Shown in pieces: positions 1 to 64,000 of a stretch of DNA of 64,000 bases; position 1 is the stretch's first letter, and each line of letters opens with the position of its first letter. A program made the translations under genes and the position numbers. Under the pieces are notes generated by a model, which was given only the letters and a program-made list of their open reading frames with translations, was not told the origin of the DNA and did not search any database. The DNA is from Gemmatimonadaceae bacterium (GTDB taxonomy: Bacteria; Latescibacterota; UBA2968; UBA8231). The stretch lies in contig PBSR01000275.1 of assembly GCA_002726335.1 (NCBI GenBank), forward strand, positions 1-64,000. The letters are read 5' to 3'.

Positions 1-35
1 ATATTTTCTATTTAAAATTACAACGGAGATGTTAC

Positions 36-269
36 ATGAACTTTAAAGTCCTCTGCATGACTATTGCGGTGTTTTTCAGCTTGCATGGTTTTGTTTATTG
101 TGATGAGTGGCCGGATTGGCGCGGCCCGAACCGTGATGGAACATGGCAGGAAACCGGTGTTATGAAAAATTTCGATTCACCTGAAATTAAAAAGAAATGG
201 ACGGTCCCAATTTCAGCAGGATATAGCGGGCCTACAGTGGCGGATGGAGCGGTGTATATCACTGATCGA
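36..269 (+). pseudogene. 5' fragment of a secreted PQQ/BamB-like beta-propeller protein
   Basis: About 77 residues are readable. They begin with a signal peptide (hydrophobic stretch around residues 5-22, cleavage probably near Cys-Asp), followed by the WPDWRGPNRDG motif that opens secreted PQQ-binding-like beta-propeller (BamB-type) proteins, and then SGPTVADGAVYITD, the first propeller strand. A GGAG ribosome-binding site lies 7 bases before the ATG. The family normally runs to about 400 residues, but here the recognisable sequence ends at about position 269; the same frame then continues as arginine-rich nonsense. This stretch is much more AT-rich than the rest of the window. It is either a real truncated gene or the edge of a chimeric join. 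Confidence 0.7.
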
Positions 270-651
270 AGGCGGCGACGCCACACCCACGGTCTCGACC
301 AACGACCTGCGGGTGATCGCCCCCCTCGACAAGCTCGAGGTGCTCTCCGAGCTGGACCTGGAATCACCGGTGATCACACCCAACGGCGACGGCATACACG
401 ACGAATTGCAGTTGTCCTATACGCTGCACGGCATCGCCTCAGGCGGCGTCGAGGCCGGCGTCTACGACCTGGCCGGCCGGCTCGTGCGGCGTCTGGCGTC
501 CGAGTCGCGGAGCGAGGGCCGGTACATCGACAGTTGGAGCGGCCAGATCGAGGGCCGTCAGGTGCCACCCGGAACCTATCTGGTCCGCGTAGCTGTAGAG
601 ACCGATCTGGGCACGTTTGAAAAGATCCGAACCGTCGCCATTGCTTACTGA
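265..651 (+). pseudogene. C-terminal FlgD/Ig-like tail of a secreted protein, 5' end missing
   Basis: About 128 residues in a different frame from the preceding fragment. They match the C-terminus of the protein at 7715-9712 almost position by position: GGDATPTVSTNDLRV against GDASPLVSTNDLRV, then TPNGDGIHD, DLAGRLVRRL, PPGTYLVRV and the ending TVAIAY against TVAVAY. The FlgD/Ig-like domain carries the TPN-x-D-x-x-x-D motif typical of C-terminal sorting or anchoring tails in FCB-group secreted proteins. No start codon or signal peptide belongs to it; the N-terminal part would lie before the break at 262-270. The next gene starts 10 bases after its stop, so the two were probably co-transcribed. 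Confidence 0.7.
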
Positions 652-660
652 GGACGCGGC

Positions 661-2967
661 ATGAGAGAATTCAGCATCACTCCGAGGCAGGTCCTCAGCA
701 CCAAGGCGCTGCGCCGCCTGGCCGTTGTGGCCCTCTTCGGTGCCGTGACAGCCTACGGGGACGTGCTCGAGTTTGACAGCCGGGCCGACTGGAACTCGTG
801 GGCCATTCCGCCGGGCGTGCTGGAGTTCGGCGCCAGCGGTGATATCAGTCTGAGCCGGATCGACAAGAACATCGACGCCGTCGCCAACGCCCGGGACTTC
901 CTTCACGTCATAAAGGGCTCTCGTGACCCCATTCCCGGCGGCATCCGCGTCGTCGGCTCTGGAGAGGAGACGGCGGACAACCTGATCGATGGCCGGCAGG
1001 ATACGTGGTGGGAACCAAGCCAGGAAGACCGGCTCGACTTCTGGTGGATCGAGGTGGACCTGGGTCGGATGGTCCTGGCGCAGAAGATCAAACTCACCTT
1101 CCCCGACACGCTGGACGTGAAGCCCTTCCGGAGTTTCAGCGTCTACGTCAACGACGGGGTCCGGGCCACGGCGGCCAGGGACATCTTCCGCTTCACCCGC
1201 GTGGGGCGTACCTCCGAGCCCAACGAGGAGCGTACCGTCGAATATGTCCTGGAGACGGTGCATCAGGGGGCAGGCACCGGTGAGTACCTGACGACGGGCG
1301 ACACGCTGGACTTCGCCCTGGTGCAGTACGTGCGCTTCGTCGCCGAGGAGTTTCAACCCGGGGCGGCGTTGGCCGAAGTCGAGGTGACGACCATCGGCGA
1401 CAATGCCGTGCTCGGCACCGTCGAACGTGGCGGCGGCGTGCGGGGTGGGACGGATCTGAGCAACCTGCTGCCCCTGGTCGATGGGGACATGAACTCTGTC
1501 TGGACGGTATCATCGACTGGAGAGTGGCGCGAGCAGGGCCACTGGTTCGAGCTCGATGCCGGCGTCGTCTACTGGGTGGACCGGGCCTTCCTCGACGTCA
1601 GGCAACACCGGGGTGGCTTCAGCTACGCCCTCGCCACATCGGCAGGTGAGCAGTCCACTGGACTGACCGCCGATCGGATTCGCAGCGGCCTCGATTTTGA
1701 GGAAGTGACCGTAGTGGACAACGCCACCAGTCCAGTACGCTTGTTGTTCGACATGCAGTTCCCACCGAGGAAGGTGCGATACGCCTTCTGGAATTCCAGC
1801 GCCAGCGTAGCCAGGCAGATCGCCGCAATCACGGAGTTCATGCTCTTCGGCGAGGGCTACGTGGCGGAGGTGGAGATGGTGTCGGATTTCATCGATCTGG
1901 GTGGGGCCAGCAGCATCCGGCGATTGACGTGGGACGCCGATCTGCCACCGGGGACATTCGTGGAGATTCGTTCGCAGACGGGAGACACGTTCTTCATCGA
2001 GAGGAAATACCTCAGCAAGAACGGAATAGAGATCTCCGAAGCCCAGTGGAACAAGCTGCCCAAGTCGCAGAAGCAGGACGTGATCGAGATCCAGCGCCCC
2101 GGCTCCGACTGGTCGGGCTGGAGTCAGGTCTACGACTTCCCGGAAGAGGTCTTCCTGTCGCCGTCGCCCCGCCGTTACGTGCAGCTGCAGGTGAAGCTGG
2201 GCAATGACGATCCCGAAGTGACGCCCGTGCTGCGCAACATCGCCCTGCACTTCGACGAGGCGCTGATCAGCGGCGGTGTCACCAGTCGGATCTTCCCGCG
2301 ACAGGTGGCTTTCGACTCATTGCAGACATTCACCTACGTGCTCCAACCGACGTTCAGCTCAGGTGATCAGGGCTTCGACCGCCTGCACATCCGGGTTCCG
2401 TCTCCTGTTGGTGAAGTGGCGGTACGGGTTGCGGGCGTGGCGGTGTCCCCAGTGGCTGTGGCCATGCTTGGAGACTCTCTGCAGGTCGATCTACCCGAAC
2501 TCATCCAGGGTGATTCGGTGGAGGTCGAGTTTCAATCGCGAATCCAGGCAAATGCCACGCTGTTTGATGCCTGGGTGAGCATCTCTGGCCAGCAACTGCT
2601 GCAGGGCGTGCGCCCTGAGGACCAGCACGCCTCCACGGTGTTCGTACCGTCTGTGGCTACAGGTGGCTCTCTGATCCGTGGCGTCGACGTGCCGACGGTA
2701 TTTACCCCGAACGGCGACGGCGTCAACGACGTGGCATCGATCCGTTTCGTGCTCGCCAAGGTGGAGACAGGCGCGGCACACGTATCGATCCACGACCTGT
2801 CGGGGCGAGTGGTACGGCTGGTCGCGCAGGACGGGACCGGTTTTGCCTGGGACGGGACAGATGACAGCGGCGTGTTGCTGCCCCCTGGGGCGTATATCTG
2901 CAGAATCTCGCTGGTCGCCGACGTTGGCGAGCAGGCGGCTCACAGGATCATCGGTCTGGCGTACTAA
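661..2967 (+). CDS. secreted discoidin-like protein with FlgD/Ig-like C-terminal tail
   Basis: 768 residues. A signal peptide is visible (ALRRLAVVALFGAVTAYG, about residues 17-35). Residues ~100-190 look like an F5/8-type-C (discoidin) carbohydrate-binding fold: NLIDGRQDTWW, IEVDLGRMV, then YVRFVAEEF. A second, weaker copy begins near LVDGDMNSVWTV. The last ~90 residues are a FlgD/Ig-like module with TPNGDGVND, a DLSGRVVRLV strand, WDGTDDSG and LPPGAYICRI. The protein is probably exported across both membranes and held at the surface through the tail; that is inference. A GAGGA site 6-10 bases upstream supports the ATG. It is a close paralogue of the convergent gene at 3001-5283. Function beyond likely glycan binding is unknown. 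Confidence 0.8.
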   Translation: MREFSITPRQVLSTKALRRLAVVALFGAVTAYGDVLEFDSRADWNSWAIPPGVLEFGASGDISLSRIDKNIDAVANARDFLHVIKGSRDPIPGGIRVVGSGEETADNLIDGRQDTWWEPSQEDRLDFWWIEVDLGRMVLAQKIKLTFPDTLDVKPFRSFSVYVNDGVRATAARDIFRFTRVGRTSEPNEERTVEYVLETVHQGAGTGEYLTTGDTLDFALVQYVRFVAEEFQPGAALAEVEVTTIGDNAVLGTVERGGGVRGGTDLSNLLPLVDGDMNSVWTVSSTGEWREQGHWFELDAGVVYWVDRAFLDVRQHRGGFSYALATSAGEQSTGLTADRIRSGLDFEEVTVVDNATSPVRLLFDMQFPPRKVRYAFWNSSASVARQIAAITEFMLFGEGYVAEVEMVSDFIDLGGASSIRRLTWDADLPPGTFVEIRSQTGDTFFIERKYLSKNGIEISEAQWNKLPKSQKQDVIEIQRPGSDWSGWSQVYDFPEEVFLSPSPRRYVQLQVKLGNDDPEVTPVLRNIALHFDEALISGGVTSRIFPRQVAFDSLQTFTYVLQPTFSSGDQGFDRLHIRVPSPVGEVAVRVAGVAVSPVAVAMLGDSLQVDLPELIQGDSVEVEFQSRIQANATLFDAWVSISGQQLLQGVRPEDQHASTVFVPSVATGGSLIRGVDVPTVFTPNGDGVNDVASIRFVLAKVETGAAHVSIHDLSGRVVRLVAQDGTGFAWDGTDDSGVLLPPGAYICRISLVADVGEQAAHRIIGLAY

Positions 2968-3000
2968 CCGGACAGCACATCGGCCGCGCGCCTGTCGACG

Positions 3001-5283
3001 CTAATAGGCGAGATTGATCAGGCGTTGCACGGTCTGCTCGCCAGTATCGGCGGCCAGTTTGATCTGGCAGACGTAGATGCCCGGCGGCAGCAGCATTCCC
3101 CGTTCATCGCGTCCGTCCCAGGAATAGACATCGGCACCCGCAGCCACCGTCTGTACCCGCCGACCGGACAGATCGTAGATCGAGACCTCAGCTTCGCTCC
3201 CTTCGACCTTGGCCAGAGCAAAGCGGATCGTCGCTTCATCGTTTACGCCGTCGGCGTTCGGCGTCACCAGCGACGTCACCTCTACCTGGCGAATCAGACG
3301 GTTGCCGCTGGCGACCGACGGTACGAACACCGTCGCCGCTTGCCACTTCTGGGGACGCGTCCCCTGTCGCAGATCCTGCCCTACACGACCCACCCAGGCG
3401 TCGAATGCCGTGGCATTGGCCTGCACTCGTGCTTGAAAGGACACTTCTACCGAGTCCCCTTGGACCCGCTGCGGCAGATCAACCTGCAGCGAGTCACCAC
3501 GCATCTCCACGAGCAGCGGGATCACGGCTTCCCCGCCTACCTGCACCGACACCTCCTCGACGGCGTCCGGAGTCAGGATCAGCACGCGGTCGAAGCCCTG
3601 GTCACCGCTACGGAACGTCGGCTTGAGCACGTAGGTGAATGTCTGTAACGAGTCGAAAGCGACCTGTCGCGGAAAGATCCGACTGGTGATGCCACCACTG
3701 ACCAGTGCCGCGTCGAATTGCAGCGCCACATGATGCAGCCGGGGCGTAACCTCGGGGTCGTCGTTGCCGAGTTTGATCTGCAGCTGGGCGTAGCGGCGCG
3801 GGGATGGCGACTGGAACACGCCCTCGGGAGTCGTGTAGACCGGGCTCCAGCCGGACCAGTCGGAGCCCGGCCGCTGGATCTCGACAACATCCTGTTTCTG
3901 CGACTTGGGAAGCTTGTTCCATTGAGCCTCGGTGACTTGCTCACCGTTCTTGTGGTAATACTCCTGCTCGAAGAGAAATGTATCACCCGTCTGCGACCGG
4001 ATCTCCATGTAGGTACCCTGGGGCAGGTCGGCGTCCCATGACAGGCTGCGGATGCTCTTGGTTCCGCCCAGATCGATGAATCCCGACGTCATCTCGGCTT
4101 CCGCCGCATACCCCCTGCCATATAGGGCATATTCCAGAATGGTGTACCACACCCTGATGTCGGAGAAACTGACGCGACGGAAGAAGATGTGGCGCGCCTT
4201 CCTCAGGGGGAAGTTGAGGTCGTACCAGTGCTGAACAGGGCTGCCGGTGGCATCTACCAGGGTGAGTGGCTTGTAGTCGAACTCGCTCTGCGCCCGATCG
4301 ACGGTCAGGCCGTCCAGAGGCGTGCCGTCTGATGTCGATATCTCAAAGTCTTCAACGTACAGCGTGCGGTGCCCGGGAACACTGACCTCTATCACCATAC
4401 GGTCCAGCCAGTAGGCGGCACCCAGGTCCCACGCCATGAAGTGCCCTTCCTCGATCCAGCTGTTTTTTCCTGTTACGGTCCACTTGGTGTTGTGATCTCC
4501 GTCACTGAGGGAGGCACTGTTCTGGACATCGGTACCGACGCGGATCGACCCACCACGATCGATACTGTCCAGCGCCAGGTTCTCACCGATCGTGATCACC
4601 TCGATTTCGGCAAGGGCCGCCCCTGGCTGCATCTCCTCGGCGACGAAGCGCACGTACTGCACGGGGGCAAAGTCCAGCGTGTCCGATGTGGTCAGATGAT
4701 CTCCTACGCTGCCGCCTGGATCCAGTGTCCGCAGCGAGAATTCAACCACACGATCTTCGTTGGGAAGAATCGTACGGCCCGCGCGTGCAAAGGCGAACAC
4801 GTCTTTTGCCGCGACGTATCGCTCACCGTTGCTGGTGTAGACACTGAAATTGCGGAAGGGTTCAGCGTCGGTGGTATCAGGAAAGATCAGGCGGACCTTG
4901 GTGGCGTAGACCATGCGGCCCAGATCGACCCCGAACCACCAGTCGTCGATCCCGTCGGCCGGGTCGGGTTGCCACCAGGTATCGGCCCTGCCATCGATGA
5001 CATTCTTGACCGCGTCAGCTGCAGAATGTGAAGAGCGAACTCCGCCGGGGATGGGCTCTCTGCTGCTTTTCACCACGTGGAAGAACTGCTGCGCATCCGC
5101 CACGGCATTGATCTCCGTCTCCACCCGTCGCAGGCTGATGCTGCCGTCCTCGTGCTGTGCCAACACACTGCGAGGGAAGGTCCACGAGTCCCAATCCACC
5201 TTGCTCTCAAGACGAAGCTCGTCCGCAGAGGAGGCGATGCAGGCAGCGACAACACATGTAACGATCGTGAATCTGAGTCGCAT
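3001..5283 (-). CDS. secreted discoidin-like protein with FlgD/Ig-like C-terminal tail (paralogue)
   Basis: 760 residues, lying tail to tail with the preceding gene and only 33 bases from it. A signal peptide occupies about residues 1-20 (ends in ASSADE). Domains follow the same order as in the paralogue: discoidin-like region with NVIDGRADTWW and GVDLGRMVYATKV, a second copy around LSDGDHNTKWTV, then a highly conserved central block (SRIFPRQVAFDSLQTFTYVL is identical in both). The C-terminal FlgD/Ig-like module has TPNADGVND, DLSGRRVQTV and LPPGIYVCQI, ending in NLAY. The central block is also similar at DNA level, suggesting a fairly recent inverted duplication. Likely a surface or extracellular protein; substrate unknown. 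Confidence 0.8.
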   Translation of the reverse strand: MRLRFTIVTCVVAACIASSADELRLESKVDWDSWTFPRSVLAQHEDGSISLRRVETEINAVADAQQFFHVVKSSREPIPGGVRSSHSAADAVKNVIDGRADTWWQPDPADGIDDWWFGVDLGRMVYATKVRLIFPDTTDAEPFRNFSVYTSNGERYVAAKDVFAFARAGRTILPNEDRVVEFSLRTLDPGGSVGDHLTTSDTLDFAPVQYVRFVAEEMQPGAALAEIEVITIGENLALDSIDRGGSIRVGTDVQNSASLSDGDHNTKWTVTGKNSWIEEGHFMAWDLGAAYWLDRMVIEVSVPGHRTLYVEDFEISTSDGTPLDGLTVDRAQSEFDYKPLTLVDATGSPVQHWYDLNFPLRKARHIFFRRVSFSDIRVWYTILEYALYGRGYAAEAEMTSGFIDLGGTKSIRSLSWDADLPQGTYMEIRSQTGDTFLFEQEYYHKNGEQVTEAQWNKLPKSQKQDVVEIQRPGSDWSGWSPVYTTPEGVFQSPSPRRYAQLQIKLGNDDPEVTPRLHHVALQFDAALVSGGITSRIFPRQVAFDSLQTFTYVLKPTFRSGDQGFDRVLILTPDAVEEVSVQVGGEAVIPLLVEMRGDSLQVDLPQRVQGDSVEVSFQARVQANATAFDAWVGRVGQDLRQGTRPQKWQAATVFVPSVASGNRLIRQVEVTSLVTPNADGVNDEATIRFALAKVEGSEAEVSIYDLSGRRVQTVAAGADVYSWDGRDERGMLLPPGIYVCQIKLAADTGEQTVQRLINLAY

Positions 5284-5337
5284 CGGTCGCTATTCTCGTA
5301 TCTCGGAAGCCGCGGAGTGACTGTGAGAATCCCTATA

Positions 5338-5354
5338 CGGTAGTCTGACTACCG
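5338..5354. repeat. short perfect hairpin between two minus-strand genes
   Basis: A perfect 7-base inverted repeat with a 3-base loop (CGGTAGT-CTG-ACTACCG) lies in the 108-base gap between the DUF6785 gene (ends 5392) and the start of the secreted paralogue (5283). There is no T-run after it on the minus strand, so it is a weak terminator at best. It could instead be an operator for the downstream gene. No partner site was found. Confidence 0.35.
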
Positions 5355-5391
5355 ACATGGGACAAAGCCTCAATTCACTGCGAACTCGACG

Positions 5392-7329
5392 TCAGTACAT
5401 ACGAATCCGGTTTCCCGTCATGCCGGTAATGCCGTCGACGATGGTCCAGACACCGCCGGCGACGAACTGTCCCAGGACCATGCCCAGGAAGAACCAGCGC
5501 GTGGCGCGATAGCCGTTGGCTCCCAGATAGTGGAGCACGAGCACCTTGACCAGCCACGCCAGAAAGATGCTGAACCAGATGCTGTTGAGAATCCAGGTAC
5601 CGCCGGCGATGAAGCCGATGGGGTGCAACGGCCACCACAGCAGGTTGTGACGCGCCCAGATCAGACTGGCCACGACCACCGCGCCGACGCCGTTCCACAG
5701 CCAGCCGTCCCAGTTCGGACCCGTGGGATTGCGCGCCAGATTCGCGGCAAAGCGGAAGGGCTCCCTGGCGAACCAGGCCCACGAACCGTGGTAGTTATTG
5801 GCCCCGTATTCATAGCTCAACACGATGATCGTAGCCACGCCGCCGACCAGACCGATACCCATGGCCAGCGCCATCATCACCAGGATCCGGCGTCGGTAAC
5901 GGCCCAGACCGTGGAGCATACGGATGCCGTTGGCACAGGGAGCCATCATGAACACGAGCAGGTCCCCCGCCCACGCCAGGGTCATTCCCGACGCTACCAC
6001 GGCTTTGACGCCGAGCGCGGTGGAACCCAGGCTCGAGACCAGGACGCCGCAGCCGGACATCCCCTGCACTGCCGCCGCCAGCCCCCCCTCGACGATCATA
6101 CGTGTCAGGGCAAAGAAAATGATGAAAGCCGCAGCCAGGAACAGGCAGACGGCCCACAGAGACAGACCCGAACTCCAGAGCCAGCAGCCCATGACAGCAA
6201 CGCCTGACAGTACCCCGATGACCGCCACGCGGTAGGAGATCAGCTCCTCGGCATCAGATCGATCGCCGTTGCGCCAGACGTGCTGTACCACGTCCCACAG
6301 ATGCCGCCTTGCCGTCCAGAGTCCCAGCATGACCATGACGACCATGCCGCCCAGCACCTGATGACTCAGAATCCCCGTGTGCGAGGTATGGCTGAAGATA
6401 TCGAGCCCCTCGGTATTGAACACGCCGATACGAACAAAGAAGGCCTGCTCGAGCTTGGCCAGCAGGAAGAAGAACCACAGGCTGAAAGTGATGCTGGTGT
6501 TGACCAGGTAGGCGAGGCCGGTCCACATGCAGTCGAAACGCAGGTGCAGCGTCACCAGGTTCGGGACCAGCGTGAACCAGTGGGAGGGCTCCAGCGTGCC
6601 GATGAACTCAAAATAGTGGCTCAGACCGTTGATCCCGTGCAGGATGCAGGGTACCGAGGCCCCCACCCACATTGCTGGCTGTCTGAGAAATGGCCGTCCC
6701 GGGGATCTGCCGTCCTGCACCATGCTCAACGGTACCTGCGTCAGCGGATACAGCAGGCGCTCATGGTCCATCCACTGCCGACGCATCACCACCATGAAGC
6801 AGACCACGACGGTGTAGAAGGCGATCATGAACACGAACCACCATGCCAGCGGCTCGACCCACGGACCCCACGGAATCGACTCGCCTTCGGACAGGCCTTC
6901 GTAGAACCCTTTGATGGCGCTCGGAGACTGTGGTGTCATCCACGTGGGCACGTGCGGCACCAGCAGGTCCGCCCAGTCGTTCTCGGGAGTCGCAAAGTAG
7001 CCAACCCCGCTGATGATGGGGATGGCGATGCTGACGAAACCCCTGCCGGCGATGGCGGTGGTGATCATCATCATCACCGACATGCTCAGCAGCTCGGCCC
7101 GCGTGAAGGACCATCCAGGCCTGATCGCACCGAGTACGGGTTGCACGAGTGCGACCAGCAGAAAGAGTAGAAAGAAAGCCGCCGGCGTCGACGAATTCAG
7201 CCCCATCTGCGTCCCGTTGAGGACAAACTCTCCGTACGGCAGCCCCACGGCGATGACGCCACACAGGAGTACCCCGGCGAGTATGGCGCGTACCCGGATG
7301 CCGACATGCGTGGGACCCGCGGTCGTCAA
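5392..7329 (-). CDS. DUF6785/DUF6784-type polytopic membrane protein
   Basis: 645 residues with about a dozen hydrophobic segments. The family signature is recognisable: PENDWADLLVPHVPTW, then FYEGLSEGESIPWGPW, then MRRQWMDHERLLYPL. Such proteins, common in planctomycetes and uncultivated FCB-group bacteria, have no assigned function; they resemble multispanning permeases. No good ATG exists at the front: the best start in frame is a TTG at 7329, leading directly into the first membrane helix (VRAILAGVLLCGVIAVGL). A sulfatase remnant ends 18 bases upstream, so it was probably part of a sulfatase-containing transcript. A paralogue lies at 28518-30422. The family call is fairly sure, the transport role is inference. 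Confidence 0.75.
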   Translation of the reverse strand: MTTAGPTHVGIRVRAILAGVLLCGVIAVGLPYGEFVLNGTQMGLNSSTPAAFFLLFLLVALVQPVLGAIRPGWSFTRAELLSMSVMMMITTAIAGRGFVSIAIPIISGVGYFATPENDWADLLVPHVPTWMTPQSPSAIKGFYEGLSEGESIPWGPWVEPLAWWFVFMIAFYTVVVCFMVVMRRQWMDHERLLYPLTQVPLSMVQDGRSPGRPFLRQPAMWVGASVPCILHGINGLSHYFEFIGTLEPSHWFTLVPNLVTLHLRFDCMWTGLAYLVNTSITFSLWFFFLLAKLEQAFFVRIGVFNTEGLDIFSHTSHTGILSHQVLGGMVVMVMLGLWTARRHLWDVVQHVWRNGDRSDAEELISYRVAVIGVLSGVAVMGCWLWSSGLSLWAVCLFLAAAFIIFFALTRMIVEGGLAAAVQGMSGCGVLVSSLGSTALGVKAVVASGMTLAWAGDLLVFMMAPCANGIRMLHGLGRYRRRILVMMALAMGIGLVGGVATIIVLSYEYGANNYHGSWAWFAREPFRFAANLARNPTGPNWDGWLWNGVGAVVVASLIWARHNLLWWPLHPIGFIAGGTWILNSIWFSIFLAWLVKVLVLHYLGANGYRATRWFFLGMVLGQFVAGGVWTIVDGITGMTGNRIRMY

Positions 7330-7346
7330 CCTGACTCAGCGACCCT

Positions 7347-7688
7347 CTACGGCCCCTGGGCGCCCGTTGCGAGGATCGTGCCGGCTGGGGGCAGCTCGTC
7401 GAGGCGAGCCGGCAGGTCATCGCCGATGGCCTCGAGCCAGGTGATGAGCTGGGCATGGAGATCGCCTTCTCTCATCGCCATCTCGGGCCGACCAGCGAGA
7501 TTGGTCATCTCGTGTGGATCGACGGCAAGGTCGTAGAGTTCGTTGATCGCCTGTGGATTCCACACATACTTGTAACGTTCATCGCGAATGACACGGACTT
7601 CGAAACTGTAGCCGTTGTAACGATAGTAGACACCGTACGCCCTGGCGGGCCAGTCGTGCCGGCACGTGCCGACGAGGGGATTGCTCAT
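7347..7688 (-). pseudogene. C-terminal remnant of a sulfatase
   Basis: About 113 residues matching only the end of type I sulfatases: a VRVIRDERYKYVWNP strand, INELYDLAVDPHEMTNLAG, and a terminal helix (LHAQLITWLEAIGDDLPARL). Full-length members have about 450-500 residues with the Cys/Ser-x-Pro-x-Arg formylglycine site near the N-terminus; nothing of that catalytic part is present. The ATG at 7688 has no clear ribosome-binding site. A TTG at 7718 overlaps the stop of the preceding secreted-protein gene, so read-through coupling is possible. It looks like what remains after a deletion or recombination replaced the front of a sulfatase gene that once preceded the DUF6785 gene. Confidence 0.7.
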
Positions 7689-7714
7689 AGACGGTTCTGG
7701 ATTGTTTGCCCGGT

Positions 7715-9712
7715 TCAATAAGCGACGGCGACGGTGCGCGTTTGCTCGAACGTGCCCAGATCCGTATTCACGGTGACGCGCACCAGGTACATCCCCGGCG
7801 TGACCCGCCTGGTGCCATCAGTGCCAGTGCTGCCGTCCCACGTCTCCGTGTAGCGTCCTTCACCACGGTTCTCGTCCACCAGGCGGTGCAGGAGGCGGCC
7901 GCTGAGGTCGTAGACCTCGACGCGCACCGCGCCGGCGACGATCCCCTGCAGCGTGAACGAAATCGGCAGGTCGTCATTCACCCGGTCAGCGTTGGGCGTC
8001 AGAATCCTTGCTCCCAACTCCAGTCCAGTCAACACCTGCAGTCGCTCCAGCGGCGCGAGAACCCGCAGATCGTTCGTCGACACCAACGGCGACGCATCGC
8101 CGGCGTCGATCGACTGCGGCAGATTCTCACCCCCAGGATCGAACACCTCGCCCTCCATGAGCGTGTTGAAGTTGAACAGGCGCGTGGCGAAGGTCAGCCG
8201 AAGGGGCGGATGCGAGCCGGGTGTGATCGGATTCGACGGAAAGTAGACGAGCAGCTCACGATCGTCGATGACGAGGCTGTCCGGTTCGATGTCCGCCAGG
8301 GGATCTCCCATCTGGAAACGCTGGAAGTCCACCGCCTCGGGGGTCTGCAGACGGATGGCGCTGAATCCGGTCTGCGACGAGGCGGTGAAGTCAGCGCGTA
8401 CATCGTAGGTCAGGGTGACCGGCTCTCCCAACGGGACCTCAACGATTCCGTCGGCGGGCCGAGGATCGGTCATCAGTGCCACCTCACCCACAACGGGGTC
8501 GGCCAGCAGGGGAGAGTATTCGATCGACAGTGAGTTCAGCCGCCCGAAGGCGAACACTTCCTCACTGGTGATGAAGGCGCGAAGCTGGATGAACCGTCGG
8601 CGGTCCGGAACCTGCAACTGCTCTCCGGTGATCTGCTGAGGCACCGACCAGAAGCTCCAGTTGACCACATCGTCGAGGACGGGGCCCTGATGACCTGGTA
8701 TCACCGCGGCGTTGACGTTGTAGGTGCCCGACGGCGCCCGATTGAACTCGGCCTCGGTGACCTCCTTGTCGGCGCCGATATCGGTGACGATATGGTAGAT
8801 CAGCGGCGTGTCGTCGAGACCACTGCGGGCCTCCACCGCCAGGCCCACAGGGGCATCCGGAGCTGCCACGGGGTCGTCACCGGATGCCGAACTGCGATAG
8901 GTCTCAAAGTCGAAATGAACCCGGCCAAAGTTGACCGCCTCGCCCATGTCGAACAGGCGCGACACGAAACGGGTCTGCGGCAGGAATCCCTCGCCGTAGA
9001 ATTCGACCTCGGCGATGAACCCCTGAACCGGGAACCGCAGGCGCAAAAAGCGCAGGAACTGAGTGAAAAAGCGCAGGTCGGCGACGCGTGTGGTGTGGTT
9101 GAAGCTGCTGCCCAGGTCGATGTCGAAGTCGTTGGCGAAGTTCTGAAACAGAAACTCCCGCTCGTTGAGCGATCCCGAGAGCGAGTATTGCCGGGGAAAC
9201 TGGTCCTTGATCAACTGCCCCGTGGACCCACGGGCCCCGACAAGATCGCCGGACGTGGTCGTCCTTCCCGTCTCTGGTGGAAAGAACACGACGCGGTTGA
9301 TGGGGACAGGAAGACCCAGGTCGAAACTGTAGTGGGAAACGGGCGCGGTATTCGTGGGATGGTCCAGGTCGCCGTCGATGGTGAACAACCAGCCCCTGGA
9401 CCCATACACCCAGGGTGACTTGTCCTCTACGGCGGTGGGTGGGTTCGAGTTTACTTCCCAGACGTGGCCGAAGATGTTGGTGAACTGACCACTTTCGGTC
9501 TGCGGACCCACGGCGATGTTGGCCGTCGGATCCAATTCGACTGGCTGCAGGCTGCCGCTGGCCACCGAGTCGACCAGACCCAGCAGATCCTCGCTGGCCT
9601 GGCGCCAGGCCAGACCGCCCTGACCGATCACCAGGTGCTCCACCTGAGCCGCCGATTCTGACGGCAGAACCGGCCAGATGATCAGCAACAGCCGAACGAT
9701 GTGGTTTCGCAT
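7715..9712 (-). CDS. secreted protein with FlgD/Ig-like C-terminal tail
   Basis: About 665 residues from the ATG at 9712, chosen because it begins directly with a signal peptide (MRNHIVRLLLIIWPVLPSES) after a GAGAG motif; a longer open frame to 9787 adds only an unlikely leader. Residues ~70-230 are discoidin-like (WLFTIDGDLDHP, YSFDLGLPVPINRVVFFPP, FLRFLRLRFP). The C-terminal 100 residues are the FlgD/Ig-like module with TPNADRVNDD, DLSGRLLHRLV, TPGMYLVRV and the final TVAVAY. The truncated fragment at 265-651 is its near-paralogue. It is probably a surface protein; no catalytic motif was recognised. A sulfatase remnant and a DUF6785 gene follow on the same strand. Confidence 0.75.
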   Translation of the reverse strand: MRNHIVRLLLIIWPVLPSESAAQVEHLVIGQGGLAWRQASEDLLGLVDSVASGSLQPVELDPTANIAVGPQTESGQFTNIFGHVWEVNSNPPTAVEDKSPWVYGSRGWLFTIDGDLDHPTNTAPVSHYSFDLGLPVPINRVVFFPPETGRTTTSGDLVGARGSTGQLIKDQFPRQYSLSGSLNEREFLFQNFANDFDIDLGSSFNHTTRVADLRFFTQFLRFLRLRFPVQGFIAEVEFYGEGFLPQTRFVSRLFDMGEAVNFGRVHFDFETYRSSASGDDPVAAPDAPVGLAVEARSGLDDTPLIYHIVTDIGADKEVTEAEFNRAPSGTYNVNAAVIPGHQGPVLDDVVNWSFWSVPQQITGEQLQVPDRRRFIQLRAFITSEEVFAFGRLNSLSIEYSPLLADPVVGEVALMTDPRPADGIVEVPLGEPVTLTYDVRADFTASSQTGFSAIRLQTPEAVDFQRFQMGDPLADIEPDSLVIDDRELLVYFPSNPITPGSHPPLRLTFATRLFNFNTLMEGEVFDPGGENLPQSIDAGDASPLVSTNDLRVLAPLERLQVLTGLELGARILTPNADRVNDDLPISFTLQGIVAGAVRVEVYDLSGRLLHRLVDENRGEGRYTETWDGSTGTDGTRRVTPGMYLVRVTVNTDLGTFEQTRTVAVAY

Positions 9713-10023
9713 GATCGCTCTCGATTCGCCGCATGGATGGGCGTGGCGAACTCCGCCGACCTCCCCAGGACTCCGCCGGACCGGCATACGATAACCAGAT
9801 TCTGGGGCGAATCATAGTTACGCCGGCGAGAAGCCGTCGCCGTCCGCTGGAGTCGGCTTTTCGTGTCGTCGGCTGAGGCGGCGAAGACACCCCATCCCAA
9901 CGGTCGCTCCTGGTTCGCGACGCGGGATTCGACGTCGTGCTGGCAGGGCAGACAGAACCCGTAGCCGATGACGAAGCCGTAGAACACGATCCTTTTCCGG
10001 CCAGCGCCTTCCGTAGTGAGTGT
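9713..10023. other. gene-free stretch, nothing assigned
   Basis: Between the divergent secreted-protein gene and the DUF4143 ATPase promoter. Open frames here are short and overlap real genes in other frames. One minus-strand frame contains a CLPCQHDVESR stretch but has no family I recognise, no start signal, and runs through the start of the neighbouring gene. No tRNA, terminator or repeat was seen. Confidence 0.5.
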
Positions 10024-10052
10024 TTGACTGCGGGCCCATTCGGTTCTATGTT
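10024..10052 (+). promoter_or_regulatory. sigma-70-type promoter of the DUF4143 ATPase
   Basis: A -35 box TTGACT (10024-10029, 5 of 6 consensus bases) and a -10 box TATGTT (10047-10052, 4 of 6) are separated by exactly 17 bases. The predicted transcription start near 10058-10060 falls inside the left arm of the inverted repeat at 10052-10090, so a regulator bound there could block initiation. The predicted leader to the ATG at 10074 is only about 15 bases. Confidence 0.55.
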
Positions 10053-10090
10053 CCTTGTAAATATCTACTATGTATGGAGATTTACAAGGA
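10052..10090. repeat. operator-like inverted repeat over the ATPase start codon
   Basis: A perfect 11-base inverted repeat (TCCTTGTAAAT at 10052-10062 and ATTTACAAGGA at 10080-10090) surrounds a 17-base AT-rich centre that contains the ATG at 10074. It overlaps the predicted transcription start. It could bind a dimeric repressor or, as RNA, hide the initiation region. The right arm also contains AAGGA immediately before a second in-frame ATG at 10092. Confidence 0.5.
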
Positions 10091-11276
10091 TATGCTCGCC
10101 CGCGACTTGAGTGGTACTCTCCGAAATGCCCTCCAGGCCGCGCCTGTCGTCGCGCTGTTGGGGCCCCGGCAGGTCGGCAAGACAACCCTCGCTCGCCACG
10201 TCACACAGACGTTGGACGGCCCGGCGATCTACCTCGACCTCGAACGACCCTCGGACGCGAACAAGCTGGCTGAGCCCGAGCTGTATCTGACCCGGCAGTT
10301 CGGCAAGACGGTGGTGCTGGATGAGGTCCAACGGCAACCCGACCTCTTCCCGTTGCTGCGGAGCCTCGTCGACGAACAGATCCGAGCAGGCTCTCGATCC
10401 GGACAGTACCTGGTCCTGGGTAGCGCTTCTCCGGATCTCCTCCGCCAATCGTCAGAGAGCCTCGCGGGACGCATCATCTATCTCGAATTGACACCAATGC
10501 ACCTGAAGGAGCTCGAAGTGCAGGGCGCCCTCAACCTCGAGCGCCACTGGATTCGGGGAGGCTTCCCGCTCAGCTACCTGGCGGAGACGGAGGAGAACAG
10601 CTTACTCTGGCGAACGAACTTCATCCGAACCTATCTCGAACGGGACCTCCCGCAGCTTGGTCTACGACTGCCGGCGGAACAGTTGCAGCGGTTCTGGGCC
10701 ATGCTCGGGCACGGGCAGGGAAACCCGCTGAACGCGTCGAGGCTGGCCTCCAGCCTCGGCGTCACCGGCACGACCATCCGCAAGTACCTCGATCTGCTCA
10801 CGGATCTCTACATGGTCCGGCAATTGCGTCCGTGGTCGGGGAACTCGACAAAGCGGCTCGTCAAGTCACCGAAGACATACGTTCGCGATTCGGGTCTGCT
10901 GCACAGCTTGACGAACATCCACGACATCGAGACGCTTCTGGCTCACCCTATGTGCGGATCCTCCTGGGAAGGATACGTTATCGAGAGCCTGTGCTTGTGT
11001 GTCCCCAATACCTGGGATGCAAGCTACTACCGTACGAGTGCTCAAGCCGAGGTCGATCTCGTCTTCGAGACGCCACAGAACCGCCGCATCGCCATCGAGA
11101 TCAAACGAACCCTGTCCCCCAAGCCGAGCAAGGGCTTCCGGTTCGGCGCCGAAGACATCGGCGCGACGGACCAGTTCTTCGTGATTCCGCACGGAGAGCG
11201 CCGTCCACTGGACGCTCGGATCGACGCCATTGGGTTGATCGACTTCGTGGAACTGCTGGGCGAGGGGACGTTCTGA
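10074..11276 (+). CDS. AAA-type ATPase with C-terminal DUF4143 domain
   Basis: About 400 residues. Walker A is GPRQVGKTT (residues ~30-38), Walker B follows as TVVLDEVQRQPDLFPLL, and an LGSAS sensor-like strand comes after. The middle has a winged-helix-like region (LASSLGVTGTTIRKYLDLLTDLYMV). The C-terminal DUF4143 domain ends with the restriction-endonuclease-like signature AEVDLVFE...IAIEIKRT. The family is widespread and usually orphan; no biochemical role is established and I assign none. The ATG at 10074 was chosen because the upstream extension is unrelated; the ATG at 10092 remains possible. It stands alone, with its own promoter and palindrome. Genome dispersal of this family is common, so it should not be taken as a defence gene without context. 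Confidence 0.85.
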   Translation: MEIYKDMLARDLSGTLRNALQAAPVVALLGPRQVGKTTLARHVTQTLDGPAIYLDLERPSDANKLAEPELYLTRQFGKTVVLDEVQRQPDLFPLLRSLVDEQIRAGSRSGQYLVLGSASPDLLRQSSESLAGRIIYLELTPMHLKELEVQGALNLERHWIRGGFPLSYLAETEENSLLWRTNFIRTYLERDLPQLGLRLPAEQLQRFWAMLGHGQGNPLNASRLASSLGVTGTTIRKYLDLLTDLYMVRQLRPWSGNSTKRLVKSPKTYVRDSGLLHSLTNIHDIETLLAHPMCGSSWEGYVIESLCLCVPNTWDASYYRTSAQAEVDLVFETPQNRRIAIEIKRTLSPKPSKGFRFGAEDIGATDQFFVIPHGERRPLDARIDAIGLIDFVELLGEGTF

Positions 11277-11554
11277 GGCGTGATGGCGAAGACTGAACGA
11301 CACAGGTCGGAGCTTCTCGAATCTCGAGTAGTTCGACGGCGATCACTGCCGCCGTAAGTGTATCCTGATCGTAGCCTCCGCGCGTCAGCACCCCGGCTAC
11401 GAGATGCTGAAACCGACTGTCTCTCGTCAGACCCGCAGCCAGAATCGCTCCGGGTGTCTCAGACCCGTTTCGGAATTGCCCAAACAGCGACTCCACGGCG
11501 GCACCAACTTTTTCCTCGTTCCCCAGCGATTACGTGGTGAACTCGCGACCATGA
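11277..11554. other. gene-free stretch, nothing assigned
   Basis: Between the end of the ATPase gene and the hairpin downstream of rlmKL. A minus-strand open frame gives a plausible-looking run (LTRGGYDQDTLTAAVIAVELLEI) but it lacks a start signal and continues into the antisense of the ATPase gene. I cannot place it in any family. It may be a decayed gene. Confidence 0.4.
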
Positions 11555-11616
11555 GAGGGTCGACAACGGCACCGTAGACCGCAGCGTAGTGGCCGTAGGT
11601 GCCGGTGTCGGCCCTC
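11555..11616. repeat. imperfect 28-base hairpin 3' of rlmKL
   Basis: Left arm 11555-11582 and right arm 11589-11616 form a long imperfect stem around a 6-base loop; the shared core is CGGCACC against GGTGCCG. The right arm contains CCGTAGGTGCCGG, 13 bases also present at the edge of the structured element at 33822-33848. Both copies lie just after the stop codon of a minus-strand gene. It could be a 3' UTR structure, an attenuated terminator without T-run, or a dispersed repeat. Confidence 0.5.
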
Positions 11617-11630
11617 GCACTGGGTCTCCA

Positions 11631-13877
11631 TCACCCCCGCTCAATCCGAAAACATCGGTGCATACGCGGGTTGCGCTCGAAATCGCGCGGCAGCGTCTTG
11701 CGGCTGATGTCCTCGACCTGCAGGCCGGTCAATCCGCCTTCGTCCAGCTTGAACTGGCGGAAGTTCGTCGAAAACAGAAGTACTCCGCCATCGGCGAGCA
11801 ATCGCGCCGTCTTGCGGATCAGCCACGCATGATCGCGCTGCACATCAAAGGAATCACTCTCCATACGCTTCGAGTTGGAGAAGGTGGGCGGATCGAGGAA
11901 GATCACGTCGTAGCGCTCACGGCGTGGCTGCTCCAGCCATTGCAGGCAATCGGCCTGCTCCACCAGGTTCGTGCTGCCCGACATCTGATTGCGCTCGAAG
12001 TTGCCGATCGCCCACTCTGTGTAGGTCTGCGACATGTCCACCGTCGTCGTCGACCGCGCCCCGCCGAGGGCGGCGTACACGGTGGCCGTTCCGGTGTAGG
12101 CGAAGAGGTTCAGGAAGCGTTTCCCCGCCGCCAGCTCGCCGATCAACCCGCGGGTGATGCGGTGATCGAGAAACAGCCCCGTGTCGAGATAGTCGTTGAA
12201 GTTCACCAGGAACGTGCAGCGACCTTCCTCCACCTCGTGGAAAGCACCGCCACCGGCGGTCCGACGCTGATACTGTGACGTGCCCCGTTGCTTCTCACGC
12301 ACCTTGAAGTGCAACCGATCTGTCGGGATCTCCAGCACCTGCGGGATCGCCTTCAGCGCTTCCTGCAGGCGCGTGGCGGCGCGGGCCGGGTCAACACTGG
12401 CCGGTGCACGGTATTCCTGCACGTGGGCCCAGGTCTGCTCCCTTCCCTTGTACACATCCACGGCAACGGCATACTCCGGCATGTCAGCGTCGTAGAGGCG
12501 ATAACACGACACGTCGGCTCGACGCGCCCACTTGCCGATGGTGCGCAGGTTCTTGCGCAACCGGTTGACGAACATCTCTGCACCCGAGGAACCGCCTGCC
12601 GTTGATGCCGGCGCACCAGCCGGGGTCAGCTCTTTGTGCGGCGCTGCCTCAGAACCCCGGTTGACAGGCCGGGCGCCCCCCGTCCGGGCCTGTGCCTCTC
12701 GAATCCCGGTGGCCTGATCGGTGGCAGGCACATCTCCCAACAGCAGGCGGCACTCCAGCGGACCATTGGTGAAGGTCTCCGGCAGACATTCCAGGCCCAG
12801 GCTCCGGGCCCACTCCGGAATCGTCGTCAGCACCGCCGCGCGCCAGCCGCCGTAGTGAGTGCGCACTGTGGTGGCCAGCTCGGCGTGGAGGGCACGCACA
12901 CCACCTTCTTCACTCAACCGGTGTCCGTACGGGGGGTTGGTCACCAGCAGCCCAACGTGCCCTCCCGGGGCACCGCCGTCGGCCAGCGACCGCCGTTCCA
13001 CGTGCACCCTGCCCGACAGACCGGCGCGCTCCAGGTTGGCCGTCGTCGCCCGCACGGCATGCAGGTCGATGTCGAAACCACGAATCGATGGCAGTTGCTG
13101 GCTCCCCCTTTCCTGGCGCTGGCGGGCCTCCTCTTCGAGCTGCGTCCAGACCGCTGACCGGTGCCCACGCCAGGCCAACAGCCCCAGGTCCTTCCGGCCG
13201 AGTGCTGGCGCTCGGTCCATCGCCATCCAAGCGGCCTCGATCAGCAGCGTCCCGGAGCCGCACATGGGATCCACCAGCGACCCGCCCCGCGCCGCGATCT
13301 CCTTCCATCCGGCTCGCGCCACGATGGCCGCCGCCAGGTTCTCCCGCAGGGGCGCCTCCGTTCGATCGAGGCGATACCCCCGGCGGTGCAGACCGCCACC
13401 ACTCAGATCGATACTGACGACGGCCCCACTCTTGTGCAGGTGCACGTCGATGCGCAGATCCGGCCGTTGCAGATTGACTGATGGCCTGGAGCCATACCCG
13501 TCGCGGAAATAGTCGACTACGGCATCCTTCACACGGAGGGCACCGAAGTGGGAGTTCCGGATTTGGGCAGACGTGCCGTTGAAGCTCACGGCCAGGGTGC
13601 CGGTGGGCGCCATGTGCTCCACCCACGGCAGGCCGCGCACGCCCTCATACATCGCCTCCGCCGTCGAGGCATCGACACGGCCCAGCTGCAACAACACACG
13701 ACTGGCCATCCGCGACCAGAGACAGACCCGGTACCCGGTCTCGAGAGTACCGGCAAAGGCCGCTCCCGCGCCGGTGCGCTCGACGTCATCGCAACCCAGA
13801 TCCCGCAGCTCCGCCGACAGCAGAGGCGCCACACCCCGGGAGGCAGCGGCGAAGAAGATGTAAACGGGTTCACTCAA
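11631..13877 (-). CDS. rlmKL: bifunctional 23S rRNA methyltransferase RlmKL
   Basis: 748 residues, close to the usual ~700 of the fused enzyme. The N-terminal half is RlmL (N2-methylation of a 23S guanine): a THUMP region (~residues 45-155) followed by the SAM-binding DPMCGSGTLLIEAA and the NPPYGHRL catalytic motif. The C-terminal half is RlmK (N7-methylation of a nearby guanine): NLFAYTGTATVYAA for SAM binding and LDPPTFSNSKRM. A low-complexity linker of ~50 residues (rich in Ala, Gly, Pro, Thr) joins the halves, longer than in enterobacteria. It lies divergently from the dipeptidase gene, 43 bases away. A hairpin lies 15 bases after the stop. Confidence 0.92.
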   Translation of the reverse strand: MSEPVYIFFAAASRGVAPLLSAELRDLGCDDVERTGAGAAFAGTLETGYRVCLWSRMASRVLLQLGRVDASTAEAMYEGVRGLPWVEHMAPTGTLAVSFNGTSAQIRNSHFGALRVKDAVVDYFRDGYGSRPSVNLQRPDLRIDVHLHKSGAVVSIDLSGGGLHRRGYRLDRTEAPLRENLAAAIVARAGWKEIAARGGSLVDPMCGSGTLLIEAAWMAMDRAPALGRKDLGLLAWRGHRSAVWTQLEEEARQRQERGSQQLPSIRGFDIDLHAVRATTANLERAGLSGRVHVERRSLADGGAPGGHVGLLVTNPPYGHRLSEEGGVRALHAELATTVRTHYGGWRAAVLTTIPEWARSLGLECLPETFTNGPLECRLLLGDVPATDQATGIREAQARTGGARPVNRGSEAAPHKELTPAGAPASTAGGSSGAEMFVNRLRKNLRTIGKWARRADVSCYRLYDADMPEYAVAVDVYKGREQTWAHVQEYRAPASVDPARAATRLQEALKAIPQVLEIPTDRLHFKVREKQRGTSQYQRRTAGGGAFHEVEEGRCTFLVNFNDYLDTGLFLDHRITRGLIGELAAGKRFLNLFAYTGTATVYAALGGARSTTTVDMSQTYTEWAIGNFERNQMSGSTNLVEQADCLQWLEQPRRERYDVIFLDPPTFSNSKRMESDSFDVQRDHAWLIRKTARLLADGGVLLFSTNFRQFKLDEGGLTGLQVEDISRKTLPRDFERNPRMHRCFRIERG

Positions 13878-13920
13878 GGGGGCGCACCATCTACCTTTGT
13901 TCTCTCACGATGGAGATCCG

Positions 13921-15183
13921 ATGACCTGCAGAAATATACCCCAGGCCCTGCTCGCAGTCTGTGTCCTGCTGTGCGCCTGCACCGGCCACACCCCGTCTCC
14001 CGGGGAGGGCCCTGACGTCCGCGCCCGGCAGATCCATGACCGCGTGCTCACCCTCGACACCCATGTGGACATCCCTTTCGAGTTCGCCAGCGACTCCGTC
14101 GACCCGGGGGTCCGCGGACCTTATCGAGTCGACCTGCCCAAGATGGCCGAGGGTGGGCTCGACGCCGTCTTCTGGGTCGTCTACGTGCGCCAGACCAAAG
14201 CTCGCGACGAAGCCGCACATGCCGCCGCACACACGGCTGCCATGGTGAAGTTCGATGCCATCCACCGGGCGACGAAGGAAATGTACCCCAACGAGATCGA
14301 GCTGGCGTACAGCCCGGATGACGTCGAACGCATTCACGCCGCCGGCAAACGGGTTGCCGCCATCGGCATAGAGAATGGTTCCGTCATCGGCCGCGACCTG
14401 GGGCTCGTCGACCGCTACCACGGACTCGGTGCCCGCTACATCACCCTTGCCCACGGTGGCCACAACGACATCTGTGATTCGGCGACGCCCCGATCCTGGG
14501 ATGAGGCCGACGCCGAGCACGGCGGGGTCAGTGCCTTCGGCGAGCAGGTCATCACACGCATGAACCGTGTGGGCATCATGGTCGATGTCTCCCACATATC
14601 CAAACAATCCATGCTCGACGCCGTACGGCTGTCGCAGGCGCCCGTCCTCGCTTCTCACTCCAGCGCCCGGGCCCTGGCCGACCACCCGCGCAACCTCGAC
14701 GACGAGCAGTTGCTCGCCCTGCGGGACAGCGGTGGCCTGCTGCAGGTGGTGGCCTTCACCGGCTATGTGAAGGTGGATCCCCCGGAGAAAGGGGCCGCGG
14801 TAGACGCTCTGCGCCAGTCACACGCAATCGGCAGCGACCGCAAGCTGGAAGACCTTTCAACGGGAGACCGCGCCGACTACGACCGCCGCCTGGCCACGAT
14901 CGAAGGCGCCTGGCCACCGGCCAACGTGCGGGACTTCGTCGACCACATCGATTACGCCGTCGACTTGATCGGCCTCGACCATGTGGGCATCAGCTCCGAC
15001 TTCGACGGGGGTGGCGGCATCGACGGCTGGCAGGACGCCAGCGAAACTCTGAACGTGACGACCGAACTGGTACGGCGGGGCTACACCGAAGAGCAGATCG
15101 GCAGACTGTGGAGCGGCAACCTGTTGCGGGTCTGGCGAGAAACCGAGCGCGTGGCAGCTCGGTTGCAGGCACGGGGCGACTGA
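13921..15183 (+). CDS. membrane dipeptidase (peptidase M19), lipoprotein
   Basis: 420 residues. The ATG at 13921 is preceded by GGAG and opens a lipoprotein signal peptide whose lipobox is L-C-A-C at about residue 20, so the enzyme is likely lipid-anchored in the envelope. All zinc-site signatures of the renal dipeptidase family are present: LDTHVDIPFE near the start, the IGIENGSVIG glutamate, DVSHIS, LASHSSARAL, and SSDFDGGGGI near the end. The expected activity is hydrolysis of dipeptides, including D-amino-acid-containing ones. It is a single-gene unit; the convergent aminotransferase gene ends 3 bases from its stop. Confidence 0.9.
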   Translation: MTCRNIPQALLAVCVLLCACTGHTPSPGEGPDVRARQIHDRVLTLDTHVDIPFEFASDSVDPGVRGPYRVDLPKMAEGGLDAVFWVVYVRQTKARDEAAHAAAHTAAMVKFDAIHRATKEMYPNEIELAYSPDDVERIHAAGKRVAAIGIENGSVIGRDLGLVDRYHGLGARYITLAHGGHNDICDSATPRSWDEADAEHGGVSAFGEQVITRMNRVGIMVDVSHISKQSMLDAVRLSQAPVLASHSSARALADHPRNLDDEQLLALRDSGGLLQVVAFTGYVKVDPPEKGAAVDALRQSHAIGSDRKLEDLSTGDRADYDRRLATIEGAWPPANVRDFVDHIDYAVDLIGLDHVGISSDFDGGGGIDGWQDASETLNVTTELVRRGYTEEQIGRLWSGNLLRVWRETERVAARLQARGD

Positions 15184-15186
15184 CCC

Positions 15187-16476
15187 CTACGAGGCCATCG
15201 CCGCACCGACGCCGGCCAGGACGCGGTCCACATCGTCAAAGTCATTGTAGAGGTGCAGGGAGATTCTCAGCCCGTTCAGCCCACCCTCGTAGATCCCCCG
15301 CGTCCGCAACTTGTGCTCACGCCCCAGGAAGCTCTGTAATTCCTGGTACGGCATCCTGTCGATCTTGAAGGTGATGATACTGCTGTGCTCGTCGGCATGC
15401 TGCGGCGACAGGACGTGGGCTCCCAGCTCGTTCAGCCCGTCCTTCAGGGCCGCCCCCATGGCGTGGTTGTGTTGCCAGACGTTGTCGATGCCGATGCTGT
15501 GCAGCAAGTCCATGGACGCTCCCAGGCCGACGAAGAGAGGCACGTTGACGGTGCCGTATTCGTAGCGCTGCGCCGTGTCGCCGAAGGTGAACTCCCCCGT
15601 TGTGATCATGTCCCACTCGCCACCGCCGGAGTAGGCGCCGACAAACCTGGGCTCGATGACCTGCTGCGCCTCACGACTCACGTACAGCAGACCCGTCCCC
15701 TTCGGTCCCAGCAGCCACTTGTGACCGCTGGTGGCGTAGGCATGGCAGCCCCAGCTCCTGACGTCGACGGGCATCATCCCGGCGGACTGCGCGCCATCGA
15801 CGAAGTACCACAGGTTCTTTGCGGCGGCCAGCTCGCCGATGGCCTTCATGGGTAGAATCTGCCCCGTGGCGCAGGTCACGTGCGACAGGCTCAGCACCCG
15901 GGTGCGGGGTGTCAGCAAGGCCTCGATGCGATCCACGTTCTGTTGGGCCGACACCATGGACGGCGTGAAGGTCTTGACCACGATGCCGTCACGGCGCTGT
16001 CGGGCGATCCAGTCCAGTGTGTTGCCCACGTGCTCGTGAGTTGTCGTGATCACTTCGTCGCCGGCTCTCAGCGGCAAGCCATTGCAGACGATGTTCGAAC
16101 CCTCGGTCGTATTTCGTGTGTAGGCCAGCTCCTCGGCCTCACAGCCGAGCAGGCAGCCGGCACTGCTCTTGATCTCCTGCCACAGGTCATGCGTGTGGCC
16201 CACCTCCGAGATTTCCTCCAGAGCCTCCATCTTGGCCTGCAGCGCATCGATCGAAACCTGGGGGGATGCACCCAGGCCACCGGTGTTGAGGTACGTCCGT
16301 CGTCGTGTCAGCGGGAACTGTTCCCGCACCTGACGCCAGAAGTGTCTGTCCCGCGGATTCACCTGCCCGCTCTCCGGGATCTTCAGTGTCGACGCTCCTA
16401 CCCGCGCCGCTGCGGTGAGAGTGGCGGCGGCGCCGATCGCTCTCACCGCATTCCGGAAAAACTCTCTGCGGAACAT
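15187..16476 (-). CDS. Tat-exported class V (cysteine desulfurase/IPN epimerase-like) aminotransferase
   Basis: 429 residues. PLP-binding class V fold: ARNTTEG-type motif YTRNTTEGSN, VDGAQSAG with the ring-stacking Asp at ~228, and the Schiff-base lysine in TSGHKWLLGPKGTG at ~253. The closest recognised group is the isopenicillin-N-epimerase-like/CsdA-like branch rather than true IscS. The N-terminus (RREFFRNAV followed by a hydrophobic alanine-rich stretch) is a twin-arginine signal peptide, so the cofactor-loaded enzyme probably acts in the periplasm, which is unusual for this fold. The substrate is unknown. The gene is followed by the dipeptidase tail to tail and is separated from the PorV gene upstream by a strong terminator. 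Confidence 0.85.
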   Translation of the reverse strand: MFRREFFRNAVRAIGAAATLTAAARVGASTLKIPESGQVNPRDRHFWRQVREQFPLTRRRTYLNTGGLGASPQVSIDALQAKMEALEEISEVGHTHDLWQEIKSSAGCLLGCEAEELAYTRNTTEGSNIVCNGLPLRAGDEVITTTHEHVGNTLDWIARQRRDGIVVKTFTPSMVSAQQNVDRIEALLTPRTRVLSLSHVTCATGQILPMKAIGELAAAKNLWYFVDGAQSAGMMPVDVRSWGCHAYATSGHKWLLGPKGTGLLYVSREAQQVIEPRFVGAYSGGGEWDMITTGEFTFGDTAQRYEYGTVNVPLFVGLGASMDLLHSIGIDNVWQHNHAMGAALKDGLNELGAHVLSPQHADEHSSIITFKIDRMPYQELQSFLGREHKLRTRGIYEGGLNGLRISLHLYNDFDDVDRVLAGVGAAMAS

Positions 16477-16500
16477 GTGACGTCCTTTCTGCTGATAAGA

Positions 16501-16538
16501 GAATACGCCCCCGGGATACCGTCCCCGGGGGCGTATTC
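16501..16538 (-). terminator. strong hairpin terminator after the PorV gene
   Basis: Arms 16501-16516 and 16522-16538 pair almost perfectly (GAATACGCCCCCGGGA with its complement plus one extra G) around a 5-base loop, giving about 16 base pairs, mostly G-C. On the minus strand it lies 28 bases after the PorV stop and is followed by TCTTATC, a weak U-rich tail. It probably ends the TonB receptor-FlgD protein-PorV transcript before the aminotransferase gene. Confidence 0.75.
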
Positions 16539-16565
16539 GATAGATACGCTACAAAGGCAGGCCGT

Positions 16566-17630
16566 TTAGAAGGCCAGATTCAGCGACACGCGGTGTACGT
16601 TGTCGAGAATACCGAACTCCGTGAAGGCGTAGTCGACGACCACGTCGTAGCCAGCCAGCGCCACGTCGACGCCGAGACCGAGAGTGTAGCCCTCCTCGGT
16701 CCGGTCCGAAGTGAAATCGGTGCTCGTCGGGTTGTTCGGCGACAGGGCCTCACCTGTATTGCCGGTGGTCTCGTCGGTCTTGTCATCCGTGACACCCGAG
16801 TAGTTGAGCTTGTACCCGCCACGCAGCTTCAACCGGTGCATGATCTGCAGCTCGCCGGCGGTGAACACCAACTGGTCGCTGTCCTGAGGCTTGGTGGCAT
16901 CCGCCATCAGCGTCAGCTTCGTGCCCTGGTCGTTCTCTTCGATCAGGTCGATGGCGGAGCCGACGCTGAAAATCAGCGGCAGTGGCGCGCTCTGGCGATC
17001 GAAAAAATCGATGTCGTTGCCCAGGTTATTCAACCGGGCGCCGATGCGGGCACCGCGAAAACCGACGCGATAAATGGCGCCCACGTCGAGAGCAAAAGCG
17101 GTGGCGCTCTCATCGTCGATCGACTCGCTGATCATCTTGCCTGTGATCCCCATGGCCAGTTTGTCGGTCACCTGACGGGCCCAGGAAACGCCGAAGGCGA
17201 GATCCGAATAGTCGTAGGATCCCGAATTCGTGTCGAAGGGTTCGAAGTCCTCGATGAAGGACGGAACGATATCCCTGTCGGAGTCGATCCCTGACAGGCC
17301 GAGGCTGACCACACCAATCCCGATGGTGCCGAGACTGCCGAACTTGCGGGTCACACCGACTGCCGTGTGAGACAGATCGGCAATCCACTGGTTGTGGTTG
17401 AGTGTCGCCTGCATACCACGCTCGATGGCGATACCCGCCGGGTTCCAGAACATCTGCGTGGCGTCATTGGTGACCGTCGTGTAGGCCGAACCGAGGCCTG
17501 CAGCGCGAGCACCCACGCCGATCTTGAGGAATGCCGCGCCTGTGAGGCCGGACTTACGTGCTGCGTCCACAGGGCCGACAGCCAGCGCCGCCAGCGCCAA
17601 CCCCAGTACGCATTTTTTGTAGAATGTCAT
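16566..17630 (-). CDS. PorV/PorQ-family outer-membrane barrel protein (UPF0164 type)
   Basis: 354 residues. Signal peptide at the N-terminus ending near VDAA; then the hallmark FLKIGVGARAAGLGSAYTT and DATQMFWNPAGIA, which define PorV/PorQ family barrels. The C-terminus ends in an aromatic strand (VSLNLAF) as expected for a barrel inserted by BamA. PorV proteins in Bacteroidota act in the type IX secretion system, shuttling substrates with C-terminal sorting domains; a comparable role for the FlgD-tailed protein encoded just upstream is inference. Of two ATGs six bases apart, the one at 17630 has GGAG seven bases ahead and is preferred over 17636. Confidence 0.85.
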   Translation of the reverse strand: MTFYKKCVLGLALAALAVGPVDAARKSGLTGAAFLKIGVGARAAGLGSAYTTVTNDATQMFWNPAGIAIERGMQATLNHNQWIADLSHTAVGVTRKFGSLGTIGIGVVSLGLSGIDSDRDIVPSFIEDFEPFDTNSGSYDYSDLAFGVSWARQVTDKLAMGITGKMISESIDDESATAFALDVGAIYRVGFRGARIGARLNNLGNDIDFFDRQSAPLPLIFSVGSAIDLIEENDQGTKLTLMADATKPQDSDQLVFTAGELQIMHRLKLRGGYKLNYSGVTDDKTDETTGNTGEALSPNNPTSTDFTSDRTEEGYTLGLGVDVALAGYDVVVDYAFTEFGILDNVHRVSLNLAF

Positions 17631-17648
17631 TCTCATTCTCCGGTCTCG

Positions 17649-20183
17649 TTAGCGCAGGATGGCAAAGTGACCGGTCTGCGAACCGCCCGGGTACTCCGCC
17701 ACATAGATGTAGAGGCCACTGGTGACTTCGATTCCGTCCTTCGAGAACATGTCCCAGAAGATGGTGCCGTCCGCCGGGTTGGTACCCTCGAAGCGCAACA
17801 CGTCGATGATCTGCCCCGAGACATCCAGGATCGTGATCTTCGCACCAGTCGGCAGATTGCTGAACAGGATCTTGTGCTCCTGACCCGTGTCGTGCAGTGC
17901 CTCCACCTTGTACGGATTCGGCGTGACACGGATCTTGGTGACGCCAGCCTGAAGATCCGCCGGCGACACCAGGGACGACTTCAGAATGAACGGCGCACCG
18001 ATGTCCTTGATGGCCTCTGTGTCGTTCTGGTCCGGGAAGAAGGCACTCGCCGTAGCGTAGTGGTACGTGCCTTCCCACAATCCCGTCTTGCCATTGAAAT
18101 TGACGCGATGCGATTCCAGCGAGCTGAAAGGCTTGCCGGCGATCGAGCCCCCTTCGTTATCGTAAGCGGCGACGTAGTACCAATAGGTGAAGCCGAAGGC
18201 GACCAGGTCGCTGTCGTCCTCGAATACGTACTCGTAGCCATCTGTGGTGCGATCGGGGTTGGTGAACTGACCCACCTCTGCCGCCGTGATGTTGGCGATG
18301 AGGTGGTACGGTCCCCAGGCGTTCGGCTCCTGTGGATTGTAGCGGTCCGAGGAGATGTTTGGGTTGTTTGGAATACCGAGCGCCGCCAGTTCGGCATTGC
18401 TCATATTCGGTGTCGTCTGCTCGTGGTAGCGGTCGGCGATGCGGATGCCGAGCTCCTGCGAGTCGACCTTCGGGAAAGGTGTCGACCGGTAGACCTTGTA
18501 GCCGGCGAAATCCGCTGCCGTTTCGGCGCCGTCATCCCATCTGATCTCGATGTTGCCATCGAGGTTCGGATCGACCCTGATATCGGGCGTCGGCGGCGGT
18601 TCGGGTACGTTCCAGTTGTTGTCATAGGCCCACTGTCCTGCCTTGCGCGCCTTGCGCACGCCCTGCAGGCGGAAGCCGCCATACTCGACGAGGACAACGT
18701 TCATCGTCTCGCCCACCTCGAGGTCGAAAGGACCCACGGAGGAGCGGTGCTTGCCGTCGAAGTTATACTGGATCGAGAAGCCTTCGTCCCAGTCGCTGGC
18801 CTCATCCGGAGCGTTCGGCCAGTTGGTCTCATTGTCCTTTTCCCAGTTCTGGTCGTATTGGCCATTGTACTTCATGTCGCCACGGGGCTGACCGCGATCA
18901 CCTTCGGCGCGCACCGCGCCGATGAAGGACAGCGGATCACCAGCCACGATACCTGCAGCGTCCGGATCAAACCAGTTCGGATCCGGAACCAGGTTGCCCA
19001 CGGCCTCCAGCGGCCCCGAGCTGTAGTCGAGGCTGTGACTGCCGATGGCATCACCATCGAACCACACACCCATGGACATGCGGTGTTCGATCATGGCGTT
19101 GTTGCGGGCATCGCTGTCCTTGGTAACCGTCGTATACCAACCGCGCTCGGGGCCATCACCGACGGGATCGCTACCGTAGATCGTCTGCTTGTCATCCTGG
19201 CCTGTGCTGCTGCCGGCAGCGGGCAGGGCGCCTTGTTTGGCAGCGATGAACTGGAAGCCGGCGTAGATGTCGTAGTAGTAGCGCCGACCTCGGTTCATGG
19301 TATTGCCCAGAAAGCGGGAACCATCGGGGGCCCAAGGCACACCATCGGGACCGGCACCGGCGGTCAGGCCACTCGGCGACGGGCCAGAGAAGATCACCGG
19401 CACGTCCCAGGGATTGCCATCGGCATCCGGCGTGGCGTCGTAACCCGACGTCGGACCGGTAAACCATCCGGCTGAGCCACGCCGGCCGTTGGTGCGGTTC
19501 GTCATGCTGTTGATCGGCTCGTGACGCATGCTCAGCGTCAGGGCATTGATGCGGTTGCCGGAGCGATCCACGGTACCGTCGGCGTCGATGTCGACCTCAC
19601 CGGTATTCGTCAACTCCAACTCGATGGCGATGAAGTCATTGAGGTTGGCGTGGTTCACCGAGTACTGGCGAATCCGGTACTTCACGTCCACACCCAGCGT
19701 CGTCGGCGTCAGGCCTTCGTACATCTGCGTGTGGCGCTTGGCCGGATCAACCCAGTGCGTCCCCGCGTCGAAGGTGGAGCGCTCCGACCCGGCCATGCCA
19801 TCCAGGAAGAATCCGTAGGCGTAGTTGCCCCGCATCGGGTCTTCACCGCGGGCATACGGATTGAACGTCGGATCCGGATTGTACTCCACCATCTGGATCT
19901 GCTGCTCCCACGGCAGGTGAATGTTCTCACCCCCGGGATACATCATCGAAGGGCTCGTCCATTGACGGTCGAGATTCCCTACACGAATCAGCATGTAGTA
20001 GTCATCGGGTGAATCGCCACCCGACTCGCGGTAGCTCTTGTCCACGTTCGTGGGCAGGAACGTCTCCCACAGGTCACCCGCGGTGAAGACGCCGCCATGG
20101 GCCTGGGCCCAGGCGCTCGTCGACACCAGCGTCACGAGGGCAGCTGTGAGCGCCGCTCGTGTTATGGTGTGGAACTTGGTCAT
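17649..20183 (-). CDS. large secreted protein with FlgD/Ig-like C-terminal sorting-type tail
   Basis: 844 residues. Signal peptide (residues ~1-27, ending TSAWAQA). The bulk has no recognised catalytic motif; a fibronectin-like segment near VDPNLDGNIEIRWDDG...AGYKVYRS and a long aromatic-rich N-terminal part are visible. The last ~85 residues form the FlgD/Ig-like tail: RVTPNPYKVEALH, TILDVSGQIIDVLRF, FWDMFSKDG, TSGLYIYVAEY, ending in FAILR. This resembles the large secreted proteins that sit between a TonB receptor and a PorV barrel in FCB-group genomes. It lies 36 bases after the TonB receptor gene and 18 before PorV, so the three are one operon. The role is unknown; surface display is inferred. 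Confidence 0.8.
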   Translation of the reverse strand: MTKFHTITRAALTAALVTLVSTSAWAQAHGGVFTAGDLWETFLPTNVDKSYRESGGDSPDDYYMLIRVGNLDRQWTSPSMMYPGGENIHLPWEQQIQMVEYNPDPTFNPYARGEDPMRGNYAYGFFLDGMAGSERSTFDAGTHWVDPAKRHTQMYEGLTPTTLGVDVKYRIRQYSVNHANLNDFIAIELELTNTGEVDIDADGTVDRSGNRINALTLSMRHEPINSMTNRTNGRRGSAGWFTGPTSGYDATPDADGNPWDVPVIFSGPSPSGLTAGAGPDGVPWAPDGSRFLGNTMNRGRRYYYDIYAGFQFIAAKQGALPAAGSSTGQDDKQTIYGSDPVGDGPERGWYTTVTKDSDARNNAMIEHRMSMGVWFDGDAIGSHSLDYSSGPLEAVGNLVPDPNWFDPDAAGIVAGDPLSFIGAVRAEGDRGQPRGDMKYNGQYDQNWEKDNETNWPNAPDEASDWDEGFSIQYNFDGKHRSSVGPFDLEVGETMNVVLVEYGGFRLQGVRKARKAGQWAYDNNWNVPEPPPTPDIRVDPNLDGNIEIRWDDGAETAADFAGYKVYRSTPFPKVDSQELGIRIADRYHEQTTPNMSNAELAALGIPNNPNISSDRYNPQEPNAWGPYHLIANITAAEVGQFTNPDRTTDGYEYVFEDDSDLVAFGFTYWYYVAAYDNEGGSIAGKPFSSLESHRVNFNGKTGLWEGTYHYATASAFFPDQNDTEAIKDIGAPFILKSSLVSPADLQAGVTKIRVTPNPYKVEALHDTGQEHKILFSNLPTGAKITILDVSGQIIDVLRFEGTNPADGTIFWDMFSKDGIEVTSGLYIYVAEYPGGSQTGHFAILR

Positions 20184-20219
20184 GATCTGGATCTCCTAGT
20201 CTTGATCGTAGTCGGCGGA

Positions 20220-23156
20220 TTAAAAGTCGAGGCTGAACCCGAGGTTCAGACGACGCGCCGGCCCGTAGATGGGCAGGCCGTGACCGTTGAAGGAACGACC
20301 GAGTACGCCGGTCGGGTCTTCATCGGTTTCCCAGAGGATCTGATCCTCCGAGGTTCCGCCGCCGTTGAAGGCGATGATATTCTCGCGATCCAGGAGATTC
20401 CGGACCTCGAAGAAGGCACTGATACCCTGACCGCCGTAGTTGAAGCTGCGCGACAGCCGCAGATCAACCTTCATGGTGAAAGGGGCGCGCTTGGTCTCGA
20501 TATCACGCGGATCCGACGACGTTGCCGTCACCCGATACAGGAATCCGCTCTCGTACGTGCTGATCAAAGAACTGCCGATGTTGTACGGCAGATCGGCCAT
20601 CAGCGTGAGAGCCAGTCGGTGCGTGCGATCGAATCCGGATGTCAGCGGGTTGCTGCCACCGGCCACGGTGCGCTCGATGGTGTTGAAGGTCTCCCTATCG
20701 TCGAAGGGGATGTCCGTATCCCCCTGCGAGGCGGCGAAGGAGCGCTGCTCCGGGAAGGGACTGATATCTCCGGCCAGCGAGGCTGCCTTGATGTAGCTGA
20801 GCGCGTAGTTCAAGCGCCAGTTCAGGCGACTCGTGGCACGCCGCTCGAGGCCGAGTTCGAGGCCGCGACTGTCGGCGTAGCCACCGCTGGTGATGAGCGA
20901 GTAAGAGCCTCCCGTCACCGGATTGATCGAATAACCGATGCTGCCGTAGTTGTCGATGTCCCGGTAGTAGGCGGCGATGTCGAGCAGGTAATCAGGATGG
21001 AAGCTGTATTGCAGGCCCATCTCGTAGGCCGTGGCCTCCGAAGGGTCTCTGGCAACATCCTGCGTACTCGGCAGCGACTCCTGGGCAAAGGTGCCGTAGT
21101 TCTCGTAGATCGCCGAGAACGGCGGTGCCGAATAGAACTTACCCCAGGAGTAATACATAGCCGAGTTGTCCGACACCGGGTGCGAAATGCCGAGACGGGG
21201 CTGCAGGAACCACTTGATGTCGATCTCGCGATCACGAATCTCGGTGCGGGCGATCTGCCCCGTAGACAACGTGTCGATGCCGAAAGGATTGAAGAAGTCG
21301 CTGAACTGATCGACGTTGACGTCGAAGCCGTCGAGACGCACTCCGGCGTTGATGATCACACCCTCATACTCGATGCGATCCTGTACGTAGGCAGCGTATT
21401 CCTGCGGGTTCACCTCGAACTGCGTCTGCTGGAAGGGAAACGCCGCGTCGTAGCCGATGGGCACCGTCGTCAGCTGCTCGAGGTTGTTGACCTCGTGCCG
21501 CCGGAACAGCAGACCACCCTTCAGCTGGTGGTTGTAGTTCACCTGGCTGGTGATGTCGAACTTCGCCTGGGTGACATTCCTCTCGAGCTTGTTGTAATAG
21601 AACGCCGCCTTCTTGAAGCGGTACTGCTCGCGCGAGAAGTCCAGGCTGTAGCTCTGGTCCTGGATCAGCGTGGCGAAGAAGCTCGGGTCGCCGTCGGGGC
21701 GCGCACCACTGCCGCTCTCAACGCCCAGGTACAGCGCCGCCTCCTCCGGGGTATCGATGCGGATGAAGTCGCCATCTTCGCCGATCTCGGGCCGGCCGTC
21801 GGCATCATCATCGGAGTAGCCGAACTGCGACTCGCGGTTGAGCTGCGACACCTTGATCTCGTAGAAGGTGTTCGGCGACAACGTGTGTGTCAGAGCCAGG
21901 TAGCCCATGGTGCCCAGCTTCTTGTTCCCCATGTTGCCTTCGGGGAAGAACTTGTAGACGCCGGAGAAGTCCCGGTTGGTGAAGCCGCCGAGGAGGCCGC
22001 CGTCGTCGACCCAGCCACTGGCCGTCAGTTTGATGGCGTCCGACGCCTGATGGGTCAACTTGAGGCTGTAGCGGGCGGAGCGGTGCTGCTCGTAGGAGAA
22101 CTGCCCGCTGTCCTCAACGAACCGTGCCGTACCGTAGTAGTGCGTCTTCGCGCTGAGCGGCCCACCGATCGACAACTCGGCCTCGTACGGCAGGTCGTCC
22201 CCGTAGCCGATCTTGTCGATGGTCGAGTTGTCGAAGGAGTAGTTGGCCGCCTCGTCGCGATCCGCCTGTTCGTCGCTGGCAAGCAGGGCATCGCGCTCGG
22301 CCAGGTACTCGCTCAGATCACTATAGACGCCAGTACCGGCGTTCTTGATTCCGGACGGACTGAAGCGGAAGAACAGCTTGGCTTCGGTCTCGTCGCCGCC
22401 CTCACGGGTGGTGACGTTGATGATTCCCGCCGACGCCGCGTCGTACTCAGCATTGAAGGTGCCGGCGATGATGTCGAGGCTCTGCACCGACGAGGAGTTG
22501 ATGCCCACGGCGGTGTATTCGTTGCCGGACGACCGGTTGTTGACTGCATATGGATTCGACACGCCGCGACCTTCACCCGCCCGGAAGTAGGTGTCGGAAA
22601 CGTCGATGCCGTCCACCAGGACACGCGAATCGGCCTTGCGACCGCCACGGATGTAGCCGTTGAAGACCGAGGGTGCTGTCTCCACCAGTTCCGTCAGATC
22701 GGCGACGGGCATGGAGTTGTTGAGTTCGGCCGCACTGATCGAGGACCGACTCGATGTGCGCGACTTCTCCACCAGCGGCGCCTCGGCGACGATGGTGACA
22801 ACCTGTCCGGCGATGGTCTGCCGCTCCAGATTGAAGTCGGCCACCGTCGTCAGGTCGAGACTGACCGAAACGTCGGTCTGGGCCAGCGCCTTGTAGCCGA
22901 TATAGCTGGCGGTTACGGTGTACTCGCCGGGTGGAATATTGAGGATAAAGTACTTGCCCTCATCGTCCGTGGTCGTGCCCTGTGGGGCTGTCCCCACGGT
23001 GGTGACCACGTTGGCTCCGATCAGTGGTTGACCGGACGCATCCGTCACCTTGCCGGCAAGCTTGCCGTTGCCGGCGATGGCCATGCTGCTCAGTACGAGC
23101 AGCGATGCTGTGGCCAGCCACAGCACGGGCCCGGATCGGGTTGGCACAAAACGCAT
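20220..23156 (-). CDS. TonB-dependent outer-membrane receptor with N-terminal carboxypeptidase-regulatory-like domain
   Basis: 978 residues from the ATG at 23156, preceded by a GGGAGG site with 6-base spacing. Order: signal peptide (residues ~1-28), carboxypeptidase-regulatory-like Ig domain (GKVTDASGQPLIGANV, PPGEYTVTASYIGY, ~30-110), plug domain (ISAAELNNSMPVADLTELVETAPSV, VDGIDVSDTYF), then a ~700-residue barrel with aromatic girdles and a final LGFSLDF strand. No clear TonB box was seen. This is the SusC-like arrangement of FCB bacteria, but no SusD partner lies nearby. It heads the operon with the FlgD-tailed secreted protein and PorV-like barrel; uptake of a polymer fragment or a role in export are both possible. 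Confidence 0.9.
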   Translation of the reverse strand: MRFVPTRSGPVLWLATASLLVLSSMAIAGNGKLAGKVTDASGQPLIGANVVTTVGTAPQGTTTDDEGKYFILNIPPGEYTVTASYIGYKALAQTDVSVSLDLTTVADFNLERQTIAGQVVTIVAEAPLVEKSRTSSRSSISAAELNNSMPVADLTELVETAPSVFNGYIRGGRKADSRVLVDGIDVSDTYFRAGEGRGVSNPYAVNNRSSGNEYTAVGINSSSVQSLDIIAGTFNAEYDAASAGIINVTTREGGDETEAKLFFRFSPSGIKNAGTGVYSDLSEYLAERDALLASDEQADRDEAANYSFDNSTIDKIGYGDDLPYEAELSIGGPLSAKTHYYGTARFVEDSGQFSYEQHRSARYSLKLTHQASDAIKLTASGWVDDGGLLGGFTNRDFSGVYKFFPEGNMGNKKLGTMGYLALTHTLSPNTFYEIKVSQLNRESQFGYSDDDADGRPEIGEDGDFIRIDTPEEAALYLGVESGSGARPDGDPSFFATLIQDQSYSLDFSREQYRFKKAAFYYNKLERNVTQAKFDITSQVNYNHQLKGGLLFRRHEVNNLEQLTTVPIGYDAAFPFQQTQFEVNPQEYAAYVQDRIEYEGVIINAGVRLDGFDVNVDQFSDFFNPFGIDTLSTGQIARTEIRDREIDIKWFLQPRLGISHPVSDNSAMYYSWGKFYSAPPFSAIYENYGTFAQESLPSTQDVARDPSEATAYEMGLQYSFHPDYLLDIAAYYRDIDNYGSIGYSINPVTGGSYSLITSGGYADSRGLELGLERRATSRLNWRLNYALSYIKAASLAGDISPFPEQRSFAASQGDTDIPFDDRETFNTIERTVAGGSNPLTSGFDRTHRLALTLMADLPYNIGSSLISTYESGFLYRVTATSSDPRDIETKRAPFTMKVDLRLSRSFNYGGQGISAFFEVRNLLDRENIIAFNGGGTSEDQILWETDEDPTGVLGRSFNGHGLPIYGPARRLNLGFSLDF

Positions 23157-23294
23157 AGCGACCTCCCTCGCGTTGAGAATGCTCACACACATCGAACGCG
23201 CTTGTTAGATCGGGCCCACATCCAGAATGGCGGGGTCCCGGATATTCTGATTCGTCTGGGATAGCGCACCGAAATGCATACGATTGCGGCAGCC

Positions 23295-23324
23295 AATATA
23301 GCGCCGTTGCTCAGTGTCTGTAAA
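23295..23324 (-). promoter_or_regulatory. promoter of the TonB receptor operon
   Basis: On the minus strand TTTACA (23319-23324, 5 of 6 -35 consensus) and TATATT (23295-23300, 5 of 6 -10 consensus) are 18 bases apart in an AT-enriched gap. Transcription would start near 23288, leaving a leader of about 130 bases before the ATG at 23156. Confidence 0.6.
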
Positions 23325-23353
23325 GCGGTTCAACTATGCAAGTAAACGCCTGG

Positions 23354-24121
23354 TTACTTTTGCCTTAGGTCGTCAGGAGACGGGTCTTCGGGACGGGGCT
23401 CAGTTGTGGCTGCAACAGGTGGCTCGCGCAACCGATTCAGCAGGACGTTCAGATCCGCGGCAAGGGGCGATTCGAAGCCGACGGTGCGACCCGTGCGAGG
23501 ATGCAGAAAGGACAGTCGCCAGGCATGCAGAGCCTGGCGGCTCAGGAGGCGTTCCTGTTTTTCCGCCTCTTCGTAGTGTCTGTCGCCCATCAGCGGATGC
23601 CCGGCGGCCTGGAACTGCACTCGGATCTGATTCTTCAGACCCGTTTCGAGACGGACCTCCACAAGGGTGATGCCCTCCAGTCGCTCCCGCACATGGAAAT
23701 GTGTGATCGCTTCGGTGCCGCCACGGGGCACCACCTTCTGGCGGAAGCCATCCCTTGTCAGCTGCAGTTGATGGCGCAGTGTGCCCTTGTCGGCTTCGAC
23801 GATCCCCCGGACGATGGCCAGGTAGAGCCGATCCGGCGTGCGGTTGCGGAACTGCTCCACCAGCATCGTGCGGGCCTCCCGGTGGCGTGCGAAGACGACG
23901 AGACCGGAGGTGAAACGATCGATCCGGTGAACCTGCAGGGCCCGGCCCTTCCGCTTCATCAGGTAGCGGTCGAGGAGTTCCTTGAGATTGCGCGCCTTCG
24001 ACTTGGGGATGGGCACGGTCAGCAGCCCCGCATCCTTGTCGACGACGACGATGTCCTCGTCTTCGTGGACGATCCGGAAGGGCCCGGTGTGCCGGCGACG
24101 GCTCTTCTTGTGTCTCACCAT
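23354..24121 (-). CDS. RluA-family RNA pseudouridine synthase
   Basis: 255 residues. The catalytic motif HRIDRFTSG is present with the essential aspartate at ~68, followed by LYLAIVRG, the RNA-contact strand TGLKNQIRVQF and HPLMGDRHY typical of the RluA/RluC/RluD group. There is no S4 domain, so it is closer to RluA/TruC-like members than RluD. A Pro/Glu-rich tail of ~20 residues lies at the C-terminus. It would isomerise specific uridines in rRNA or tRNA; the target cannot be read from sequence. It is divergent from the DUF1015 gene, and the ATG lies next to an AT-rich TATATAATAA stretch with no clear Shine-Dalgarno site. Confidence 0.88.
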   Translation of the reverse strand: MVRHKKSRRRHTGPFRIVHEDEDIVVVDKDAGLLTVPIPKSKARNLKELLDRYLMKRKGRALQVHRIDRFTSGLVVFARHREARTMLVEQFRNRTPDRLYLAIVRGIVEADKGTLRHQLQLTRDGFRQKVVPRGGTEAITHFHVRERLEGITLVEVRLETGLKNQIRVQFQAAGHPLMGDRHYEEAEKQERLLSRQALHAWRLSFLHPRTGRTVGFESPLAADLNVLLNRLREPPVAATTEPRPEDPSPDDLRQK

Positions 24122-24132
24122 GCATATATAAT
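24105..24132 (+). promoter_or_regulatory. possible promoter of the DUF1015-uppP-aldolase-peptidase run
   Basis: A perfect TATAAT (24127-24132) lies upstream of the DUF1015 gene. The best -35 match is weak (TTCTTG at 24105-24110, spacing 16), so the -10 carries most of the support. Transcription would start near 24140, giving a leader of about 50 bases. Confidence 0.4.
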
Positions 24133-24192
24133 AAGGATGGTTGCCAGCCGATGTGCTGGCGGTCGCCCCACTGATGGAGCATCTTGCATGGC

Positions 24193-25503
24193 ATGCGTTT
24201 CCCCGATATCGCCCTCGAGGTACCCCACATCCTGCTGCCCCGTGACGATGTTGCCGTCGACACCTGGGCTGTCATCGCCTGCGATCAGCACACCTCAGAT
24301 CCAGGCTACTGGGAGCAGGTCGCCAACCGGACCTCTGCTGTACCGTCCACACTGGATCTCGTGTTCCCCGAGGTGTACCTGGAGGCCGCTGACCGGACTC
24401 AGCACCTGGCTGGTATCCGCGCGGCCATGTCCGAGTACTCCACCGGCGGCATCCTGAGGGAACTGGCCCCCGGTTTTGTCCTGGTGGACCGACAGACGCC
24501 CAATGTACCCTCTCGCCGCGGTCTGCTCGTGGCCCTCGATCTTGAACAGTACAGCTATGAGGACGGGGCCCGGACCCTGATCCGCACGACGGAGGGTACC
24601 GTCGTGTCGCGCCTGGCCCCGCGTATTGAGATCCGCCGCGACACCCCCCTCGAAGTACCGCACATCCTGGTCCTCATCGATGACCCTCAGCGCACCGTCA
24701 TCGAACCTCTGTTCGATGCCGACCTTCCTGCCCTCTACGACACCGAGTTGATGTTCGGGGGCGGTCGGGTACGTGGCTGGCAGGTCAGCGGCCAGCCGCT
24801 GCTGGATCAGGTCGTGTCCGCCCTCCGGGCACTGGTGGACACCGACGACGATCCCATGCTCTACGCCATGGGCGACGGCAATCACTCCTTCGCCACGGCA
24901 CAAGCCGTGTGGCAGGAGATCAAACAAGCCGCCGGTGGACTGGCGGCTGTCGCCGATCACCCGGCCCGGCACGCCCTCGTCGAACTGGTCAACGTGCACG
25001 ACGACGGCCTCGTCTTCGAGCCCATCCACAGGGTGCTCCTGGGCTGCGACGTCGACGAGGTACTGGTGGCGCTGCGGTCTGCGTGTCAGCAACTGGGATC
25101 CGCTGTATCGGTAGAGGACTTCGACTCGATGGAGTCCTGGGAGCACGCCCGTCAGGCGCCGTCGAGTCCGGATCGGCACCGACTGCCCTTTCTCGCCGGC
25201 CAGCGGCGGGGCGTCTTCACCATCCACGACCCGGCAGGCAGCCTGCCTGCCGTTTCCCTCCAGGAGCTTCTCACGCTTCTTGAGGGGACGCACCCGTCGA
25301 TGGAGGTCGACTACATCCATGGCGAGGACGCCGTCCTCCGACTCGGGACGGAAGAGGGCAACATCGGTCTCTTCTCCGAGGTGATCGACAAGCATGCGCT
25401 GTTCCCCACGATCCGCAGGGACGGCCCCCTGCCACGCAAGAGTTTCTCCCTCGGCGAAGCGGCGGAGAAGCGCTACTACCTGGAGTGCCGTCGAATCGCG
25501 TGA
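24193..25503 (+). CDS. DUF1015 family protein
   Basis: 436 residues from the ATG at 24193; a TTG three codons earlier (24184) sits nearer to the GGAG at 24176-24179 and is an alternative. The N-terminal IACDQHTSDPGYWE and the later YAMGDGNHSFATAQA are recognised DUF1015 signatures. The family is soluble, widespread in anaerobes and FCB bacteria, and without established chemistry; GDGNHS is likely a binding-site loop. It is translationally coupled to uppP through a GTGA overlap, but this gives no clear functional link. No odd features. Confidence 0.85.
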   Translation: MRFPDIALEVPHILLPRDDVAVDTWAVIACDQHTSDPGYWEQVANRTSAVPSTLDLVFPEVYLEAADRTQHLAGIRAAMSEYSTGGILRELAPGFVLVDRQTPNVPSRRGLLVALDLEQYSYEDGARTLIRTTEGTVVSRLAPRIEIRRDTPLEVPHILVLIDDPQRTVIEPLFDADLPALYDTELMFGGGRVRGWQVSGQPLLDQVVSALRALVDTDDDPMLYAMGDGNHSFATAQAVWQEIKQAAGGLAAVADHPARHALVELVNVHDDGLVFEPIHRVLLGCDVDEVLVALRSACQQLGSAVSVEDFDSMESWEHARQAPSSPDRHRLPFLAGQRRGVFTIHDPAGSLPAVSLQELLTLLEGTHPSMEVDYIHGEDAVLRLGTEEGNIGLFSEVIDKHALFPTIRRDGPLPRKSFSLGEAAEKRYYLECRRIA

Positions 25504-26324
25504 CGGAAACGACCCAGATGACGCCGCTGCAAGCCATCATTCTCGGCCTCGTCCAGGGACTGACCGAGTTTCTTCCCATCTCCTCCACCGCCCACCTGCG
25601 CATCGTCCCCTACTTTCTGGGTTGGGACGACCCCGGTGCCGCCTTCTCCGCCGCCATCCAGCTGGGCACACTGGCGGCGGTCTTCGTCTATTTCGCCGGC
25701 GACGTACAGCGGTTGACGCTGGCAGCCATCGACGGCCTGCGTCATCGCGATCTGCGCCGCACACCGGACACGCTGCTGGCCTGGTCCATCGTGCCGGCAT
25801 CCATCCCCATCGTCGTGCTCGGCCTCGGATTCAAGGACAGCATCGAGAACGAGGCCCGCGCCCTCTGGATCATCGCCACTGCCCTCATCGTGCTGGCACT
25901 GCTGCTGCTGCTGGCCGAACGTGTCAGCCGTCGCGACCGCAGTCTCGGTCAGCTGACGTTCTGGCGTATTCAGATCATCGGCCTGTGCCAGGCGTTGGCC
26001 CTCGTCCCCGGGTGCTCACGCTCCGGTTCGACGATCATGGGGGGCCTCTTCGTCGGCCTCGAACGAGCCGAAGCGGCGCGGTTCTCCTTCCTCCTCGGTC
26101 TGCCCGCCATCGGCGGTGCCGGCCTGCTCAAGCTGCTCGAACTGCTGGCGGCAGAACCCGGTGCGGATGACCTGCTGAACCTGGCCCTCGGCATCGCAGC
26201 CGCGGCGGTGAGCGGCTACGCCAGTATCGGTCTCCTGCTGCGGTTTCTCCAACGCCATGGCACCTACGCCTTCTCCTGCTACCGGATCGGGCTGGGTGCC
26301 ATCCTCCTCTGGACCCTGTACTGA
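25500..26324 (+). CDS. uppP: undecaprenyl-diphosphatase UppP
   Basis: 274 residues, the usual length, with about eight membrane segments. Catalytic motifs are intact: QGLTEFLPISSTAHL near residue 20 and PGCSRSGST near 165. It dephosphorylates undecaprenyl pyrophosphate to recycle the lipid carrier for peptidoglycan and for the surface polysaccharide encoded at 33.8-53.8 kb. The GTG at 25500 overlaps the preceding stop (GTGA) and is my choice; an ATG at 25518 would remove six residues without damage. The upstream GTG at 25485 would lengthen the overlap and is less likely. The next gene begins 17 bases on, so it is probably cotranscribed. Confidence 0.92.
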   Translation: MTETTQMTPLQAIILGLVQGLTEFLPISSTAHLRIVPYFLGWDDPGAAFSAAIQLGTLAAVFVYFAGDVQRLTLAAIDGLRHRDLRRTPDTLLAWSIVPASIPIVVLGLGFKDSIENEARALWIIATALIVLALLLLLAERVSRRDRSLGQLTFWRIQIIGLCQALALVPGCSRSGSTIMGGLFVGLERAEAARFSFLLGLPAIGGAGLLKLLELLAAEPGADDLLNLALGIAAAAVSGYASIGLLLRFLQRHGTYAFSCYRIGLGAILLWTLY

Positions 26325-26341
26325 CAAGGACGGACCACTGT

Positions 26342-27115
26342 ATGTACCCCAACCCGATCAAACAGAAGCTGGCCGCCGGTCAGGTCGTACTGGGCACCGG
26401 CCTTCCTGCCTTCTCGCCGCACATCGCCGGTCCTACGATCGATGCAGGCATCGATTTTCTGTGGATCGATACCGAACACCTGCCGTACGGTGTTGATGTA
26501 CTCGACACGATCCCGGTCCTGGCCCGACAGCGAGGCGTAGCCCCCATGATCCGTGTCGCCCACAACGACCCCGGTCTCATCAAGAAGGCCTACGACGTGG
26601 GCGCCGTGCTCGTCATGGTGCCCCAGGTCAACACGCCGGAAGAGGCGCAACGGGCCGTCGACTCGGCTCACTACCCTCCCGAGGGCAACCGCGGTCTGTC
26701 GCCCATGTGGACCCGCATCGCCGGGGTCGACTGGCAGACCGTGCTGGACACGGCCAACGACGAGACCCTGCTGATCTGTCAGATGGAGAGCCAGCAGGCC
26801 TGGGACAACCTCGATGAGATCGCCGCTGTACCGGGGATCGACATCATCCTCGTCGGCCCCCTGGATCTGTCCGCTTCTCTGGGGCTTGCCGGTCAGACCG
26901 GGTCGACCCAGGTGCAGCAGATCATGGAGGAAGTGCCGAAGCGCCTGGAAGGCACGGGGATCGTCGTCGGCACGACGCTGGTCAACCCCGAGGAGATCCG
27001 GCAGAAGATCGACTGGGGGTACCGTTTCCTGAACGTGGGCAACCCGCTCGTCTATGGCGTACAGGCTGTCACCGATCACATCACCGGCCTGCGCGAGTAC
27101 GCGGCAAACCGCTGA
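26342..27115 (+). CDS. HpcH/HpaI-family aldolase
   Basis: 257 residues, typical of class II pyruvate aldolases. Visible signatures: WIDTEHLPYGVD (metal-binding Glu region), MIRVAHNDP (substrate Arg), VMVPQVNTPEEA, the SAHYPPEGNRGLSP loop and GPLDLSASLG with the metal-binding Asp. Such enzymes cleave 2-keto-3-deoxy sugar acids or related 4-hydroxy-2-oxo acids to pyruvate and an aldehyde. The real substrate is not readable. Its stop overlaps the ATG of the following peptidase gene by one base (TGATG), so the two are translated together. Confidence 0.88.
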   Translation: MYPNPIKQKLAAGQVVLGTGLPAFSPHIAGPTIDAGIDFLWIDTEHLPYGVDVLDTIPVLARQRGVAPMIRVAHNDPGLIKKAYDVGAVLVMVPQVNTPEEAQRAVDSAHYPPEGNRGLSPMWTRIAGVDWQTVLDTANDETLLICQMESQQAWDNLDEIAAVPGIDIILVGPLDLSASLGLAGQTGSTQVQQIMEEVPKRLEGTGIVVGTTLVNPEEIRQKIDWGYRFLNVGNPLVYGVQAVTDHITGLREYAANR

Positions 27116-28500
27116 TGGCGGACGCGACGCACGTCATCGACTGGGACGCTGCCGACCGCTGGCTCTTCGGCGAGGCCTGGACGGGCGACCGCATCGCCGA
27201 ACACGCACGGCAGCTGTGTGATGTGATCGGACCACGGTGGTCGGGAACCGAGGCCGAGTGGCGCACCATCGAGTACGTGCGTGATCAGCTGCGGGCAGCA
27301 GGCCTCGACGAAGTCGAGGTAGAAGAGTTCGACATGGCCTGCTGGTCATTCTCCAGAGCGGCTGCCAGCATCGTCGGCGGACCCGCCCTCGATGTGCTGC
27401 CCTTCATCCGTTGTCCGTCCTTCGCCGTCGAAGCGGATGTCGTCGACGTCGGCCATGGAACGACGCGGGAGATCGCCGCCGTAGGCGAACGGCTTGCTGG
27501 GGCCGTGGCGCTGATGACGATGGCAGCCGAGCCCTTCACGACACCGGTGCCCCACGCCTATCGACTGCGTGACGTCGCCACTGCCGGGGCCACGGCCGCT
27601 GCCGTCATCGATCCGAAGAGTGGCGAACGGCGTGAGTACCATTCTGCCCACGACGCCCGCGACCCTGATTTTGTCTCACCCCCGTTGCCCTGTGTCACCA
27701 TCACCCGCGAGGCGGGCGCACGGCTGCGTCGTCTGCCGCAGCCGCGGCTGTGTTTCGATGTCGTCACGGCGGTGGAGACGAAGCGAACCGCCAATGTGCA
27801 CGGAGTCCTGCATGGCCGAGACTGGCCGGAGGAGGATCTCGTCCTCGGCGGTCACCACGACACCGTCTACGGCACCCCTGGTGGCAACGACAACGGCTCC
27901 GGCACGATCGCCACGCTGGAAACGGCACGCGTGCTGGCCGGTTTGAGACGGGAGAATGGCGCTGCGCCCGGACGAACGCTGCGCTTCGTCACCTACGCTG
28001 CCGAGGAGCAAGGCTTTCAGGGCTCCTTCGAGTTTGTCCGGCGGCACTATGGCGCCGGCCGGCGACCCCGGCTGGCGATCAACCTCGACGAACTGTCCGC
28101 CGGGCACATGAAGGGCATCGTGCTGGGCTTCGATCACCTGCGATCTCTGGTGCAGGGACAGCTCGACAGCATGGGAGACGGACTGCAGTGTCACGTCATG
28201 TCACAGCTGGACAATTCCTCCGACCATTTCCCCTATCTGGCGGATGGTATCGACGCCGCCCATCTGTGGCGCTGGCGCTTCCGCGGACGCCATGCGGATT
28301 CGGACTACCATCATGAGTCGCCAGACTCCGCCGACAAGGTGAACGTGCGAGAGTTGAAGGAGTATTCCGGGCAGTTGTCACGCCTGCTGCTGCGCCTCTC
28401 GTGTGTGCTGCCGGAGGACTGGCCCCGGCTCGGCGTGGCCACCGAAGAAGCCCAACGGCGCGTCAACGCAGAACGGGGCAGCGTGGTCCGGGTGTACTGA
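27115..28500 (+). CDS. M28-family zinc metallopeptidase
   Basis: 461 residues, no signal peptide. Two-zinc site complete: HHDT (His ~247/248, Asp 249), NDNGSG (Asp ~259), AEEQG (Glu ~297/298), NLDEL (Asp ~325) and DYHHESPD (His ~400). Between the N-terminal helical part and the catalytic core is a PA-like insertion (residues ~90-210) seen in many M28 members. Expected activity is aminopeptidase or carboxypeptidase-like release of amino acids. It is coupled to the HpcH/HpaI aldolase gene and ends 17 bases from the convergent DUF6785 gene. Confidence 0.87.
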   Translation: MADATHVIDWDAADRWLFGEAWTGDRIAEHARQLCDVIGPRWSGTEAEWRTIEYVRDQLRAAGLDEVEVEEFDMACWSFSRAAASIVGGPALDVLPFIRCPSFAVEADVVDVGHGTTREIAAVGERLAGAVALMTMAAEPFTTPVPHAYRLRDVATAGATAAAVIDPKSGERREYHSAHDARDPDFVSPPLPCVTITREAGARLRRLPQPRLCFDVVTAVETKRTANVHGVLHGRDWPEEDLVLGGHHDTVYGTPGGNDNGSGTIATLETARVLAGLRRENGAAPGRTLRFVTYAAEEQGFQGSFEFVRRHYGAGRRPRLAINLDELSAGHMKGIVLGFDHLRSLVQGQLDSMGDGLQCHVMSQLDNSSDHFPYLADGIDAAHLWRWRFRGRHADSDYHHESPDSADKVNVRELKEYSGQLSRLLLRLSCVLPEDWPRLGVATEEAQRRVNAERGSVVRVY

Positions 28501-28517
28501 TAGCGGGGTGCGGGGCG

Positions 28518-30422
28518 TCAGAGCACCCTGTGCCCCTTGCCGAAGAAGAACACCCAGTCGACGACGAAGGACATACCGACGCCGAGAAAAAAGCCGGCTA
28601 CGAGCCCCAGGAAGAAGGGCCGCGCCTTCAGATACGCGCCGACGCCCCCGTAGCGCAGCACGGCGCTCTTGATCGCCCAGGCCAGGAAGATCGACAGGGC
28701 GATATCCCGCATCATCCACAGGGTGCCTACGGGAAACCCGGCCGGGTGCAGGGGCCACCAGTGGAAACGGTACTGGCAGACTGCCAGGGCGGCGTAGACC
28801 AGAGCACCGATACCGAAGTACGAAAGCTTGACCCAATCGGTGGGGGCCGGGTTGAGCAGATGCCCGGCGACGCTGCCGAACGCTATGCCGCCGGCTCCCG
28901 CCCCGGCCTGGTAGATCCACGAGACGAAGTTGCCGCCGCCGTATTGGTAACACAGGTGGAGCAAGGTATAGATCGCGGCGGCGAACCCCAGCACGACGGC
29001 CAGACCGATGGCCAGACCGAGCCGGCGGCTACCCGTTCCCGTCCTGTCGAGGCGAGTGGCATGCACGGTAGAAGCCATGAAGATGGTCTGCACATCTCCG
29101 AACCAGCTGTAGGACAGCGACAGGGCGACCAGGTTGGAAGGGGCGATCCCGGTGCCGGTGATCGCCAGGGTGAAAGCTTGGCTGACCACCGGCGAGGTGA
29201 TGTAATAGAGCCCGGTCTGCACGACCAGACGGGTAATGCCGACATAGGCGACCAGAACCCCGAAGATGAAGAGGCAGGCAATCGGCATCTCCATCCCCAG
29301 TCGCCACAGCCACCAGAGGATATAGATCAGTCCCGCCAGGAGGCCGAAGACGGCAACCCGATAGGGTAGCAGTTCGCCACGGTCGTCGAGCCGAACACCA
29401 CGCCAGAAGGCGTGTCTGACCACCGCCATCAGATGTTGCCTGGCCATCCACAGACTCACCAGAACCATGGCCATGAAGGCTCCCCACGACTGCCAGGACA
29501 GTGACTGCATACCCCAGACGAAGGGATCGGCAGAGCTCACCTCGTAACCGATCATGTTCGTCACGCCTTCCTGGATGAAAGCCACCACGTAGAACACCCA
29601 GATGCTGAGGGAGATCTGGGTGCTGGCCAGGAAGGCGAAACCCAGCACGGGCAGGCGCAGGCTCATGTGGAACGCGGGAAAATCCGGATCGATCTGCAGC
29701 ACCCGGCCGCGACCGATGTCGAGTTGTGGGAAGCCTGGATAGAAATAGCCGACGATGTCGTAGAGAATCACGGCCATGGACAGGGCGCACCCCAGGTAGA
29801 AGGCACCCGAACGGAGCAGCGGCGCCGACCTGCCATCCTCCTCGTCGACGAGACCACGAGGAAGCTCCATCAGGGGAAAGGTCAGCTTTTCGCGTTCGAC
29901 CCATTGGCGCCGCAGGATGGTCACCAGGCAGAAGCAGACGAAGTACACCGTCAGAATCAGACTCACCCACCAACCGAGAGGCCCGAGCCAGACCGCCCAG
30001 GGGATCGACTCGCCCGCCGGCACGCCCTCGTAGAACCAGCGCATGGCATCGCCGTCGTTGGCCGGTACCGCCCACGCCGACAGATAGGGGTGAACCAGGT
30101 TGGCCCAGTCATTCTCGGGAGTCGCTGCGTAGAAGGGGGCCGAAAGGATGGCCAGCAGGTAGCCGACGATCCACAGGGGGATGCTGGCTGTAACCAGACC
30201 CATCGTCAGGACGATCAACAGTTCCGCCGGCTGCAGGTATCGGCCCAACAGACGCTTGCCCAGGGCGTTGACCAGGATCAGCAGCATGAACGGTGTACCG
30301 ACAGCGACCGGGAAGTACGACCAGGTGATCTCAGCGGCGCCGACGATCCAGGGAGAATAGAAAGCCCCCATCGCCACCATGAGTACCATGCCGGACCCCA
30401 CACACAGAGACCGCGGCGTCAC
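28518..30422 (-). CDS. DUF6785/DUF6784-type polytopic membrane protein (paralogue)
   Basis: 634 residues with about a dozen membrane segments. It shares the signature of the protein at 5392-7329: PENDWANLVHPYLSAW, WFYEGVPAGESIPWAVW and LRRQWVEREKLTFPL. The start is uncertain: a GTG at 30422, or ATG codons 11 and 14 codons later directly before the first helix (MVLMVAMGAFYSPWIV). It follows the 995-residue barrel gene by 53 bases and is probably co-transcribed. In both places in this window a DUF6785 gene follows a gene for a secreted or outer-membrane protein. Transport is plausible but undemonstrated. Confidence 0.75.
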   Translation of the reverse strand: MTPRSLCVGSGMVLMVAMGAFYSPWIVGAAEITWSYFPVAVGTPFMLLILVNALGKRLLGRYLQPAELLIVLTMGLVTASIPLWIVGYLLAILSAPFYAATPENDWANLVHPYLSAWAVPANDGDAMRWFYEGVPAGESIPWAVWLGPLGWWVSLILTVYFVCFCLVTILRRQWVEREKLTFPLMELPRGLVDEEDGRSAPLLRSGAFYLGCALSMAVILYDIVGYFYPGFPQLDIGRGRVLQIDPDFPAFHMSLRLPVLGFAFLASTQISLSIWVFYVVAFIQEGVTNMIGYEVSSADPFVWGMQSLSWQSWGAFMAMVLVSLWMARQHLMAVVRHAFWRGVRLDDRGELLPYRVAVFGLLAGLIYILWWLWRLGMEMPIACLFIFGVLVAYVGITRLVVQTGLYYITSPVVSQAFTLAITGTGIAPSNLVALSLSYSWFGDVQTIFMASTVHATRLDRTGTGSRRLGLAIGLAVVLGFAAAIYTLLHLCYQYGGGNFVSWIYQAGAGAGGIAFGSVAGHLLNPAPTDWVKLSYFGIGALVYAALAVCQYRFHWWPLHPAGFPVGTLWMMRDIALSIFLAWAIKSAVLRYGGVGAYLKARPFFLGLVAGFFLGVGMSFVVDWVFFFGKGHRVL

Positions 30423-30475
30423 GCCCTCGGCTGCTGTGGACTGATCGTCCGCTCTCCGGAAGCGAGGCGCAGTAT

Positions 30476-33463
30476 CTAGAATGGTGAGATCAACTCGACG
30501 AAGAGAACGCCCTGCTTGCTGTCCGGCCTGCCTGGAAGGGTGTAGTTCCGCCGCGTTCGCTGGTAGCCGATGAAAGCTGAGTTGTCACGGATTCCGAAAT
30601 AGTCGGAGGTGAGTCTGAACATTACAAGGTAGTCGGTCTGGGTGAACGTCCCCTCCCTGCGGGCACGGTCCCAGTGCTTGTACGGTAGCATGGGCAACCC
30701 CTGCGCCCCCAGCTGCAAACCGGTCCGGGGCGTCAAGTGGTAGTGAGCCAGTACGATGGGGATGAAATCGCTGTAGGAAGTACGCGGGGTGGTCTCGTTG
30801 TCCACCTCCTCGAAGATCGTCCGATGCTTGAACTTCGGCGTGACACTGAAGGGGCCACGTGACCAGGTGTAATCTATCCTGTCAACCACCGAGAAGCGGG
30901 TGTACACTGCCGCCGGCTGCAGCAGACCGATGCCCTGCTGCAGCTCGATTTCGGACTGACTGTTGCGGAACCACAACATGGCGTGATCCAACCGGGTATT
31001 CCTGAAGCCCAGGTACTCTGCATCGGCAAACACCAGGTGTACGCGGCTGTCCCGCATCTGCAGCAGGTCGGGGGTGGGTGGACGTCGGAATCCTGCAACC
31101 TCTGGAGGGCCGTCCGGTCGATTGTACCAGTTGATGAACTCGAGATCGTCAGGCGGTACCTGGTAGAGGAAGGTGTGATCGACGATGTCGTCCTCCACCT
31201 TCTTCACATCGAAGTGGAGCTGCAGCCTGGCGACGCCCTTCCTCTCCACGTCGTAGGCGTAGCGCAGGTACAGTGCCTCGGAGTGGCCACCGCCGACAAT
31301 CTGCCGGGTGTCATAGTGGCCGACGGAGATGGACCTGCCGAGACGGCCCAGTCGATTGAGCCGCAGAAAAACGTGGCGGCCCCGCTGATCGCGTGGGTAG
31401 GGATAATCCGGTCGATCGTCGTTCTCACGGAAGTCGGGCACGCCATTGTTGTTGAAGTCGATGCCGTACACGAACTCCGGGGGCTCGGCGTCGTACGTAA
31501 GGAAGGGTTCCTCCCAGTCGACGATGAAGTTCTCGTTGCGGTCCACATCGGCCACGTTGTCGACGTTTTCGTCGAGACCCGGGTAGACACCGGCATTCGG
31601 CCACCCGGGATAGAGTTCACGCGGCTGGGCCACCGCATTGTCTCCCGAATGGTCGTCCGCAAAGCGGTCGTGGTCATCGTTGTCTTCGTGGAGGGGAAAC
31701 TCATGGGTGACCGACTCGATCCTGTCACCGGGCTTGCCCTGGCGATCGATGTGGAATGCCAGACCGCCACGGTAGCTGTCGTAGCCGCCACCGTAGTCCG
31801 GCTCCATGCGGTAGAGCTCAGCACCCAACGCCACACCCTGTAGCAGATCCTTGGTTCCCTTCACCCACCACGCCCAGGCACGCTCGGCACTTCGCCGACC
31901 CTCGTTGTCGCCCACGGGGAACATGAAGTTGCGCAGGTTGTGGGCCAGTTCACCGTTGAACTCCAGCCCGACGAGTTCGGCCGCCCAATTGACCGATGCC
32001 AGACTTTGACCGGTGGGAATGCCGTAGTCAAACCAGACGGCCTGCCGATTGTCTGCAGTACCCCGGCCACCCGCGGCCCGCACGACGGTGTAGTACGGTT
32101 CCTCTTCCTCGTCCACGTACCACTTGTGCGATCTCCGGTTGGGGGCCTCGCTTCGGTGGAAGGAGGCGGGCCACTCCATCTCGGCCTGCCCCACCGCACC
32201 GCTGCGGTCCACATTGAAGAAATCGTGGGTCTGGCGCACGCCGATGCGGAAATCCCCCGCCACATCGGCAACGAAGCGGGCCGATCGAAGGGACACGTCT
32301 GCGGGCAGGTTGAAGGTGTAGATCACCGGTTCGCCACCCACAGCCTGACGGCCGCCACCGGCCAGTGGCGTGCCGCCACTCGGTGGCGAGGCTTCGAGAG
32401 CGGTGTCGTAGTCGGGATCACCGTCGACACTGGTGAGTCGGACCGGTTGCCCGGCGCGCTCGCCCTCGAGGACCACATCCACCCCGTACGCCCGGGCTGT
32501 CGCCCGGGCTTCCTCCGGGGAATCGTCAGCGATGAAGACGCGGATCATCCTGGGTGCCTGCATCTCGTACGGGATGTCACCACGCCAGAAGCTGCTGCGG
32601 GACGAGGCTGTCTGGTTCATGACCTGGTTCACCAGCGTGCCACCCAGCGTGGCGTATTCACCCAGATCATGTTGCCAGTGGCCGCCGAACTGGAGCACCG
32701 GGGACGGATCCCAGGCGTCGTTGCCCTCAGCCTGCGCCCATTCTGAGAACAGTAGGGCCGTACCTTGCTGGCCTCCGCGGGTGTAGTACAACGTCGCACG
32801 ATCCCGATCCCGGTAACTCAGGTCCATGCGGACCACGTTCTGCCGACTGTTGGCCAGGGTGAGAGGCGTGAACATCGTCCGCACTGAACTGGCGCTGACA
32901 CCGTTGCCCACGGTGGCCGTCCAGTGCAGATCCTTGTACGCGTAGTGGCCGATGTAGAACTGCAGGCGCTTGTGGTCGATGTAACTGTAGCCGCTGAAGT
33001 CGCTGCCGCTGCGCGACTCCTCGATGCTCAACACCCGCTGGTAGTCGCCCCCCATGTAGTTGCCCATACGATCCCAGCGCACATTGCGCGTGTTCATTGG
33101 CCGACCGGTGGCCTTGACCTCTCTGAAGCTCGTTTCTCCGCGGGAGTAGAGGATGTACTTCTCGTCGGCATAGTTGCGGTAGGAAAGGCCATTGCTGGCG
33201 TTGAGAAAGGCCCGACCCCACCCGCGCCGGTACCGATCCCGGGGACCGCGCAGGAAGGCGGGACGCTGCTTCCAGGCCGGTTCCCGGGGCGTGCCGGGAT
33301 CAGCGTTGTAGTAGGGCAGGGGACCCGCAGACTCGGGGTGGCGTTGCCCCTGAGCGGGGGACAGGAAGCCCATGCCGGAGCAGAGGCCTGCAACCATCGA
33401 CCAGCGCCCGGCTGAGCGCATCGGTGCAGCGAGAAACGACACGTAGACCCCTCGCGCTCCCAT
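30476..33463 (-). CDS. large outer-membrane beta-barrel protein with EF-hand-like calcium motifs
   Basis: 995 residues. Signal peptide at ~15-40 (AGLCSGMGFLSPAQGQ). The first ~330 residues and last ~300 are rich in alternating aromatic strands and end in a C-terminal phenylalanine (ELISPF), fitting a barrel. In the middle lie two acidic DxDxN-type loops: VADVDRNENFIVDWEE (~residue 650) and DFNNNGVPDFRENDD (~685), like thrombospondin type 3/dockerin calcium loops. I do not recognise a named family; similar large proteins occur in FCB-group genomes. The ATG at 33463 has GAAGG ahead; a second ATG at 33421 begins nearer to the signal helix. A promoter with a perfect -35 lies ~60-80 bases upstream. 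Confidence 0.7.
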   Translation of the reverse strand: MGARGVYVSFLAAPMRSAGRWSMVAGLCSGMGFLSPAQGQRHPESAGPLPYYNADPGTPREPAWKQRPAFLRGPRDRYRRGWGRAFLNASNGLSYRNYADEKYILYSRGETSFREVKATGRPMNTRNVRWDRMGNYMGGDYQRVLSIEESRSGSDFSGYSYIDHKRLQFYIGHYAYKDLHWTATVGNGVSASSVRTMFTPLTLANSRQNVVRMDLSYRDRDRATLYYTRGGQQGTALLFSEWAQAEGNDAWDPSPVLQFGGHWQHDLGEYATLGGTLVNQVMNQTASSRSSFWRGDIPYEMQAPRMIRVFIADDSPEEARATARAYGVDVVLEGERAGQPVRLTSVDGDPDYDTALEASPPSGGTPLAGGGRQAVGGEPVIYTFNLPADVSLRSARFVADVAGDFRIGVRQTHDFFNVDRSGAVGQAEMEWPASFHRSEAPNRRSHKWYVDEEEEPYYTVVRAAGGRGTADNRQAVWFDYGIPTGQSLASVNWAAELVGLEFNGELAHNLRNFMFPVGDNEGRRSAERAWAWWVKGTKDLLQGVALGAELYRMEPDYGGGYDSYRGGLAFHIDRQGKPGDRIESVTHEFPLHEDNDDHDRFADDHSGDNAVAQPRELYPGWPNAGVYPGLDENVDNVADVDRNENFIVDWEEPFLTYDAEPPEFVYGIDFNNNGVPDFRENDDRPDYPYPRDQRGRHVFLRLNRLGRLGRSISVGHYDTRQIVGGGHSEALYLRYAYDVERKGVARLQLHFDVKKVEDDIVDHTFLYQVPPDDLEFINWYNRPDGPPEVAGFRRPPTPDLLQMRDSRVHLVFADAEYLGFRNTRLDHAMLWFRNSQSEIELQQGIGLLQPAAVYTRFSVVDRIDYTWSRGPFSVTPKFKHRTIFEEVDNETTPRTSYSDFIPIVLAHYHLTPRTGLQLGAQGLPMLPYKHWDRARREGTFTQTDYLVMFRLTSDYFGIRDNSAFIGYQRTRRNYTLPGRPDSKQGVLFVELISPF

Positions 33464-33516
33464 GGGAGCCTTCGAAGAAGGTGGATCTACCAGGGCATCG
33501 TGAGTTGGCTTGATCG

Positions 33517-33545
33517 ATAAAGTATGATTGCTACAGGTCTGTCAA
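33517..33545 (-). promoter_or_regulatory. promoter upstream of the barrel/DUF6785 pair
   Basis: On the minus strand a perfect -35 TTGACA (33540-33545) is followed after 17 bases by CTTTAT (33517-33522, 3 of 6), or after 15 bases by TACTTT. The region is AT-rich for this genome. A transcript starting near 33510 would have a ~45-base leader before the ATG at 33463. Confidence 0.5.
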
Positions 33546-33651
33546 CGGCACGGTGTTGCCGGAGGCGCCGACGCCTGCCTCAGCCGCGCATCGCAGTTCG
33601 GGGGTGGGTGGTTGGGCCAGGCCAACGTGAGTGCTGCGGGAGGAGTGCCGA

Positions 33652-33848
33652 GGGTTCACGCTGGCACCGAGGTGGCCTTGAGCGAGGCCAGGCATGACCG
33701 AACAGGAACGCGCAGCGTTCCGTTCAGGCCCGAAGGTCGCGCGCCAGGATGGCGTGCGCGGACTGAGCCGCAGGATGCGGCGTTCAGTCCGCCGGTGAGG
33801 TCATGCCCTAGGCCGAGCGGTGGCCACCGTAGGTGCCGGCGTGAGCCC
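33652..33848 (+). ncRNA. nested multi-hairpin element, candidate structured RNA or dispersed repeat
   Basis: No credible gene fits here. An outer imperfect stem joins 33652-33677 to 33822-33848 (about 23 of 27 positions agree). An inner stem joins 33686-33699 to 33799-33814 (GGCATGACC against GGTCATGCC, plus GGCC ends). Inside are three clear hairpins: 33700-33725 (loop GCA), 33738-33758 (loop GGA) and 33760-33790 (13 pairs, loop GGA), and a short one at 33727-33738 (loop CGAA). Several imperfect pairs (two in the outer stem, one in the second hairpin, one in the short hairpin) are G-U on the plus strand but A-C on the minus strand, favouring plus-strand RNA. The two GGA loops sit in CAGGATG. 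The element touches the sugar transferase stop codon. No promoter was identified. Confidence 0.5.
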
Positions 33849-35314
33849 TACCGCGTACTCTTCCCCGCCAGCACGAACCAGATCGTACGAATCATGATCG
33901 AGAAATCCAGCAGCAACGACGCGTTCTCGATGTAGTAGAGATCGTATTCCAGACGCTCAGCGGCGATGCTGGCAAAATCCGTCGACTGCATGTCGAATTC
34001 GTGCTTCGATTGCGCCCATCCCAGAAGACCTGGCTTGACGTTGAAACGGCGCATGTAGAACGGGATCTCCTGCGAGAACCTCTCCACGAAGAACGGACGT
34101 TCCGGTCGGGGGCCCACCAGGCTCATGTCGCCGCGCAGGAAATTGATACACTGGGGGATCTCGTCGAAGTGCAGGGCCCGCAACACGCGCCCCACACGGG
34201 TGACGCGAGGATCGGCATCCTTGACCCACGTCGGCCCCGTCTTGTCTTCGGCTTCGACCACCATCGACCGGAACTTATACATCGTGAAGGGTTTCCCCTT
34301 GCGCCCCACACGCTCCTGACGGAACAGGATGGGACCGCGCGAATCGAGGCGGATGGCGGCCACCACCAGCAGCCACAGCGGCGCCATGCCGACCAGCACG
34401 AGCAGCGCCACGGCGATGTCGGTGAGCCGCTTGGCGGCGCTCTCCCAGGGGGCCATCAGCTGCGGTCGCAGCTCCATCAGGGGCACACCGTAGATCTGGT
34501 TCGTGCGCACGTGACCGGTGACGATATCGTAGAGGTCGGGGGTGATGCTGAAGGAGACTACAGACCCGGGTCCACCCGCCGCCTCGACAATGCGCAGCAC
34601 ATCCTCGTGGCTGTTCGATTTCAGGGCGATCAGCACCGACTCCACGCCACGCTGGCCGATGATCCGCCCCAGGTCGTCTACCCCTCCCAGCACGGGCAGG
34701 CCCTCGACGGTGTCCACCTCGGCGTCTCCGGGGGCACGAGCGAAACCGATGACCTCATAGCCCTGAGCCGGCGAGGTGAGCAGATCCTGCAGGAGCCTGG
34801 CTCCACGCTCGTCGGTGCCGACGATGATGGCGTTGTTGCGACCGATGCCACTGGTCAGCAGACGCCGCTGCAGCGTGCGCAGGACGGCACGTCCGCCAGC
34901 GACAAGAACGACCAGCGCCAGCCAGTAGGAGCCGACCAGCGCCCGAGTGAAAGTCATACCCTCCTGCAGATCGAAGGTAGCGATGAACAGCAGCAGGACG
35001 CCGACGGTGATGACCTTGAGTACGGCGATGCCCTCGTCGAGACGAGACGGCGTATGCTTTGGACGATACAGGCCGTTGAACACGAGCAGCACGAGCCAGC
35101 ACAGGTAGATGAGAGGCAGCGCATCCCAGAGGTAGTACTCGAGGACAAAGACGAAAGGCGGGCTGGTGAGGTCGGGATGCAGCTGATTCCAGGCGTAGGC
35201 CACGCTCCGCAGGGAGCCACCCGCATGTTTCATCCACAGCAGCGCCACCGTTGCCAGGTTGATAGCGACAAAATCGCTCACGGCCAGCAGGATTGTGATC
35301 CAGACCTGCGACAT
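33848..35314 (-). CDS. exopolysaccharide priming glycosylphosphotransferase (WcaJ/WbaP type)
   Basis: 488 residues. N-terminal four or five membrane helices, then a soluble nucleotide-binding-like domain (AIIVGTDERGARLLQDLL, ~165-180), then the catalytic bacterial sugar transferase domain from ~300: KRLTDIAVALLVLVG membrane re-entrant helix, RQERVGRKGKPFTMYKFRSM, and FDEIPQCINFLRGDMSLVGPRPE. It transfers a hexose-1-phosphate to undecaprenyl phosphate, the first step of repeat-unit assembly. It is the last gene of a three-gene unit; its start is directly adjacent to the stop of the GT2 gene (one-base overlap). The stop codon abuts the structured element at 33652-33848. Confidence 0.9.
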   Translation of the reverse strand: MSQVWITILLAVSDFVAINLATVALLWMKHAGGSLRSVAYAWNQLHPDLTSPPFVFVLEYYLWDALPLIYLCWLVLLVFNGLYRPKHTPSRLDEGIAVLKVITVGVLLLFIATFDLQEGMTFTRALVGSYWLALVVLVAGGRAVLRTLQRRLLTSGIGRNNAIIVGTDERGARLLQDLLTSPAQGYEVIGFARAPGDAEVDTVEGLPVLGGVDDLGRIIGQRGVESVLIALKSNSHEDVLRIVEAAGGPGSVVSFSITPDLYDIVTGHVRTNQIYGVPLMELRPQLMAPWESAAKRLTDIAVALLVLVGMAPLWLLVVAAIRLDSRGPILFRQERVGRKGKPFTMYKFRSMVVEAEDKTGPTWVKDADPRVTRVGRVLRALHFDEIPQCINFLRGDMSLVGPRPERPFFVERFSQEIPFYMRRFNVKPGLLGWAQSKHEFDMQSTDFASIAAERLEYDLYYIENASLLLDFSIMIRTIWFVLAGKSTR

Positions 35315-36489
35315 CAGTCGGTCATACTCTCAGTGTCCGGGCGGGCTTCCGGCTTCCACACGGTGTGGCGCTGACCTCCCAGTGCGCCGATGACCCCCAG
35401 CAGAGCTCCAAGGTTGATGGCACAGAAGTACGTCGGTACGTAAAACAGACTCAGTCGGCCGAGGCTGGAGGGAAACATGCCTCCGAGCAGGGCCATCACG
35501 TAGAACAGAATCTGGCCACCGAACAGCCACTCGTACGGTGATTGCCGAGCCAGGCCAGCCCCGGCGCTGGTCACCAGCATGACGAGCAGCAGAAGCGGAA
35601 CCAGCCAGCGGATCACCTTATGTGACAACACCTGGAAGGCGAACAGCGGTCGCTTGAAGGGATTGAGCGTGCCTGGCTCGGTCCACAGGCTGTAGAGCGA
35701 ACGGGCGACGATACGCCGGCGGCGCTTGAACTCATCGCCGAAACCGATGGCTACCTCCTCTTCGGCGATGGCGGCCGGTTCGTAGACCACACGGTAGCCG
35801 CGGCGGCGAACCCTGATGGGCATGATGAAATCGGAGATGATGGCCTGGCCGAGCTCCTCAAAGAGCTCACGCCGCAACGCGAAAATGGCACCGTTGGCAC
35901 CCACCAGAGATCCCAGCAGACTCTCCCGGCGCTTGAGAAACTGTTCATAGCGCCAGTAGGAACCCTCACCTTTCCCGGCGGCGGCGTGTTGTGGATTGGC
36001 GTAGCGCAGCTCACCGCAGACACAACCGACGCGGGTGTCGGCAAAGGGGACCACGAGCTGCTGCAGGGCATCAGCATGGTACATGCTGTTGGCGTCGGTG
36101 AAGACGAGAACGTCTCCTGTTGCCGACCGTACTCCCACGTTCTGTGCCGTCGTCTTGCCCGCGTTCTGCTCCTGCCGCAGGAACAGATACCCGGGCCGGC
36201 CTTCGTACTGGCGGGCGATGTCATCGGTGCCATCCGTCGAGCCATCGGAGACCATGATGATCTGCAACTTCTCCACCGGATAGTCGAGGGCGAAACTGTT
36301 CTCCAGCTTGTCGCGCAGGACGGCCTCCTCGTTGATGGCGGCAACGATCAGGCTGACAGTCGGCATCTCGCCCTGGGCATACTTCGGTTGCCGGCGGCCG
36401 ATGGTGAACAATGACAGTAGAAAGGGATATCCGAGGTAGGTATGCAGAATCAGGCCGACGGCGATCCAGAAAACGTCGATGCCGGTCAC
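35314..36489 (-). CDS. membrane glycosyltransferase family 2
   Basis: 391 residues. One N-terminal helix (IAVGLILHTYLGYPFLLSLF), then a GT-A catalytic domain: SLIVAAINEEAVL, MVSDGSTDGTDDIA, VLVFTDANSMY (DxD equivalent), and KRRRRIVARS as the QxxRW-like region, followed by three or four C-terminal membrane helices (LVPLLLLVMLVTSAGAGLA and others). This layout is like hyaluronan-synthase/poly-beta-glycan-type processive enzymes. It overlaps the carbamoyltransferase stop by four bases (ATGA), so the two are translationally coupled. It likely adds a sugar of the exopolysaccharide on the cytoplasmic face. Donor unknown. Confidence 0.87.
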   Translation of the reverse strand: MTGIDVFWIAVGLILHTYLGYPFLLSLFTIGRRQPKYAQGEMPTVSLIVAAINEEAVLRDKLENSFALDYPVEKLQIIMVSDGSTDGTDDIARQYEGRPGYLFLRQEQNAGKTTAQNVGVRSATGDVLVFTDANSMYHADALQQLVVPFADTRVGCVCGELRYANPQHAAAGKGEGSYWRYEQFLKRRESLLGSLVGANGAIFALRRELFEELGQAIISDFIMPIRVRRRGYRVVYEPAAIAEEEVAIGFGDEFKRRRRIVARSLYSLWTEPGTLNPFKRPLFAFQVLSHKVIRWLVPLLLLVMLVTSAGAGLARQSPYEWLFGGQILFYVMALLGGMFPSSLGRLSLFYVPTYFCAINLGALLGVIGALGGQRHTVWKPEARPDTESMTD

Positions 36490-38207
36490 GTGGTGGCGCG
36501 CTTGGTCACCAGCAGCGGCCCGAGCACGAGACGTTGCAGACCCGAATCGAGGAGCACGCCCATGGCGTCGGCGGCGGAGCAGACGATGGGTGATCCGTGC
36601 AGATTGAAGGAAGTGTTGAGCAGAACGTGGCGACCCGTACGCTCGCCAAAGCGCTCGAGGATGGCCTCATACCCCGGGTTCTGCCCGTCTTCGACCAGCT
36701 GCGGTCGTGCCGTCAGGTCGGCGTTGTGCACCGCCGCCATGAAGGTTTCCCGCTCGTCTGTCGAATCGAAGGTGTTCATCATGTAGGGCGAGGGCAGATT
36801 CTTCGGGTTGGTGAAGTACGCCGCCGCGTGGCGCCGCATCACGACGGGGGCAAAAGGCATCCAGAAGTCACGCTTCTTGATCATCTGGTTGATGACCCGC
36901 ACCACGTCCTGGTTCCGCGGATCGGCAAGAATCGAGCGATTGCCCAGAGCCCGGGCACCGAACTCCATGGGCCCCGCGGCCCGGGCGACGATCTCGCCGT
37001 CGGCCAGGATCTGCGCCACGCGATCGGCCATATCCACCGGTTCCTCCGCCGTCACCTGATCGCCGGCATCGGCCACCGCCTGGCGGCACTCTTCCATCGT
37101 CAGATCATTGCCCAGGTAGCAGTGTTCGATCGGCGCCGGCGTCTCGCCGCGTTCGCAGGCAGCCAGGTAGCAGGCGCCGATGGGCAGCGATTCGTCACCG
37201 CACGAAGGGAAGGCTTCGAAGGCATCGATCTCCGCCAGTTCTGAGATCGCCTTGTTCGCCTTCACGTTCATGAACACGCCACCGGCGGCCAGCACGCGAC
37301 GGATGCCGGTCTGCTGCACGCAGCGCCCAACCCATTCACACAGAAGGCGCTCGGTGAACAGCTGCAACCCGGCGCACACGGAGTCGAAGCGTGTCCGACC
37401 CAGGTCACGCTCCAGTCGAGGTCCGATGGCCGACAGTGGCTCGCTCACGGTGCGCTGAAATCGCATGGGCCGTGCCGGGTCGAAGCTGAGGTAGCCACTA
37501 TAGATGCGCGCGGCGGGCTCGGCGTACCGCGGATCGGCGTAGGGCGCCATGCCCATCAGCTTGTATTCGTGCTCCAGCGGCGTGAACCCGAGCAGATGGG
37601 TGGTCACCGCGTAGAGCTCACCGAGGCTGTCTGCCTGCGGGATCCTCTCCTGGCATTCCAGCAGACCGTCGCGACCGATCCAGACCGACCCTGACAGACC
37701 GTCCCCGCCGCCGTCGAGGGTGAGTACGAGATACGGTTCTTCGTCATGGCGCAGGCCGTGGTACGCCGTCGCCGCATGCGTCTCGTGGTGATCCGTGAAG
37801 GTCACCTTGTCAGGCGCATACCCCCATGCGCCAATGGCGGAGGCGCGCTCTGCCATCCTCTGCCGGGCGCGGCGCTGACGATAGGCGCCGGTGCCGCTGA
37901 TCCGTTGCCGGACTGTATGCGCCACTCCCCCTCTGTAACGCGCCTCAAAGCTCGCCGTCGCCCAACTCGGACCCTGAGGCCTCGACACGTAGCGGGAAGC
38001 GCAACAGACACGGTCCACCTCGGCTGCGGTGACACCTGCCAGCCGCAGGGCCTCGACGGCCGCCTGTTCAGGGAGGCCGTAGTGGTTCTTCACCCGAACC
38101 AACCGTTCCTCCTGCACCAGAGACACGACGCGATTCTCTACATAGACGCCCGCCGACGCGTTGTGGCCGTCGAAAATACCCAGAAGAACCGGCGAACGGG
38201 GGCTCAT
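36486..38207 (-). CDS. NodU/CmcH-family carbamoyltransferase
   Basis: 573 residues from the ATG at 38207; an in-frame TTG at 38219 is the alternative. The N-terminal ASKHA-type domain starts with GIFDGHNASAGVYV and contains TDHHETHAATAYHG, with metal-binding histidines, and LTLDGGGDGLSGS. The C-terminal YrdC-like/carbamoyltransferase lobe ends with LLNTSFNLHGSPIV. Such enzymes use carbamoyl phosphate and ATP to carbamoylate sugar hydroxyls (Nod factors, antibiotics). In this locus a carbamoylated exopolysaccharide or O-antigen residue is likely. It leads the three-gene unit and has its own candidate promoter. Confidence 0.9.
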   Translation of the reverse strand: MSPRSPVLLGIFDGHNASAGVYVENRVVSLVQEERLVRVKNHYGLPEQAAVEALRLAGVTAAEVDRVCCASRYVSRPQGPSWATASFEARYRGGVAHTVRQRISGTGAYRQRRARQRMAERASAIGAWGYAPDKVTFTDHHETHAATAYHGLRHDEEPYLVLTLDGGGDGLSGSVWIGRDGLLECQERIPQADSLGELYAVTTHLLGFTPLEHEYKLMGMAPYADPRYAEPAARIYSGYLSFDPARPMRFQRTVSEPLSAIGPRLERDLGRTRFDSVCAGLQLFTERLLCEWVGRCVQQTGIRRVLAAGGVFMNVKANKAISELAEIDAFEAFPSCGDESLPIGACYLAACERGETPAPIEHCYLGNDLTMEECRQAVADAGDQVTAEEPVDMADRVAQILADGEIVARAAGPMEFGARALGNRSILADPRNQDVVRVINQMIKKRDFWMPFAPVVMRRHAAAYFTNPKNLPSPYMMNTFDSTDERETFMAAVHNADLTARPQLVEDGQNPGYEAILERFGERTGRHVLLNTSFNLHGSPIVCSAADAMGVLLDSGLQRLVLGPLLVTKRATT

Positions 38208-38239
38208 GATCGAGGTCAAAAATCGCGGGAAGTGGTTGT

Positions 38240-38268
38240 ATTTGACAGAATTACGTCGATTCTCTCAA
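38240..38268 (-). promoter_or_regulatory. promoter of the carbamoyltransferase unit
   Basis: On the minus strand TTGAGA (38263-38268, 5 of 6) and TCAAAT (38240-38245, 4 of 6) are exactly 17 bases apart in an AT-richer gap. It lies just after the terminator of the preceding gene, which supports a separate transcript beginning near 38234. Confidence 0.45.
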
Positions 38269-38292
38269 TAACGCCAGCGCCTCTGATGACGT

Positions 38293-38322
38293 CAAGAAAA
38301 CCCCGCCCGAATCCGGGTTCGG
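38293..38322 (-). terminator. rho-independent terminator after the GT4 gene
   Basis: A near-palindromic stem (CCGAATCCGGGTTCGG, 38307-38322) lies 9 bases after the stop of the glycosyltransferase gene. On the minus strand it is followed by GCGGGGTTTTC, giving a short T-run. It separates the pmm-flippase-ligase-GT4 transcript from the carbamoyltransferase unit. Confidence 0.65.
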
Positions 38323-38331
38323 ACAGTCTGT

Positions 38332-39495
38332 CTACCTGGCTCGGCGGCCGTCGACTTCGGCGTAGACCTCGTGGATGCTCCTGGCCACTGCACGATAGTC
38401 GAACCGCTGTTCCGCATACCGCCGGATGTGACCCCGATCGTAGCTGCCATAGTTGTCGAGAGTGGCCGCCAGGGCCCCCTGCAGTCCCTGCACATCCCGG
38501 GGTTCGGCGAGGCGACCCACCGACGGGTCGACCACCTCTTCGGGGCCGCCACAGCGGGTTGTCACCACCGGCAAGCCACAGGCGAAAGCCTCGAGTAGCG
38601 AGAGCGGCAACCCCTCCGAGTAGGAGGGCAGAACGAAGACATCCGCCGCCGCCAGTATGGCCGGCATCTGCTCCAGTGGCACTTCGTCGATGAAGCGGAC
38701 CCGGTCGGCCACCCCCAGCTGGGCGGCACGCTCTGGGTAGGCCTGGGTCAGCGCCGTGGCGCCTCCCCCTACGAGGTCGAGGTGGACATCTCGTCCTTCA
38801 GCCCGCAGTCCTGCCAGGGCCTGCAGCAACTCGTCGAGCCCCTTTGCCGGATCGTAGCGGCCGGAGTAAATCAACCGCCAGCCCCCCTCCCCTGGTGTCC
38901 GGGTTCCGGGTTGGAACAGATCGCTGTCCACGCCGTTGGGGATCTGTTTCAGGCGCTGTTCGGCCACACCGAGCTCCCGCGCCCGGTCCGCCAGCTCGCC
39001 GCTGACCGCGATCACGGCATCGGCCTGGGTCAGAGCGTCGGCCACCATAGTGCGCCAGGATGCCCGTCCCACCGCCAGGTCCTTCAGATCATGCCCGTGA
39101 ACGGTGACCACCACAGGCCGTCCGACACGCTGACCGTACTCGATGCAGGCGCGGCCATCAGGGTAGGCAACGTGGGCGTGGATGACGTCGGGCACGTCCC
39201 CCGCCGAAGCCTCCAGGGCACGGAGATAGGAAGGCCAGGCTCGGCCCAGCCACAGACGCCGTGGGAAGGTTACGTACCGGGGCCGGCGCACATCGACGCC
39301 GTCCCACTCCTCGTGTCTTGGCAGGCCGCGAAAGCGGCTCCAGCGGCCGCACCCCGGCAAGGGAAACCAAGGCACTGGCGCCACGACCCGCGGCTGGCAG
39401 AATTCTGCGAGGAAGCGGGCCTGGTTGTGGACGAAACTGCCCGATATCCGCGACAGCGAGCTCGGATAGAGATGGGAGGCAACGAGGACGTCCAT
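38332..39495 (-). CDS. glycosyltransferase family 4
   Basis: 387 residues, GT-B fold. N-terminal acceptor domain begins MDVLVASHLYPSSLSRISGSFVHNQARFLA and contains IHAHVAYPDG; the C-terminal donor domain has IPNGVDSDLF, LIYSGRYDPAKGL and the EX7E-type motif YSEGLPLSLLEAFACGLPVV. A retaining sugar transferase of the exopolysaccharide repeat is likely; donor unknown. It starts 15 bases after the ligase stop and is the last gene before a terminator. Confidence 0.88.
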   Translation of the reverse strand: MDVLVASHLYPSSLSRISGSFVHNQARFLAEFCQPRVVAPVPWFPLPGCGRWSRFRGLPRHEEWDGVDVRRPRYVTFPRRLWLGRAWPSYLRALEASAGDVPDVIHAHVAYPDGRACIEYGQRVGRPVVVTVHGHDLKDLAVGRASWRTMVADALTQADAVIAVSGELADRARELGVAEQRLKQIPNGVDSDLFQPGTRTPGEGGWRLIYSGRYDPAKGLDELLQALAGLRAEGRDVHLDLVGGGATALTQAYPERAAQLGVADRVRFIDEVPLEQMPAILAAADVFVLPSYSEGLPLSLLEAFACGLPVVTTRCGGPEEVVDPSVGRLAEPRDVQGLQGALAATLDNYGSYDRGHIRRYAEQRFDYRAVARSIHEVYAEVDGRRAR

Positions 39496-39510
39496 CGAAC
39501 CTGCTCTCGC

Positions 39511-40965
39511 TCAGCCGGAGGCGGCTGCCGTCTCACGCTCACTGAGGTGGATGACGGCAAAAATCATCCCCGTGAAGAACCAGAGGAAGTTGTTGCTGAA
39601 ATCCGCCGTGGCCGACAGACTCACCTGGAAGGAGAGGAATACGCACAACAGGGCGATGAGCACGGCACGCAGGTACGGATCGGCGGTCTGCCCCACCGTC
39701 TCGATGCCGCGTCGCAGCACGCGCCAGACGATCCACACCGAGGCCGTGATGCCCACCAAGCCCAGTTCCGCGAGCATGTTGGCCGCCAGCGTGTGCGACT
39801 CCTTCGTCGGCACCCACATGGGGAAATCCACGGGCTTGTACGCATCGAACAGCAATGGAAACGCTCGCCAGCCGGCCCCCAGGATCGGGTGGTCGAGCCA
39901 CATTTCCAGGCCGGCGATGATGAAGTACAGCCGGGCGGATCCCGACTCCCGGCCGGCGTCGCCGAAATCGGTGAGCAGCGTGAAGATCGAAACGAACCGT
40001 TGAAAGATGTGGTCGGCGAAGGGAACGAACTCCTTCACCGCAAAGATTGCGGCGAACCCGCCCAGCCCGACCCACAGCAGGTAGCGAAACTTGCGCGCAT
40101 AGATCATGGCCGCCACGATACCGATGGCGGCGGCCACCCAGTTGGACCGACTGAAAGTTGTGATCAGGCCGGCGCCGGCGGCGGCAAGCGACGCCAGCAG
40201 GTAGACGGCCTGCCACTTCCGGAAGCGATGGTTGACGAGCAGGGCGAAGAGGAAGACGACACCACACATCAGGAAGGTGCCGAAGGTGTTGGGGTTGTGG
40301 AACGTACCGGTGGCCCGCGGTGCATTGGCCCCTACGGCGATGACGAAGCTGGCCGGCAGATAGAACTTCTCGGACATGATCTGGGCCACGGCCAGAATGG
40401 CGCCTCCGATCATTGCCGCGGCCATGGAGATGACGACGAGGTTGACGGCCCGACGGGTGTCGATCATCACTTGCGTGCCGTAGAGGAAGGCCATCAGGGC
40501 GAGGGTGCGCATGACACCAACCGTGCCCTCAGCCAGGGCCGGTGTGTACGTCAGAGAGAAGGCCATCGTCCCCCAGAGCAGGAACAGGGGGGCCTTCAGC
40601 TCGAACGTGGGGAACGTGAAGCGTCGCCGCAGGCAGGTATTGGTAAAGATGCCGATCGTCATCAGCATCAGCGACAGGTGGAAACCGGTTACGGGAATTC
40701 CGATTCCGGTCTCCTTGATCAGCTGCCCGGTAATGTCGAGAGCGGTAGTGACGACGACGGCGGGCACGATGATCCAGGGCCACATCAGCACGCCCACCAG
40801 GTAGAGACCCGCCCCGATACCGAGGGCGGCGATGGCGAACAGCTTCGACGGCAGGTAGAATGCAGCGATGGCGACGATGATCTGCAGTGTTATGAACAGG
40901 ACGAACAGTCGTCGGTCCAGAGGCGGGGGCATGAGACGCGGATACCGGGAGGCGAGGTCCGTCAT
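39511..40965 (-). CDS. O-antigen ligase/polymerase-like membrane protein
   Basis: 484 residues with about twelve membrane helices. The start was set at the ATG at 40965, which overlaps the flippase stop by four bases (ATGA); the longer open frame to 41235 is only the shadow of the flippase gene. The large periplasmic loop before the last helices has the Wzy/WaaL-type region FIIAGLEMWLDHPILGAGWRAF, followed by SHTLAANMLAELGLVG, whose His matches the ligase family. It would either polymerise lipid-linked repeat units or transfer the finished chain; sequence alone does not settle which. Confidence 0.85.
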   Translation of the reverse strand: MTDLASRYPRLMPPPLDRRLFVLFITLQIIVAIAAFYLPSKLFAIAALGIGAGLYLVGVLMWPWIIVPAVVVTTALDITGQLIKETGIGIPVTGFHLSLMLMTIGIFTNTCLRRRFTFPTFELKAPLFLLWGTMAFSLTYTPALAEGTVGVMRTLALMAFLYGTQVMIDTRRAVNLVVISMAAAMIGGAILAVAQIMSEKFYLPASFVIAVGANAPRATGTFHNPNTFGTFLMCGVVFLFALLVNHRFRKWQAVYLLASLAAAGAGLITTFSRSNWVAAAIGIVAAMIYARKFRYLLWVGLGGFAAIFAVKEFVPFADHIFQRFVSIFTLLTDFGDAGRESGSARLYFIIAGLEMWLDHPILGAGWRAFPLLFDAYKPVDFPMWVPTKESHTLAANMLAELGLVGITASVWIVWRVLRRGIETVGQTADPYLRAVLIALLCVFLSFQVSLSATADFSNNFLWFFTGMIFAVIHLSERETAAASG

Positions 40966-42185
40966 GCCGACACTCGCACAAACCGGCCCCATGCCAACCC
41001 CGTGAGGCGCTGGTAGGCGACGGTGACGATGGCGGCCCACAGGACATAGGCGATCGACGTGGACAGTGCCGCACCGACGAGGCCAAACCGCGGGATCAGT
41101 ATAAGATTGAGACCGACGTTCATCGCCAGCGCGGCGCCCGGCGCCCACATCGTCACGGGGGGATATCCCTGACCGGCGAGTTTTGTGTTGAGGACCGAGG
41201 CAAAGCCACAGGCGATGAGGCCGGGAAGCATCCACACCAGCGGCGTGTGCGCGCCGGCGTAGGTCATGCCGTACACCCAGCCGATGGCCTGCCTGCCGCC
41301 GGCTATCACACCGGCGGCGGCGGCCAGGCTGAAAAGGAAGGCGGCACGGCTGACGGCGAGGCTCATCGTATGGTCGTCGTCGGTGCCGCGCAGCACCTTG
41401 GGAAGCAGGACGGCGCCGGCGATGTTCGGTCCTCTTTGTATCATCTCAGCTATGAAGACGGCGATGTAGTAGACACCCAGTGTCTCCGTTCCCAGGTAAT
41501 GCTCGACCAGGTAGATGTCACTGCGAAACAACAGATAGATCAGCGTCGCGGACATGGCACCGCGGCCACCAACGGCCATCGTCGAGCGCAGCAGACCACC
41601 ATCCACGCCGCCGGCGCCGCGGCTGAACACGGCCGCCAGAGATGCCGACAGAATCACGCCGCACAGCCAGGCAGCAAGCGCCCCGTTCAGTCCCAGCTCC
41701 AACCAGCCGAGCCCGACCAGGTTCAGCAGAAAATAGGTGCTGACGAAGAACAGCGGGACCAGAGCGAATGCCGTCAGCCGATCTCGGCCCTGCAGGATTC
41801 CGGAGAATCCCTTCTGAGCCACCACGCCCGCCGTCATGGGCGCCATCAACAGCGCCTGCCGGCGTGGCACGTACTCCGGATAGAACACGGAGGCCACCCA
41901 TGCCAACACAGCCAGAACCGGCAACAGGGACAACGTGTAGACAGTGGTATTGCGCCACACCGATCCGGCGTGGCGATCATCCCGACCGCTGTGGTAGCTG
42001 TTGCCGCGCGTCAGCCACTCACCAAAGACCATCCCGGCAACGGTCACCGTCGTGACCGCGACCGCCAGATGCCCGAGCCCCTCTTTGCCCAGGATGCGTG
42101 CAACCCACGTGCTGTTGGCAAAGGCCAACGCGAACGCCAGGCCCACGGCGACTGCGTTGACCGAAAGACCGCGCAGGAAGCTCAC
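40962..42185 (-). CDS. Wzx-type polysaccharide flippase
   Basis: 407 residues, about twelve membrane segments with the N-terminal pattern MSFLRGLSVNAVAVGLAFALAF...RILGKEGLGHLAVA typical of the MATE/MOP-superfamily Wzx group. It moves undecaprenyl-linked repeat units across the inner membrane. It lies seven bases after the phosphomannomutase gene and overlaps the ligase start by four bases. Some family members are longer (450-480); no truncation is apparent. Confidence 0.87.
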   Translation of the reverse strand: MSFLRGLSVNAVAVGLAFALAFANSTWVARILGKEGLGHLAVAVTTVTVAGMVFGEWLTRGNSYHSGRDDRHAGSVWRNTTVYTLSLLPVLAVLAWVASVFYPEYVPRRQALLMAPMTAGVVAQKGFSGILQGRDRLTAFALVPLFFVSTYFLLNLVGLGWLELGLNGALAAWLCGVILSASLAAVFSRGAGGVDGGLLRSTMAVGGRGAMSATLIYLLFRSDIYLVEHYLGTETLGVYYIAVFIAEMIQRGPNIAGAVLLPKVLRGTDDDHTMSLAVSRAAFLFSLAAAAGVIAGGRQAIGWVYGMTYAGAHTPLVWMLPGLIACGFASVLNTKLAGQGYPPVTMWAPGAALAMNVGLNLILIPRFGLVGAALSTSIAYVLWAAIVTVAYQRLTGLAWGRFVRVSA

Positions 42186-42192
42186 CCGGTAC

Positions 42193-43533
42193 TCAGGACA
42201 GGATCACGGCCAGAACCTCGTCCCGCTGCTGCTCCATGCGCTGCTGCGACATGGCTTCCAGGTTGAGCCGCAGCAGTGGTTCGGTATTCGAAGCCCGCAC
42301 ATTGAAGTGCCACTCGGCAAAACTCACCGAAATGCCATCGATGCGCTCGATCCGTCCGTCGCCGTAGCGCCCGGCGATCTCTTCGATCTTGGCCGCCGGA
42401 TCGTCGACACGGGAGTTGATCTCCCCCGACAGAAAGTAGCGGGACTCCAGCGGTGACAGCAGCTCGGACATGGTCTGCCTGCGGTCCGACATCATCTGCA
42501 TCAGGATCAGCGACGGCACCAGTCCGGAATCGGCACCGAAGAAGTCGCGGAAGTAGTAGTGGCCGGACAACTCGCCGGCGAATATCCCCTTTTCGGTGAA
42601 CAACCGCGGCTTCAAAAAGGAGTGACCCACTCGTTCCTGCAGCGCCCGTCCTCCCGCCGCCGCGACGAGATCCCGCACGGCCCACGAACAACGCACATCG
42701 TGGACGATCGTTGCCCCGGGTTCGCCATCGATGAGATACCGGGCCATCAACGCGGTGAGAAAATCACCGGGAACAAAGCGGCCCCGATCATCGATGGCGA
42801 AAAAGCGATCACCGTCACCGTCGAAGGCGAAGCCCACGTCCGCCCCTTCCGAGACAACTCGTCGTTGCAGTTCGGCCCGGTTCTCCTCCTTCATCGGATC
42901 GAGACCATGATTGGGTAGCGAGCCGTCGGGGTCGAGATACATGCCCACAAGATCAACCGGCAGCCGGTCGAACACCCGCTTCAGGATGGGGCCCACCATG
43001 CCGTTGCCCGTGTCGGCCACCACTTTGAGAGGACGCAGGTGGCTGGTGTCGACCGAGCTGAGCACCTTGTCGACAAAGCCGTCGCTCACATCCCGCGCCT
43101 CGATCTTTCCGGTACCACGTGCCGGCTGGTACTCTTCGGTTTCGATCAGACGGCGCAAATCCTGGATGCCTTCGTCACCGGATAACAGGTAGGGCATGTG
43201 GCGCACCATCTTGAAGCCACAGTACTGGGCCGGATTGTGCGATGCCGTCACCATGATGCCGGGACGTCCGAGGGTGGCGCAGGCGTAGTAGTACTGGTCC
43301 GTGCTGACCATACCCAGTTCGATGACATCCGCCTGCTGCTGCCGCAAACCCTCGATGAGGGCGGCGCAGACCGTCGGACTCGACAGGCGCATGTCACGCC
43401 CTACCACAACCTGCTCAGGCTGCAGGAAACTGGCAAACGCCCGCCCCACGGCGCGCCCCGTGTCCTCATCGAGCTGGTCGGGGTAGATGCCGCGGATGTC
43501 GTAGGCTTTGAAAATCGTCGGGTCTACATGCAT
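42193..43533 (-). CDS. phosphomannomutase/phosphoglucomutase
   Basis: 446 residues from the ATG at 43533, giving the family-typical N-terminus DPTIFKAYDIRGIYP; in-frame GTG (43551) and ATG (43578) codons upstream would add residues without homology. The phosphoserine loop TASHNPAQY is intact, metal loop DGDGDRFFA is present, and the sugar-specificity region GELSGHYYF and phosphate-binding RASNTEPLLRLN follow. It converts mannose-6-P/glucose-6-P to the 1-phosphates that feed GDP-mannose or UDP-glucose synthesis for the polysaccharide locus. It is the first gene of the pmm-wzx-ligase-GT4 run, possibly together with the YjbQ fusion gene upstream. Confidence 0.9.
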   Translation of the reverse strand: MHVDPTIFKAYDIRGIYPDQLDEDTGRAVGRAFASFLQPEQVVVGRDMRLSSPTVCAALIEGLRQQQADVIELGMVSTDQYYYACATLGRPGIMVTASHNPAQYCGFKMVRHMPYLLSGDEGIQDLRRLIETEEYQPARGTGKIEARDVSDGFVDKVLSSVDTSHLRPLKVVADTGNGMVGPILKRVFDRLPVDLVGMYLDPDGSLPNHGLDPMKEENRAELQRRVVSEGADVGFAFDGDGDRFFAIDDRGRFVPGDFLTALMARYLIDGEPGATIVHDVRCSWAVRDLVAAAGGRALQERVGHSFLKPRLFTEKGIFAGELSGHYYFRDFFGADSGLVPSLILMQMMSDRRQTMSELLSPLESRYFLSGEINSRVDDPAAKIEEIAGRYGDGRIERIDGISVSFAEWHFNVRASNTEPLLRLNLEAMSQQRMEQQRDEVLAVILS

Positions 43534-43620
43534 GCGAAGATTGGCTTTCACGGAAACCGCCCGCAGCCCTGCATCCACCTGCAGATGGGGGGCGCCGGGC
43601 CGTTGCTGTTGCGATGGTCC

Positions 43621-44688
43621 TTACTGGAAGGTGCGCAGGGTCGCGTCGATGCTGCGCACACCGTCCTTCGGCAGGTGGTGCTGCACCAGGATGGGTGTCT
43701 GGTACGTGCCGGAGACGATACGCTGAGGGCCCGTCTCGGTACTGGAAGATACCAGCAGACTCACCGAACGCTTGAGGCGCAGAATCCGATACGCCGGTGT
43801 GGACAGCACCGACATGATGCGGTCGACGACGGAGCGCCCGAAGGGCAGGTGCTCAAGAAACTCGTTGTAGAGGTGGATCAGGTCGTACGTAGCATAGTCC
43901 CGTGTCTTGCCCGGGATGGTCGCCGGATGACGTGCCAGGTTCCGTCCCCGGCGTACCATGTAGGAGAGCGGGTCGCGGAGGGCTTCGGGCAGGTCGTCGC
44001 GAATCAGCAGCGTTTCGTACTCGTTCACCGTCAGACCGGCATCCTGCTCTTCGGGAGCCAGACGCATCTCGATGCGTCCCTTGTCGATGCCGAAGCGGTC
44101 GAGCCAACCCTCGAACCGCTCGAACAGACCATAGCGCGGATCCTTGAGATTATGCGAATCGATGGTGTGCTCTGACGGCACGGGCACACGCAGGCGTTCA
44201 CGGTGGACGATCTGTTCCGCCTGGTATCCGAGAACCGTGGTACGCCGTTGCCGGTGAATGTCCTTGAACACACCGTCGAGTTCGATGAAGTAGACCGGTT
44301 CCTCAGGGCGATTCCGATAGGTGACACAGTTCCTCAGCCCCGCCCCCATGAAGGTCAGATGGGAGTCGGCGTTCACCGGCTCCACTTCTTTCTGCTGCTC
44401 GTTCAGCTCGTCGCGCAGGTGCATCAGATCGTGTTGATACCCTGCATCCTGTGGAAACAGACGCTGGAAGAATCGAAAAAACGGATCGAGCTGCTTGCGA
44501 CTGTGGCCCAACCGCGCACACATGCCCTGCTCGAGGTATCCCGCCGTCGTATGATGCGAACAGTAGAGGGCCCGTCGGAAGTCGGACAGAGCGTCGCCCA
44601 CCTGATCCCGGACACGCGGCGCCACGTCGATGATCTGGAATCGCGACGTGGGAACGATATCGAGATTGACCTCGAGAGGGTCAGCCAT
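43621..44688 (-). CDS. YjbQ (UPF0047)-like domain fused to a C-terminal domain of unknown function
   Basis: 355 residues, more than twice the ~135 of ordinary YjbQ proteins. Residues ~15-165 show a divergent YjbQ pattern in order: CSHHTTAGYLEQ, PQDAGYQHDLMHLRDE, NADSHLTFMGAGLRNCVTY and YFIELDGVF; conserved histidines at the putative active site are kept. YjbQ proteins have reported thiamine-phosphate-synthase side activity but an unsettled role. The remaining ~190 residues (from QRRTTVLGYQAEQIV) are hydrophilic, rich in Arg and Glu, without a family I recognise. It lies 88 bases upstream of the phosphomannomutase ATG on the same strand and divergent from the sixA gene. I infer a fusion rather than a frameshift because reading is continuous. 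Confidence 0.65.
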   Translation of the reverse strand: MADPLEVNLDIVPTSRFQIIDVAPRVRDQVGDALSDFRRALYCSHHTTAGYLEQGMCARLGHSRKQLDPFFRFFQRLFPQDAGYQHDLMHLRDELNEQQKEVEPVNADSHLTFMGAGLRNCVTYRNRPEEPVYFIELDGVFKDIHRQRRTTVLGYQAEQIVHRERLRVPVPSEHTIDSHNLKDPRYGLFERFEGWLDRFGIDKGRIEMRLAPEEQDAGLTVNEYETLLIRDDLPEALRDPLSYMVRRGRNLARHPATIPGKTRDYATYDLIHLYNEFLEHLPFGRSVVDRIMSVLSTPAYRILRLKRSVSLLVSSSTETGPQRIVSGTYQTPILVQHHLPKDGVRSIDATLRTFQ

Positions 44689-44817
44689 AGACGGTGGGAA
44701 TGCCCTGGGACGGATTGGAGAAAGGGTTGCACTGTACTCGAAAGCTGTGGTAAGTATAGCCCTGCCCCTGAAGAGGGCGCAAACGAACCGCTAGACTATA
44801 GAGTAAGGAAAACCTGC

Positions 44818-45321
44818 GTGAAACGTCTGCTGATCATGCGGCACGCCAAGTCGGATTGGGCCGATCCGGCCACTGAGGATTTCGACCGGCCACTGAACTG
44901 CCGCGGTCAGACAGACGTCCCGATCCTCGGACAGTTCCTCGCCGGGTTGGCACCACCCGATCTGATTCTGGCCTCCGCCGCCCGCCGCGCCCAGGAAACC
45001 GGGACCCTCCTGCTGGAAGCTCTCGACGGCTCTGCGGAACTCGTTCTGGACGGCCGCCTGTACCTGTCCACGCCGGACACGCTCGCCACCGTGTTGGCCG
45101 CCAGCGCCGGGGACGCCGGCACCGTCGTCGTCATCGCCCACAACCCGGGCGTGGAGCAGTGGTCCTCGGAGTTGAGTGGAGCGTCCATCCACATGCCCCC
45201 GGGGGCCGTCGCCTGCCTCGACTGTGAGGCGGACGGTTGGGCCGACGCGGGTCGTCGACGGGCTGCGCTTCGATGGCTGATCACGCCGAAGCTGCTGAAG
45301 AGGGGTCTGGCTACTTCTTGA
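44818..45321 (+). CDS. sixA: SixA-type phosphohistidine phosphatase
   Basis: 167 residues from a GTG at 44818 with AAGGA nine bases upstream; the open frame extends far upstream but this is only antisense to the YjbQ fusion gene. The phosphoglycerate-mutase-superfamily catalytic site is clear: LLIMRHAKSDW (nucleophile His ~8), ASAARRAQET (second Arg) and VVIAHNPGVE (second His). SixA dephosphorylates phosphohistidine on Hpt domains or the PTS protein NPr; a PtsN-like protein is encoded 8.6 kb away. The 3' end overlaps the convergent epimerase gene by 11 bases. Confidence 0.88.
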   Translation: MKRLLIMRHAKSDWADPATEDFDRPLNCRGQTDVPILGQFLAGLAPPDLILASAARRAQETGTLLLEALDGSAELVLDGRLYLSTPDTLATVLAASAGDAGTVVVIAHNPGVEQWSSELSGASIHMPPGAVACLDCEADGWADAGRRRAALRWLITPKLLKRGLATS

Positions 45322-46279
45322 AGTCTTCGATGATCCGACCGAGGGCATCGTCGAGGTCGACCTTGGGATCGTACCCCACCATCTCGCGGATCTTCTGCAG
45401 ATCGGGCGCACGATAGACGAGATCCTCGTACAGCCCGTTGCGCAGGCGGGTCTGGCTGAAGGGGATGAAGGCGATCTCCGAGTCGGAACTGGTCAGCTTC
45501 TTGATCTTGTGCGCCAGATCCTTGATGCTGCTCTCGAAATTCGAACCGAGGTTGAAAACCTCGCCGAAGGCCTTGTCACTGGAGGCCAGTGCCACCAGGC
45601 CGTCTATGGCGTCGTCGATGTAGGTGAAACAACGGCGTTGCTCACCATCGTCGTACACCGTGATGGGATCGCCGAGCATGGCCTGCTTGATGAACCGCGG
45701 TACGACCATGCCGTACCGCCCCGTCTGTCGCGGGCCGATGACATTGAAGGGGCGTACGATGACGGTGGGCAGGCGCTTCTCCCGCCAGTAGGCCAGAGCC
45801 AGCAACTCGTCGACGGCTTTCGTCGTGGCATAGCTCCAGCGCACGACCGTCGTCGGCCCGAGGATGCGGTCGCTGTCCTCGCGGAAGGGTACGTGCCCGT
45901 TCTTCTTGCCGTAGATCTCCGATGTCGACGCCATGACGACACGCTTCTTGTACTCGTTCGCCAGTTCGAGAACGATCTCGGTGCCGCGGATGTTCGTCGA
46001 CAGTGTCTGCAGCGGGTTTTCGAGGACGTACTCGACGCCCACAGCCGCGGCCAGATGGTAGATCAGGTCGCAGTCGGCGATCATCTCGCGCATGACCCCG
46101 GCGCTCAGAATGTCGTCGACCCGGCAGACGCAGTTGGGATGCTCCGCCAGGTGCTGGATGTTTTCGATGACGCTCGTCGACAGATTGTCGATGATCGCCA
46201 CCTGGTCACCCATGTCGAGATGGCGCGTCGCCAGGTGGGAGCCGATAAACCCGGCTCCCCCGGTAATCATGACCTTCAT
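45311..46279 (-). CDS. NAD-dependent sugar-nucleotide epimerase/dehydratase (SDR family)
   Basis: 322 residues. Extended SDR: ITGGAGFIGSHLATRHL nucleotide-binding glycine motif, STSEIYGKK, the SYATTKAVDE triad (Tyr and Lys), and RPFNVIGPRQ. It resembles UDP-glucose 4-epimerase/UDP-glucuronate decarboxylase-like enzymes acting on NDP-sugars; exact chemistry is not readable. It is the last gene of the eight-gene minus-strand run beginning at 53750 and overlaps sixA at its 3' end. Confidence 0.88.
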   Translation of the reverse strand: MKVMITGGAGFIGSHLATRHLDMGDQVAIIDNLSTSVIENIQHLAEHPNCVCRVDDILSAGVMREMIADCDLIYHLAAAVGVEYVLENPLQTLSTNIRGTEIVLELANEYKKRVVMASTSEIYGKKNGHVPFREDSDRILGPTTVVRWSYATTKAVDELLALAYWREKRLPTVIVRPFNVIGPRQTGRYGMVVPRFIKQAMLGDPITVYDDGEQRRCFTYIDDAIDGLVALASSDKAFGEVFNLGSNFESSIKDLAHKIKKLTSSDSEIAFIPFSQTRLRNGLYEDLVYRAPDLQKIREMVGYDPKVDLDDALGRIIEDFKK

Positions 46280-46294
46280 TCTCTTCCCAGCATG

Positions 46295-46975
46295 CTAAAA
46301 CTCGTTGTCGGTCGTGGTGGAGCCCGATCGGGCTCGTACCAGGTAATCCCGGCTCAACCGAGTAATCTGCACGTCCTCCCATCCCGCCTCCTCCAGCAGT
46401 CTTTCCACCTGGCGACGGTCATAGAAAAACACGGGACATCGCCGCAACCGCAACCGTAGCCAGCGCGTCGGTGTGCGCAGGCGCCAGCGGATGGGGAAGC
46501 TGAAGATGCCAAGTCCTTGTGTCACCTCGCGCATACGTGTCAGCACCGTGCCCGGATCGACGATATAGTCAAAAAAACCGATCCCCAGGCTGATATCGAA
46601 GTGATGCGGCGCACACCATTCAAAGACATCCGCTACTTCGAAGTGACAGTGCCCATCGACGCCGGCCTCTTTTGCCGCCAGGCCCGACATCTCGACCATG
46701 GCCTCTGCCAGATCGATACCCACCACGTCCGCGTTGCGGCGGGCCAATTCAACGCAATAACGGCCGGAGCCACAGCCAGCGTCCAGCACCTGCTTGCCCG
46801 CTACATCACCACACCAGTCGAGGGCGAGGGCGAACCGTTGCTGGATGACACCGCGGAACAGTGCATCCACCCAGCGTTGCAGCCCCACCTTGTCGCTGCG
46901 GTAGATGGCATCGAAGCGGGCGGCTTCGCCGTCGAAGTGTCGGCCGACGGCCTCGGCGATGGCGGGTGCTGACAA
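46295..46975 (-). CDS. class I SAM-dependent methyltransferase
   Basis: 226 residues. SAM motif I is VLDAGCGSGRYCVELARR; motif II VGIDLAEAMVEMSGLA follows. The N-terminus (AEAVGRHFDGEAARFDAIYR) resembles small-molecule methyltransferases associated with glycan or lipid loci. The acceptor is unknown; O-methylation of an exopolysaccharide sugar is a reasonable inference from position. It abuts the deacetylase gene and precedes the epimerase by 15 bases. Confidence 0.8.
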   Translation of the reverse strand: MSAPAIAEAVGRHFDGEAARFDAIYRSDKVGLQRWVDALFRGVIQQRFALALDWCGDVAGKQVLDAGCGSGRYCVELARRNADVVGIDLAEAMVEMSGLAAKEAGVDGHCHFEVADVFEWCAPHHFDISLGIGFFDYIVDPGTVLTRMREVTQGLGIFSFPIRWRLRTPTRWLRLRLRRCPVFFYDRRQVERLLEEAGWEDVQITRLSRDYLVRARSGSTTTDNEF

Positions 46976-47821
46976 TCAGACGACCTTCCCGGACGTGACG
47001 CGCCTGGCGAGCACGTCACCTGCTGGCTCAAAGTCGAACTCTACCAGCAATTTACGCAACCTGCCCTGCGTTGTCGCCAGGTTGTGATAGTGCGTCAGGG
47101 CGACTCGGCGCGGTAGCGGCAGACGGGGGTGTTCGGGGTCAAGCTCCCAGGGGTGCAGATAGAACACGGCTGGTTCCCCCACGGCATGTGCCCGTCTCAG
47201 GCCAAAGCGGGTAAGAGTATACGGAAAGAGGCGGAAATAGGCACCCCCGGCCACCGGCACGTTCCGTCCCGCAACTCTCCAGGTGGAGGGCGGAAGCTCC
47301 AGCAGACCGGGAATCACCTCGTGGGCAAACCGTGGTGCGTCGGGGATACCGTAGCGATAGTTGTGCACCGGGAAGACGCTGGAATCGTACTGGATGCCGC
47401 AGTCGCGCAGCACCTCGTGAGCCCAGGGGGTCCTGCGGGTGATAGAGAAATACGGGGCTCTGTACCCTCTCACGGTGTTGGTGACGAGCCCGGCCAGCAC
47501 CTCGAGGGATCGTTCCAGGTCGGCGCGGAAGTTCTCCTGTCCCAGATCGTAGACGAAATCATGTCCATAGCCATGGGTCGCGATCTCGTGGCCTCGATGC
47601 GCGATTTCGCGCACGAGATCGGGTGCGCCCTCGGCGGCGGCACCCAGCACGAAGAATGTGGCTCTGGTTGCTGCCTCATCCAGCAGGTCGAGAAGCCGCC
47701 CCGTTCCCACCTCGATGCGCGACTCGAAGCGACTCCAGTCAGCACGGTCGATTTCGATGCCGTGATACCAGTCTTCGAAATCCACGGTGAAGGCATCTGT
47801 CCCGGATTCAGCTGTGGTCAT
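46976..47821 (-). CDS. polysaccharide deacetylase (DUF3473/XrtA-locus type)
   Basis: 281 residues from the ATG at 47821, which overlaps the upstream GT stop by four bases; the longer open frame is antisense noise. NodB-type catalysis is visible: FTVDFEDWYHG (catalytic Asp region), RGHEIATHGYGHDFV (metal His), YRAPYFSI and PVAGGAYFRLFPY, with the C-terminal HYHNLATTQGRLRKLL segment typical of the DUF3473 branch, which often accompanies exosortase/EpsH-type polysaccharide loci. No exosortase gene is in this window. It would remove acetyl groups from a hexosamine-containing glycan; with no signal peptide seen it is probably cytoplasmic. Confidence 0.88.
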   Translation of the reverse strand: MTTAESGTDAFTVDFEDWYHGIEIDRADWSRFESRIEVGTGRLLDLLDEAATRATFFVLGAAAEGAPDLVREIAHRGHEIATHGYGHDFVYDLGQENFRADLERSLEVLAGLVTNTVRGYRAPYFSITRRTPWAHEVLRDCGIQYDSSVFPVHNYRYGIPDAPRFAHEVIPGLLELPPSTWRVAGRNVPVAGGAYFRLFPYTLTRFGLRRAHAVGEPAVFYLHPWELDPEHPRLPLPRRVALTHYHNLATTQGRLRKLLVEFDFEPAGDVLARRVTSGKVV

Positions 47822-48921
47822 GCGGGCACACCGGCAACCTGCCTGAGCATGGTCAGCAGTTGATCCTGCTGCACACCTTGCGAGTACATCGCCTCGACAC
47901 GATCGCGACCCGCCGCTCCGAGTCGCTGACGCAGATCGCCATCCTCGATGAGCCGCGCCAGTCCCGCCTCCCAACCGTCCTCGCCCTCCACGAGCAGTCC
48001 ACTCTCCCCTGAGGCGACAATCTCGACGTTGATGCCCACCGGATCGGTGACCACCGGCAGCGATGCCGCCATGTACTGCAGCAGCTTGTATCCGCCCTTG
48101 CCTCGGGTCCAGGGATCGTCCGGCACGGGCATGATGCCGATGTCACAGGCCACCAGATCGGCAGCTTCTCGTTCGAGGTCCCAATCCCGGCACTCCACAT
48201 TCACACCCGGCGCCGACCACTCAGCCCCGATGACGAGGAGCCGCAGACCGGCGAAACGAACGGTGAGTCTCTGCAGGGGCACGCGAATGCGATCGAGGTA
48301 GGCCACCGTCGAACCACTGCCGATCCAACCGAGAAGGACACCTTCTCCGTCAGCGCCTGGACCTTCCCGCAGCTGATCCGATCGGTATCGCTCCGTGTCG
48401 ATGGGTCCGGTGATCGTCAGGACGGGGCAGAAGCGCTGGGCCATCTCTCCCGTGTAGTCATTCTCCACCACGGCATGTTGGGACAGCGCCAGCATCGCCG
48501 GCAGGCCCCTGGTGTTACGGGCCTCCTTCCAGCGGGCCAGCCAGTGGCCGGAGCGGATCTCGGTGGTGAAAATGGCGTCGTCGAAATCGTAGACCACCGG
48601 AGTTGACAGTCGCCGCAGGCACCAGCGCAGCGGCGCCGGGAAGATGACCTTCTGGATGAAGAGCACATCCGCCTGACCTGCTCTGCGAAGCATGCGCGCC
48701 CCGCAGAAAAGGGTACGCCACGCCGCCCGCAGATAGTACAGCATCTTGCGGAATGGACGATTCGAGGCGATCACCTGCGACCCGGCCAGCAGATCGTCCG
48801 TCAGGATCGTGAGGACATCACACTCGACGCCGTGGGAGCGCAGGAAGGGCAGGTAGTTGAAAACGCGTGTGCGGCTGCTGGCCGCACGTGGGCCGTACTG
48901 GGTGACAAAAAGAACGTGCAA
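47818..48921 (-). CDS. glycosyltransferase, GT-B fold (family 4-like)
   Basis: 367 residues. N-terminal LFVTQYGPRAASSRTRVFNYLPFLRSHG and PVVYDFDDAIFT are characteristic of glycosyltransferases of the group that recognises nucleotide sugars with a short N-terminal domain; the C-terminal domain has LLGWIGSGSTVAYLD and GKGGYKLLQYMAASLPVVTDPVG. The donor-domain E residue positions are weaker than in classical GT4. It overlaps the deacetylase start by four bases and follows the DegT gene by 33 bases. Confidence 0.82.
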   Translation of the reverse strand: MHVLFVTQYGPRAASSRTRVFNYLPFLRSHGVECDVLTILTDDLLAGSQVIASNRPFRKMLYYLRAAWRTLFCGARMLRRAGQADVLFIQKVIFPAPLRWCLRRLSTPVVYDFDDAIFTTEIRSGHWLARWKEARNTRGLPAMLALSQHAVVENDYTGEMAQRFCPVLTITGPIDTERYRSDQLREGPGADGEGVLLGWIGSGSTVAYLDRIRVPLQRLTVRFAGLRLLVIGAEWSAPGVNVECRDWDLEREAADLVACDIGIMPVPDDPWTRGKGGYKLLQYMAASLPVVTDPVGINVEIVASGESGLLVEGEDGWEAGLARLIEDGDLRQRLGAAGRDRVEAMYSQGVQQDQLLTMLRQVAGVPA

Positions 48922-48954
48922 GCAACGAACCGGAAGAGCGCCGGGAGCAGGTCG

Positions 48955-50106
48955 CTACCCCGCAACGACCGATTGCCGACTTTCGCCTGCGGCGAAGGCG
49001 CGCACCGCGTCGATGACCCGGTCCTGTTCACCGTCGGTCAGCTCGGGATGCAGGGGGATCGACAGGATACGCTGCCACTCCCGTTCGGCGACGGGCAGAT
49101 GTGTGGTGTACGGTCGGAAGACCCGGAACAGGTGGTTGGGATAGAAATGCACGTTGGAGTCGATGCCGCTGGCATCGAGATGAGCGTAGAGCCCCTCTCG
49201 ATCGTCCAGGCTGACGACGGCATTGTAGCAGGAGCTGACCGTGTCCTGGCGGGCTGACAGCATGCCGATATCGGCGACCTCAGCGAAAGCCGAGCGGTAG
49301 CGGGACATCAACTGCCTGCGACGCTCGTTGCCTTCCTCCAGGCGGTCCATCTGCGCCAGGCCCAACGCCGCCGACAGGTCGTTCATCTCGTACTTCCAGC
49401 CGACCTCCTCCACGTCGTACATCCAGCCGCGCTGCACGTGGTCGACCTTGAAGCGCTCCCATGTGGGCGAGGTGATGCCGCACCAGCGCAGCTTGCGCAC
49501 ACGCTGGGCGATGCTCTCGTCATCGGTGACCAGCATGCCGCCATCACCGGTGGTCATGTTCTTCGTCGCCTGAAAGCTGAAGCAGCCGATGGTGCCCATG
49601 GACCCGAGCATGTGGCCCCGGTAGCTGCCGCCACAGCCGTGAGCCGCGTCCTCGATGACGGACAACCCGTGCTCGGCTGCCAGTGCGAGGATGGGGGCCA
49701 TGTCGCACGCCTGCCCGCCGTAGTGGGTGATCACAACGGCGCGTGTTGTCGGCGTGATCTTCCGGGCCATGTCCTCGACGCTGATGTTGAGCGTGTCCGG
49801 CTCAACATCACAGAATACAGGTCGACCGCCGGCGAGCAGGATGGCCTCGGTGGAGGAAACGAACGTCATGGTGCTTGTCAGGACCTCCTGGCCCTCGACC
49901 TCCGCACACAGAAGTCCCAGATGCAGAGCCGCCGTGGCCGAGTTGAGAGAGACAGCATGACTCGTCCCGATGTACTCGGCGAAGCGCTCCTCGAAGGCGA
50001 TCGTGCGCGGCCCCCGGCCGACCCATCGACTGTCGATGGTGTCGCACAGGGCCTGCTTCTCGGCTTCGCCGAATGTGGGTCGGAACAGCCGGATACGATC
50101 TTCCAC
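48955..50106 (-). CDS. DegT/DnrJ/EryC1/StrS aminotransferase
   Basis: 383 residues. PLP-dependent sugar aminotransferase fold: NSATAALHLGLL, EDAAHGCGGSY, and the Schiff-base lysine at ~182 in FSFQATKNMTTGDGG. The C-terminal YPNHLFRVFRPYT region completes the fold. It converts a keto-NDP-sugar (often 4-keto-6-deoxyhexose) to an aminosugar, which could be acetylated or formylated by enzymes outside the window. It sits in the glycan run between a GT2 and a GT4 gene. Confidence 0.9.
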   Translation of the reverse strand: MEDRIRLFRPTFGEAEKQALCDTIDSRWVGRGPRTIAFEERFAEYIGTSHAVSLNSATAALHLGLLCAEVEGQEVLTSTMTFVSSTEAILLAGGRPVFCDVEPDTLNISVEDMARKITPTTRAVVITHYGGQACDMAPILALAAEHGLSVIEDAAHGCGGSYRGHMLGSMGTIGCFSFQATKNMTTGDGGMLVTDDESIAQRVRKLRWCGITSPTWERFKVDHVQRGWMYDVEEVGWKYEMNDLSAALGLAQMDRLEEGNERRRQLMSRYRSAFAEVADIGMLSARQDTVSSCYNAVVSLDDREGLYAHLDASGIDSNVHFYPNHLFRVFRPYTTHLPVAEREWQRILSIPLHPELTDGEQDRVIDAVRAFAAGESRQSVVAG

Positions 50107-50146
50107 AGATTGCCCCTATTCGTCGCGTTGGTGGCGTCTTGTCATG

Positions 50147-51109
50147 TCAGGGTGCAGCGGCGCCGTCTCGGGGCGCCCAGTAACTGCGATCGGCGAACGT
50201 ACGGCGGAAGATGGCCCGGTAAGCGGCCAACCGATGGCCCGCCTCCTCGCGGCCGCCGGGTCGGATCGTCCACAAGGCCGACCACAACACCGTTCGCAGG
50301 ATCATCTCCACCGCTGTCAACAGCCGCAAGGCGTGCAGGTGGCCGCGGCTGAAGTGCTTCTGGAACAGGTAGTAGAGGCTCTGCTGACTGACGACCAGCA
50401 TGTCCCCCATGCGTTGGCGAATGCTCTGTCCTTCGAGATGCACAACCTGGCAACCGGGGACGTACTCGATCCTCCAGCCGGCAGCCCGCAGGCGCATGCA
50501 CCACTCGAGATCTTCGAAACACATGAAGATCCCGTCGTCCAGGGCTCCAGCTGTCTCCAGTGCCTGGCGTCGAACCATCAGGCAGGCGCCTGTCACCCAG
50601 CCCACGTCACGCGTGTCCCCATGGTTCCAGCGGCCAAATCTAAAAAAAGGGAACACTCTGTGCAATAACAACTTATGGACGATCTCAGGGGTGAGCCCAG
50701 GTTCTCTCCCGCAGGACAGTTCCAGTTGCCCGACCCCGTTGACCAACCTGGGTCCCACGGCGCCCACGTCCCCAGCCTGCGCCAGATGGTCGATGAGATG
50801 GCCCAGAGCCCCCACCGGTACCCGTGTGTCAGAATTCAGCAGTAGCAGGTTGCTCCCACGCGCCTGCGCCATGGCCAGATTGTTGCCGCCGGCAAACCCG
50901 AGATTCCTGTCGCTGCGAACCAGTTCGACGACGGGGAATTCCGCCGCCACCATGTCGGCACTGGCATCAGCCGAATCGTTGTCCACCACGATCACTTGCC
51001 AGCCGTCAGACCGCGGGTCCTCGAACAGCGAGGTCAGGCAGTTGCGGGTGAGTGCCTTCGTGTTCCAGCTGATGATACAGATCGACAGTTCTGTCGGTGG
51101 TGCTGTCAC
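50147..51109 (-). CDS. glycosyltransferase family 2 (rhamnosyltransferase-like)
   Basis: 320 residues. Typical GT-A: SICIISWNTKALTRNCLTSLF, VVDNDSADASADMV, LLLLNSDTRVP (metal-binding S-D), and WVTGACLMVRRQALETAG. The C-terminal YYLFQKHFSRGHLHALRLL helix suggests membrane association. It starts four bases before the stop of the GT39 gene. Sugar donor unknown. Confidence 0.85.
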   Translation of the reverse strand: MTAPPTELSICIISWNTKALTRNCLTSLFEDPRSDGWQVIVVDNDSADASADMVAAEFPVVELVRSDRNLGFAGGNNLAMAQARGSNLLLLNSDTRVPVGALGHLIDHLAQAGDVGAVGPRLVNGVGQLELSCGREPGLTPEIVHKLLLHRVFPFFRFGRWNHGDTRDVGWVTGACLMVRRQALETAGALDDGIFMCFEDLEWCMRLRAAGWRIEYVPGCQVVHLEGQSIRQRMGDMLVVSQQSLYYLFQKHFSRGHLHALRLLTAVEMILRTVLWSALWTIRPGGREEAGHRLAAYRAIFRRTFADRSYWAPRDGAAAP

Positions 51110-52389
51110 TTCAGCCCTCCGGCCCGCAGCAGCCCGACCACGATCCCCCGGGCCGACTCATCGAAGAGGCGCAGCAAGCCGTTGCCTGCCAGCCAGAGGC
51201 CACTCACAACGGCGAAGCGCTGACCGTAACGGCGCCAGCCCTCGACGGCGGCCACAGCGGCGAACACGAGAAAGAACGGCTCCAGGGGCAGACGAAACCG
51301 TGTCGAGCCGTACAGAATCGTGGAAAAAACCGTGATCGAGAGGATGATCACCGCGCTCAGATGGCGAAAGTCCGGCTCCCTGCCACGATACCAGAGTCCT
51401 GCCATCAGGAACGGGACCATGGCTACGAAGGCGGCGTTGTAGTCGGGTCGAAAGACATACCAGAAACGGAGAAACCGCTCTCCCACCAGGCGCAACCAGG
51501 CCCCGGGATGGTCGGCGATCCAGCCGAGTCCCTGATCCATCCACCGACGGTCTCGTTCGAGTTCATCAGGGATTTCGTCGAAGGTCTGCCGCTCGATGCC
51601 CCACCCGTGGGTCTGGCGCCAGGCAGGATCGTCAGCGTTGCTGCGCGCCACGATGAAGCCGCCGTGCGTCGACACCGGAACAAAGGCGCCATAGACCATG
51701 GCATTGCGGACCGTCCAGGGCAGCATCGCCGCCACCAGGCCGACACTCACCCATCCGGCGAAAAGCGACCACCGGCGCCATTGCCCCGGGCCACGCAGGT
51801 CCTCCCAGGCGGCGACAGCGAGAATCGCCGGGACCACCAGCAGACCCACGGGCCGCGTCAGCGCCGCCAGGCCGATGAGCCCCCCGGCCAGTGCCGGCCA
51901 GCACCACCCCGGCCGATGTCTGGCCTCGATGGCGGCTGCCACACCGGCCACCAGCAGCGTCGTGAACAGCACTTCTGACATCACTTCGTTGACGCTGATC
52001 ACGAGTGGTTCATAGAGAGCGATGAACCAGCCGGCAGGCAGTGCCGCTTTGGGTTGCAGGCGTTGCAGCATCAGATAGACAAAAACCACCGTCATGGCGC
52101 CGAGTAACGACTGCAGGGACCTCACGACGGTATGACTGTCCCCTATGGTGGCGTAGATGGCGGCAAGGAACAGCGGATAGAGCGGGGCTCGCCACGCACG
52201 GAGTTCGTGGCCGTACCAGTTATTGCCCGCGACGAACCCTTCGCCGGCGAGCACGTTGTGGGCGATCTCGTCATAGTCGGGCGTATCCTGCGGCGCGACG
52301 TCGATCCCGGCTGCGACGTAGAGCAGGCGCACCATGAGCGCCGCACCGAACAGCCACAGCATCTGACGACGTCTGGGAGTAAGCGTCAC
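51106..52389 (-). CDS. GT39/ArnT-like membrane glycosyltransferase
   Basis: 427 residues from a GTG at 52389, which overlaps the stop of the preceding GT gene (GTGA). About ten membrane helices. The first periplasmic loop has DTPDYDEIAHNVLAGEGF and the following WRAPLYPLFLAAIY, the pattern of polyprenyl-phosphate-sugar dependent PMT/ArnT-type transferases. These act on the outer face of the inner membrane, adding one sugar from a polyprenyl carrier. The acceptor could be lipid A or a polysaccharide unit. Confidence 0.82.
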   Translation of the reverse strand: MTLTPRRRQMLWLFGAALMVRLLYVAAGIDVAPQDTPDYDEIAHNVLAGEGFVAGNNWYGHELRAWRAPLYPLFLAAIYATIGDSHTVVRSLQSLLGAMTVVFVYLMLQRLQPKAALPAGWFIALYEPLVISVNEVMSEVLFTTLLVAGVAAAIEARHRPGWCWPALAGGLIGLAALTRPVGLLVVPAILAVAAWEDLRGPGQWRRWSLFAGWVSVGLVAAMLPWTVRNAMVYGAFVPVSTHGGFIVARSNADDPAWRQTHGWGIERQTFDEIPDELERDRRWMDQGLGWIADHPGAWLRLVGERFLRFWYVFRPDYNAAFVAMVPFLMAGLWYRGREPDFRHLSAVIILSITVFSTILYGSTRFRLPLEPFFLVFAAVAAVEGWRRYGQRFAVVSGLWLAGNGLLRLFDESARGIVVGLLRAGGLK

Positions 52390-53750
52390 TGGGACGTAAC
52401 GTCGTCGAAGCAGGCGGCCAGTTGTCGGGTGAGCTCCCGGCGGTGGTAGGACTGCAGAGAAGCCGTCACTCGCGGCAGCGTGCCCTCCCTGTGTCCAGTC
52501 CACAGATCCCTCAGGGCGTCGTCGATGGCGTCGATGTCGTCGGGAGCAACGCAGAGACCGGCGTGCAGAGCGTTCATCATCTCTTCGATCTCACCTGGAC
52601 CACAAAGGGCCAGCAGTGGCTTTCCCGTGGCCAGGTACTCGTACAGTTTTCCCGGGACGTTGGAGGCGGGCCAGGGCCGGCGATGATCGACGACGAGCAG
52701 GACATCGGCACGCTGCTGATAACCCAGAGCCGTGGCCCGGTCGACGGTACCCACGACACGGGCGACTCCTTCGGCAGCGCTCTGCTCCTCGGGAGACAGT
52801 TCGCCTACCAGAGTCAGCTCCAGTCGCTCCCCCCATACCGGCTCCAGCTCGATCAGCCGACGCAGCGCCGACAGCAGCGGCAACGGCGACCGTTGCGGGT
52901 GACTGTAGGAGAAGCTGCCCGTGTGCACGAGCCGCAGAGGGCCGCTCGTGACCAGCTCTGTCTCTTCGAGCTCTGCCGGTGGGTCTTGCTCGACGTCACG
53001 AGGCCCGATGCGCGTGCCTTCGTCGATGACGAGCCCCTCGGGCAAGGGCGTGCCATCGGCGGGATCGAAACAGTTGGTCACGACACGGACCTTGTGCCCC
53101 TGTTGCGGGTATCGCTGGCGCAGGTCGGCGGCGGTGACCCCTGTCGCCGTGATCACCGCATCCGCCTCGGCGAGTACCGATGCCTCCAACCGGCGCTCAA
53201 ACTCCCGTCGGTAGGGCATCGTCAGCAGGGCGGGATCGAGGGGATCGTAGAGCCAGGCGTCACGAAAGTCCGCCACCCAGGGCAATCCCGTCTGCTCCTT
53301 GAGGAACCGGCCCAGCAGATGTGAGGACGACGGCGGCGACGTCGTATAGATGAGATCCGCAGGCTGCCTGCGAAGCGTCCTCAGGGCAGACCACGCCGCC
53401 CCTGGCAGCCAGGTGACCTGCCCGTCCGGTACGAAGAGCAGCCGACGCAGGGCTCGCAGCCAGCCGGCTTGAGATCCGGTGGTGCGCGTGCGCGAGGCGG
53501 ATGCCGGATGAGCCCGTGCCGCCGGATTCAGCAGTCGCCGATAGAGGCCCACAGGCTCCCAGGCACGAACCACACCCTCAGTCCCATCCCCCCCGAAAGC
53601 ACGCGTGCTCAGGACCCGCGGGGCATAGCCGAACTCGGGCAGATAGCGGACGAATTTCTCGGAGCGCTCCACCCCTGCCGATCGCATCGGTGGAAAGTGG
53701 TAGGCCACGAACAGCACGGAACGCTCGGCGGCGGCAGGCAGGTGGGTCAT
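52386..53750 (-). CDS. glycosyltransferase family 4
   Basis: 454 residues. N-terminal SVLFVAYHFPPMRSAGVERSEKFVRYL, then PADLIYTTSPPSSSHLLG and GLPWVADFRDAWLYDP; C-terminal donor domain with VVTNCFDPADG and LVHTGSFSYS, and the final KLYEYLATGKPLLALCG-type motif. This matches the group of GT4 enzymes common in exopolysaccharide loci. It is the first gene of a continuous minus-strand unit (53750 to 45311, eight genes, gaps of -4 to +40 bases), divergent from the PTS IIA gene by 147 bases. Confidence 0.86.
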   Translation of the reverse strand: MTHLPAAAERSVLFVAYHFPPMRSAGVERSEKFVRYLPEFGYAPRVLSTRAFGGDGTEGVVRAWEPVGLYRRLLNPAARAHPASASRTRTTGSQAGWLRALRRLLFVPDGQVTWLPGAAWSALRTLRRQPADLIYTTSPPSSSHLLGRFLKEQTGLPWVADFRDAWLYDPLDPALLTMPYRREFERRLEASVLAEADAVITATGVTAADLRQRYPQQGHKVRVVTNCFDPADGTPLPEGLVIDEGTRIGPRDVEQDPPAELEETELVTSGPLRLVHTGSFSYSHPQRSPLPLLSALRRLIELEPVWGERLELTLVGELSPEEQSAAEGVARVVGTVDRATALGYQQRADVLLVVDHRRPWPASNVPGKLYEYLATGKPLLALCGPGEIEEMMNALHAGLCVAPDDIDAIDDALRDLWTGHREGTLPRVTASLQSYHRRELTRQLAACFDDVTSQ

Positions 53751-53897
53751 AGCAGATCTCTCAAACTACGGTGGGACGAGGCGAGCCTCAACAATGCGAG
53801 CCCTGGCAGAAACCGGGTAGCCGCGACTAGTCCTTTGCCCTATATTCATGAGACTCCGCCCGAACCGAACCGAACAGACCGAATTCTACCGACTGCC

Positions 53898-54371
53898 ATG
53901 AGCCTGCTGGACATACTCTCCGCCCAATCGACCCTCGTCGGCCTCAAGGGACATTCCAAGGACGAGATCATCGAGGAACTCGTCGGTTCTCTCGAGGTCG
54001 GAGCGGCCATCGCCGACCGTGACAAGGTGCTGCAGGCCGTGCTCGAGCGCGAGAAGATCATGAGCACGGGTATTGGCGATGGCATCGCCATCCCCCATGG
54101 AAAAACCGACGCAGTGTCGCAGCTCTCGGCGGCTCTCGGCATTCACAAGCGCGGCGTTGATTTCGAAGCTCTCGACGGCGAACCCGCCTTCGTCTTCTTC
54201 CTCCTCGTGTCTCCCGCAAACGTCTCGGGGCCACACATCAAGGCGCTGGCCCGCATCTCCAGGATGTTGAAGAACGACACGTTCAAGAAGAGACTGATCG
54301 AAGCCGAGTCGGCCGACGAAATCCTCGGGATCATCGCCGAAGAAGAGCAGAGTCACCCGGCCACCGGCTGA
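53898..54371 (+). CDS. PTS EIIA-domain protein (PtsN/fructose type)
   Basis: 157 residues, one complete EIIA domain. The start is the ATG at 53898 (MSLLDILSAQ); no clear ribosome-binding site precedes it. The phosphorylated histidine is His67 in GIAIPHGK. The family includes regulatory PtsN-like proteins and cytoplasmic fructose/mannitol IIA proteins; without EIIB/EIIC neighbours a regulatory role is more likely. SixA-type phosphatases act on the PTS-Ntr phosphorelay in Escherichia coli, and a sixA gene lies at 44818, making a functional pairing plausible. The BatA gene follows after 15 bases and is likely co-transcribed. Confidence 0.87.
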   Translation: MSLLDILSAQSTLVGLKGHSKDEIIEELVGSLEVGAAIADRDKVLQAVLEREKIMSTGIGDGIAIPHGKTDAVSQLSAALGIHKRGVDFEALDGEPAFVFFLLVSPANVSGPHIKALARISRMLKNDTFKKRLIEAESADEILGIIAEEEQSHPATG

Positions 54372-54386
54372 CGAGTAACCGGCGGA

Positions 54387-56450
54387 TTGCAGTTTCTCAA
54401 TCCCCTGGCGCTGGCAGGTCTGGCGGCGGCCCTCATACCGCTGGCCGTCCATCTGCTGCACCGCTGCAAACCCCGCGAAGTCCCTTTCAGCAACCTGGCC
54501 TTCCTTCGGGAACTGCACCAGAGTCGTATGCGCAGCCTGCGCCTGCGGCAGTGGTTGGTACTGCTGCTGCGCATGCTTGCTCTCGCCTGTCTGGCCCTGG
54601 CCTTCGCCCGCCCTGCCCTGCAGCAGGGAGGCGGCCTGCTCGGCGGTGACCGGCCGACCACGGCTGTCCTGCTTCTTGATCATTCCTACAGCACCCGCTA
54701 CACACCGCCAGGGGGCCGCATCTTCGACCGCCTTCACCGGCGGGCAGAGGAAGTCCTATCCCTGCTCGACGGTGGTCGCGATGAGGTCTACGTCCTGCCG
54801 GTACCCCTGCAGGCGGGCATGGTCAACGGTCCCACCAGTGGCGAGGCGGCCCGTCAATGGCTCGGCGATCGGGCACCCGGCCAAGGGGCGACGGCGATAC
54901 ATCCGGCCCTGCGCCAGGCTCGATCCCTGCTTCTCGGCGACGACGCCCGACATCGCGAACTCTACCTCTTCACCGATCTGGCACGACCTGGGTGGGAGGA
55001 CGTAGACTGGGATCAGGATCCTGACCTGCCCGTCTTCGTCGTCGGCCCACCTGACGGCGACCGCGGCAACCGATACGCCGGGGACGTTCACCTTTCCGAC
55101 TGGCTCGCCGCGCCCGGGCAGCGACTGGCGTTGACCGCCGTTGTCGGGCGTTGGGGTGGACCGGCTGACGCTGAAGAGACAACGGTCGATCTCTACGTCG
55201 ACGGCGAACGTCTGCAGCAGCGTCGGGTGTCACTGTCGCCCGGGGTTCCGGTGGACGTGCAGTTCGCCTTTGCGCCCCGTCGCAGCGGCCGCCTTACCGG
55301 GTTTGTCGAGATCGAGGACGATGCTCTGGGTCTCGACAACCGACGCTATTTCAGCTTTGACGTCCCTGAAGAGATCGCCATCGTCATCGCTGGTAACGAC
55401 GAACGCGACGCCTACTATCCACGCCGGGCCCTGCACGCCGCGGCCGCCGGAGACCCCGCTCTGTCGGTGACCTCCGTCCGCCTGGACGAACTCTCTGCCG
55501 AGACCGTGGCTGACGCTGACGTGCTGATCCTGACCCACATTGAAGCACCGACGCCGCAACAGACTCGTGTGACCCGCAGCTTCGCCAGCCGTGGCGGCGG
55601 CGTACTGATCGTACCTGGTGCCGGCGCCGACGCCTCCCGTATCAATCGTGAACTGCTCGCCGGCATCGTACCCGCCTCGCTGGCTTCGATCTCCGGCCAA
55701 CCGGGCGGCAGTGCCTTCGTCCAGCTGGACACGGCCCGTGTGCCACCGGTCTTCGATGGCCTGCTGAGGGGCACCCACGACTGGCCCACCTTCCACGCGA
55801 CCTTCTCCGTGACAACGCAGAACCGGCTGTCGGTGCTGGCCCGCTTCGGCGATGGCCAGCCCGCTCTGGTGGAAGGACGGAGCCGGTCCGGACACGTCCT
55901 GCTGTGGTCGACACCCTTCGACCTGGCCTGGAGCGATCTGCCTCTGCGCGGCTTGTTCGTGCCGATGATGCAGCGACTGGCCCGTTACCTGGCCCAACCG
56001 ACGGTACAGCGCACCGCCTACATCGTCGGTGACCGCGCCTGGCGCCGGGTGCACGGCGCCGGCATCGAAGCCAGCATCGGAGCTGAATCACCTTCGGGAC
56101 GGCGTCTCGTGGTACAGGCGGAGGAACTGGGCGATGAACGGTTGTGGCGGGTGCCCGAGCTGGACGAGGCCGGAATCTGGCAGCTGCGGCAAGGAGAGGA
56201 TGTGGTCGATGCCTTCGCCGTGAATGTCGATCTCGCGGAGGCAGACCTGACACGGATTTCGCCCACAGAGATCCGTCAGCGTCTGGGCGACCAGGTGCAG
56301 ATCCTCGAAGAAGAGGAGTCCATGCAGGACGCGGTTGCCGCCGTCCGTTTCGGTCGTGAACTGTGGCGCGAGCTCCTCGTTCTGGCCGGTCTGCTGCTGA
56401 TGCTCGAGCTGTGGGTCGCACGCGCGCCCGCCTCGGCGGCGGAGGCCTAG
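54387..56450 (+). CDS. BatA/VWA-domain membrane protein
   Basis: 687 residues from an unusual TTG at 54387; the family-typical N-terminus FLNPLALAGLAAALIPLAVHLL begins immediately after and no ATG fits. BatA domain (~1-75) with the second helix WLVLLLRMLALACLALAFA; then a VWA-like domain whose metal site is LLLDHSYST (D-x-S-x-S); then a class I glutamine amidotransferase-like lobe (VLILTHIEAPTPQ, ~385-420, GGGVLIVPG) without the catalytic Cys. A final membrane helix (ELLVLAGLLLMLELWVA) anchors the C-terminus. Such BatA/DUF proteins usually accompany MoxR ATPases; none is present here. Confidence 0.85.
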   Translation: MQFLNPLALAGLAAALIPLAVHLLHRCKPREVPFSNLAFLRELHQSRMRSLRLRQWLVLLLRMLALACLALAFARPALQQGGGLLGGDRPTTAVLLLDHSYSTRYTPPGGRIFDRLHRRAEEVLSLLDGGRDEVYVLPVPLQAGMVNGPTSGEAARQWLGDRAPGQGATAIHPALRQARSLLLGDDARHRELYLFTDLARPGWEDVDWDQDPDLPVFVVGPPDGDRGNRYAGDVHLSDWLAAPGQRLALTAVVGRWGGPADAEETTVDLYVDGERLQQRRVSLSPGVPVDVQFAFAPRRSGRLTGFVEIEDDALGLDNRRYFSFDVPEEIAIVIAGNDERDAYYPRRALHAAAAGDPALSVTSVRLDELSAETVADADVLILTHIEAPTPQQTRVTRSFASRGGGVLIVPGAGADASRINRELLAGIVPASLASISGQPGGSAFVQLDTARVPPVFDGLLRGTHDWPTFHATFSVTTQNRLSVLARFGDGQPALVEGRSRSGHVLLWSTPFDLAWSDLPLRGLFVPMMQRLARYLAQPTVQRTAYIVGDRAWRRVHGAGIEASIGAESPSGRRLVVQAEELGDERLWRVPELDEAGIWQLRQGEDVVDAFAVNVDLAEADLTRISPTEIRQRLGDQVQILEEEESMQDAVAAVRFGRELWRELLVLAGLLLMLELWVARAPASAAEA

Positions 56451-56454
56451 CCAG

Positions 56455-56494
56455 TCCTACTCAGGACTGAAGTCTCCTACTCCGGACTGAAGTC
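56455..56494. repeat. 20-base tandem duplication over the DUF971 stop codon
   Basis: Positions 56455-56474 and 56475-56494 are 20-base direct repeats differing at one base (A/C at the ninth position). On the minus strand the unit covers the last codons (Asp-Phe-Ser-Pro-Glu) and stop of the DUF971 gene, so the first copy carries the real stop and the second a duplicate end. It is a simple slippage-type duplication. Confidence 0.85.
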
Positions 56495-56824
56495 CCGCAG
56501 CATTTCGAAGGTGTAGATGCCGGCGTCGTGGCCATCTGCCCAGCGGATCTTGATGCCGTACCGGCCGACCGGATCGAAGCCCTTTGCCGCTGACGTAGGA
56601 TTGACGCTGGCCGAGGTGACCATGGGCAGTTCATTGCCCACCAGCTGCGGACCATGTGGCTGGCCCCGCGCCTCCCGGCAGTTGGCGCATGGACACTGCA
56701 GACGCAGATCCTGCAGTGCAAAGGTGCTGCGATGGCCATCCTGCCAGCTGATGAGCAACTCCTGATCACCCAACTCAATGCTGGCAGGCCGGCGGCGTTT
56801 CTTCTCCTCGCGACTGCTGATCAT
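56477..56824 (-). CDS. DUF971 protein
   Basis: 115 residues. DUF971 (gamma-butyrobetaine-hydroxylase-like N-terminal domain) features: LISWQDGHRSTF, CPCANCRE (two-Cys-pair, probably metal- or cluster-binding), NELPMV and the C-terminal IRWADGHDAGIYTFEMLRDF. Family proteins are small, frequently near rRNA/ribosome or iron-sulfur genes, and have been linked to Fe-S assembly; assignment here is by family only. It starts five bases after the rimO stop, so it is the last member of the aro-argS-rimO operon. Confidence 0.88.
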   Translation of the reverse strand: MISSREEKKRRRPASIELGDQELLISWQDGHRSTFALQDLRLQCPCANCREARGQPHGPQLVGNELPMVTSASVNPTSAAKGFDPVGRYGIKIRWADGHDAGIYTFEMLRDFSPE

Positions 56825-56829
56825 GGCCG

Positions 56830-58200
56830 CTACCAGACCTCTCCTGCCAGGCGGGCTGTCAGTTCATAGGGGTAGGCGCCGGTGATATCCACATGGGCGA
56901 ATCTGCCCACCAGCCCCGCGGGTTGAGCCAGAGCGGCGCCATCGATCTGCAGCAGGCCTTGCTCGGGTTCAGTGGCGATCAGCACATGACCGTCGATCTC
57001 GGGGGCATCCCGCTCCAGGCGCGCCGTCAGAGCGTCACTGGTTTCGTCGGCAGCGTCGATCAACACCGTCTGCCGTGTGCCCACCATGGCGTGATTGATC
57101 TCGCCTGAAATCCGCTCCTGCAGCTCCGTCAGCCGCCGATAGCGCTCGCGCGCGACGTCGTCGGGAACCTTGCCGTCCAGGGCGAAAGCCGGCGTGCCCT
57201 CTTCATCGGAGTAGAGGAAGCAGGTAGCGTTGTCGAAGCGGGTTTCTTCGACGAAGCGCAGCAACTGTTCAAAGTCGTCGTCGGACTCGCCGGGAAAACC
57301 GACGATGAAGGAAGATCTGAGACCGACGCCGGGAAGGCGCTGCCGTAGCCTGTCGAGCAATCCTTGTGTCTGTTCGCCGGTCGTGGCGCGCTTCATGCGG
57401 GCCAGCACCGAGTCGGCGATGTGCTGCAGCGGCATGTCGACATACCGGCACATCTGCGGATTGCCGGCATAGAATGCCAGCATGGGTTCGGTCCAGAAGG
57501 CCGGGTAGGTGTACATCAGGCGCAACCATTCGATGCCATCCACCGCCGCCAGCCGCGCCAGCAGGGGCACCAGCTGTGCCCTGCCATCGAGGTCCACCCC
57601 ATAGCGCACTGAATCCTGGGCCACCAGCACCAGTTCGCGCACTCCGCCGGCGGCGAGACGTCCGGCTTCGGAGACGAGCTCCTCCAGGGGTTCGCTCACG
57701 TGGCGCCCGCGAATCGCGGGAATGGCACAGAAGGCGCACTTGTGATCGCAACCGTCCGAGATGCGCAGGTAGGCCCAATGGGTCGGCGTCAGGCTCGCCC
57801 GTGGCGCCACATCGACGGTGTGGCTACGGTCCCGACCCAGCAGCCGATCCACGTGCCGTACGATGTCACGCTCTTCCGGGAGGGTGAGAATGAGATCGGC
57901 CTCGCCCTTCAGCTCCTGCTTCAGTTCCTCCTCATAACGCGTCGACAGGCAACCGGTGACGACAACCCCCTTGCAGCGGCCCGTCGCCTTGAGCTTGCCG
58001 GCCTCCAGGATCGTATCGATCGACTCCTCCTTGGCCGGCTCGATGAAGCCGCAGGTGTTGACGATGACGACGTCGGCGTCTTCGGGATCGGTCGTGATGG
58101 CATAAGCGTTGCCACCGAGCAGTCCGAGCATGCGCTCGGAGTCCACCGTGTTCTTCGGACATCCCAGACTGATCACGTGAACCCTGGCGGCGTCGGCCAT
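56830..58200 (-). CDS. rimO: ribosomal protein S12 methylthiotransferase RimO
   Basis: 456 residues. N-terminal UPF0004 domain with three cluster cysteines (SLGCPKNTVDSE, VNTCGFIEPA, VVTGCLSTRY), then radical SAM motif DGCDHKCAFC (Cys ~151, 155, 158), and a C-terminal TRAM domain (VLIDAADETSDALTARLERDAPEIDGHV). The GCPKNTVDSE sequence distinguishes RimO from MiaB. It inserts a methylthio group on the conserved Asp of ribosomal protein S12. It lies 10 bases after the aroB stop in one transcription unit. Confidence 0.94.
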   Translation of the reverse strand: MADAARVHVISLGCPKNTVDSERMLGLLGGNAYAITTDPEDADVVIVNTCGFIEPAKEESIDTILEAGKLKATGRCKGVVVTGCLSTRYEEELKQELKGEADLILTLPEERDIVRHVDRLLGRDRSHTVDVAPRASLTPTHWAYLRISDGCDHKCAFCAIPAIRGRHVSEPLEELVSEAGRLAAGGVRELVLVAQDSVRYGVDLDGRAQLVPLLARLAAVDGIEWLRLMYTYPAFWTEPMLAFYAGNPQMCRYVDMPLQHIADSVLARMKRATTGEQTQGLLDRLRQRLPGVGLRSSFIVGFPGESDDDFEQLLRFVEETRFDNATCFLYSDEEGTPAFALDGKVPDDVARERYRRLTELQERISGEINHAMVGTRQTVLIDAADETSDALTARLERDAPEIDGHVLIATEPEQGLLQIDGAALAQPAGLVGRFAHVDITGAYPYELTARLAGEVW

Positions 58201-58210
58201 CAGCGCTCAC

Positions 58211-59311
58211 TCACCGCGCCTGCAGCGCCTCGACGGTGGCGCGCACCTGGTCATCCTCAACGCCATCGACGATGTCCACCGCACCGATACGACGGGCCAG
58301 AATGAACCGATGTCGACCGTCCACACGCTTCTTGTCCGCTTTCGTCCGCTCCACGATCGTGGCGGCCTCGATCTCACCGACCCCGTCCGGTACGCCGAGA
58401 CGCTCGATGAGGGCATCGTGGCGCCGGTACTCTTCAAGGCTCTCCCACAGGCCCCGCCGGGCTGCCAGCTCTCCGGCGGCCAGCATGCCGAGCAGTACTG
58501 CTTCGCCGTGGCGGTAGCGCTTGAAGGCCGTGGCCGCCTCGATGGCGTGACCGATTGTATGTCCGTAGTTGAGGATCGCCCGCAGGCCGCCTTCCCGTTC
58601 GTCGGCGCTGACCACATCTGCCTTGATCTGTCCGTTGCGGGCGATGAGCCAGTCCAACTCCTGAGCCGTGATCTTCATATCGACCACGTCCTCGATCCGC
58701 TCCTCGAGAAAAGCGAACAGCTCCTCGTCGCGGATGACACCGTGCTTGACGACTTCAGCCAGACCGGCCACGATCTCCGCCCGCGGCAGCGAGCGCAGCG
58801 CTGAGGTATCGGTCAGCACGAGGCGCGGCTGGTGGAAAGCGCCGATCAGGTTCTTGCCGTGGGGATGATTGACGGCCGTCTTGCCGCCGAGGCTGGCATC
58901 CACCTGCGCGACGATCGTCGTCGGCACCTGCACCACGTCGACGCCACGCAGGAAACTTGCGGCAACAAATCCACCGAGATCGCCGACGACGCCGCCGCCC
59001 AGCGCTGTGACCCAGGCCCCACGGTCATAACCGGCGTCCAGCATGTGGCCTACCAGGGCTTCTACGGAGGCGAGGTCCTTGCCCCTCTCACCGTCGGCAT
59101 AGGGGACGGTGAGCACCTCGAAACCGGCTTGTCTCAGACTGTCGGCAGCCAACCTGCCGAACGTCTCGGTCAGCGCTGCGTCGACGATCAGGGCGCAACG
59201 GGCACCCAGACCGAGGCCCTGGCACCTTTCGCCAAGGGAGGAGAGGATGTCGTGGCCGACGACGACGTCGTATCGCCGTCCGTCGGGCAGGCCAATACCG
59301 ATGGCCGTCAT
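58211..59311 (-). CDS. aroB: 3-dehydroquinate synthase
   Basis: 366 residues from the ATG at 59311, which overlaps the aroK stop by four bases; the longer open frame is antisense to aroK. Features: ALGGGVVGDLGGFVAA (NAD site), QVPTTIVAQVDASLGGKTAVNHPHGKN, GLAEVVKHGV (metal/substrate) and LNYGHTIGHAIEAA (zinc histidines). It catalyses the cyclisation of DAHP to 3-dehydroquinate, the second step of the shikimate pathway. Confidence 0.95.
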   Translation of the reverse strand: MTAIGIGLPDGRRYDVVVGHDILSSLGERCQGLGLGARCALIVDAALTETFGRLAADSLRQAGFEVLTVPYADGERGKDLASVEALVGHMLDAGYDRGAWVTALGGGVVGDLGGFVAASFLRGVDVVQVPTTIVAQVDASLGGKTAVNHPHGKNLIGAFHQPRLVLTDTSALRSLPRAEIVAGLAEVVKHGVIRDEELFAFLEERIEDVVDMKITAQELDWLIARNGQIKADVVSADEREGGLRAILNYGHTIGHAIEAATAFKRYRHGEAVLLGMLAAGELAARRGLWESLEEYRRHDALIERLGVPDGVGEIEAATIVERTKADKKRVDGRHRFILARRIGAVDIVDGVEDDQVRATVEALQAR

Positions 59312-59853
59312 GGTCGCGGTTCCAGCAGCGAGGCGATTTCCTGCTCCAGGTCGCGCGCCAACTCGTCGGCGATACTCGTCTCGGTGGACCTCACCGTGAT
59401 ATCCGCGGTGGAATAATGGGGTGCTCGTTCCTGCAACATGGACTCGATCTTCTCCCTCTTTTCCGCCCTCGTCAGACCCGCCAGCAGGGGTCGATCGTCC
59501 CGGCGGGAGACGCGCTCGAGAATCGTCTCGGTGTCGGCCTGGATGCAGATGAGGATCCCCCTGGCAGCACGGATGGAGTCCCGGTTCTCGCCGTGCGTGA
59601 TGGCGCCCCCACCGAGGGCCACCACCGCCTCCGGTCGGGACGCCGCATCGACGACACACTCAGCTTCCAGTTGCCGGAAGACTTGCTCACCATCTTCCGA
59701 GAAGATCCGTGGAATCGGCTTCGCGGCCCGGGTCTCGACCATCTCGTCGGTGTCGTAGAAAGGTCGATCCAGGCGCAGCGCCAGAACGCGACCGATGCGA
59801 CTCTTGCCCGTGGCCATGAAGCCGGTGAGGAACAGCGGACGGGGCAGCGTCAC
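59308..59853 (-). CDS. aroK: shikimate kinase
   Basis: 181 residues from a GTG at 59853 that overlaps the stop of the small upstream protein (GTGA). P-loop GFMATGKSRIGR, the shikimate-binding Asp in FYDTDEMVE, and the GGGAITHGENR loop are all present; RRDDRPLLAG supplies the lid arginine. It phosphorylates shikimate at O3. It is coupled to aroB in the usual order for many bacteria. Confidence 0.94.
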   Translation of the reverse strand: MTLPRPLFLTGFMATGKSRIGRVLALRLDRPFYDTDEMVETRAAKPIPRIFSEDGEQVFRQLEAECVVDAASRPEAVVALGGGAITHGENRDSIRAARGILICIQADTETILERVSRRDDRPLLAGLTRAEKREKIESMLQERAPHYSTADITVRSTETSIADELARDLEQEIASLLEPRP

Positions 59854-60029
59854 TGGCCGGTGCTCAGCCCCTGCCGGCGGCGGCGTTTCTCGTCATAACA
59901 CTCGTCACAGTTCCACATGGCCGGCTTGGACAGAGCATTGTAGCCATCATCGACGACATCGCGACGCAGGTGTTCGGACTGTCGACCACATGTGTCGCAG
60001 ACGAGCGGTTTCTTCTGGGGCTGCGTCAT
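59850..60029 (-). CDS. 59-residue two-CxxC zinc-ribbon protein
   Basis: The protein starts MTQPQKKPLVCDTCGRQSE and has a second pair in NCDECYDE, giving C-x2-C ... C-x2-C as in zinc ribbons. It ends with a basic KRRRRQ patch. An AGGAAGAG site lies 10-17 bases before the ATG, and the stop overlaps the GTG of aroK by four bases, so translation coupling supports it as real although it is short. I do not recognise a named family; RNA or protein binding is a guess. It sits between argS and aroK. Confidence 0.7.
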   Translation of the reverse strand: MTQPQKKPLVCDTCGRQSEHLRRDVVDDGYNALSKPAMWNCDECYDEKRRRRQGLSTGQ

Positions 60030-60047
60030 CGGTTCAGTCTCTTCCTG

Positions 60048-61763
60048 TCACATCTCTTCCGGAGTGCTCATACCCAGCAGGTCCATGGCGCCGCGCAGTA
60101 CGGTTTTTGCGGCATCGACAAGACGGATACGAGCTGCGATGAGGCCGGCATCTTCGCCGGCCAGGACGTGGACCTCGTTGTAGAACTTGTTGCTCGCGGT
60201 GGCCAGGTCGAGAGCATAGCTGGCCAGGTAGGAGGGCTCATCATCGCGGGCGGCAGTGTCCAGCACGTGAGGGAATTCGGCCAGTTTGCGGGCCAGCCGC
60301 ATCTCGCACGGCTCGCCGAGACGGGTGACGTCAGCCGTCAGGTCCACCGGCTGTCCAGCTTTGCGCAGAATACTGCAGAACCTGGCGTGCGTGTACTGCA
60401 CATAGGGGCCGGTTTCGCCGTCGAAATTGAGCACGTCCTCGAGTGCGAAGCTGATGTCGCGCGTACGCCGGTTGTTGACGTCGGCGAACACCACGGCGCT
60501 GATGCCTACCTGCCGGGCCACCTCTTCAGCGCCGGACAGCTCCGGATTCTTCTCGGCGATGATGTCACGTGTGAGAGCGATCGCCTCGTCCAGGACGTCT
60601 TCCAGGATCACCGAGAGTCCCTTGCGCGACGAGAAGTGCTCCCCCTTGAAGGACATGAGGCCGAAGGGAGCGTGCACACAACGCGTCACGAACTCGACGC
60701 CAGCCAGCTCGAGGGCCTGGAACAACTGCTGGAAATGCAGATTCTGCCGACTGTCGGTGACGTAGACCATCTTGTCGAAAGCGTAGCGCTCCCAACGATA
60801 CAGCAGCGCCGCCACGTCGCGACTGTGGTAGGTACTCGTCCCCCGCGAGGTACGCAGCATCAACGGCGCGCGCTCACGATCCTCATCCAACTGGACGATC
60901 AGGGCTCCCTCACTCTCCTCGGCCAGCCCCTTCCCGGAGAACAGCTCGATCACGTTATCGAGCTGATCGACGAAGGCACTCTCGCCCTTCGTCTCATCGA
61001 AATGCACACCGAGAATGCGGTAGATGCGTTCTGCCTCACCCGTGCTCTCCGCCGTGAACCAGACCCAGAGGCGTTGCATCTCCGGGTCGCCAGCTGCCAG
61101 TCGACGGACGCACTCGCGCGCTTCGTCCTGGAGGGTTGGATCCTTTTCCGCCTCTGCATTGAAGCGCACGTAGAGTGCCTGCAGTTCAGGCACGGGGTTG
61201 GCCTTCACCTGCGCCTCGTCCCCCCACTTCGAATACGCCGCCAGCAGCTGACCGAAATTGGCCCCGTAATCACCGAGGTGGTTGATGCCGACGCAGTTCC
61301 AACCCAGAAAGCGATGGATCCGGTAGATGGCATGACCGATGGCGGTGGAGCGCAGGTGGGCGATGGAGAAGGGTTTGGCCGAATTCGGCGAGGAGAAGTC
61401 GATGGTCACCGTCTTCCCCTGACCCTGGCCGGCGGACCCGAAGGTGGCGCCGGCGGTGGCGATGTCGTCGAGCGTGTGGCCGATGAACGCCGCCCGGCAC
61501 AGAACAAAGTTCACATAGGGACCGGCAGCACTCACCGATTCGATCCGTTCGCTGTCGGCCAGCAGGGGAGTGAGGTCGGCGACGATCTCGCCGGCGATTT
61601 GTGCCGGACTCTTGCGGTACTGCTTGGCCAGCGTGAAACAGGGCAGGGCGTAGTCGCCCAGTTTGTCATCGGGGGGAACGGCGAGCAGCTCTCGCACGAT
61701 GTCTTGCTCGAGACTGGCGGCCTGCACCATCGCCTCGACAATCTCGTCAACGAAGGGATTCAT
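60048..61763 (-). CDS. argS: arginyl-tRNA synthetase
   Basis: 571 residues. The HIGH-equivalent is SSPNSAKPFSIAHLRSTAIG, where IAHLR replaces the canonical HxGH, and the KMSKS-equivalent is SSRKG, in the same positions as in other ArgS of this subgroup. N-terminal Arg-add-type domain (residues ~1-90), DALR anticodon-binding domain at the C-terminus (LASYALDLATASNKFYNEVHV). It attaches arginine to tRNA-Arg. Between aroE (16 bases upstream) and the zinc-ribbon protein; the downstream gene's ribosome site lies next to its stop. Confidence 0.93.
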   Translation of the reverse strand: MNPFVDEIVEAMVQAASLEQDIVRELLAVPPDDKLGDYALPCFTLAKQYRKSPAQIAGEIVADLTPLLADSERIESVSAAGPYVNFVLCRAAFIGHTLDDIATAGATFGSAGQGQGKTVTIDFSSPNSAKPFSIAHLRSTAIGHAIYRIHRFLGWNCVGINHLGDYGANFGQLLAAYSKWGDEAQVKANPVPELQALYVRFNAEAEKDPTLQDEARECVRRLAAGDPEMQRLWVWFTAESTGEAERIYRILGVHFDETKGESAFVDQLDNVIELFSGKGLAEESEGALIVQLDEDRERAPLMLRTSRGTSTYHSRDVAALLYRWERYAFDKMVYVTDSRQNLHFQQLFQALELAGVEFVTRCVHAPFGLMSFKGEHFSSRKGLSVILEDVLDEAIALTRDIIAEKNPELSGAEEVARQVGISAVVFADVNNRRTRDISFALEDVLNFDGETGPYVQYTHARFCSILRKAGQPVDLTADVTRLGEPCEMRLARKLAEFPHVLDTAARDDEPSYLASYALDLATASNKFYNEVHVLAGEDAGLIAARIRLVDAAKTVLRGAMDLLGMSTPEEM

Positions 61764-61779
61764 CTACTCCAGCTCAGTT

Positions 61780-62613
61780 CTATGTGATGGCACGGCGCAT
61801 CGCCGCCACCGGCGGCGCCACCCCGGTCCAGATCTCAAAAGCTCGGGCGCCCTGGTGCACGAGCATACCCAGGCCGTCCACGGCGCGGGCACCGGCGGCC
61901 CGGGCCTGCTGCAGAAGCCGCGTCTCCAGCGGCTTGTAGACGATGTCGACGACGACCATGCCGTCGTGCAACCCGGCGCCGTCCCCTACGGGAGAGGCGT
62001 TGGTCTCGGGTTCCAGACCCATAGCCGTCGAGTTGATCAGAAGCCCGGCGTCGGTCAGCGGTTCCACGTCGCCGAGGCGTCCCACGGTCACTCGCGAACC
62101 GCCCCCCATGTCGTCGGCCAGAGCTTCGGCCCGTGTCGTGGTCCGATTCAGCAGGGACACGTGCTCCACCTCCTCGGCCGCGAGCAGGGCGTAGAGAATC
62201 GCCCTGGCAGCCCCCCCGGCACCGAGAAGCACCACCTTGGCCGGCAATCTCTCAAGTCCGCCATCCTGGCGCAGACTGGCCAGCAGCCCATACGAATCCG
62301 TGTTGTGGCCGTACAGCCGGCCGTCCCGGTGATCGATCGTGTTCACCGCACCGATGGCCCGTGCCTCGGCAGACACCTCGTCGAGGCAGTCGCTGACAGC
62401 CTGCTTGTGCGGAACCGTCACGTTCAGGCCACGGATGTTCAACGCCCGCATGGCGTCCCCCACCCCTGCCGCGCCCTCCGGGGGAACGGCAAAGGCTACG
62501 TAGACGAAGTCCAGTCCCGTCGCCCGCAGAGCGGCATTGTGCATTGCCGGCGATGCCGAGTGTGCCACCGGATGACCGATGACACCGAGGATGCCGGTCC
62601 GGCCGTTGATCAA
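61780..62613 (-). CDS. aroE: shikimate dehydrogenase
   Basis: 277 residues. Shikimate-binding motif GHPVAHSASPAMHN, the catalytic lysine in VTVPHK, NTDSYG, and the NADP-binding GAGGAARAI are visible. It reduces 3-dehydroshikimate to shikimate. Its ATG overlaps the stop of the 46-residue membrane peptide by four bases. Confidence 0.94.
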   Translation of the reverse strand: MINGRTGILGVIGHPVAHSASPAMHNAALRATGLDFVYVAFAVPPEGAAGVGDAMRALNIRGLNVTVPHKQAVSDCLDEVSAEARAIGAVNTIDHRDGRLYGHNTDSYGLLASLRQDGGLERLPAKVVLLGAGGAARAILYALLAAEEVEHVSLLNRTTTRAEALADDMGGGSRVTVGRLGDVEPLTDAGLLINSTAMGLEPETNASPVGDGAGLHDGMVVVDIVYKPLETRLLQQARAAGARAVDGLGMLVHQGARAFEIWTGVAPPVAAMRRAIT

Positions 62614-62750
62614 CCCAGTGCGTCTTCGACGAACTGGTCGGCGATCTCTACCGCTTCACCCCAGCTGACACCGTAGAACACCTTGATCAATATGACGCCA
62701 CCACCAAAAATGACAGTGCCGAGTACGAAGAGCCGCAGCAGAGCTCTCAT
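62610..62750 (-). CDS. 46-residue single-span membrane peptide
   Basis: Starts at the ATG at 62750 inside the ATGA overlap with the aroA-like stop, and its own stop overlaps the aroE start by four bases, so both neighbours are translationally coupled to it. The sequence has one hydrophobic helix (LRLFVLGTVIFGGGVILIKVF) followed by an acidic tail (AVEIADQFVEDALG). No family recognised. A longer reading to 62828 in the same frame lies inside the aroA-like gene and is unlikely. Confidence 0.6.
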   Translation of the reverse strand: MRALLRLFVLGTVIFGGGVILIKVFYGVSWGEAVEIADQFVEDALG

Positions 62751-64000
62751 GTGGTTTTCTCCTTCTTCCTGGGTGACCGCAACGCGTCGAGCTGGTCGAA
62801 AAATCCGGGGAAGACCGGATCGACGCACGCGGTATCCTCGATGTCCATGTCACCGGTAGCCAGCAACCCGGCCACGGAAAACGCCTGGGTCAGGCCCGGG
62901 TGCCGACGTGTCTTGATGCGGGCTCCCTTCAGGGGCCGTCCCCCGTCGATCACCAGACCATACGAGTACTCACCGACCTTGGCCTCGATGGCGCGCAGCA
63001 GGTCGGCCAGATGTTCGATGAAATCAAACTCCCCCTGGCGCAGTGACTCGACGTCACGGATGATGAATTCGCCCTCCGTCTGTGTCGCCAGGACCGCCAG
63101 CAAGGCGACATGGTCGAGCAGGCTCTGCGCCCTCTTGCCTGCAACCCGCGTAGCCTTCATCCGACCCGAGGCCTTGAGCACCAGGTCGACGCTGCCGTCA
63201 TCGTTGTCGGCAATCTCCAGCTCGGCGCCGATCTGCCGTACGATGTCGACGAATACGCGGTTCTCCGGGCGCAGCATGACGCGACGTACGGTCACCTCCG
63301 AACGAGGCACGGAAAGACCTGCCACGACAAAGGGCATCGCCCGGGAGACATCACCGGGAATATCCATGTCGAGGGCCTCAGGCGCCGCCCCGGGGGTCAG
63401 TGTCATGGTGCGCACGGTGGGATCCGCCTGCCGGCTGCCCTCCACGGCGACGCCACGGATCTTCAGCAGAGCATCGACCCGGTCTTTCGATGACGGCGAC
63501 TCCCGGACCACCGTCGGCACCTCGGCAAAGAGCCCCGCAGTCAGCAGGCCCAGTTTCACCGCCCCCGGCAGGTCGCTCTCCTCGTGCCGGACGCCACCCG
63601 GGCTCTCCGTACCGTCGAGACGCAGCAGGAACTCGGCCTCCTCGACGCCGGCGGCCCCGGTGCGGGCCAACAGAGCCAGCAGCTGCATCGCCGCTTCCCG
63701 TGACTCCGGTGCGATCCGTACACGGGAAACAAAAGCCTGCTGTGACAGGATTGCCAGCGCCGGCAACGCCGCCTCTTGTGGAACGTCCAGATCGATAGTT
63801 TGCGACGACGGCTCCAGGCCACCCAGTCCGTTGCCCTGTACCGTGACGATGCCATGGCCATCGCCATTGCGCTTGATGCTGACGCCGAGGCCCTCGAGGA
63901 TATCGAGCGTCGCCGCCGCTTCCGGTGGCACATGCTCAAACCGGCTCTCACCATCGGCGATGGCCGCCAGCCACAAGGCCTGCGCCGCGGCGCGCAGCTC
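62747..64000 (-). CDS. EPSP synthase (AroA)-family protein, partial, lacking several catalytic residues
   Basis: 418 residues are visible; the N-terminus lies beyond the window. The overall AroA pattern is clear: ALWLAAIADGESR, LLTAGLFAEVPTVVRESPSSKDRV, DIPGDVSRAMPFVVAGLSVP, LLDHVALLAVLA and the final AFSVAGLLATGDMDIEDTACVDPVFPGFFDQL. By eye, though, most positions that contact PEP or shikimate-3-phosphate differ: the K-S-I-S-H-R loop reads L-R-A-A-A-Q, the N-A/S-G-T-x-M-R loop reads V-P-Q-E-A-A-L-P, the KESDR helix reads GEFDF, and DHRxAM reads R-H-P-G-L-T. Asp313 and Glu341 equivalents remain. It may be a pseudoenzyme; if a canonical aroA exists elsewhere in the genome this copy may be structural or regulatory. 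Confidence 0.75.
   Translation of the reverse strand, partial: ELRAAAQALWLAAIADGESRFEHVPPEAAATLDILEGLGVSIKRNGDGHGIVTVQGNGLGGLEPSSQTIDLDVPQEAALPALAILSQQAFVSRVRIAPESREAAMQLLALLARTGAAGVEEAEFLLRLDGTESPGGVRHEESDLPGAVKLGLLTAGLFAEVPTVVRESPSSKDRVDALLKIRGVAVEGSRQADPTVRTMTLTPGAAPEALDMDIPGDVSRAMPFVVAGLSVPRSEVTVRRVMLRPENRVFVDIVRQIGAELEIADNDDGSVDLVLKASGRMKATRVAGKRAQSLLDHVALLAVLATQTEGEFIIRDVESLRQGEFDFIEHLADLLRAIEAKVGEYSYGLVIDGGRPLKGARIKTRRHPGLTQAFSVAGLLATGDMDIEDTACVDPVFPGFFDQLDALRSPRKKEKTT

Follow-up and report, generated by a model that had tools for sequence, protein, structure and literature searches.

The structured element and its setting

The window, by which we mean the whole 64,000-nucleotide stretch of DNA analysed here, belongs to a Latescibacterota genome and carries an intergenic structured element that immediately follows the stop codon of a sugar-transferase gene and is oriented against that gene (Table 1). 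The nearest relatives of the sugar transferase are encoded in MAGs titled Latescibacterota, Gemmatimonadetes or similar, and the loci L002 to L009 were all placed in the same 64-genome phylum as G001, the genome that holds locus L001. The MAGs of L003, L004, L005 and L009 are titled Gemmatimonadetes, Gemmatimonadaceae or Gemmatimonas phototrophica and group with the Latescibacterota-titled phylum; these gemmatimonad-type titles may be outdated. The 995-residue protein encoded on the other side of the element has 59 homologues, some of them named from Latescibacterota, and this pattern of sequence relatives suggests a lineage family. Elsewhere in the window, a 729-nt inverted repeat (1849-2577 and 3391-4119, 74% complementary) sits within two long convergent reading frames (661-2967 on the plus strand, 3001-5283 on the minus strand) and probably represents two tail-to-tail paralogous genes.

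Folding of the plus strand of 33640-33860 gave -155.1 kcal/mol, compared with -99.8 ± 4.6 kcal/mol for 200 shuffled sequences (z -12.0), and the minus strand of the same region gave -134.4 kcal/mol (z -9.0). When 2552 segments of 200 bases were compared with correction for G+C content, the segment starting at 33651 was the most extreme on either strand, at -7.8 sd on the plus strand (next unrelated stretch -3.7) and -5.5 sd on the minus strand (next -3.7). The best plus-strand fold is a single closed, branched structure that runs from outside to inside through P1, an internal loop, P2, P3, P4, a GA/GA step and a junction bearing the hairpins H1, H1b, H2 and H3. The outer helix has 18 uninterrupted pairs and a weak extension that brings it to 26 pairs and reaches into the end of the neighbouring gene. 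The loops of H2 and H3 both read A-GGA-T with the GGA triplets spaced 26 nt apart, three of the four hairpins have GNA triloops, and the G+C content of the element is ~70%. Mechanical open reading frames overlap 33651-33849, and none was judged credible as a gene. The nested outer stem, inner stems and hairpins claimed in a preliminary description of this gene-free stretch are thus confirmed, with four hairpins, as are its two GGA loops and its outer stem of about 26 pairs; the ends given need a small correction, the uninterrupted helix being one base wider on either side.

Table 1. Positions in the window of the element, its parts and the adjoining genes
Feature	Position	Strand	Basis
Gene for 995-aa protein, no Pfam match at E 0.001	30476..33463	-	ORF list, Pfam
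Whole structured element	33651..33849	+	fold z -12.0; extreme of 2552 segments
R1 match, 123 bits	33672-33827		covariance model
R2 match, 96.3 bits	33690-33808		covariance model
P1 5' arm, outer 18-bp helix (pairs with 33832-33849)	33651..33668	+	best fold
P2 5' side (pairs with 33822-33828)	33671..33677	+	best fold
P4 5' side (pairs with 33799-33807)	33691..33699	+	best fold and covariation
Tandem-GA step, GA (opposite GA 33797-33798)	33700..33701	+	alignment A5
Hairpin H1, loop GCA (in some copies only)	33705..33721	+	best fold, alignment A5
Hairpin H1b	33727..33738	+	best fold, alignment A5
Hairpin H2, GGA loop 33747-33749	33739..33757	+	covariation
Hairpin H3, 2-base bulge, GGA loop 33773-33775	33758..33792	+	covariation
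P4 3' side	33799..33807	+	best fold
P2 3' side	33822..33828	+	best fold
P1 3' arm (end touches sugar-transferase stop codon)	33832..33849	+	best fold
Sugar-transferase gene (Bac_transf, CoA_binding_3); stop codon 33848-33850	33848..35314	-	ORF list, Pfam

Copies of the element

Searches with BLAST and covariance models located the element in 6 of the 64 Latescibacterota genomes (G001, G053, G060, G061, G063 and G064), BLAST alone and model R1 alone each giving 5 of 64 and their union 6, and a permissive R2 search of 13 of the 64 genomes added one weak copy in G061. The 15 copies are distributed as one in the window, two in G001, one each in G053, G063 and G064, three in G060 and six in G061, so that carriers have between one and six, and the further copies that the preliminary description proposed to search for do exist. 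The two copies with weak scores, G061:C15:51199 (22.4 bits, E 0.11) and G053:C56 (30.8 bits, E 2.7e-4), were counted because their arms also pair, as judged by eye. Matches in L165 (G056, E 0.04) and L166 (G054, E 0.26) were not counted, nor were a remnant-like stretch in L002 and a half copy that follows the full G064 copy in tandem (L113, G064:C555, ~1656-1790). A degenerate copy was also seen in L082 (G001:C59, ~1440-1640), between two 22-base direct repeats, GACCTGAACTACTGTA(G/C)ATAAC. Within the window no second copy was accepted, the 18-23-base matches to the outer arms at 6561-6578 and 11593-11615 looking like chance.

Both GGA hairpins are present in 10 of the 15 copies and one or none in the other 5; the left copy of G060:C108 has no GGA hairpin, yet keeps a very long paired outer helix. 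In L001, where the sugar transferase is 89% identical, the element lies at the same place as in the window. Other copies adjoin unrelated genes, the neighbours in all including the sugar transferase, a DNA polymerase III alpha-type gene, a radical SAM gene, AnmK, a multihaem cytochrome, an aldo/keto reductase, an isochorismatase and a GFO/IDH/MocA gene. In G001, G063 and G064 the dnaE2-type gene and the radical SAM gene are separated by 5-6 nt, with no copy at their junction, whereas in G060 and G061 this junction is 483 and 624 nt long, respectively, and contains two opposed copies. Around the dnaE2-type gene of G061 (L184, G061:C29:289000-306000), three copies occur within 9 kb, one upstream and the two opposed ones downstream.

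Beyond the phylum, R1 gave no match in 12 genomes. R2 gave none in 84 genomes of the phylum of the Poribacteria-titled L017 (at most 48 candidates scored per genome) and none in 395 genomes of the phylum of the Balneolales-titled L011 (at most 10 per genome), two nulls that say little because the filters were strict, few candidates were scored and there was no positive control. Distant blastn against plasmid records returned only short pieces in 5 records (E ~0.6), and IMG/VR yielded no relative when queried with one protein and two patterns. The element in the window is a copy of an undescribed structured non-coding family of one Latescibacterota lineage.

Covariation and conservation

Two alignments were used, A2 (8 copies) and A5 (9 copies), which leave aside the partial copies and L001. 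The covariation test proposed in the preliminary description turned out strongly positive: in A5, both partners have changed in 18 of 36 pairs, a value reached by 0 of 500 shuffles, and 95.0% of cells are paired, compared with 31.3-42.8% when partners are slid; A5 was aligned without structure, but the structure scored is its own consensus, a somewhat favourable bias. In A2, both-side changes occur in 21 of 47 pairs. By helix, A5 has both-side changes in 8 of 10 pairs of P4 (counting the two pairs beyond the GA step), in 4 of 7 pairs of H2 with 100% of cells paired and in 6 of 15 pairs of H3 with 97.8% paired, and 8 of the 9 aligned copies retain the tandem GA. The loops are the most constant part of the element. 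Among the H2 and H3 loops of the ten two-hairpin copies, GGA is found in 19 of 20 and exactly CAGGAYG in 17 of 20; H3 of L001 reads AGA.

The core was compared with fourfold sites at two orthologous places. BLAST segments of the window and L001, which pick out the best parts, are identical at 84.7% of 98 nt and at 96% of 26 nt; in the neighbouring gene, 68 of 152 fourfold sites are identical. Between G060 and G061, H2-H3 is identical at 51 of 61 positions and the inner core at 87 of 111. The corresponding figures are 72 of 110 for the fourfold sites of dnaE2, 77 of 134 for the spacer once its 65 gapped columns are set aside, and 11 of 19 and 12 of 19 for the arms; the matching of copies between these two genomes is ambiguous, in that the loops pair right with right and the arms also left with right. 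At both places the core is more conserved than the fourfold sites. Because of this conservation together with the covariation, a functional structured element is supported, and we conclude that it is a real, evolutionarily maintained folded element.

Comparison with mobile repeats

The dispersal of the copies raises the alternative that the element is a non-autonomous repeat of the ERIC/MITE kind, whose fold would serve its own spread or the processing of host transcripts with no dedicated regulatory partner. Like such repeats it is 100-200 bp long, intergenic, strongly folded, often behind genes and dispersed. The placement beside unrelated genes, the dnaE2-type/radical SAM junction that is empty in three genomes and filled in G060 and G061, the partial copies and remnants, and the copy number of 1-6 per carrier all fit this alternative, and a review notes that mRNA can be affected by ERIC and by further repeats of 3' untranslated regions (PMC10969869). 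The same review describes MITEs as typically A+T-rich (PMC10969869), unlike the G+C-rich element. Further against the alternative, the terminal arms mostly differ and do not form a shared transposase site, the copies per genome are few, the neighbour proteins scanned contain no transposase domain, and the many compensatory changes and the orthologous conservation exceed what is expected of a decaying repeat. We consider an ERIC/MITE-like repeat without a dedicated partner a serious if tentative possibility, nearly as likely as the CsrA-type plus-strand RNA set out below.

Each arm pairs within its own copy, and most arms are unlike between copies. The outer arms are not wholly unique, since some resemble each other across copies, for example G060 left and G061 right. 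Pairing failed to beat all 200 shuffles for 4 of the 12 arm pairs tested (those of G060 right, of both G061:C15 copies and of G053), partly because of the flanks supplied to the test. A REP-like repeat with a RAYT, suggested in the preliminary description, finds no support: none of the 6 genomes examined, among them 5 of the 6 carriers (all except G053), yielded a Y1 transposase, while 5 of 14 control genomes were positive.

Strand of the element

With G-U pairs forbidden, the helices of the window copy contain 3 G/T and 0 A/C mismatches in plus-strand terms, as the preliminary description had noted of its imperfect pairs, and 11 copies together contain 22 G/T versus 8 A/C (binomial p 0.016, the counts not being independent). 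In the 8 rows of A2 the plus-derived structure gives 13 G/T versus 2 A/C and the minus-derived structure 8 versus 5, and the pairs common to both give 8 versus 2. Stability favours the plus strand in 8 of 10 copies, and the best folds of 10 copies contain 32 versus 25 G-U pairs, modest evidence on strand. The element would thus likely act as a plus-strand RNA; the bias of G/T over A/C is moderate and depends on the structure used. Of the functional plus-strand RNA proposed at the outset, the functional structured element is supported and the strand moderately so.

The converse reading is that the minus strand, transcribed in the direction of the sugar transferase, forms the 3'-end structure of an mRNA and works as a stabiliser, processing site or terminator-like block. 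For at least six copies (the window, L001, G060:C133, G060:C108 left, G061:C29 left and G061:C15:65687), a gene pointing against the element ends with its stop codon close by, and the minus strand also folds well (z -9.0). We nevertheless regard this reading as quite unlikely: the G-U bias is on the opposite strand, G060:C108 right and G061:C29 right lie upstream of gene starts, and a search of 33400-34000 found no terminator-like site, with 0 intrinsic terminators (a stem followed by a T run) on both strands.

A strand bias of this type might also arise if the element were a single-stranded DNA hairpin read by a recombinase or transposase, since tolerance of G-T on one strand cannot separate RNA from single-stranded DNA. 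GNA triloops are stable in DNA, and three of the four hairpins of the window copy have them. The loops of H1b and H2 also occur as GAAA and GGGA, the GNRA form that is typical of RNA, and this, together with the lack of a Y1 transposase in the six genomes searched, makes a DNA hairpin the least probable of the readings considered and very unlikely in itself.

Relation to known RNA families

Rfam returned no family in the window at the gathering threshold. On the opposite strand, Bacillaceae-1 (RF01690) scored 30.0, 26.0 and 25.6 bits in 3 of the 9 loci scanned, so that the best value lies below the gathering threshold of 35 and the element is not assigned to that family. Read as its reverse complement, Bacillaceae-1 resembles the element in having two adjacent hairpins with CAGGAYG loops; it differs in that its 67-position model lacks the P1-P4 framework and in its hosts, which are Bacillaceae and here Latescibacterota. 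A motif survey describes the strand of Bacillaceae-1 as uncertain, reports that its reverse complement matches the CsrA-binding motif and proposes it as CsrA-binding (PMC4333381). In the same survey TwoAYGGAY, with its tandem GAs, also matches that motif and is proposed as a CsrA binder (PMC4333381). On that description, the element shares with TwoAYGGAY (RF01731) two GGA hairpins and a tandem GA in the stem, but no sequence relation is detectable in the fold, and the covariance model matched none of the 9 loci with an E of 5 or lower.

The RNAs of the CsrB type carry many GGA sites along the molecule. With CsrB, CsrC, RsmX, RsmY and RsmZ the element has in common GGA hairpin loops at a bridging distance (26 nt) and several copies per genome. 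Unlike them it presents two constant GGA hairpins in one closed, branched fold, dispersed among unrelated genes.

The GGA loops and the occurrence of csrA

The element has two GGA hairpin loops, 26 nt apart, and 5 of the 15 copies lack one or both. A source on CsrA binding gives RUACARGGAUGU as the SELEX consensus, states that a pair of sites 10-63 nt apart can be bridged by CsrA, and notes that in most SELEX ligands the GGA lies in the loop of a hairpin (PMC7652899). Measured against that consensus, the CAGGAUG loops of the window are one base short of the core CARGGAUG, as are the loops of most copies; one copy reads CAGGGAUG. Most SELEX ligands have short stems, and those of H2 and H3 are longer.

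A csrA gene was detected in 22 of the 64 genomes of the phylum. Looking for it in the carriers, as the preliminary description had advised, succeeded in part: it is present in G061, the carrier with most copies, where CsrA begins with the usual sequence (MLVLTRKAGE...), and was not found in G001, G053, G060, G063 and G064. Rod-domain flagellar genes occur in 30 of the 64 genomes, including all 22 with csrA. The flagellar contigs of G060, G001 and G064 (43,434, 3,410 and 4,306 long) stop before the place where csrA is expected, a place that assumes the gene order of G061 and gene names assigned on these contigs from size and order. G053 and G063 have neither csrA nor rod-domain flagellar genes, and there no flagellar contig end explains why it was not found. 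Because the flagellar contigs end early in three carriers, we do not accept the failure to find csrA in five of them as a refutation of a sponge.

A possible docking site for a GGA-binding protein

For a family whose fold, dispersal, GGA-loop constancy and core conservation are shown by the analysis, the reading we tentatively place first, while holding it far from assured, is a plus-strand RNA whose twin GGA loops dock a dimer of the CsrA/RsmA kind, so that the element would serve as a small sponge or tether. The long outer helix, the stacked inner helices and the tandem-GA step would hold out the two GGA hairpins 26 nt apart, and a dimeric GGA-binding protein such as these would dock on the twin loops. 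We infer that the element is transcribed and that it binds a protein, for which CsrA would be the leading, unproven candidate. The 5 of 15 copies that lack one or both hairpins count against a pure CsrA role, as does the long outer helix kept by the copy that has neither. Also against this reading are the five carriers in which csrA was not found, the AGA in H3 of L001, the loops one base short of the SELEX core in most copies, the stem lengths of H2 and H3, the modest evidence on strand, and the search of 33400-34000, which found neither a sigma-70-like promoter nor a terminator-like site. Our literature search on Latescibacterota and CsrA found no paper, and on Latescibacteria and RNA the matches listed included general papers only.

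Should CsrA bind the element, this would make it an RNA of the sponge type found outside the Gammaproteobacteria, mean that sponge-type RNAs can be dispersed like mobile repeats, and lend support to the proposals on the strand and role of Bacillaceae-1. A further-reaching version, which we think unlikely, is a mobile, low-copy CsrA-titrating RNA outside the Gammaproteobacteria whose twin GGA loops capture CsrA dimers; every new insertion would then be an extra decoy, or a CsrA tether beside the neighbouring gene. Even without CsrA binding, the family remains a new structured one, marked by its very strong covariation and its constant twin loop. Either way it raises a testable question, namely which protein reads the twin loops in a phylum whose RNA biology is apparently largely undescribed.
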